Shown piece by piece: positions 1 through 27,112 of a stretch of 27,112 bases of DNA. The notes below the pieces were generated by a model that was given only the letters and a program-made list of their open reading frames with translations, had not been told where the DNA came from and ran no database searches. Position numbers and translations under genes: made by a program. The stretch's first letter is position 1; every line of letters begins with the position of its first letter. Where the stretch lies: IMG/VR virus record IMGVR_UViG_3300047483_000609, positions 1 through 27,112 of that record; one strand, given 5' to 3'. Origin of the DNA: a virus.

Positions 1-204
1 ACCTGGGGCTGTAAATACTATTACTATTCTATCACCTTCATTATAATTTTCAACTCTAGCAGTTTGATATAAAATAGAATGATTATCAGACCCGTATTTA
101 CCTAAATTTACTACATTATAATGATTTGATAAATAATCTACCCAGTGTGTTTCTGGTAAATCCCAATCTACAAAACTATCTCCACATATATAAATCTTTT
201 TCAT
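1..204 (-). CDS. SGNH/GDSL hydrolase-like protein, partial (C-terminus outside window)
   Basis: Sixty-eight codons read on the minus strand from an ATG at 204 to the window edge with no stop. The protein opens with MKKIYICGDSF: a short beta-strand followed by the GDS block that carries the nucleophilic serine (Ser10) of SGNH/GDSL esterases. A second glycine-containing segment, NLGKYGSDNHSI (about residues 33-44), resembles block II, and RIVIVFTAPG looks like the next core strand. Proteins of this type in tailed phages are often small cytosolic or virion-associated esterases of unknown substrate. The catalytic Asp-His block would lie beyond the window, so activity cannot be judged. It is divergently transcribed from the 59-aa gene at 292 and has a TATTTATA motif 19 nt before its start on its own strand, suggesting late expression. 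Family placement is fairly likely; the function is unknown. Confidence 0.62.
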   Translation of the reverse strand, partial: MKKIYICGDSFVDWDLPETHWVDYLSNHYNVVNLGKYGSDNHSILYQTARVENYNEGDRIVIVFTAPG

Positions 205-223
205 TTAAACATTAATTATTATA

Positions 224-231
224 TATAAATA
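224..231 (-). promoter_or_regulatory. Putative late promoter (TATTTATA, minus strand)
   Basis: On the minus strand the sequence reads TATTTATA and ends 19 nt before the ATG of the SGNH-like gene. The same octamer sits 18-23 nt before four + strand genes in this window. Seen on the + strand it is TATAAATA, the T4 late consensus, but there its spacing to the 292 gene (60 nt) is worse. Confidence 0.5.
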
Positions 232-260
232 TATAAAAAGTAGTTTTTTTGATATTCTAA

Positions 261-268
261 TATTTATA
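261..268 (+). promoter_or_regulatory. Putative late promoter (TATTTATA) before the 59-aa gene
   Basis: TATTTATA ends 23 nt before the ATG at 292, within an A/T-only context. It forms a divergent pair with the minus-strand copy at 224-231. It would drive the 292-1876 group, since no host-type TTTG/TAnnTTTG pair with correct spacing is visible here. Confidence 0.5.
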
Positions 269-291
269 AGTAACAAATAAAATATATAATT

Positions 292-471
292 ATGAAAGAC
301 GTGTATAAGCAAAAGATTGTGGATTTATTAAATTCAATCAACGGAAGAGTGGTTTTGATTGATAAAATGATTGATGGTCAAAAACAACCTAACCCACAAG
401 AAGCAAAACAATACATCAGAGAAATCCAAAAAGGTTTAGAACAAATAGACGAGTTTATCTCAATATCGTAA
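292..471 (+). CDS. Small helical hypothetical protein (59 aa)
   Basis: Fifty-nine codons from ATG 292 to TAA at 469-471, one base before the next ATG. The sequence is mostly charged and helix-forming (KQKIVDLLNSINGRVVLIDK, then PNPQEAKQYIREIQKGLEQI), with no cysteine, signal peptide or membrane segment. It therefore looks like a small cytosolic or virion-associated two-helix protein. The correctly placed TATTTATA promoter and tight coupling to the downstream membrane protein support a real gene. I do not recognise a named family. Confidence 0.72.
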   Translation: MKDVYKQKIVDLLNSINGRVVLIDKMIDGQKQPNPQEAKQYIREIQKGLEQIDEFISIS

Positions 472-472
472 A

Positions 473-1549
473 ATGAATTGGCTGAAATATTTGGTAGGAT
501 TATCAGCGATAATTGTTGCCGGATGTGCTGCTTATTTTTCGGTTACAGGTTTGGGCGTATTATTCGCCGGAGCATCTACATCGGTAATGATTATGGCAGG
601 TTCATTAGAACTTGCTAAGTTAGTTGCTGCAACTTACTTAAAACAAACGTGGGATGAAATTAAAGGATTTAACAAATGGTATTTAACTATATCAGTTGGT
701 ATTCTTATGATGATTACATCCGCAGGTATTTTTGGATATTTATCAAATGCATTCCAACAACAAAATTTAGCATTACAACAAGTTGATAGAGAGATTTTAG
801 TTCATTCAACAAAAATAGAACAAAACACAAATCAAATTACGCAACTCTCTACACAAATTACCGAATTCAATTCTAATCAAGGTAAAATCATAGATGGTGG
901 TAAAGTGAACTCACGTTTATTACGTTCCATTGATAATAGAGATAAACAAATCTCCAAACTAAATGATAAGATTGCTAAACTCCAAGAAGATAATGCAAAG
1001 GAAAATGATGAAATCAACAAAATCAAAACTAACAATTTGGGTTTAGAAAAAGAGGTTGGTGGATTTAGATTTGTTGCTGAAGCATTTGGTTTAGAATTAA
1101 ATACGGTCGTTAAGTTCTTCATCTTCATTATTGTAATTGTATTTGACCCCCTTGCAGTTGCACTTATCATTGCATTTAATGGATTGATTGGTAAGAAAAA
1201 TATGTATGGTGAATCCGAATCCTTAGTGGAAAAAAATTACCAAATTTACGAAGATAGTGGAAAAAATTCTCCAAAAGAAGAAGAAATTCCTATTATAGTA
1301 GAAAATAATCCACAAACATTTGATGAAGCAGATTTAAATAAAGATGGTGTTATAACCGAAGAAGAACTTAGAGAGTGGTATGAAAAAGATGGATGGAAAG
1401 ACCCATATCAGGGTAAATCATATTTTACTCACCCGTGGTTTGATTGGAAAAAGAAAGAACGTTGGGTAAACGATAGAGAGGCTATAAATTATTGGATAAA
1501 TAATGAAGGTGGTAATCATAATGCATTAAAAGAATTACAAAAAAAATAA
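473..1549 (+). CDS. Multi-pass membrane coiled-coil protein with an EF-hand loop
   Basis: 358 aa. Three hydrophobic segments lie near the N-terminus (about residues 4-22, 25-45 and 69-91). A long polar coiled coil follows (about 95-195, rich in Gln, Asn, Lys and Glu with heptad-like spacing), then a fourth hydrophobic segment (about 212-240). The C-terminal tail is soluble and contains a canonical 12-residue EF-hand loop, DLNKDGVITEEE at 287-298. Its Asp/Asn/Asp ligands are at 287, 289 and 291, the Gly at 292, and the acidic position 12 is E298. The tail after it is aromatic and charged (HPWFDWKKKERW). The architecture implies an inner-membrane protein holding a coiled coil, with a possible Ca2+-responsive tail. 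It sits in a putatively late group between a 59-aa gene and an Fe-S carrier gene, with 3 nt to the latter. The function is unknown; a holin-like or envelope-remodelling role is only speculation. Confidence 0.78.
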   Translation: MNWLKYLVGLSAIIVAGCAAYFSVTGLGVLFAGASTSVMIMAGSLELAKLVAATYLKQTWDEIKGFNKWYLTISVGILMMITSAGIFGYLSNAFQQQNLALQQVDREILVHSTKIEQNTNQITQLSTQITEFNSNQGKIIDGGKVNSRLLRSIDNRDKQISKLNDKIAKLQEDNAKENDEINKIKTNNLGLEKEVGGFRFVAEAFGLELNTVVKFFIFIIVIVFDPLAVALIIAFNGLIGKKNMYGESESLVEKNYQIYEDSGKNSPKEEEIPIIVENNPQTFDEADLNKDGVITEEELREWYEKDGWKDPYQGKSYFTHPWFDWKKKERWVNDREAINYWINNEGGNHNALKELQKK

Positions 1550-1552
1550 ATT

Positions 1553-1876
1553 ATGGTGACAGTATCAGAATCTGCTGCTAAAAAGTTAAGTAATCTTATA
1601 GAAGAAAGTGGATTTACAACTCCATATGTTAGAGTTGCAGTTAAGGGAGGTGGATGTAGTGGATTATCTTATGATTTATCGTTTGATACTGAACAACATC
1701 CGACCGATACTTTATCAGAAGATAAAGGTGTAAAAATCCTAATAGATAATAAATCTTTGTTATATCTAATTGGTACGGAACTCAATTTTTCCGATGGTTT
1801 AAACGGAAAGGGGTTTGAATTCATAAATCCAAATGCAAGTAGAACTTGTGGTTGTGGGGAAAGTTTTTCCCTATAA
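1553..1876 (+). CDS. A-type iron-sulfur cluster carrier (IscA/ErpA/HesB family)
   Basis: 107 aa, the usual length for an A-type Fe-S carrier. The hallmark cysteines are present: Cys35 in GGGCSGLSYDL, and Cys99 and Cys101 in RTCGCGESFSL. These three ligands bind a [2Fe-2S]/[4Fe-4S] cluster for delivery to apoproteins. The N-terminal VTVSESAAKKLSNLI matches the family helix. HesB-like genes are known auxiliary genes of marine T4-like phages. The gene ends the group that starts at 292 and is followed by a host-type promoter for the next operon. It may support maturation of host or phage Fe-S enzymes. ErpA versus IscA cannot be decided from sequence alone. Confidence 0.9.
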   Translation: MVTVSESAAKKLSNLIEESGFTTPYVRVAVKGGGCSGLSYDLSFDTEQHPTDTLSEDKGVKILIDNKSLLYLIGTELNFSDGLNGKGFEFINPNASRTCGCGESFSL

Positions 1877-1878
1877 AA

Positions 1879-1910
1879 TTTGGTAATATCAGATATTTTT
1901 CGTATATTTG
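1879..1910 (+). promoter_or_regulatory. Bacteroidota-type promoter (TTTG-N20-TATATTTG) for the uvsE operon
   Basis: TTTG at 1879-1882, exactly 20 nt, then TATATTTG at 1903-1910, a perfect match to the -7 TAnnTTTG. The element TTCG directly precedes the -7 box, as in the three other copies (4337, 7634, 12703). The ATG at 1930 follows after 19 nt, giving a short leader. Confidence 0.8.
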
Positions 1911-1929
1911 GTATATAAAAAGATAAGAT

Positions 1930-2829
1930 ATGAATTTAGGTTACGCATGTATCAATATGACATTAGGAGAACAAAGTCCTAAAATTACTACCAATCGTAG
2001 TATGGTTAAAAAAACCTTTGCACAGAAAGGTCTTCCTTACGCTTCCGAACTAGCATTACAAAATGTACGCGATTTATTTGAGATTATCAAATGGAACGTA
2101 AAATCTAACATCAAAGTATTTCGTGTATCATCTGATATATTCCCGTGGGGTAGTGAATACAACTTAGAAGATTTACCTGATTACACTAAAATTTCAAATA
2201 TCTTAAAAGGTTGTGGAACTTATGCCAAAGAAAATGGGTTACGAATTACATCACATCCTGGTCCTTTTAATGTATTAGTTTCACCAAACGAAAACGTAGT
2301 TCAAAATACTATTAAAGATTTAGAGTTACATGGTAAATTGTTTGATATGATGGGATTATCTCTAACTCCTTACAATAAGATTAATATCCATTGTAATGGT
2401 GTTTACGGAGATAAACAATCTGCGTTGGATAGATTTATCACCAACTACAAAAGACTCTCACAATCGGTTCAAAAACGTTTAACAATTGAGAATGATGATA
2501 AGGCATCGATGTATTCGGTAGATGATTTAGTTTACGTTCATAATAAGATTGGTATTCCAATTGTGTTCGATTATCATCATCATCAATTTTGTACAGGTGG
2601 TTTAACCGAAGAAGAGGCGTTAATCAAAGCAGTATCAACTTGGCCTAAGGATATTAAACCAATCGTTCATTATTCAGAATCAAAGGCATTACATGAAAAT
2701 GATACAAAACAAAAACCACAAGCCCATTCAGATTACATCAACTCATTACCTAACACATATGGTTTAGATATTGACGTTATGGTGGAGGCCAAAGCCAAAG
2801 AGTTAGCAATATTACCTTTTATTAAATAA
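1930..2829 (+). CDS. uvsE: UV damage endonuclease (UvsE/UvdE family)
   Basis: 299 aa, typical for bacterial UvsE. This TIM-barrel nuclease nicks DNA 5' of UV photoproducts and starts alternative excision repair. It opens with NLGYACINMTL, the family start. The barrel shows the expected metal and active-site residues in order: FRVSSDIFPWGS (64-75), SHPGP (108-112, His109), INIHCNG (151-157, His154), LTIENDD (184-190, Glu187), FDYHHHQF (213-220, Asp214 and histidines), IVHYSE (245-250, His247), QAHSDY (264-269, His266) and VMVEAKAKE (283-291, Glu286). It is the first gene after a host-type promoter, followed by a 39-aa membrane protein and the helicase, and so belongs to an early DNA-repair group. 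It appears complete. Confidence 0.93.
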   Translation: MNLGYACINMTLGEQSPKITTNRSMVKKTFAQKGLPYASELALQNVRDLFEIIKWNVKSNIKVFRVSSDIFPWGSEYNLEDLPDYTKISNILKGCGTYAKENGLRITSHPGPFNVLVSPNENVVQNTIKDLELHGKLFDMMGLSLTPYNKINIHCNGVYGDKQSALDRFITNYKRLSQSVQKRLTIENDDKASMYSVDDLVYVHNKIGIPIVFDYHHHQFCTGGLTEEEALIKAVSTWPKDIKPIVHYSESKALHENDTKQKPQAHSDYINSLPNTYGLDIDVMVEAKAKELAILPFIK

Positions 2830-2830
2830 T

Positions 2831-2950
2831 ATGGAAAATCAAGGAAAAACAAAACAACAAGTGGAGGATTCAAAAAATTTTGTATCCATTAGTGTAATCG
2901 GAGCAATTATTACATTATTGGCTATAGTTTTGGTTGAATTATTTTTTTAG
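2831..2950 (+). CDS. Small single-pass membrane protein (39 aa)
   Basis: Thirty-nine codons, from ATG one base after the uvsE stop to TAG at 2948-2950, with the helicase ATG immediately next. The N-terminal half is polar and charged (MENQGKTKQQVEDSKNF). The C-terminal half, about residues 18-38, is a continuous hydrophobic helix ending ELFF. It is a predicted N-in or tail-anchored membrane peptide. Perfect packing between two genes supports translation. No family is recognised; small early membrane proteins in phages often modify host envelope functions, but nothing specific is shown here. Confidence 0.68.
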   Translation: MENQGKTKQQVEDSKNFVSISVIGAIITLLAIVLVELFF

Positions 2951-4336
2951 ATGAAATTAAGAGATTATCAAATAGAACCAGTTGCCGTTGGTATTGAATA
3001 TTTTAATACTCCCAAAATGGCTCCTTCGATTATCGTTGCACCTACTGCATTCGGTAAATCAATCGTTATTGCCCATATCGCACAAGGTATTGGTGAAAAG
3101 GTGTTAGTAATTCAACCTTCAAAAGAATTATTAGAACAAAACTATAACAAACTTATTACGTTAGGTGGTTCTGCATCAATTTATTCGGCATCGATGGGTG
3201 AGAAAGAGATTGGTGATATTACTTATGCAACGATAGGTTCAATTATCAGTATTGCTTGGAAATTCAAACAATTAGGTATTACTAAGGTTATTATAGATGA
3301 GTGTGACCGATACCCACGTGATAAGAGTGGTCAATTAAGAAAGTTCATTGATGCACTTAAAGCAACTCACGTTTTAGGTTTAACAGCAACTCCCTTAAAA
3401 TTACAAACTAATATGGGTGAAACTGGTCCTTACTCTAAGTTAGTAATGTTGACCAATCGTTCTAAACATGGAACATTTTTCAAACATATAATTCATGTTT
3501 CCCAAATTCAAGATATAGTTGATATGGGATTTTGGACTCCGTTAGAATATCAATCATATGATTTTGATACCGGAGCATTGGTGTATAATTCAACTGGTGC
3601 TGAATATACCAACGATTCTATTGCACGTGCATATGAGAATCAAAACTTACAAGATAAAATTGTTAAAAAGGTTCACGAACTTTACGAAAGAAAATCTATA
3701 TTAGTTGCAGTTCCAACAATCGAACAAGCAACAATACTTGCAGGTAAAATTCCATCTGCAGCAGTAGTACATGGAGAAACACCAACTGCAGAACGTAATC
3801 GTATCATCGAAGAGTTCCGTTCACAAAAAATTAGAGTTATTGTTCAAGTGAATGTATTGACAGTAGGATTCGATTATCCAGAATTAGATTGTTTGATTAC
3901 CGCAAGACCAACTGCATCTATCTCATGGTGGTACCAGTTTGTTGGTAGAGGAACTCGTATTCATAATAACAAAAAAGATTGTTTAGTTGTGGATTTTGTA
4001 GGTTCATTAGAAAAGTTTGGTAAAGTTGAAGCACTTTATTACAAAGAAGATAATGAAGGTATTTGGGAATTATATGGTGAGAATAAAAAGAAAATCACAG
4101 GTATTCCAATGCACGAAATTGGTATTCACTTAGAAGGTGGAATCAATCTTGCAGAACAACGTAACGCAGAAGGTGAGATTGAAAAAGTATATATGACATT
4201 TGGTAAGTATAAAAACAAACCAGTTGCATCTATTCCACCATACTATCGAAAGTGGTTATTGGATAATATAAATTGGAATCCATATAACGTAAAAATTAAA
4301 AATGAAATTATTAGGTTAGAACAACTGAAAAAATAA
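2951..4336 (+). CDS. uvsW: Superfamily 2 DNA/RNA helicase (UvsW-like)
   Basis: 461 aa with both RecA-like lobes of an SF2 helicase. Visible motifs are a Q-like RDYQIEPV (4-11), motif I PTAFGKS (31-37), motif II DECD (116-119), motif III LTATP (144-148), motif IV-like VVHGETPTAERNRIIEEF (272-289), motif V NVLTVGFDYP (301-310) and motif VI QFVGRGTRI (329-337). T4 UvsW unwinds branched intermediates and R-loops and helps shift replication initiation. Family and size fit, though the T4 N-terminal domain is absent because the protein starts at the Q motif. After residue 410 there is a separate short module (YMTFGKYKNKPVASIPPYY, then WLLDNI) resembling DUF3820. It abuts the 39-aa gene and ends the uvsE operon. 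The gene symbol is by similarity. Confidence 0.88.
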   Translation: MKLRDYQIEPVAVGIEYFNTPKMAPSIIVAPTAFGKSIVIAHIAQGIGEKVLVIQPSKELLEQNYNKLITLGGSASIYSASMGEKEIGDITYATIGSIISIAWKFKQLGITKVIIDECDRYPRDKSGQLRKFIDALKATHVLGLTATPLKLQTNMGETGPYSKLVMLTNRSKHGTFFKHIIHVSQIQDIVDMGFWTPLEYQSYDFDTGALVYNSTGAEYTNDSIARAYENQNLQDKIVKKVHELYERKSILVAVPTIEQATILAGKIPSAAVVHGETPTAERNRIIEEFRSQKIRVIVQVNVLTVGFDYPELDCLITARPTASISWWYQFVGRGTRIHNNKKDCLVVDFVGSLEKFGKVEALYYKEDNEGIWELYGENKKKITGIPMHEIGIHLEGGINLAEQRNAEGEIEKVYMTFGKYKNKPVASIPPYYRKWLLDNINWNPYNVKIKNEIIRLEQLKK

Positions 4337-4368
4337 TTTGGAAATATAATAAATTATTCGTATCTTTA
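4337..4368 (+). promoter_or_regulatory. Bacteroidota-type promoter (TTTG-N20-TATCTTTA) of the thyA-metK operon
   Basis: TTTG at 4337-4340 begins right after the helicase stop. A 20-nt spacer ending in TTCG leads to TATCTTTA at 4361-4368. The next ATG is at 4374, only 5 nt after the -7 box, so transcription would start at or almost at the start codon. Confidence 0.75.
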
Positions 4369-4373
4369 ATATA

Positions 4374-4658
4374 ATGAAAAAAGCATTATTAGTACTGATG
4401 TTATTGGGAGTGATGGCATTAGAGGGGAAACCCAAATATCGAATTGAGACTTGGATTGATAATGGAACTCGTTATTATCTACCACAAAAGAAAGTATGGT
4501 ATAGAACAAACTATTTTACTTTACCGATTAAAGTATGGCAAAGTGGAGCATTTCCATTTCAACATCAATCACATGCAGAAGAAATTATCCAAAATTGGAA
4601 AATGGATTATCAGGCTAAATTAGATTATAGACGTTCTGAATTTATAGAAATTAAATAA
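4374..4658 (+). CDS. Small secreted or periplasmic hypothetical protein
   Basis: 94 aa. The N-terminus MKKALLVLMLLGVMALEGK is a typical short signal peptide: two lysines, a hydrophobic core, then a small polar region, with cleavage likely around residues 16-19. No lipobox cysteine is present. The remainder is aromatic and basic (WIDNGTRYYLP, KVWYRTNYFTLP), ending in a helical Glu/Gln/Lys segment. It is the first gene after promoter 4337-4368, with the next gene 1 nt away. If translation began at Met9 or Met14 instead, the signal peptide would be lost. Early expression plus export suggests an envelope-directed protein. No family is recognised. Confidence 0.66.
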   Translation: MKKALLVLMLLGVMALEGKPKYRIETWIDNGTRYYLPQKKVWYRTNYFTLPIKVWQSGAFPFQHQSHAEEIIQNWKMDYQAKLDYRRSEFIEIK

Positions 4659-4659
4659 T

Positions 4660-5067
4660 ATGATAAAACGTTACTTAAATTATTACTTTGACTATTGGCC
4701 AATTGTAATACCATTTTTAATTATTTTTGCTATAGCATGGGGATTGAGTACAAATAAAACTACTGAAAAAACGATTCTTAATCTTAATTTACAAGATTAT
4801 GAAAATCAAGTTTTAAAAACCGATTCGTTACAAAATGTAGTAGATTCATTACAAGCAGAATTAAAATTTCAAGCAGATGGATTTGATAGTAGAGAAAGTA
4901 GGTATGAAGATGTTATAGGTGAATATGAAATTGGATTATCTTACTTAAAAGATTATCATCCAAAAGCATATAATGATTTCCATCGTATCATTGGAATGCG
5001 AGAAAAATATAGTAGAGAATTGGATAGAGAAAATAAACAAAGATTAAACCAATATAAAACAAAATAA
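4660..5067 (+). CDS. Membrane-anchored coiled-coil hypothetical protein
   Basis: 135 aa. A short basic N-terminus (MIKRYLNYY) precedes one hydrophobic helix (about residues 12-30), so an N-in, C-out anchor is likely. Residues about 35-75 have a coiled-coil pattern (LQDYENQVLKTDSLQNVVDS). The C-terminal third is strongly charged (MREKYSRELDRENKQRLNQ). The layout is reminiscent of an inner-membrane spanin, but the upstream gene lacks a lipobox and the promoter is early-type, so that reading is not supported. It is cotranscribed with the signal-peptide protein upstream and the WYL_2-like gene downstream. Function unknown. Confidence 0.68.
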   Translation: MIKRYLNYYFDYWPIVIPFLIIFAIAWGLSTNKTTEKTILNLNLQDYENQVLKTDSLQNVVDSLQAELKFQADGFDSRESRYEDVIGEYEIGLSYLKDYHPKAYNDFHRIIGMREKYSRELDRENKQRLNQYKTK

Positions 5068-5068
5068 G

Positions 5069-5338
5069 ATGTTAGAAATTACAAAAGATGAGTTAGTAGA
5101 AAAATTGTTAGTAGAAGAAGTATCCGTAACGTTTACAAAAGCAGATGGAACTGATAGAACTATGTTATGCACTAAACAATTCAGTAAAATCCCACAAGAG
5201 TTTCATCCTAAAACTGATAAGGTTGTTAAATTAGATGAAAACGGAAATGTAATCGAAACTGATTTAATTTCAGTTTGGGATTTAGAAAAACAAGGTTGGA
5301 GAAGTTTTAATTTTAGTAAAGTAAAAGAAATTGCTTAA
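5069..5338 (+). CDS. WYL_2-like (Sm/SH3-type beta-barrel) small phage protein
   Basis: 89 aa. The pattern VTFTKADGTDRTMLCT (19-34), followed by a Pro-rich turn and ending ISVWDLEKQGWRSFNFSKV (67-85), is characteristic of the small phage family with an Sm-like SH3 beta-barrel fold (DUF2693/WYL_2), common in T4-like phages. The family is thought to bind nucleic acid or small ligands, but no function is established. The stop codon overlaps the thyA start (TAATG), implying translational coupling with thymidylate synthase. Assignment rests on motif recognition and is moderately sure. Confidence 0.66.
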   Translation: MLEITKDELVEKLLVEEVSVTFTKADGTDRTMLCTKQFSKIPQEFHPKTDKVVKLDENGNVIETDLISVWDLEKQGWRSFNFSKVKEIA

Positions 5339-6432
5339 TGAATACGATAGACAAAAAGTATCAGGACTTATTACAAGACATTTTAGATAATGGTGTAGAG
5401 AAAAAAGATAGAACCGGAACTGGTACTATATCGGTATTTGGTAGACAAATCCGTCACAAAATGTCACAAGGTTTCCCTTTACTTACTACAAAGAAGATGG
5501 CATGGAAAACTATGGTGACAGAACTATTATGGTTTTTAAGAGGTGATACTAACATTAAGTTCTTGTTAGATTACGATTGTCATATTTGGGATGGTGATGC
5601 GTATAAAGTTCACTTACATAATGCTCCAATTGGTCACAAAGAGTATTTGACAAAAGAAGAGTTCATTCGTAACATAAAAATCGATAAAGAGTTTGCAAAA
5701 GTGTGGGGTGATTTAGGACCAATCTATGGTAAGCAATGGAGAAGTTGGAAACGAAATACAACACGCGATGAAAAAATAGTTGAGCCGGGTGTTTATACAA
5801 AACAACTAGACCAAATCCAAAACTTAATCGATGAACTCAAAACAAACCCAGATAGTAGAAGACTTATGGTAAGTGCTTGGAATGTAGGTGAGTTAGACCA
5901 AATGGTGCTTCCACCTTGCCATTATGGATTTCAAATTTATACGAGAGAATTAAGTTTAGAAGAAAGAGAGAATTATTTTGTTGAAAATATATTAGGTCGT
6001 TCTTTCATAAGAGAAGAAGGATACAAAGTTTTGGACAAATACAATACACCTAAACGAGCAATCTCTCTAATGTGGAATCAACGAAGTGTAGATACATTTT
6101 TAGGATTACCATTTAATATTGCATCTTATGGATTACTATTGGAGATTATTGCAAAGGAAGTAAATATGATACCTGATGAATTGATTGGTAATTTAGGAGA
6201 TGTTCATTTGTATTCTAATCATATTGAACAAGCCAACGAGCAAATCAATAGAGAACCATTTGATTTACCAACGATTAATATAACCGAAAGAAATTGGTAT
6301 TTACATGAAAAAGTAAAAGAACATTTAGGTCCTAAAACTTTTAGTGAAAAGATTTTAAGTTATAGACCGGATTGTTTTGAATTACAAAATTATCAATCAC
6401 ACCCAAAGATTAAAGCACCTTTAAGTAATTAG
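5338..6432 (+). CDS. thyA: Thymidylate synthase (ThyA family)
   Basis: 364 aa, longer than the roughly 264-aa E. coli enzyme because of insertions around residues 85-120 and 203-240. Family residues are intact: RTGTGT (25-30), ELLWFLRGDTN (62-72), GPIYGKQWR (127-135), SRRLMVSAWN (173-182), the catalytic Cys194 in LPPCHYGFQ, LGLPFNIASYGLL (255-267) with the uracil-reading Asn260, GDVHLYSNH (287-295), and a C-terminal HPKIKAPLSN. The enzyme makes dTMP from dUMP and methylene-tetrahydrofolate. Asn at 260, not Asp, argues for a dUMP rather than dCMP substrate. A dUMP hydroxymethylase of the same fold cannot be excluded. It overlaps the stop of the WYL_2-like gene by 1 nt and precedes a small basic gene and metK in one operon. 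Confidence 0.93.
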   Translation: MNTIDKKYQDLLQDILDNGVEKKDRTGTGTISVFGRQIRHKMSQGFPLLTTKKMAWKTMVTELLWFLRGDTNIKFLLDYDCHIWDGDAYKVHLHNAPIGHKEYLTKEEFIRNIKIDKEFAKVWGDLGPIYGKQWRSWKRNTTRDEKIVEPGVYTKQLDQIQNLIDELKTNPDSRRLMVSAWNVGELDQMVLPPCHYGFQIYTRELSLEERENYFVENILGRSFIREEGYKVLDKYNTPKRAISLMWNQRSVDTFLGLPFNIASYGLLLEIIAKEVNMIPDELIGNLGDVHLYSNHIEQANEQINREPFDLPTINITERNWYLHEKVKEHLGPKTFSEKILSYRPDCFELQNYQSHPKIKAPLSN

Positions 6433-6434
6433 TT

Positions 6435-6680
6435 ATGGCAAAAAGACCAGAACCATCTATGAAAGATAAACCAACTAAATTTGAATACACTTATGAAGAT
6501 GATGAGTGTATTTCTATTTGGAAGTATGATAAGAAAAAATTTCCAAATGGTCCAATCTCCGTAGAATATAAATGGAAACCTGCATTTACTGCTCGATTAA
6601 AAGAAATTCAAAAACAAGAAAAAGCAGCAAAGAAAGTTAAAACTAAAACTAACGAAAAAACGTTAAGTAAATTTAAATGA
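6435..6680 (+). CDS. Small basic hypothetical protein (81 aa)
   Basis: 81 aa with a Lys-rich, low-complexity C-terminal tail (QKQEKAAKKVKTKTNEKT) after a more ordered part containing aromatic residues (EYTYEDDECISIWKYDKK, VEYKWKPAF). The charge pattern suggests nucleic-acid binding, but no motif confirms it. It sits 2 nt after thyA and overlaps the metK start by 4 nt (ATGA), so it is translationally coupled to both. No family is recognised. Confidence 0.68.
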   Translation: MAKRPEPSMKDKPTKFEYTYEDDECISIWKYDKKKFPNGPISVEYKWKPAFTARLKEIQKQEKAAKKVKTKTNEKTLSKFK

Positions 6681-7633
6681 GAACCGCAGAATTTATATCA
6701 CCTAACCATCCAGATAAATTGTGTGATATTATATCAGATACTTTATTAGATAAATATTTAGAACAAGACCCATTTACACAATGTAATATACAAGTAAGTG
6801 GTGGGTATGGTATTATATATGTTATAGGTGAAATAGCATCTGATTATACTTTGTTATATTCCGATATAAAGGAAATTGTATATAATATTTCTCAAATTGA
6901 AAATGTCGTAATCAATTTAACCAAAATAAATAAATCTCAATTTATAAATAAGTTTGGAATATCAATTGGATATGCAACAAAAGAAACTGAAACGTATTTG
7001 CCATTTGAATTTCATCATGCTAGAGAATTAAATAAATTTATTTATAATCATAAACCATTTGAAGGTAAAACTCAAATTACAATAAATGGAGATTGGGTTG
7101 ATGTAGTTGCATCATTTCAAAATACTACTAAGGATGAATTAGAAAATTTAGTAAATGATTATATTAAAACTACAAATTTTCATTTGAATAAACTACATTG
7201 TAATTCAACCGGTGATTGGGATGGGGGTGGATTATTAAATGGCGTTGGTTGTTCCGGTAAACAAAATGTAATTGATAATTATGGACCGAGAATACCATTA
7301 GGTGGTGGTTCATATAGTGGAAAGGATGCTACAAAAATAGATAGATGTGCAGGTTATATGGCTAGACGAATAGCAGTAGATTCATTAAAACAATATGGAT
7401 TACAATATGCATTAGTAGAACTAAGTTATTCAAATAACCAACAAACACCATTACAAGCACGAATAAAAGGGAACGATAGTGGTATAAATGTTGAAACTGG
7501 TCTTAAACTATATGAAGTTAAAGATTATGATTTAACTCCTAATGAAATTATAGATTTTTTAGATTTAACACAACCTATTTACGCAGAAACCTCAAAATGG
7601 GGACATATGGGAAATGAATTTAATTGGAAATAA
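6677..7633 (+). CDS. metK: S-adenosylmethionine synthetase (MetK), short and divergent
   Basis: 318 aa against about 380 in bacterial MetK. It should make SAM from ATP and methionine. Recognisable blocks are FISPNHPDKLCDIISD (6-21, His11 and Lys14 for ATP/phosphate), GISIGYATKETETYLPF (94-110), KTQITINGDWVDVV (131-144), PLGGGSYSGKDATKIDR (207-223, Lys216 and Lys220) and LDLTQPIYAETSKWGHMG (295-312). Two standard pieces are reduced. The GDQG part before GYATxET is absent, and the GGPxGDxGLTGRK loop is replaced by TGDWDGGGLLNGVGCSGK (178-195). The region is exceptionally AT-rich. It ends the thyA operon, with a new promoter starting one base after its stop. The family is secure; activity is less certain. 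Confidence 0.86.
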   Translation: MRTAEFISPNHPDKLCDIISDTLLDKYLEQDPFTQCNIQVSGGYGIIYVIGEIASDYTLLYSDIKEIVYNISQIENVVINLTKINKSQFINKFGISIGYATKETETYLPFEFHHARELNKFIYNHKPFEGKTQITINGDWVDVVASFQNTTKDELENLVNDYIKTTNFHLNKLHCNSTGDWDGGGLLNGVGCSGKQNVIDNYGPRIPLGGGSYSGKDATKIDRCAGYMARRIAVDSLKQYGLQYALVELSYSNNQQTPLQARIKGNDSGINVETGLKLYEVKDYDLTPNEIIDFLDLTQPIYAETSKWGHMGNEFNWK

Positions 7634-7665
7634 TTTGGAATTATCAAATTATTTTCGTATCTTTA
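7634..7665 (+). promoter_or_regulatory. Bacteroidota-type promoter (TTTG-N20-TATCTTTA) of the def-sigma-carbamoyltransferase operon
   Basis: TTTG at 7634-7637, a 20-nt spacer ending TTCG, then TATCTTTA at 7658-7665. The next ATG is at 7698, leaving a leader of roughly 25-30 nt. It is nearly identical in core to the promoter at 4337-4368. Confidence 0.75.
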
Positions 7666-7697
7666 CATAAATAATAACCAAATACTAAATAAAATTT

Positions 7698-7895
7698 ATG
7701 AGTAATACTACAATTACTATTCCTATCTCACTAATAAAAGATACTCCAAACAACGCTGAATTGGGTGAGAAGATTAGAAAAATATTCAACGAAACCATTA
7801 AAGAAGGACATTCTATATTTCCAGATAATGTAGAATATACCGATGAGTATTTCAAACCAAATTATGTAAATCCTTACAAATCAAATAAAAAATAA
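7698..7895 (+). CDS. Small hypothetical protein (65 aa)
   Basis: 65 aa, acidic to neutral and without membrane segments. It begins with alternating Thr/Ile (NTTITIPISLI), suggesting a beta-strand, followed by a helix (NAELGEKIRKIFNETIKEG) and a Tyr/Pro/Asn/Lys tail. It is the first gene after the promoter at 7634 and lies 4 nt before peptide deformylase. It could be a small DNA-binding or accessory protein, but I do not recognise a family. Confidence 0.65.
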   Translation: MSNTTITIPISLIKDTPNNAELGEKIRKIFNETIKEGHSIFPDNVEYTDEYFKPNYVNPYKSNKK

Positions 7896-7899
7896 TAAC

Positions 7900-8517
7900 A
7901 TGCAAATTGTAAAAGACAAACTTAAACTATCTAAACCGATTAAACCTTCAAAATTATCTGCAGAAGAAATTCAAAAGATTACTGATACTCTTACTACCGA
8001 ATTAGAAAAGCATGGTGGAATTGGATTATCTGCTAATCAGTTAGGTTTGGATGTTCGTGCATGTATAATTAAGGTAATCGACCCGTTAGTTTTAATCAAC
8101 CCAACTATTATTGAACGCTCAGAAGATGCTGTTGCGTATGTAGAACAATGTTTATCTATTGATAAAACATTAAAAAGTCCAGTTAAGACAGTTCGTTCAA
8201 AACGAATTTTAGTAGAAACTGATAATTTAGGTGTAGTAGAATTTAAAGCAGATAATCAATTTAATGATTGGAAAGATGCAGATGAATTCTTTGGTGATGC
8301 CGGTTTAATGGAATGTGTTTGTGCACAACATGAAATCGACCACTTAGATGGTATTCTTATTACTGACCAATCTCGTAGATACACAACTACTTACATTGCA
8401 CCAAAATCATATGGTAGAAATGAAATGGTTATGGTTAAATTACCAGATGGAAAAACTGAATTTATGAAATATAAAAAGGCACAGAAATTCTTAGAAGTTG
8501 GTGCGGAGATTGTATAA
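7900..8517 (+). CDS. def: Peptide deformylase with C-terminal extension
   Basis: 205 aa. The three peptide deformylase motifs are intact: motif I GIGLSANQ (40-47), motif II EQCLS with metal-binding Cys84, and motif III QHEIDHLDG (143-151) with metal ligands His144 and His148 and catalytic Glu145. The enzyme removes the N-formyl group from nascent proteins. Phage versions are common auxiliary genes in marine T4-like phages. The family core ends around residue 155. An extra stretch of about 45 residues (to GAEIV) includes KLPDGKTEFMKYKKAQKF. It is second in an operon that also encodes the late sigma factor. It is complete and probably active. Confidence 0.92.
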   Translation: MQIVKDKLKLSKPIKPSKLSAEEIQKITDTLTTELEKHGGIGLSANQLGLDVRACIIKVIDPLVLINPTIIERSEDAVAYVEQCLSIDKTLKSPVKTVRSKRILVETDNLGVVEFKADNQFNDWKDADEFFGDAGLMECVCAQHEIDHLDGILITDQSRRYTTTYIAPKSYGRNEMVMVKLPDGKTEFMKYKKAQKFLEVGAEIV

Positions 8518-8518
8518 T

Positions 8519-8746
8519 ATGGCAAAAATGACATTTAATATAGATGGTGATGATTATAGAGAAGCTTCTAAAATAGAACTAACAATACCAGATGATATGA
8601 ACATATTTGAATATAAAACAATATGTATTAGAATGGCATCGGCGTTAGGCTACCATCACACCACAATTGAAAAAGCTTTCGTAGAAACCGAAGAAGAAAG
8701 AAAAACCTTTAATGATTTAATCAATGAACTCAAAAAAACTATCTAA
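8519..8746 (+). CDS. Small hypothetical protein (75 aa)
   Basis: 75 aa starting at ATG 8519, 1 nt after the def stop. An in-frame ATG at 8498 lies inside def and would add seven basic residues, which is less likely given the tight spacing used elsewhere. The protein is a mixed alpha/beta acidic domain (MTFNIDGDDYREASKIEL, then an amphipathic helix and a final FNDLINELKKTI). There is no membrane segment or metal motif. It overlaps the next gene by 23 nt. Function unknown. Confidence 0.66.
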   Translation: MAKMTFNIDGDDYREASKIELTIPDDMNIFEYKTICIRMASALGYHHTTIEKAFVETEEERKTFNDLINELKKTI

Positions 8747-8972
8747 GAAAGACAAAATTAAATTGATGGAACAACATATCATCAATCATAGTTTTATTAT
8801 AGATGCATTGATAAATACATTGATAGAAAACAACATCACTACATTTCCAGAATTACAAAAGAAAATTCAGAAGAATGTATCAATAGTTGAAAACGAATTA
8901 AATAACACAACCACTCAATCCGATGATGAATCTCCTATGATGAATTATTTTGGACCAATGGGTGAAGCATAA
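8724..8972 (+). CDS. Small helical hypothetical protein (82 aa)
   Basis: 82 aa beginning inside the last eight codons of the upstream gene. The N-terminal part is a long basic then amphipathic helix (MNSKKLSKKDKIKLMEQ, ALINTLIENN). The middle continues helical (FPELQKKIQKNV), and the C-terminus is polar and disordered-looking, ending NYFGPMGEA. No family is recognised. The overlap and operon position (between def and a membrane-anchored small protein, upstream of the late sigma gene) support a real early or middle gene. Confidence 0.65.
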   Translation: MNSKKLSKKDKIKLMEQHIINHSFIIDALINTLIENNITTFPELQKKIQKNVSIVENELNNTTTQSDDESPMMNYFGPMGEA

Positions 8973-8981
8973 AAAATACCT

Positions 8982-9245
8982 ATGGAAATAATTTACATAG
9001 CATTCGGTGCATCATTAGTTTTAAATGTTGCACTTTTTATAGGAGTAAGAAATTTACTTAAACAAAACGAAGAATTGGAAGATACAATTTTGGATACAAT
9101 CACCGATGTGAAAACAAAAGTATCTACTGCATTAGATGCGTTGAAAGATGCAGATTTAAAAGGTTCGTTTGAATCCGATGATGAAGTTGGAGTGGTTTTC
9201 AAAGAAATGAAAGAAATTGTTGAAAATCTAAACGAAATAATTTAA
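8982..9245 (+). CDS. Small membrane-anchored coiled-coil protein (87 aa)
   Basis: 87 aa. An N-terminal hydrophobic segment (about residues 3-23, IYIAFGASLVLNVALFIGV) is followed by a charged helix with a coiled-coil-like pattern (NLLKQNEELEDTILDTITD) and a strongly acidic C-terminal half. The predicted topology is N-out or signal-anchor. It sits immediately upstream of the late sigma gene (1 nt gap). Function unknown. Confidence 0.67.
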   Translation: MEIIYIAFGASLVLNVALFIGVRNLLKQNEELEDTILDTITDVKTKVSTALDALKDADLKGSFESDDEVGVVFKEMKEIVENLNEII

Positions 9246-9246
9246 G

Positions 9247-10008
9247 ATGGCAAAACAAAGAAAACCAAAAGATAAAATTTATTTTGGAACACCTGCACAA
9301 GATGCAATTGTTGAATATAATAAATGTAAAGACCCCGTTAAAAGGTCAAAGATTTACGAAGAAAGAATTAAATATCCTTTTGAAAAACTAGCAGAGAATG
9401 TTTTAAATACATTTAAATTCTCCTACTTTGATGTATCTAAAAAAGATATACAAATGGAAGTAGTTTCTACAATGGTAGAAAAGATGCATATGTTTAAAGA
9501 AGGTAAAGGTAGAGCATTCTCTTATTTTACCATTATTGCAAAAAACCATTTGATTTTAAAGAACAACGGAAACTATAAACGTTGGAAACAAAATGCATTG
9601 ATTTCAGAAATGCCAGAAAGTTGGAATCCTGAAAATGATTTCTATGAAGTTGAAGAAGGTAGTGAATTTAGAGAATTCAAAGATATAATGTTAGCATATT
9701 GGGATAAACATCTTACTACTATTTTTAATAAGAAAAGAGATATTCAAATTGCAGATGCTGTATTAGAATTATTCCGTAGAAGTGATTATATAGAAAATTT
9801 TAACAAAAAACATTTATATCTACTTATTAGAGAAATGACTGATTGTAAGACCCATTATATCACAAAAGTGGTAAATATAATGAAACAACATCAGAAAAAA
9901 ATGTTAAACGATTATTTAGAAGACGGTGATTTTTCAGTAAGAGATGAACCTTTTTGGGTGTCACCGGATTCCATACCAGATATGGAGGAAGATTTTGATG
10001 AAGAATAA
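9247..10008 (+). CDS. 55: gp55-like sigma factor for late transcription
   Basis: 253 aa. Residues about 43-105 match sigma region 2 as found in T4-type gp55: FEKLAENVLNTFKFSYFD, a helix (IQMEVVSTMVEKMHMFKEGK), then RAFSYFTIIAKNHLI, the core-binding and -10-reading region. T4 gp55 directs host polymerase to TATAAATA late promoters together with the sliding clamp. Here a helical segment around 165-215 (DIQIADAVLELFRR ... THYITKVVNIMKQHQKK) could be a rudimentary region 4-like helix-turn-helix. The C-terminus is acidic (PDMEEDFDEE). A T4-like hydrophobic clamp-binding tip is not evident. Its probable targets are the TATTTATA motifs listed here. It lies in the operon promoted at 7634, as expected for a middle-expressed late regulator. 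Confidence 0.85.
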   Translation: MAKQRKPKDKIYFGTPAQDAIVEYNKCKDPVKRSKIYEERIKYPFEKLAENVLNTFKFSYFDVSKKDIQMEVVSTMVEKMHMFKEGKGRAFSYFTIIAKNHLILKNNGNYKRWKQNALISEMPESWNPENDFYEVEEGSEFREFKDIMLAYWDKHLTTIFNKKRDIQIADAVLELFRRSDYIENFNKKHLYLLIREMTDCKTHYITKVVNIMKQHQKKMLNDYLEDGDFSVRDEPFWVSPDSIPDMEEDFDEE

Positions 10009-11710
10009 ATATATTTTAGGAATAGCAAGTGGGTATCATGATTCTGCAGCATGTTTAGTAAAAGATGGTAAAGTTTTAGGTGCAGTTGAAGAAGAAAGAT
10101 TTACAGGAATTAAACACGATTCTTCATTCCCCACTAATGCAATTAAGTGGTTATATAACGAATTTAAAATTACCGGTGCAGATGTATCGGTAGTTTCGTT
10201 TTATGAAAATCCTACATTAAAGTTAGAACGAATTGAAGAAACTACTAAAAGAGGTGGTGTATTACAATACTTTAAACGTAATGGGATTTTAAAAGAAAAT
10301 AAACAAAACTATAAGGAAACGGAACGTAAGATTTATGAAATTACAAATGATAATATAATTTTATCTTATGGAGACCATCACTTATCTCATATTGCGTATT
10401 CTTACTATACATCACCATTTGATAGAACTGCTATCCTTTCAGTTGATGGAGTTGGTGAATGGGAAACGACAGTTTTAGCATTTGCTGAGAATAATAAAAT
10501 TACAAAATTACAAAATATTAAATTCCCACATTCGTTGGGTATGATTTATTCTGCATTCACTGCTTTCTTAGGATTTAAACCAAATGAAGGTGAATATAAA
10601 GTAATGGGTCTTGCACCATATGGTAATCCAAATACTTACACTAAACATTTTAAGGAAATTATAAAGGAAACCGAAAATGGTGAGTTTGAAATCAATATGG
10701 ATTATTTTACATATGATTATTCAAACAATTCTATGTTTAACGAAAAATTGGGATTGTTATTAGGTATTCCAAATAGATTACCAGAAGATGAGTTATTACA
10801 ACAACATAAAGATTTAGCAGCAACAATCCAATCACAATACGAATATTATTTTTTCCGTTTATTAAATAGAATGTTTGCAACACACCCATCTAACAACATT
10901 TGTTTAAGTGGTGGTTGTGCATATAATGGAACTGCAAATGGGAAAATAACAAACGAAACTCCATATAAACAATTATGGATTCCACCTGCTCCATCTGATG
11001 CTGGTTCTGCAATTGGTTGTGCGTTAGAATACTATTATAGTAATACTCCCAATGCAGTTAGAGTTGATAATACAAATCCATACTTAGGACCATGGCATTC
11101 AAACGATGAAATTAAAGAAGAATTAGATAAACACTCAAATGATATTTGGTATGAATATAAAAATCACTCCGAACTTATTCCAATCATTTCTAAACAAATT
11201 ACGGATGGAAATGTTATTGGCTGGTATGAGGGTAGAATGGAATTTGGTTCTCGAGCACTCGGTAATCGTTCTATACTTGCTAACCCAAGAGACCCACAAA
11301 TGAAAAGTAGGGTAAATAGAGTAATCAAAAAAAGAGAAGGATTTAGACCTTTTGCACCAATTGTAAAGGAAGAAGACCGTTTGAAATATTTTGATTACAA
11401 ACTTTTAGTTCCATATATGAATCAGGTTGTTAAGGTAAAAGAAGAACATAGAAATCAATTACCGGCAATCACGCACATAGATGGTTCTGCAAGAATACAA
11501 ACCCTAAATAATAGACAACATAAAAGAATGTATTCACTTTTAAATCAATTACAAATTGATAATGAATACCCTATTGTTCTTAATACCTCATTCAATTTAA
11601 AAGATAAAACTATTGTAAATTCACCAAAAGATGCAATTGAAACATTTTTAGATTGTGAAATGGATACATTAGTGTTAGGAAACTATCTTGTGAAGAAAAA
11701 AATAAAATAA
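9998..11710 (+). CDS. Carbamoyltransferase (NodU/CmcH/TobZ family)
   Basis: 570 aa. The start at 9998 is chosen because it begins the conserved MKNKYILGIASGYHDSAACL, follows a GGAGGA stretch and overlaps the sigma gene by only 11 nt; an ATG at 9944 would add 18 unrelated residues. The N-terminal ASKHA/Kae1-like domain has YHDSA (13-17), VEEERF (30-35), the metal motif HHLSH (127-131) and SVDGVGEW (148-155). The middle carries CLSGGCAYN (302-310). The C-terminal domain has EGRMEFGSRALGNRSILA (411-428) and KKREGFRPFAP (444-454). Such enzymes make carbamoyl-adenylate from carbamoyl phosphate and ATP, then carbamoylate a hydroxyl on a small molecule or possibly a modified base. It is the last gene of the operon. 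The substrate is unknown. Confidence 0.92.
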   Translation: MKNKYILGIASGYHDSAACLVKDGKVLGAVEEERFTGIKHDSSFPTNAIKWLYNEFKITGADVSVVSFYENPTLKLERIEETTKRGGVLQYFKRNGILKENKQNYKETERKIYEITNDNIILSYGDHHLSHIAYSYYTSPFDRTAILSVDGVGEWETTVLAFAENNKITKLQNIKFPHSLGMIYSAFTAFLGFKPNEGEYKVMGLAPYGNPNTYTKHFKEIIKETENGEFEINMDYFTYDYSNNSMFNEKLGLLLGIPNRLPEDELLQQHKDLAATIQSQYEYYFFRLLNRMFATHPSNNICLSGGCAYNGTANGKITNETPYKQLWIPPAPSDAGSAIGCALEYYYSNTPNAVRVDNTNPYLGPWHSNDEIKEELDKHSNDIWYEYKNHSELIPIISKQITDGNVIGWYEGRMEFGSRALGNRSILANPRDPQMKSRVNRVIKKREGFRPFAPIVKEEDRLKYFDYKLLVPYMNQVVKVKEEHRNQLPAITHIDGSARIQTLNNRQHKRMYSLLNQLQIDNEYPIVLNTSFNLKDKTIVNSPKDAIETFLDCEMDTLVLGNYLVKKKIK

Positions 11711-11713
11711 CAA

Positions 11714-11721
11714 TATTTATA
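11714..11721 (+). promoter_or_regulatory. Putative late promoter (TATTTATA) with a long leader
   Basis: TATTTATA lies 101 nt before the ATG at 11823, much farther than the 18-23 nt seen at other genes. The extra distance is filled by a sequence that can form several hairpins. It is the only promoter-like signal between the carbamoyltransferase stop and this gene. Confidence 0.42.
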
Positions 11722-11789
11722 TTCGAAAACCTTGTGGTTAAACATTCAGTGCACTTAGATGCATTTGAGTTGGAGAAATACCAACGAAT
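11721..11789 (+). promoter_or_regulatory. Structured 5' leader of the zinc-ribbon gene
   Basis: Three adjacent hairpins can form: AACC-ttgt-GGTT (11728-11739), AGTGCA-cttaga-TGCATT (11748-11765, one G-U pair) and GTTGG-agaaata-CCAAC (11769-11785). They can be closed by ATTCG (11721-11725) with CGAAT (11785-11789), sharing one C with the third stem. The 69-nt layout is compact, but the stems do not fit a tRNA (D-loop of 4, anticodon loop of 6 or 8). It may be a cis-acting translation or stability element. Confidence 0.35.
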
Positions 11790-11822
11790 GAATTTTTAAA
11801 TACAAATAAAATAAGGAAAAAT

Positions 11823-12614
11823 ATGAAACAATCAGTATGGACAAGTGGGAGTCCGTCAAACCCACAAGCGTTTGTCACAAAGAACAAACAAAGAGTAAAA
11901 CAATTCGAAGGTCAGGTCTATCTTAATGATGGAGATGAATATCAAATCGAATTATTCAACCCAACTCCAAATCACATCTTAGCTAAAATCAAAATCGATG
12001 CCAATTATCTATCTGGTGGTGGTATTGTATTACGACCTGGTGAAAGAGTGTTTTTGGAAAGATTTTTAGATACAAATAATAAGTTTGTATTCAAAACCTA
12101 TGAGGTAGGAAAAGAAGCAGTTAATGCAGGTGCTCTTGCAAATAATGGTTATGTTAAAATTGAATTCTGCCAAGAACAACCGAAATTTAATTCATACCCC
12201 AATTATCCACTAAATAGAACCATTTATGATAATGGAATTTTAAGAGGTAATAGTGGATTTGGTACAACATATACTACAAATACGTTGGGGAATACAACTT
12301 TTACAACAACGGGAACATCTCTTACTACATCAACGGCGTATTATAATAATATTACTCCAACTTCGGCAATAGCTACAAATAATAAAGTAGAAACAGGTTT
12401 AACTGAAAAAGGTGGAAGTTCTAATCAAACATTTACAAATTCAGATAGAGAATTTTATTCATACTCATTTCATAATGTAGCATGGAGAATTTTACCAACA
12501 TCACAAAAACAATATCGTAAAGAAGAACTTTCAGTTGCGTATTGTGGAGAATGTGGTGCAAAAAGAAAAAAAGATACACATAAGTTCTGCCCACATTGTG
12601 GAACTAAATTCTAA
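11823..12614 (+). CDS. Probable virion-associated protein with C-terminal zinc ribbon
   Basis: 263 aa. The N-terminal part (about 1-115) is beta-rich (VYLNDGDEYQIELFNPTPNH, then GGGIVLRPGERVFLERFLDT), suggesting a jelly-roll or beta-sandwich. A low-complexity Thr/Asn/Ser region follows (about 145-205, TTYTTNTLGNTTFTTTGTSL). The C-terminus is a compact zinc ribbon, C241-x2-C244 and C256-x2-C259 (YCGECGAKRKK ... FCPHCGTKF). Single-gene transcription from a TATTTATA motif and a strong terminator directly behind suggests an abundant late product, perhaps structural. I recognise the architecture but know no function. Confidence 0.75.
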   Translation: MKQSVWTSGSPSNPQAFVTKNKQRVKQFEGQVYLNDGDEYQIELFNPTPNHILAKIKIDANYLSGGGIVLRPGERVFLERFLDTNNKFVFKTYEVGKEAVNAGALANNGYVKIEFCQEQPKFNSYPNYPLNRTIYDNGILRGNSGFGTTYTTNTLGNTTFTTTGTSLTTSTAYYNNITPTSAIATNNKVETGLTEKGGSSNQTFTNSDREFYSYSFHNVAWRILPTSQKQYRKEELSVAYCGECGAKRKKDTHKFCPHCGTKF

Positions 12615-12640
12615 ACAAATATAATCACAAGGTATTCACT

Positions 12641-12668
12641 AAGGAGAGCAGAAATGTTCTCCTTTTTT
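12641..12668 (+). terminator. Intrinsic terminator after the zinc-ribbon gene
   Basis: A 9-bp stem AAGGAGAGC (12641-12649) / GTTCTCCTT (12656-12664), with one G-U pair and loop AGAAAT, runs directly into a T tract ending at 12668. It isolates the late gene from the promoter at 12703. Confidence 0.85.
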
Positions 12669-12702
12669 ATTGAAAAAAAAATTAAAAATATTTTACAAAA
12701 TA

Positions 12703-12734
12703 TTTGGAAAAGTGGAATATTCTTCGTATGTTAG
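12703..12734 (+). promoter_or_regulatory. Bacteroidota-type promoter of the two-gene cassette
   Basis: TTTG at 12703-12706, a 20-nt spacer ending TTCG, then TATGTTAG at 12727-12734, a weaker -7 box. An overlapping better -7 match, TAGCTTTG at 12732-12739, would have a 25-nt spacer. The ATG at 12772 follows with a roughly 30-nt A-rich leader. Confidence 0.65.
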
Positions 12735-12771
12735 CTTTGTAATAAGAGTTAAACATAAAACAAATAAAAAT

Positions 12772-12987
12772 ATGAACGATTTACAATTAAAATCTTTGAT
12801 TACTGGCTTGACTTTAGTTGAGTATGTTGATTTCGTAGAGAGTAGAGCTCTTCATTTGGGTGTTGATGCTGAGGAATTGAATATTGAGTTTTGGGAGAAG
12901 AATTTGATTAGTATGGTTAAGTTTGACCTTGCAAAAGCCGAGTTACATCGTAGAGATTTTATGTTTGCCCATTATGGTGAGTATTAA
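12772..12987 (+). CDS. Small acidic hypothetical protein of the cassette (71 aa)
   Basis: 71 aa from ATG 12772. The open frame extends upstream to an ATG at 12670, but those 34 codons cover the promoter and the tail of a terminator, so the shorter start is preferred. The product is acidic and helical (QLKSLITGLTLVEYVDFVES, LHLGVDAEELNIEFWEK, VKFDLAKAELHRRDFMF), without membrane segments or cysteines. Codon use differs sharply from neighbours: seven GAG to one GAA, and several TTG leucines, in a genome that favours GAA and TTA. First gene of a promoter-to-terminator unit. No family is recognised; an anti-host or anti-defence role is possible but unsupported. Confidence 0.72.
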   Translation: MNDLQLKSLITGLTLVEYVDFVESRALHLGVDAEELNIEFWEKNLISMVKFDLAKAELHRRDFMFAHYGEY

Positions 12988-13015
12988 TAATTGTTAAACT
13001 TTAAAATATAAAGAT

Positions 13016-13240
13016 ATGAGAATAGATATTGCAACCTTAAAAAAGATTGAGAGTGAGTTTGGTAATTTTGATATTTCACAAGTGTGGGGTGGTTCAAATG
13101 ATGTGTATTTGAGATTTGGTTATTGGGGTAGAGTTGATGTTGAAAAACTCCAAGAGATTGTTGGAAATGGTGTAAAAGTTGTTGAAGATGACGATTACGA
13201 TGATGATTGTGGATATCAGTTTATGTATCGTTTAAAGTAG
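13016..13240 (+). CDS. Small acidic hypothetical protein of the cassette (74 aa)
   Basis: 74 aa. It has an N-terminal helix (IATLKKIESEFGNF), a Trp/Gly/Tyr-rich beta region (VWGGSNDVYLRFGYWGRV) and an acidic run VVEDDDYDDDCGY (55-67) before a beta-strand ending. By my count it has 15 acidic and 9 basic residues. The fold may be a small alpha/beta domain. Guanine-rich codons (GAG, TTG, GTG) again differ from flanking genes. Its stop lies inside the left arm of the terminator at 13234. Function unknown. Confidence 0.74.
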   Translation: MRIDIATLKKIESEFGNFDISQVWGGSNDVYLRFGYWGRVDVEKLQEIVGNGVKVVEDDDYDDDCGYQFMYRLK

Positions 13241-13264
13241 TAGAAATCTCTACTACTTTTTTTT
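13234..13264 (+). terminator. Intrinsic terminator closing the two-gene cassette
   Basis: A perfect 11-bp stem AAAGTAGTAGA (13234-13244) / TCTACTACTTT (13249-13259) with loop AATC, followed by a T run to 13264. The stop codon of the 74-aa gene (TAG at 13238-13240) is inside the stem. Confidence 0.88.
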
Positions 13265-13286
13265 ATATCATTTTAAAATAAAAATA

Positions 13287-13294
13287 TATTTATT
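13287..13294 (+). promoter_or_regulatory. Possible late promoter, one mismatch (TATTTATT)
   Basis: TATTTATT differs in the last base from the TATTTATA motif and ends 35 nt before the ATG at 13330. It lies just after the terminator at 13234-13264, where a promoter for the Ntn-hydrolase gene is needed. Confidence 0.35.
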
Positions 13295-13329
13295 AGGGTG
13301 AGAATATAACCAATCTCCTTATGCCTTAA

Positions 13330-14139
13330 ATGGATACTAAATTGAATGAATGTATTATTGTTAGAAAGAAAATGGGTGATACTGTCGTTATGGCTAAGAA
13401 CCGCGATAGAATGTATAAACCTGAATTAGAAATAGTACATGAATTGATTAATGGTGTTGAGGTAGTTTATCTACATGATATAACTACGGATTGGAGTGAA
13501 GGTATAAATGAATATGGTATTGGAGTTCTTAACACTGCATTGATGGTTGGATATGATGAGAAAGAAAAGCAGTTGGTTAAGAAGACAGGTAAGAAATCAA
13601 AAGATGGTATTAAGATTAGAGAAGCATTAGGACAAAAATCCTTAAAGAATACTATAACAATAGCAGCTAAATTTATGGGTGGTATTAAAGGCCATACTTT
13701 CATATCTACTCCAGATAAGGTAGTATCAATCGAAACTACATCAAAACACAATCCACGTTTTACAATACATCAATCAGATGCACATGTGGTTAGAACTAAT
13801 CATGGACACGACCATTGGGATGCGGGATATACCGAAGGACCTGATTATCTTTCATCGAAGGTAAGGAAAGCATCAGCAGAAAAACTGACAGGAAAAGCAG
13901 AAGACCCTGCAAGTGTATTAGATGCTTTAAGAAAAGATTTGTTCAGTCAAAAATCAAATCTTAATATGGCACGTAAAACTGATAAAATGAATACATCATC
14001 ACAAGTTTTGTTAAATCTAAGTGACCTTATTTTTGAATTAAACTATTTTGATGACAAGGTGGAGAAATTTCACGGAATAAAAACAAATTTACCAAAAGGT
14101 TATGAAGCAAAAATCAAAATAGAAATCAAAAAAATGTAA
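13330..14139 (+). CDS. Ntn-hydrolase-like protein (C45/choloylglycine/TANGO2-like fold)
   Basis: 269 aa. A seven-residue leader precedes Cys8 in ECIIVRKK, followed by VVMAKNRDR (19-27), the Cys...N-R-D signature of N-terminal-nucleophile amide hydrolases. Also visible are SEGINEYGIGVLNTAL and RTNHGHDHW, which match the family's NExG and rTNH elements. Known members cleave linear amide bonds (acyl groups, bile salt conjugates, peptides) after exposing the cysteine. If processing occurs here, removal of MDTKLNE would expose Cys8. The gene precedes the tail block and stands after a terminator, so it has its own promoter. The substrate is unknown; a peptidoglycan or signalling amide is possible. 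There is no signal peptide. Confidence 0.68.
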   Translation: MDTKLNECIIVRKKMGDTVVMAKNRDRMYKPELEIVHELINGVEVVYLHDITTDWSEGINEYGIGVLNTALMVGYDEKEKQLVKKTGKKSKDGIKIREALGQKSLKNTITIAAKFMGGIKGHTFISTPDKVVSIETTSKHNPRFTIHQSDAHVVRTNHGHDHWDAGYTEGPDYLSSKVRKASAEKLTGKAEDPASVLDALRKDLFSQKSNLNMARKTDKMNTSSQVLLNLSDLIFELNYFDDKVEKFHGIKTNLPKGYEAKIKIEIKKM

Positions 14140-14148
14140 GGGGTTACT

Positions 14149-14247
14149 ATGACACGAAGAGAACAAAAAGAAAAAAATCGTAAGAAAATTGCTAAGAAGA
14201 CCGTAAAAGAACAACAAAAACGTGGCAATTATAAAAAACACACTTAA
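14149..14247 (+). CDS. Very small Lys/Arg-rich peptide (32 aa)
   Basis: Thirty-two codons from ATG 14149 to TAA at 14245-14247. It starts 9 nt after the upstream stop with a GGGG stretch before it and is followed at once by a terminator. The composition is extreme: MTRREQKEKNRKKIAKKTVK contains many basic residues and no hydrophobic core, as in nucleic-acid-binding peptides. Its placement between a stop and a terminator supports it, but such a short low-complexity frame could be chance. Confidence 0.5.
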   Translation: MTRREQKEKNRKKIAKKTVKEQQKRGNYKKHT

Positions 14248-14250
14248 TTG

Positions 14251-14279
14251 AAAAACCTCACTAAAAATGAGGTTTTTTT
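14251..14279 (+). terminator. Intrinsic terminator before the tail gene block
   Basis: A perfect 10-bp stem AAAAACCTCA (14251-14260) / TGAGGTTTTT (14268-14277), loop CTAAAAA, and a seven-T run ending at 14279. The A-tract/T-tract form could work in both directions. Confidence 0.85.
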
Positions 14280-14287
14280 ATTTGATA

Positions 14288-14295
14288 TATTTATA
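14288..14295 (+). promoter_or_regulatory. Putative late promoter (TATTTATA) of the spike/lysin block
   Basis: TATTTATA ends 21 nt before the ATG at 14317 and directly follows the terminator at 14251-14279. It is the only visible promoter for the spike, peptidase and GH19 genes down to 18087. Confidence 0.55.
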
Positions 14296-14316
14296 GATTG
14301 AATCAATTTAATAAAT

Positions 14317-14727
14317 ATGAGCACAGAATTTGAAATATTCCCTGGCAAAAGTTTAAGTGGATTATTTAAAGATATTTACGATAATCAACAAAATAAGAAG
14401 GCAAGAATCTCTGAATTGATTGCCGAAATGAGAAAATTAATTCGTCATGCAGGTGATATGGCAGTAATTGGCCCTATCTTAAAAGATTTGGTAGATGTAT
14501 CAGTTCGTAACGATGATGCACTAATCAAACTTGCAACAATCGCACAACGTATCGTTACTGCAAATACTAAAACCGAAGGTGAGACTGGATTCTTAACCGA
14601 TGCTGAAAAAGAACAATTATTGAAAGAAATTGAAATAACTGTCAATGATGTCAAAGATGAACAAGATGCAAAGGTAGATGAATTGACAAACGAAGTTGAA
14701 GAACTAAAACAAAAGATTGGTAAATAA
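14317..14727 (+). CDS. Helical hypothetical protein preceding the spike gene
   Basis: 136 aa, largely helical and acidic. The N-terminus FEIFPGKSLSGLFKDIYDNQ is followed by helices (RISELIAEMRKLIRHAGDM, LIKLATIAQRIVTAN). A C-terminal coiled coil (about 105-134) ends EELKQKIGK. The last codon overlaps the spike gene start (TAATG), so the two are translationally coupled, which suggests a chaperone, hub accessory or assembly partner for the gp5-like protein. I do not recognise a named family. Confidence 0.7.
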   Translation: MSTEFEIFPGKSLSGLFKDIYDNQQNKKARISELIAEMRKLIRHAGDMAVIGPILKDLVDVSVRNDDALIKLATIAQRIVTANTKTEGETGFLTDAEKEQLLKEIEITVNDVKDEQDAKVDELTNEVEELKQKIGK

Positions 14728-15953
14728 TGAGTCAAAGAACCCAAATATCAAACGCAACTTACGCTACTAATCCAAACACAGGTGGTGCATCTGGTGTAAT
14801 GACTGGTATTGTTTTGGATGTCATTTTAGATGATACACATAAAAGGGTTGAAACATATGATTTTAGTGAAGTAGAAACCAAAGATACAAGTATTATTGGA
14901 TGTGCGGTTGTAAGAAAATTAAGTGACCCATCCGCATCTACTACGGGTGTAAAAGCATATAAACCATTTAATTCAGATGAGGGTATTCCTTTAATTGGTG
15001 AAACGGTCGAATTGATTTCGTTAGGTGGAAAACTACACTTCAAAAGAATAACATCAACAAATATAAATGCAGGAAATGCAATTGAAGATGTTGATATTAA
15101 AAATTTTCAACCTACACAAAAACCCGGACAACCTGCAACTGAATATTCTACAATATCTGCAACAGGTACTCCAAGTGGTGGTAGTGGTGGAGAAGATAGA
15201 AAAACAAAATTAGGTGAATATTTTGAAACAAAACAAATAAATCCTCTAAAATTATATGAGGGTGATAGAATTATACAATCACGTTTTGGACAAAGTATTC
15301 GTTTTAGTGGATACAATAATCAAGATAAAAAATACGCACCTACTATTATTCTTCGTAATAGACAAAATGATGAATCTTTAAGTAAATTAAAAAAAGGTGC
15401 ATTGACAGAAGAGGATGTAAACAAAGATGGAACTACCATTGCAATTACCTCTGGTGTATATAAGTTGGATTATCAATCACCATTAGAAACCAAACCAACT
15501 AAATTTACAAATTATCCATCAGAACTAAAAGGATATGACCAAGTTCTTCTAAATACCGAAAGAATTATACTTTCTGCAAGAACTCAAGAAATGATTTTCT
15601 TTTCAAAAGGAAATTGGGGTTTCATATCAGATGGTAAGATGTCAATCGATAATGGTAAGGCGGGTGCTGATTTGGATTTTCACGGCGATGTTAGAATTAC
15701 TACAAATGATAATAGTACTTACATTTTAGGTGGTAAAGGAAACATTTTCTTAAATACCGAAAGTGATAAAGAACCTTTGGTAAGAGGTGAAACTTTAAAA
15801 GGATTATTAGAAGAATTGATTGATGCAATAAACAATCAAGTCTATAAAACTCCAGCAGGACCAACTGCAGTAGGACCAGAGAACAAAAGTACATTCAACG
15901 ATATTAAAGGTAGGTTAAATAAATTCCTATCAACTTTAAATTATACTGAATAA
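14727..15953 (+). CDS. 5: Baseplate hub / central spike protein (gp5-like, without lysozyme domain)
   Basis: 408 aa. Residues about 18-110 look like the OB-fold of T4 gp5: GVMTGIVLDVILDD, then VVRKLSDPSAS, then EGIPLIGETVELISLGGKL. A Gly/Ser/Pro linker follows. From about 170 there is the segment LYEGDRIIQSRFGQSIRFSG, then repeated short beta-strands (QVLLNTERIILSARTQEMIF, GDVRITTNDNSTYILGGKG), as in a beta-helical or beta-prism spike. The C-terminus is a helix (GETLKGLLEELIDAINNQ) and an unstructured tail. T4 gp5 carries a lysozyme domain between the OB-fold and the spike. Here none is seen, but two wall hydrolases follow directly downstream. Gene order and the OB/beta layout support the call; the precise name is an inference. 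Confidence 0.7.
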   Translation: MSQRTQISNATYATNPNTGGASGVMTGIVLDVILDDTHKRVETYDFSEVETKDTSIIGCAVVRKLSDPSASTTGVKAYKPFNSDEGIPLIGETVELISLGGKLHFKRITSTNINAGNAIEDVDIKNFQPTQKPGQPATEYSTISATGTPSGGSGGEDRKTKLGEYFETKQINPLKLYEGDRIIQSRFGQSIRFSGYNNQDKKYAPTIILRNRQNDESLSKLKKGALTEEDVNKDGTTIAITSGVYKLDYQSPLETKPTKFTNYPSELKGYDQVLLNTERIILSARTQEMIFFSKGNWGFISDGKMSIDNGKAGADLDFHGDVRITTNDNSTYILGGKGNIFLNTESDKEPLVRGETLKGLLEELIDAINNQVYKTPAGPTAVGPENKSTFNDIKGRLNKFLSTLNYTE

Positions 15954-15954
15954 A

Positions 15955-17103
15955 ATGTCATTAGAAATATTCAAACAAAATATGTTGAGTTATATGCAAA
16001 ACCAAAAGGGAATTAGTTCCTATGGTGATTTTGCAAAAAAACTTACTATGGAGTATGATATGGCAGTTAAAAGAGGGTTTGATACAACCAATAGTATTCC
16101 GATTGCAAAAGGTAATACTGAATTGATGGAAGCAACCCTAAACGGAATTTTAAATACTGCATTACAACAATCATCAGGTGAACACCCAATCATAACAAAT
16201 ATGGGTCCTGCGTTTATTGCGTATTGGACTGGTGCTACTATGAGTTCAGTTCCACCACCAATCATTCCATCTCCTGGTTCAGTTATGAATATTGCAACTG
16301 TCAGTAGTGTAATTACCGACCCTGGCATTTGGCAACCAACTGATATACAATCTTTAACTCCATCTGAAACTATTGCATCGGAAGGAGATGGTGAACCAAC
16401 AACGGAAGAATTACTTGCTACGATACCTGATGATAATAATACATTAGAAGGTGCACAAGAAATAATGGATGAGACTGGGGTTGAAGTTTTAACTGATGAA
16501 GGTGAAAGTGGTGGTGCACAAATAGAATCAATACAAGAATCATATGGTGAAGATAATTCTCCATATGATGAAAATCCATCTGCAGAAGAAGTTGCAATTA
16601 CAACATCATCTACTAACGCCAAACCAATATCATGTGGAGGAACGTTAGATTACAATACACAATTATCACCTAATTTTAAATTAAAACATCTATCCATTGC
16701 AACAACATTCCCACATAAGATTAAATCACAAGTTGGATTAAGTACAGAAGATATTGTTTGTAATTTAAAAAATGTTGCTGTAAATATATTAGAACCAATA
16801 AAAGCAAAATATCCAAATATGAAAATAAATTCTGCTTTTAGAGGTGCACCATCAATTCCGGGTGGAGTATCACAACATCAAAAAGGTGAGGCAGTTGATT
16901 TACAATTTGTAGGAGTATCTCCACGAGATTATTTACCAATTGCAAAATGGATTGCAGGAACACTTCCGTTTGACCAAATGATTTTTGAACATGGTAATTC
17001 GATTTGGTTACATGTTAGTTGTAAAAGAGGTGGTTCACAAAGAAAACAATTATTGACAATGTTAAAAGGTAAATATTCACCTGGTATAAAGTGTTATTAT
17101 TAA
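15955..17103 (+). CDS. Tail-associated M15-type peptidase (D-Ala-D-Ala/endolysin-like)
   Basis: 382 aa in three parts. Residues about 1-128 form an N-terminal module with PPIIPSPGSV (101-110). Residues about 129-225 are an acidic Ser/Glu/Asp/Thr-rich linker. Residues about 230-382 are an M15-type Zn peptidase domain with INSAFRGAP (291-299) and SQHQKGEAVD (306-315), giving ligands His308 and Asp315, plus WLHVS (351-355) with His353. M15 enzymes cleave peptidoglycan cross-links or stem peptides. There is no signal peptide, so delivery by lysis holin or as a virion component is implied. Position directly after the spike and a similar N-terminal motif in the next gene favour a tail-borne enzyme that opens the wall during infection. 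Confidence 0.82.
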   Translation: MSLEIFKQNMLSYMQNQKGISSYGDFAKKLTMEYDMAVKRGFDTTNSIPIAKGNTELMEATLNGILNTALQQSSGEHPIITNMGPAFIAYWTGATMSSVPPPIIPSPGSVMNIATVSSVITDPGIWQPTDIQSLTPSETIASEGDGEPTTEELLATIPDDNNTLEGAQEIMDETGVEVLTDEGESGGAQIESIQESYGEDNSPYDENPSAEEVAITTSSTNAKPISCGGTLDYNTQLSPNFKLKHLSIATTFPHKIKSQVGLSTEDIVCNLKNVAVNILEPIKAKYPNMKINSAFRGAPSIPGGVSQHQKGEAVDLQFVGVSPRDYLPIAKWIAGTLPFDQMIFEHGNSIWLHVSCKRGGSQRKQLLTMLKGKYSPGIKCYY

Positions 17104-17106
17104 TAT

Positions 17107-18087
17107 ATGGCAAAACCAACGGATAATAGTGAAGTATTTTTAGACCAATTGATTGCATCAATTCAATCTCACTTGCCCACCATTAAAGGAACATATATTA
17201 CAACATCATTATACCCACCAGTAATGACACCTGGTCCTGGTGCAGTTCCCTTTGTTGGTTATACAATTCCGCCTGCAGGAAGAGGTGTGAGTGGTGGTAG
17301 CAACGATGTTTTATCTTCACAACCAGAAGAAATGAGTGATGAAGAAAAAATGATTGAAGAAGCTATAACTTTATCACCGGAACAAGAAGCAATGGCTGAA
17401 TCTGCAACTGAAGCCGGTTACGATATAAACGATTCTACATCTGCCGGATTAAGTGGAGAATCATCTGATTATCCTGCAGAATCACTTGATGAAAGTGGTG
17501 GTGAATCTGATAATCAATCGGATTCTGAAACTGCAAATCAAACACCATCCGAAAAGATTGAAGAATGTGGTAATGTAAGAATTAAAGAACCACCACAAGT
17601 TGTAATTGATGCTATGAGAAAATGGGGAATTAAAACTCCATTACAAAAAGCACATTTTCTTGCACAATGTGCACATGAAAGTGGTAATTTTATTTATACA
17701 AAAGAAATATGGGGCCCAACTCCTACCCAACAACGATATGAAGGTAGAAAAGATTTAGGTAATACACAACCCGGTGATGGTTTCCGTTTTGCTGGTAGAG
17801 GATATATTCAAGTTACAGGTAGAGCAAATTATTCACAATTCAGAAAAGGTGTATCGGATGATGTTGTTGCTAATTCTACATTAGTTGAAAAGAAATATGT
17901 TGCAGAAACTGCGTGTTGGTTTTGGAGAACTCGTAAATTAAACGAAGCAGCAGTAGATGATACAATCGGAACACTAAAATATATTACCAAACGTATAAAT
18001 GGTGGATATAACGGATTAGATGATAGAAAGAAGAAATTCTGTGCATATTGGAAAAAACTAAAAGAAAACCCCAATTTATACTCATAA
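17107..18087 (+). CDS. GH19-family glycoside hydrolase (endolysin/tail lysin)
   Basis: 326 aa. The N-terminal module (about 1-60) contains PPVMTPGPGAV (37-47), similar to the upstream peptidase's. Residues about 62-152 are a long acidic Ser/Glu/Asp linker. Residues about 155-326 form a GH19 chitinase/lysozyme-like domain: FLAQCAHESGNF (184-195) with putative general acid Glu191, YEGRKDLGN (211-219), GDGFRFAGRGYIQVTGRANY (223-242) and WFWRTRKLN near 271-279. GH19 phage enzymes cut the glycan backbone of peptidoglycan. No signal peptide is present. With the M15 peptidase it could give glycan- and peptide-cutting activity at the spike, replacing the T4 gp5 lysozyme domain. A classical lysis endolysin role is the alternative. 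Confidence 0.85.
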   Translation: MAKPTDNSEVFLDQLIASIQSHLPTIKGTYITTSLYPPVMTPGPGAVPFVGYTIPPAGRGVSGGSNDVLSSQPEEMSDEEKMIEEAITLSPEQEAMAESATEAGYDINDSTSAGLSGESSDYPAESLDESGGESDNQSDSETANQTPSEKIEECGNVRIKEPPQVVIDAMRKWGIKTPLQKAHFLAQCAHESGNFIYTKEIWGPTPTQQRYEGRKDLGNTQPGDGFRFAGRGYIQVTGRANYSQFRKGVSDDVVANSTLVEKKYVAETACWFWRTRKLNEAAVDDTIGTLKYITKRINGGYNGLDDRKKKFCAYWKKLKENPNLYS

Positions 18088-18110
18088 GAATTCAAAATCC
18101 AACGAAGATA

Positions 18111-18118
18111 TATTTATA
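18111..18118 (+). promoter_or_regulatory. Putative late promoter (TATTTATA) of the wedge gene block
   Basis: TATTTATA, preceded by ATA, ends 23 nt before the ATG at 18142. The 54-nt gap between genes is the largest in the tail block, as expected for a new transcription unit. Confidence 0.55.
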
Positions 18119-18141
18119 TGAAGTAAACAAATATTTTCAAA

Positions 18142-18765
18142 ATGGATTCTAAAAAATTAGCACAACTAATTAAATTAGTAGTAGAACAAGAAATTAAAAA
18201 ACAACTTCCTAAAATGATTAAAGAGGAGGTTAGTAAGTTATTAAATGAAACTGCAAAACCAACTCCTAAGAAAAAGGATATTTTGGAAGATGTAGACCCA
18301 TTTGAACTTGCAAATCAATTGTTAGATAAGGAAAGAGTGCAAACTCCTAAGATTCAACAAGAATCAGTTCAGCCTAAAAGACAATTTTCAAAAAATCAAA
18401 CAATAAACGATATTTTAAATCAAACTAAACCATTTACTTCTGCACAACGCACAGAAGGGCCAGTAGGTGGTGGTGCATCGATATTGGATAATTTCCAACA
18501 ACCGATGAATGAAGGTTATTCAAATTCACACATTCCAAACTATATGGATGCAGAACCCGATATAGATGAAACTATGTCATTTGGTGGTGGAGCATTAGGT
18601 GGAGTGGAATCTATGAGAGCACAAATGGCTGCTAAGATGGGATATGGTGATATGAATGTTGGTGGTGGTAATAGAGGTGGATTGGGTGTTCAGACAGGTT
18701 TAGCAGGATTAGATAGAATTTTAAATAGAGATAATTCAGAATTAGTTAAGAGGTTTAAAAAATAA
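18142..18765 (+). CDS. Hypothetical tail/baseplate-region protein (207 aa)
   Basis: 207 aa. The N-terminal amphipathic helix of alternating Lys/Glu and Leu (MDSKKLAQLIKLVVEQEIKK to about residue 35) is followed by a polar Gln/Pro/Lys-rich middle. Residues about 145-185 are Gly- and Met-rich (FGGGALGGVESMRAQMAAKM, NVGGGNRGGLGV), and the tail is helical. It appears mostly disordered, with no recognisable domain. It lies between the GH19 gene and gp25 and overlaps the gp25 start (TAATG), so it is coupled to the wedge genes. It could be an assembly factor or minor baseplate component; I cannot name it. Confidence 0.68.
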   Translation: MDSKKLAQLIKLVVEQEIKKQLPKMIKEEVSKLLNETAKPTPKKKDILEDVDPFELANQLLDKERVQTPKIQQESVQPKRQFSKNQTINDILNQTKPFTSAQRTEGPVGGGASILDNFQQPMNEGYSNSHIPNYMDAEPDIDETMSFGGGALGGVESMRAQMAAKMGYGDMNVGGGNRGGLGVQTGLAGLDRILNRDNSELVKRFKK

Positions 18766-19196
18766 TGGCATACGTTTTAGGAAATAAAATCGTTAAAGAT
18801 ACAAAAGAATTCGATACATATGCGTATGGAATTACTCTACCTTTGAAAAGAGGTGGAAATGGTTATTTTGAACAGGCTTTTACTTCCTTCGAACAAGCTA
18901 AATCAAACTTAAAAAATTTACTCTTAACTAAAAGAGGTGAAAGAATAATGCAACCCGAATTTGGAACTGGATTAGAAGCATTATTATTTGAACCTATGGA
19001 TGATGGATTTGAAACTAAATTAACGGATGTTATTACACAGACCGTAAATTACTGGTTACCTTACATAAACATTGAAGAAATCGATATAGAAATGACAGAT
19101 GAAATGAAAGATAGACATATAGCACATATGAAAATACAATTCACTGTCGGTAATCAAATTGAATTACAAGAAATAACATTCACAGTCAGGGGATAA
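18765..19196 (+). CDS. 25: Baseplate wedge protein gp25 (GPW/gp25 family)
   Basis: 143 aa, the usual length. The family signature LLTKRGERIMQPEFGTGLEALLFEP is present at about 53-77 with its Glu-Arg and GTGL core, followed by an alpha/beta domain (TQTVNYWLPYINIEEIDIEM ... IQFTVGN). In T4 and in contractile injection systems, gp25 joins the wedge core (gp6) to the sheath and helps start sheath polymerisation. It lies 6 nt before gp6, the canonical partner, and is coupled to the upstream gene. It is complete. Confidence 0.93.
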   Translation: MAYVLGNKIVKDTKEFDTYAYGITLPLKRGGNGYFEQAFTSFEQAKSNLKNLLLTKRGERIMQPEFGTGLEALLFEPMDDGFETKLTDVITQTVNYWLPYINIEEIDIEMTDEMKDRHIAHMKIQFTVGNQIELQEITFTVRG

Positions 19197-19202
19197 TAAC
19201 AA

Positions 19203-21218
19203 ATGGCATTAAATAGTATAACAAAGAAAAGTAATCAAGGTAGAGATATAAAGTATCTTAATAAAGATTTTGCTGGATTCAGACAAAACTTAATTGAGTA
19301 TGCAAAAACTTATTTCCCAAAAACATATTCAGATTTTAACGAATCATCACCTGGTATGATGTTTATCGAAATGGCATCGTATATTGGTGATGTTATGGGA
19401 TATTATATCGATGATACTTTAAAAGAATCTTTAATGTTATATGCAGAGGATAAAGAAAATGTTCTTGCTCTTGCACAATATTTAGGATATAAACCAAAAG
19501 TTACATCACCTGCATTAGTTAGTTTGACAGTTTATCAATTAGTTCCTGCAGTTGGAACTGGTGTGAATAATAGACCCGATTCAAAATATTATTTAAGAAT
19601 CAAAGAAGGAATGGTGGTTCAAGCAAACTCAACGGGTACATTATTTAGAACTACCGAATTATTAGATTTTAATGTTAGTGATGATAGAGAAATAACAATA
19701 TATTCCAAAAGTGGTGACGAACCGAATTTTTATTTAGTTAAAAAACACGTAAATGCAATTTCTGCAGAATTAAGAACAATAGAAAAAACGTTTGGTTCAC
19801 CGGAAGAATTTTCAAAGATTGATATTACCGATGATAATGTAATCGAAATATACGATGTAAGAGATAGTAATGGTAATAAATGGTATGAAGTTCCTTATCT
19901 TGCACAAGAGACAGTTTTTGTAGATTATCCTAATAACGAATATAACGATAAAGATTTAGTTCAATTCAAAGATTCAGTTTCAAATATATTAAAGGTGTTA
20001 AAAACATCTCGTAGATTTGTTACTAAAGTAAATGCAGATAATACAACTACAATTGTATTTGGTGGTGGTAATTCTACACAATCAGATGAAACACTTATAC
20101 CTAACTTTAAAAATGTAGGATTGGGATTAAATTCATCGATTGATAAATTAGGTGCATCATTTGACCCTGCGAATTTCTTAAAAACAAAAAGTTATGGCCA
20201 GGCACCATCATCTACAACTATGACGGTTTCGTATTTAGTTGGTGGTGGAATATCTGCAAATACCCCAATTGGTGATTTAACAAGAATTGAAAATATTTCA
20301 TTTGATGAAGATACAAATGTGTTCACCGAAAATGAATTAGGAGTTTATCGTGTAACCAAAGGTTCAATAGCAGTAGAAAACGAAGTAACCGCAGTAGGTG
20401 GTAGAGGAGCAGAAACTATTGAAGAAATTAGAGAAAATGCGTTGGCAAACTTCTCTTCACAAAATCGTGCAGTAACTCGTAAAGATTACCAAGTAAGAGC
20501 ATTATCGTTACCAGCAAAATATGGTGGAATTGCTAAAGCATATTGTGCACCTGATGGAGAGTTAGATAATAATTCACCATCTTCTATTCTTGCTAATCCA
20601 GATACACTTTCTGAATTTACACAATTAGTTCAATCTTTACAAGGTAAATCAGAAATGGAAATTAAGGATAATGTAAGTAAGTTCTTAGTTGGTAAGAAGA
20701 ATAATTTAAATGAAAAGAATAATCCTTTCGCAATAAACTTATATGTGTTGGGTTATAATCAAAATAAAAACTTACAACAAATTGGAACTAATCAAGCGTT
20801 AAAACAAAATCTAAAAACATATCTAAACGAATATAGAATGTTGACCGATGGTGTAAATCTATTGGATGGATTTATTATCAATATCGGTGTAGATTTTGAA
20901 ATTATGGTTTATGGTGGATATAATAAAAGAGAAGTATTGGTAAGATGTATCGATGAAATTACAAATTACTTTAATATAGATAATTGGACATTTAATATGG
21001 CAATCAACCTAAGTGAATTGGAGTTATTGATTGCAGGTATTGAGGGAGTTCAATCCGTTCCGAAATGTGAAATAGTAAATAAATGTTTAGGACAATATTC
21101 GCAATATTCATACAACATCGCTGAAGCAACTAAGGGTAAAATGGTGTATCCATCATTAGACCCATCAGTATTTGAATTGAAGTATCCAGCGAAAGATATA
21201 AAAGGAAGGGTAGTTTAA
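19203..21218 (+). CDS. 6: Baseplate wedge protein gp6 (baseplate J-like)
   Basis: 671 aa, close to T4 gp6. The N-terminal segment NESSPGMMFIEMASYIGDVM (44-63) and the following helices match gp6/J proteins. Further on, RGAETIEEIRENALANF and SSQNRAVTRKDYQVRALSLP (about 398-436) are the hallmark of baseplate J-like proteins. The C-terminal part (GVDFEIMVYGGYNKREVLVR) matches the family dimerisation region. gp6 forms the ring that ties wedges together in the baseplate. The gene follows gp25 and overlaps the next gene's start by 1 nt. It appears complete. Confidence 0.93.
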   Translation: MALNSITKKSNQGRDIKYLNKDFAGFRQNLIEYAKTYFPKTYSDFNESSPGMMFIEMASYIGDVMGYYIDDTLKESLMLYAEDKENVLALAQYLGYKPKVTSPALVSLTVYQLVPAVGTGVNNRPDSKYYLRIKEGMVVQANSTGTLFRTTELLDFNVSDDREITIYSKSGDEPNFYLVKKHVNAISAELRTIEKTFGSPEEFSKIDITDDNVIEIYDVRDSNGNKWYEVPYLAQETVFVDYPNNEYNDKDLVQFKDSVSNILKVLKTSRRFVTKVNADNTTTIVFGGGNSTQSDETLIPNFKNVGLGLNSSIDKLGASFDPANFLKTKSYGQAPSSTTMTVSYLVGGGISANTPIGDLTRIENISFDEDTNVFTENELGVYRVTKGSIAVENEVTAVGGRGAETIEEIRENALANFSSQNRAVTRKDYQVRALSLPAKYGGIAKAYCAPDGELDNNSPSSILANPDTLSEFTQLVQSLQGKSEMEIKDNVSKFLVGKKNNLNEKNNPFAINLYVLGYNQNKNLQQIGTNQALKQNLKTYLNEYRMLTDGVNLLDGFIINIGVDFEIMVYGGYNKREVLVRCIDEITNYFNIDNWTFNMAINLSELELLIAGIEGVQSVPKCEIVNKCLGQYSQYSYNIAEATKGKMVYPSLDPSVFELKYPAKDIKGRVV

Positions 21219-22282
21219 TGTATCAATTTATAACAGCATCAAAAGATGCAACAATTTATTTACAACAACCTAAACAAAATACAGGGTTGGATGAGATATT
21301 AGAGATTTCCAAAGTTTACTATGGAAACTTAAAAGATACTGCCCGAACTTTAATTAAGTTTGATACATCCGCTTTATCTGCATCATTAGTATCAGGTGAA
21401 GTAACTATGAGTTCTTGTGATTTAGTTCTTAAAGAATGTGAATCAAATGAAATACCAATAGATTATACAATTTACGCATATGCAGTTTCTCAAAGTTGGG
21501 ATATGGGTATTGGAACTCGTTTTGATGATATATCAATCGATGGTGTTACATGGAATTATAGAAGTGTAGGAAATGATTGGTTAGAAAATTCAGGTAGTTT
21601 AAATCCACAAACAACTGGTTCATTGACTGGTAAAGGTGGAGTTTGGTTTACAGGTTCATACGCATCACAATCTTTCAGTTATGAAAGTTCTGACATTGAT
21701 ATGGATGTATTGCCATTAGTTTCTGCTTGGTTAAGCGGTAGTTTTCCAAATGAAGGTATGATATTAAAACATTTGACTTCATTAGAAAATGATACGTTAG
21801 ATTATGGACAATTAAAATTCTTTTCAAAGGAAACAAATACAATATATCAACCAAAATTAAGAATTGGTTGGGATGATTCAACATTTACAACTGGTTCTTT
21901 AACTGAATTGACAAGTGATGATATTCACGTAACATTTAAGAAATTAAAGGCTAGATATAAAGTAAATAGTAAACCAGAGATTAGAGTGTTTGCAAGAGAA
22001 AAATATCCACTTAAAACATATACAAATCTTTATTCATATAACGATGTAAAATATTTACCTGCAACAACTTACTATCAAATTAAAGATGTAGTTACTGATG
22101 AGGTAATAGTTCCGTTTGGTGATTATACAAAAGTAAGTTGTGATTCAAATGGTAATTATTTTAAAGTAAACTTAACAAATTGGGAAACTAATAGAGAATA
22201 TTATATTGAGATTAAGATAGATAGAGATGGTGCAATTGAATATTTCTCTGATAAAGATTTAACCTTTTTAGTGGAAAAATAA
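21218..22282 (+). CDS. Baseplate-region protein with DNRLRE-like beta-sandwich
   Basis: 354 aa. Residues about 5-220 show the DNRLRE pattern: ASKDATIYLQQP, then TARTLIKFDTSAL, then W-x-G-containing strands (VTWNYRSVGNDWLENSG), MDVLPLVSAWLSGSFPNEG and a closing YQPKLRIGWDD. This carbohydrate-binding-like domain is usually found in secreted surface proteins. The C-terminal 120 residues form another beta-rich domain (DDIHVTFKKLKARYKVN ... YYIEIKIDRDGA). It stands where T4 has gp7/gp8, directly after gp6, but shows no resemblance I can recognise to them. It is probably a peripheral baseplate or receptor-contact component. Confidence 0.65.
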   Translation: MYQFITASKDATIYLQQPKQNTGLDEILEISKVYYGNLKDTARTLIKFDTSALSASLVSGEVTMSSCDLVLKECESNEIPIDYTIYAYAVSQSWDMGIGTRFDDISIDGVTWNYRSVGNDWLENSGSLNPQTTGSLTGKGGVWFTGSYASQSFSYESSDIDMDVLPLVSAWLSGSFPNEGMILKHLTSLENDTLDYGQLKFFSKETNTIYQPKLRIGWDDSTFTTGSLTELTSDDIHVTFKKLKARYKVNSKPEIRVFAREKYPLKTYTNLYSYNDVKYLPATTYYQIKDVVTDEVIVPFGDYTKVSCDSNGNYFKVNLTNWETNREYYIEIKIDRDGAIEYFSDKDLTFLVEK

Positions 22283-22283
22283 T

Positions 22284-23375
22284 ATGTCATTACAAAATGA
22301 ATTTAGAGTATCGGAACTAATATCAAGTGGTTCTGCAGTTATTACCTCACAAAATAGTTTGGGTAATCATACTTTCTATGCTAAACCAATAAATGAAGAT
22401 TTTGATGGTGAAACAAGTGGGTATGTTGAAAAACCAAAATATAACGAAGAGGAACTTAAAAAAGCAGTAGATGTTGCAGTTGATGAACTTATACCACAAA
22501 CTCCAAAAGAACAACCAAAAGTAGTTCCTCAAAAAACTTATGATAGGTTAGAAGGATTATATAGTGGTAGTTTATCAAACGTAAGAAACTTAGATAAAGA
22601 ACTAAGTGATGCAATTGCACAGATACAAACTCTTACTACTGAAAACGAAAATCTAATAACACAAATTGATGTTGAACGTTTATTAAGAGCATCAGCAGAA
22701 AATGAATTAGATATTACAAACCAAAAATATGTAACATTGGTTCAAGATTTTCAAAACGCGTTAAGTAAAGGTATTAGAGAAGGTATTGAAAGAGTTTCCT
22801 TAGAAGCACAACTTAGAGGTTTACAAGCTGAGAAACAAACTTTTACGGAATTACAAAAACAATTAGAAACTCAATTACAAACTGCATTGACAAGAACAAT
22901 TGATTTACAAAATCAAGTAACAAATGCTCAACAATTATTAGCATCAGCACAAATCGAGGCTTCACAGGCTCAAGCAGCTGCAGCAGCAGCACAGGCAGCA
23001 AAAACACAGGCAGAAATGGCTAATACTAAAAAGAAAAAGATTATTTGTAATGAACTTTATAATCAAGGATATTTACCACAACGAATTTGGGATGCGGATG
23101 AAAGATATGGTAATATGATGTGGGAGAAAGACCCTCAATTAGTATTAGGATATATGATGTGGGCTAAGAATGTGGTTAAATTTATGAAAGAAAAACCTAA
23201 ATATACCAAATGGATTTACAAAATGGTTAGACCATGGACAGAACATATGGCATATGAAATGGGTGAATTACCAAAAGATAATTTCATAGGAAAAATAATT
23301 CACAATGTTGGTAAACAATATTGTTATTATGTATATAATAAAACAATGAGTAAAAGAAACGTAGCATGGCAATAA
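22284..23375 (+). CDS. Coiled-coil tail protein with conserved C-terminal helical domain
   Basis: 363 aa. After a polar N-terminus there is a long coiled coil (about 85-250), Gln/Ala/Leu-rich (LEAQLRGLQAEKQTFTELQK, then IEASQAQAAAAAAQAAKT). From about 253 there is a compact helical domain rich in Trp and Met (CNELYNQGYLPQRIWDADER, GYMMWAKNVVKFMKEKP, RPWTEHMAYEMGE). I recall similar C-termini in structural proteins of marine T4-like phages. This fits a trimeric fibre or baseplate peripheral protein. It overlaps the next gene by 10 nt. The exact role is unknown. Confidence 0.68.
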   Translation: MSLQNEFRVSELISSGSAVITSQNSLGNHTFYAKPINEDFDGETSGYVEKPKYNEEELKKAVDVAVDELIPQTPKEQPKVVPQKTYDRLEGLYSGSLSNVRNLDKELSDAIAQIQTLTTENENLITQIDVERLLRASAENELDITNQKYVTLVQDFQNALSKGIREGIERVSLEAQLRGLQAEKQTFTELQKQLETQLQTALTRTIDLQNQVTNAQQLLASAQIEASQAQAAAAAAQAAKTQAEMANTKKKKIICNELYNQGYLPQRIWDADERYGNMMWEKDPQLVLGYMMWAKNVVKFMKEKPKYTKWIYKMVRPWTEHMAYEMGELPKDNFIGKIIHNVGKQYCYYVYNKTMSKRNVAWQ

Positions 23376-25108
23376 CTCAATTTAAAGAAGTAGTTGATAA
23401 AAAAGGCTATAAAGTTGATAGTAAAGATAGAGCAATTTTTGAACAAGAAGTTGCAAAATCATACTTTGGACTTGGAACAGCTGATACTATTGAATTTGTA
23501 TTATATGATGCAAGTGATAATGTATTGCCACAAGGTGAAAGTGGAGATAAAGTTAGATACATTTATTTAGATGACGTAAACATTTCTAAGTATTTTATTT
23601 TTAGTGAAAATAAATCTAACAAAAAAACAAATGGTGCAAAAGAATATATTATTGATACTGAAAAATTGGTTAGAGATGCAGGTTATTCAAATGGTATATT
23701 CAAAACACAAACAACACTTTTAAATAGAAGAGCAGGTTCTGCTGGTATAGAAAAAGATAAATTGTGGATACATGAAATTTCACCATCTCGTACCGAAATT
23801 CGTATTTTACCATTAAAAGATAAAGATGGCAAGATAATTGAAGATTTGGATACTCGTGTAGATATTTTATTAAAAGAAGGTGAATTTAGAGATGATACAA
23901 TTTACTTTATCGAACCATTTATTGAAAGTCTTAAAGTAGAAAACATCTTACAAAAATTTGTTTCACAAAAAGGAACAATTCAGCAAGGTGAAACTTATGT
24001 AAAACTTATTCAAAAAGAATTCAATATTCTTAATTGGGAAGAATTCATAAACATTATAAAAACTAAATTGATTGAAAGTACTAAATACTTTATGCAAAAT
24101 AGAGATTGGTCTATAAAATCCGTAACATATGGTAAACCAAAATCTTCAGCAATACCAGTAGAATTATCAATAGAAAGAATTAAACAAACTATATTACAAT
24201 CTTTGGTAGAAATTATTGAATACTATTTACCAAAAAGAAATATACAAGAAGATAATATCTTATCTAAGGATGAACAAATTACAATGGATGAAACTAAACA
24301 AATCCTAAAATCAATCCTTAGTAATAATCAAAATACTTCAACTGAAATCGGTAATAAACAAGGAATAGTTAGAGGATGTACTGACCCTAACGCGTTAAAC
24401 TACAATCCACTTGCAGTTGAGAATGATGGTAGTTGTGTTTATAGACCTATACAAGATACAACTCCTATTCAAAAGATAAAAGGTTGTATGGACCCGAATT
24501 CTCTAAACTACAATCCTGCAGCAACGGAAGATGATGGTTCTTGTAGATATGCTGATAAACCACAAACTACAACTAAAACATTCTATGTTTGGTCAAGTGA
24601 AGGTGGTATAATCTTTACTGATGCAAATGGTAATAAAAATACTAATGTATTTGGTAGAGAATATCAAGAATTTACAATTACATACCAATCAATTGACCAT
24701 TTCCAAGGGGATGTTAGAGAAATACCAAAAGTAAAAGTAGAATTAAAATTATTCTCATACACAATCTATAATGGTTCACATGAAGCTAACCAAAACGCAA
24801 ACTATGGTAGTTACGGAAGTGGGTTTACAAACTCATTCCAATATAAAAACTCAGCAGGAGAACCACAAACTGGTCCTTCATTAGAACCAGGAAAATCGGT
24901 TACATTATGTGCAGCAGAAGGAACTATTACGGTCGGTGGACCTAATTGGAGTGTAACTAAAAATGGTGATTGTGGTGTTCCTACAAATTATCAACCGACA
25001 GTTTCATATGGCGGTGGAGGTGGTGGTGGTATAACCGGTGGAACAAATTCTCGTTATGAAACTGGTTTTAGTGATGATATTAATATGGGTGTGAATAATA
25101 TACGATAA
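23366..25108 (+). CDS. Tail protein with two GC-x-DPN-x-LNYNP repeats
   Basis: 580 aa. The N-terminal half (1-330) is mixed alpha/beta and charged (VRYIYLDDVNISKYFIF, FIEPFIESLKVENILQKF). Two 23-residue repeats follow, GCTDPNALNYNPLAVENDGS (from 337) and GCMDPNSLNYNPAATEDDGS (from 373), each ending Cys-x-Tyr. Each has two cysteines and Asp/Asn positions suited to Ca2+ binding, as in thrombospondin-3-like surface repeats of Bacteroidota. The last 180 residues are beta-rich with a Gly run (YGGGGGGGITGG). It lies among baseplate/tail genes and probably forms a surface-exposed fibre or connector. The function is inferred from context. Confidence 0.7.
   Translation: MAITQFKEVVDKKGYKVDSKDRAIFEQEVAKSYFGLGTADTIEFVLYDASDNVLPQGESGDKVRYIYLDDVNISKYFIFSENKSNKKTNGAKEYIIDTEKLVRDAGYSNGIFKTQTTLLNRRAGSAGIEKDKLWIHEISPSRTEIRILPLKDKDGKIIEDLDTRVDILLKEGEFRDDTIYFIEPFIESLKVENILQKFVSQKGTIQQGETYVKLIQKEFNILNWEEFINIIKTKLIESTKYFMQNRDWSIKSVTYGKPKSSAIPVELSIERIKQTILQSLVEIIEYYLPKRNIQEDNILSKDEQITMDETKQILKSILSNNQNTSTEIGNKQGIVRGCTDPNALNYNPLAVENDGSCVYRPIQDTTPIQKIKGCMDPNSLNYNPAATEDDGSCRYADKPQTTTKTFYVWSSEGGIIFTDANGNKNTNVFGREYQEFTITYQSIDHFQGDVREIPKVKVELKLFSYTIYNGSHEANQNANYGSYGSGFTNSFQYKNSAGEPQTGPSLEPGKSVTLCAAEGTITVGGPNWSVTKNGDCGVPTNYQPTVSYGGGGGGGITGGTNSRYETGFSDDINMGVNNIR
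24374..24550 (+). repeat. Tandem pair of GC-x-DPN-x-LNYNP coding repeats
   Basis: Two coding units, 24374-24442 and 24482-24550, encode 23-residue repeats identical at most positions (GC, DPN, LNYNP, E-DGSC), separated by 39 nt encoding a Thr/Pro/Gln-rich spacer. The DNA of the two copies has diverged at many synonymous sites, so this is not a fresh duplication. Confidence 0.85.
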
Positions 25109-25112
25109 GTTA

Positions 25113-25120
25113 TATTTATA
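25113..25120 (+). promoter_or_regulatory. Putative late promoter (TATTTATA) of the large tail gene
   Basis: TATTTATA ends 18 nt before the ATG at 25139. It fills most of the 30-nt gap between two structural genes. Confidence 0.5.
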
Positions 25121-25138
25121 GATGAGGAATACAAATAA

Positions 25139-27112
25139 ATGGCAATAGAAAGAGTAGAAGATATAAATGATGACCGTAGTGGAGTAGGTGTAAATCCCGG
25201 CGGTATTGATAATGCTATTTTAGCTACAAGTGGTGGTGGCGGTGGTGGAGGATATGTCTCACCTATAACACAACCTACAAATCCTATATATGAAAATCAA
25301 AGTTTATTTGTAAATATTGCAGTATCATCAACACCTAATGATGGTATGATTGTGGTAGATGGTAATGAAATAAATAAATTAGCACCATCAACGATTACAT
25401 ATACTGAAAAAGAATTACTTACACCAAAAACAATTTCAGTAAAAAAATCTGGAGTTCAATCTGGAGATGTGTATCGAGTATATACTCTTTTTAAGGAAAT
25501 TAGGAAAGATATTGAAGAACCTGTCCCATTTGATGATAGAATTGATTACACTTATAGACAAGACCCTGATAATCCTGGTGCTGTAATTAGAGAAAAAGTA
25601 GAACGACCTAAGGTTTACACAAGCGTAACATATTTTCCATATTATGAATTAATTATTGAAAAATTAATTAATGGACAATATATTGAACAAAGTAAATTAC
25701 AATCAAAATTTGGTGATAGACAGGCTACATTAAATACCTCACTTACATTTGATATAAATGTAGCACCAATTTATACCGAACCAATTCCAACGGCAAAAGG
25801 TAAGATTACAATTAATGGTGATGTATATCAAAACGATTTAATTGAATATCGAACTACCGATGGTAAAGTTGGTTTAGTAACTCGCGGAATTACTGAATTG
25901 GATTTTTCACCAAATTCAAATGGTGCAAATAACGTTCAATTTACTTCTAAGGGATTAGATTCACAAACACATTCAGTTACTTACCGAATAAACAAAAATG
26001 GTAATATAACAACAAATAATACATTAAATCAAACAATTGATTTGGTTAATGATAATGTAATTGTTGATATTATTGTAACTAAAAATAATAACCAAGCAGT
26101 TCCATTACCATCAACACCAACATTAAGAACGGAAGGTAATACTTTTGAATTTAATATTTCTGGTACTGATGATTTAAAAATACCATATAATTCATTTAAC
26201 GCAGATGAGGTTGTATTTTCATTAGGAAGTACGCAACGTGTTATTTCTAATAGTGGTTCAATTGTATTAGGTAAAAATGATTTTTATAACGGAGTTGGTA
26301 ATTATACTTTATATTTACAACCTCGTAGTAATAGAGCAGGAAGTGGTGAAACTATTAAAGTTACAATTAATGTTGTAAACAAATATTATTTACCAGGACC
26401 AGATATTACAAATATCTATTACCCACAAAATATTAAAGGTGCCGATTTTAAAGAATTTGAAGTTGATTTTGATGTTAGTTGGCAATCAATCAATACTAAC
26501 TATGTTGAAATTTATGTTTCAAAATACGATAAAGAATATGCATTAGGTAGATTTTCACCATCAGGTTTAGCAACATTCAAAGTTAGTGATGTGTTGCGTA
26601 AAGCAAAACTTCAATTTAATGAAGATACTGATAAGATTCAATTTGAATTCTTATTAATTCCATTTAATGCAGAAGGTGATGAATTAACGGAAGGTAAAAT
26701 AGAACGTATTTCTATGTTGTTTGATAAGGGTGACCTTAAATTACAACGTGGTAATGTTGTTGCAGATATTCGTAAAGCATTTGAGCAAAGTTGGGATGAA
26801 ACTATTTTAAGAGAAGAAGTTTCTAAGTTCTTAACTCACTACATCCATATGGGTGATGGTGATAATAAACTTATCGCGACATGGGGAATTGATAGAGAAA
26901 CATTCTCTACCTATGAAGAAGACCCTACTACTGGTAATAGAAGTAAAACAAAAGAAGAAAGAGCTTTAGTTCTTAAATTATACGAACCATTACCTCGTGA
27001 AGTAGAACCAAATCAACAATTATGGATTTCTAAAATTCAATCTATTCCTATAATAGAACAAATTACTATTATTGATGAGTTGAAGAGTGAATGTGTTCCA
27101 TTACGTCCTAAT
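25139..27112 (+). CDS. Very large tail/baseplate protein, N-terminal part (runs off the window)
   Basis: An ATG at 25139 opens 658 codons with no stop before the window ends. An Asp/Gly-rich start includes a run of seven Gly (32-38, SGGGGGGGYVSP). Repeated beta-sandwich-like segments follow (LFVNIAVSSTPNDGMIVVDG, AKGKITINGDVYQND, GETIKVTINVVNKYYLPGPD). From about 490 the sequence turns helical and charged (QRGNVVADIRKAFEQSWDET). Near the end is LVLKLYEPLPREVEPNQQLW (about 610-629), which I recognise from giant structural proteins of marine T4-like phages. It is probably a baseplate or tail-fibre component. The call is limited by the missing C-terminus. Confidence 0.75.
   Translation, partial: MAIERVEDINDDRSGVGVNPGGIDNAILATSGGGGGGGYVSPITQPTNPIYENQSLFVNIAVSSTPNDGMIVVDGNEINKLAPSTITYTEKELLTPKTISVKKSGVQSGDVYRVYTLFKEIRKDIEEPVPFDDRIDYTYRQDPDNPGAVIREKVERPKVYTSVTYFPYYELIIEKLINGQYIEQSKLQSKFGDRQATLNTSLTFDINVAPIYTEPIPTAKGKITINGDVYQNDLIEYRTTDGKVGLVTRGITELDFSPNSNGANNVQFTSKGLDSQTHSVTYRINKNGNITTNNTLNQTIDLVNDNVIVDIIVTKNNNQAVPLPSTPTLRTEGNTFEFNISGTDDLKIPYNSFNADEVVFSLGSTQRVISNSGSIVLGKNDFYNGVGNYTLYLQPRSNRAGSGETIKVTINVVNKYYLPGPDITNIYYPQNIKGADFKEFEVDFDVSWQSINTNYVEIYVSKYDKEYALGRFSPSGLATFKVSDVLRKAKLQFNEDTDKIQFEFLLIPFNAEGDELTEGKIERISMLFDKGDLKLQRGNVVADIRKAFEQSWDETILREEVSKFLTHYIHMGDGDNKLIATWGIDRETFSTYEEDPTTGNRSKTKEERALVLKLYEPLPREVEPNQQLWISKIQSIPIIEQITIIDELKSECVPLRPN

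Follow-up and report, generated by a model that had tools for sequence, protein, structure and literature searches.

A moron-like, putatively early two-gene cassette between late genes of a large uncultivated phage

The moron, a concept reportedly due to Juhala, Hendrix and colleagues, is a gene that carries its own promoter and terminator and is inserted between phage genes. Large lytic phages of the T4 type carry small early gene cassettes for host takeover and anti-defence. Both systems are worth comparing with a cassette found at about positions 12669–13264 of a 27,112 bp virus record, a linear fragment analysed here at its full length (the window) and derived from an uncultivated large ("giant") phage. 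The cassette encodes two small proteins on the plus strand, P1 (71 aa, pI 4.8; 12772–12987) and P2 (74 aa, pI 4.4; 13016–13240), each belonging to a phage-only family. Like a moron, it is an autonomous unit between two transcription units, variably present at one site, of a composition unlike that of its neighbours and consisting of short genes without assigned function. It differs from morons in having two genes and no known prophage copy, in a promoter and codon use of the phage's own early-gene type, and in that P2 is widespread among related phages rather than an occasional acquisition. With the early cassettes of T4-type phages it shares short, fast-evolving acidic proteins, host-type promoters and a scattered occurrence of its genes, singly or in pairs, but it is inserted in a late structural region, and the P1 and P2 families are absent from PHROGs, Pfam, NCBIfam and 50,697 deposited phage records. 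With a probability of roughly 0.6, we regard this stretch as an early cassette, moron-like in kind, of a large phage whose hosts are Bacteroidota-like.

Among long relatives of the phage, the closest is L009 (record G001; 287,455 bp), a contig to which the proteins neighbouring the cassette are mostly 80–100% identical; a DNA similarity search against deposited phages returned no match to the region. The window encodes T4-type baseplate proteins (at 18765 and 19203), tail-associated enzymes and thymidylate synthase. By family matches it also encodes a set of metabolic and repair genes, namely an IscA-like protein (1553–1876), UvsE (1930–2829), a peptide deformylase (7900–8517), a NodU-type carbamoyltransferase (9944–11710) and, by a partial match only, an SAM synthetase (6677–7633). 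Rfam and tRNA searches across the window yielded nothing at threshold.

Boundaries, promoter class and codon use

An earlier note, made from the letters of the window, had described a self-contained two-gene unit lying between two intrinsic terminators behind a host-type promoter, with flanking genes using a late motif, and this anatomy is borne out. The upstream terminator (12641–12668; hairpin 12641–12664 followed by a T run) ends gene 11823–12614, and that of the cassette (13234–13264; hairpin 13234–13259 and a T run) starts within the last codons of P2, thus overlapping the gene end. Their folding energies, −14.0 and −12.4 kcal/mol (z = −5.4 and −4.2), are equalled by no shuffle. Many genomic contexts contain gene 11823 together with its terminator, and because the terminator follows this gene in relatives with very different downstream genes, it belongs to gene 11823 and not to the cassette. 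The second terminator is kept in L009 and L061 but is absent from the L021 relative, so that the degree of insulation appears to vary. The downstream edge is marked by TATATTTATT (13285–13294, plus strand), which precedes gene 13330–14139 and represents a candidate late-promoter motif, TATATTTAT[AT]/ATATTTATA. This motif stands upstream of both flanking genes (11713 and 13285), and upstream of transcription units at 260, 14286, 18109 and 25111 of the window as well. On the plus strand of a sister genome, it was found at 26 intergenic positions versus 3 within genes, mostly 27–36 nt upstream of the start codon.

The promoter of the cassette (12703–12748, plus strand) consists of TTTGG-N19-TATGTTAG, spanning 12703–12734, and then CTTTGTAATAAGAG, and is a variant, here termed the TTAG class, of the Bacteroidota −33/−7 promoter. 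With a model trained on 42 sites from two related phages, orthologous sites being excluded, it scores 65.4 bits, compared with 41.6 for the next best site of the window and 2.4 for the best of 40 dinucleotide shuffles, and it is conserved among sister phages though the coding sequence has diverged. Promoters read by the primary sigma factor of Bacteroidota have the elements TTTG and TAnnTTTG, refined to TTTG at −33 and TAHHTTTG at −7 (PMC2483708, PMC6847099). The cassette promoter shares with these the −33 TTTG, a similar spacing and the TA opening of the −7 element, and its type points to a host of the Bacteroidota kind. However, the −7 element TATGTTAG departs twice from the refined TAHHTTTG, and the class as a whole, TATnTTAG with a conserved downstream CTTTGTAATAAGAG, lies outside that consensus; its recognition could therefore depend on a modified polymerase or on a factor of the middle phase. 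The window has three further genes behind recognisable host-type promoters (1930, 4374 and 7698), so that the cassette is not the sole unit of this kind. A scan for Escherichia coli sigma-70 promoters, the wrong type for this phage, gave 25 sites versus 31.9 expected, nothing above chance.

Two host-like promoter classes, distinguished by the −7 element (TATnTTAG-CTTTGTAATAAGAG versus TAnnTTTG), were observed in the genomes G001 (L171–L185) and G019 (L225–L239), the latter class being a close fit to the Bacteroidota primary-sigma promoter; the TTAG class, which precedes short genes poor in A and rich in GAG, numbers 24 sites in G001 and 20 in G019. Upstream of P1 in five other loci (L144, L149, L158, L196 and L068), there is a further promoter form, CTTGACTT-N-TACCTTTACTATGTAATAA, which drives P1 in those phages and has the downstream TATGTAATAAGAG element in common with the promoter of the cassette.

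The two promoter classes also bear on the codon use of the cassette, for which the earlier note had claimed a dominance of GAG and TTG over the GAA and TTA of the neighbours. The GAG skew is real (GAG:GAA of 10:3 in the cassette versus 71:514 in the remaining listed genes, p = 2.5e-7), although it resides chiefly in P1 (7:1, versus 3:2 in P2), while TTG merely equals TTA (6:6). Third-position A is likewise low, 0.17 and 0.26 in the two cassette genes versus 0.36–0.53 elsewhere. The skew is family-wide for P1 (25 sequences; GAG 73%, median third-position A 0.16), and the P2 family is intermediate (GAG 35%, third-position A 0.31). In G001, the low-A genes comprise a clustered block of small genes at 123–128 kb plus the cassette, and the genes behind TTAG-class promoters combine a median third-position A of 0.31 (TTTG class 0.43, p = 9e-5; all genes 0.41, p = 3e-6) with a high GAG share (0.31 versus 0.16 for all genes). 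In G019, the corresponding values are 0.34 for the TTAG class, 0.40 for the TTTG class (p = 0.04) and 0.41 for all genes (p = 8e-4). The difference between the classes holds among short genes alone (p = 0.001 and 0.013), and the most GAA-rich genes are those following the candidate late motif TATATTTAT[AT]. Since genes following promoters of this class show the same skew in two related phages, the odd codon use of the cassette, unlike its neighbours yet like the phage's own early promoter class, appears to be a mark of that class and not of foreign origin, a reading of the codon use that we rejected after this comparison. Codon skew is thereby weakened as evidence for recent acquisition, and the promoter model may be used to search these uncultured phages for further early genes.

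Presence, movement and coding status of the two genes

Comparison with sister phages, by which the variable presence of the cassette could be judged, revealed one relative (L206) with the flanking genes and no cassette. In this contig, the carbamoyltransferase gene, gene 11823, the terminator, the late motif and genes 13330, 14149 and 14317 follow one another, and only 128 nt lie between 11823 and 13330, which reads as an empty site at exactly the position of the cassette. This is a single contig of 8.3 kb whose flanking genes are fairly diverged (50–87%); either a gain or a loss would account for it. The cassette is present in L009, L021, L022, L032, L161 and L164, and in L195 and L222 another unit with a host-type promoter directly follows the same terminator. 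A 244 bp block containing the L009 copy of P1 recurs at 95% identity in L149/L145, behind an unrelated promoter and among unrelated flanks; P1 has thus moved between unrelated promoters as a module of about 240 bp. With its own promoter, its own terminator (the L021 relative excepted) and its presence or absence between adjacent genes, the locus accords with the moron reading of the earlier note as regards anatomy, variable presence and modular movement, but the codon skew, being common to the early genes of the phage, lends no support to a foreign origin.

P1 and P2 adjoin in at least three contexts, namely after gene 11823, in L067/L101, where P1 precedes P2 in one and a divergent P1 follows P2 in the other, and in L087. 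That the two genes meet repeatedly in different settings points to a functional link, though each gene also occurs alone: in a survey of 115 P2 matches and 30 P1 matches over partly overlapping loci, most P2 loci were without a neighbouring P1, as were many P1 loci without a neighbouring P2.

Because dN is below dS for both proteins against every relative tested, P1 and P2 are genuine genes under purifying selection, evolving faster than their neighbours. Against L009, P1 has a dN of 0.34 and a dS of 0.88, and P2 a dN of 0.09 and a dS of 0.49, compared with a dN of 0–0.06 for neighbouring genes; against relatives, dN/dS is mostly 0.3–0.5 for P1 and about 0.1–0.2 for P2. The earlier note had called both proteins unrecognised. 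P2 is not rare, having relatives in 216 IMG/VR virus contigs, nor is it universal, being missing from long fragments of 169–203 kb, possibly incomplete ones; P1 has relatives in 31 contigs. Searches of Pfam, PHROGs and NCBIfam with both proteins gave weak, chance-level matches only, of which a SHOCT-like C-terminal hairpin of P1 (E = 0.039 in one member) is alone worth keeping as a hint. Structure prediction yielded four helices for P1 (pLDDT 90.9) and an alpha-beta-beta-alpha-beta-beta fold for P2 (pLDDT 92.5). Neither protein had a significant match in sequence and fold searches of the PDB, and P2 had no fold match at E < 0.001 in the PDB or BFVD. The best fold match of P2, a PulL/PulM-type domain (5hl8, E = 0.07, TM 0.5), is a topological lead only.

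Likely role and alternative explanations

In the predicted sequence of events, host RNA polymerase probably starts at the TTAG-class promoter and transcribes P1 and P2 shortly after the phage has infected the cell, and the structural genes on either side would await the late promoter, the terminators upstream and downstream insulating the cassette. We infer this early timing from the promoter type alone. The cassette would have entered or left the interval separating the terminator of gene 11823 from the late promoter that serves gene 13330, and related phages exchange its genes in modular form. P1 and P2 would most likely act together early, perhaps as a small complex, in redirecting the host or blunting its defence, a physical partnership that is conjectural. 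We assign them a role in host takeover or counter-defence only tentatively, at rather less than even odds, in view of the promoter type, the size of the proteins, their evolutionary rate and their mobility. Somewhat more doubtful, yet conceivable, is the wider proposal that P1 and P2 are new phage families forming, in uncultured giant Bacteroidota phages, a mobile, early, host-acting two-protein module within an undescribed early regulon, marked by TATnTTAG-CTTTGTAATAAGAG promoters and A-poor, GAG-rich genes and possibly read by a modified host polymerase.

This reading of the cassette has to be weighed against other histories. It may be an ordinary resident early operon, vertically inherited, whose position between late operons is without significance; in its favour, P2 is common and single-copy (in each of 12 records examined), and the promoter and codon use are those typical of the phage's early genes. 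However, simple vertical descent is at odds with the vacant position in L206, with the transfer of the P1 module from one context to an unrelated one, and with the differing neighbourhoods of P2, which in other phages is found next to nucleotide-metabolism genes or in series of short genes. We consider the resident operon unlikely, though it deserves serious weight. The opposite history, a foreign moron recently taken from a bacterium and acting in lysogeny, by lysogenic conversion (as the earlier note had envisaged) or superinfection immunity, could draw on the cassette's own promoter and terminator and on the difference in codon use from the flanking genes. Yet no P1 or P2 relative, prophage or bacterial, was found in 84,980 bacterial and archaeal genomes, protein searches of deposited phages and plasmids gave no match to either (for P2, the 50,697 phage records and the plasmid collection), and the skew is shared by the phage's early genes and, for P1, by its whole family; such an origin is highly improbable. 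The cassette indicates that a moron-like unit of a giant phage can be recruited from among that phage's early genes, its unusual codon use reflecting the promoter class and not a foreign source.

As to what the proteins do, the earlier note had drawn a speculative link from the acidic run VVEDDDYDDD of P2 to DNA-mimic inhibitors, and this run and the pI would speak for a mimic that inhibits a defence nuclease. The 74 residues of P2 include 15 acidic versus 9 basic ones, a net charge of only −6, and of the two conserved motifs, GGxNDVYLRFGYW and EDxxxDDDCG, the latter contains acidic positions that are conserved individually: across 51 sequences, E57, D62, D64 and G66 are invariant and C65 is nearly so, all within a predicted beta hairpin. 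This pattern better fits a folded or metal-binding site, so that the acidic run is to be read in the model as a specific site, possibly metal-binding; with no match in the fold libraries, Pfam or PHROGs, mimicry of DNA is highly improbable. A toxin–antitoxin pair would account for the sharing of one transcription unit by two small neighbouring genes and for their recurrent adjacency, but is very improbable in that each family is common without the other adjoining, so that the pair is not obligate, either gene order occurs, and no toxin or antitoxin family is matched. Returning to a joint early action on the host, the two single-domain, well-modelled, phage-only families are available for tests of host takeover.

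Flanking genes and the leader RNA of gene 11823

The gene downstream of the cassette (13330–14139) resembles the C45 autoproteolytic acyltransferase/hydrolase family, below the cut-off (E = 5e-10), and is unusual in a phage tail region. Upstream, the 5′ leader of gene 11823–12614, which is single-copy where found, contains a conserved three-way-junction RNA at about 11738–11804. Among 16 distinct relatives, 98.9% of the cells pair and two-sided changes occur in 11 of the 29 pairs; none of 500 shuffles reaches any of five measures, sliding the partners destroys the pairing, and RNAalifold unaided gives nearly the same structure. No Rfam family scored above its gathering score, and the leader appears to be an undescribed, strongly covarying structure, the covariation being strong in the junction helices. 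Its closing helix pairs 11729–11737 with 12625–12633, between stop codon and terminator, and so spans the reading frame of about 790 nt. Of the pairs in this long-range helix, six are invariant, one changes on both sides and two on one side only, and in L218, L195 and L216 the two strands are perfect complements over 12 nt.
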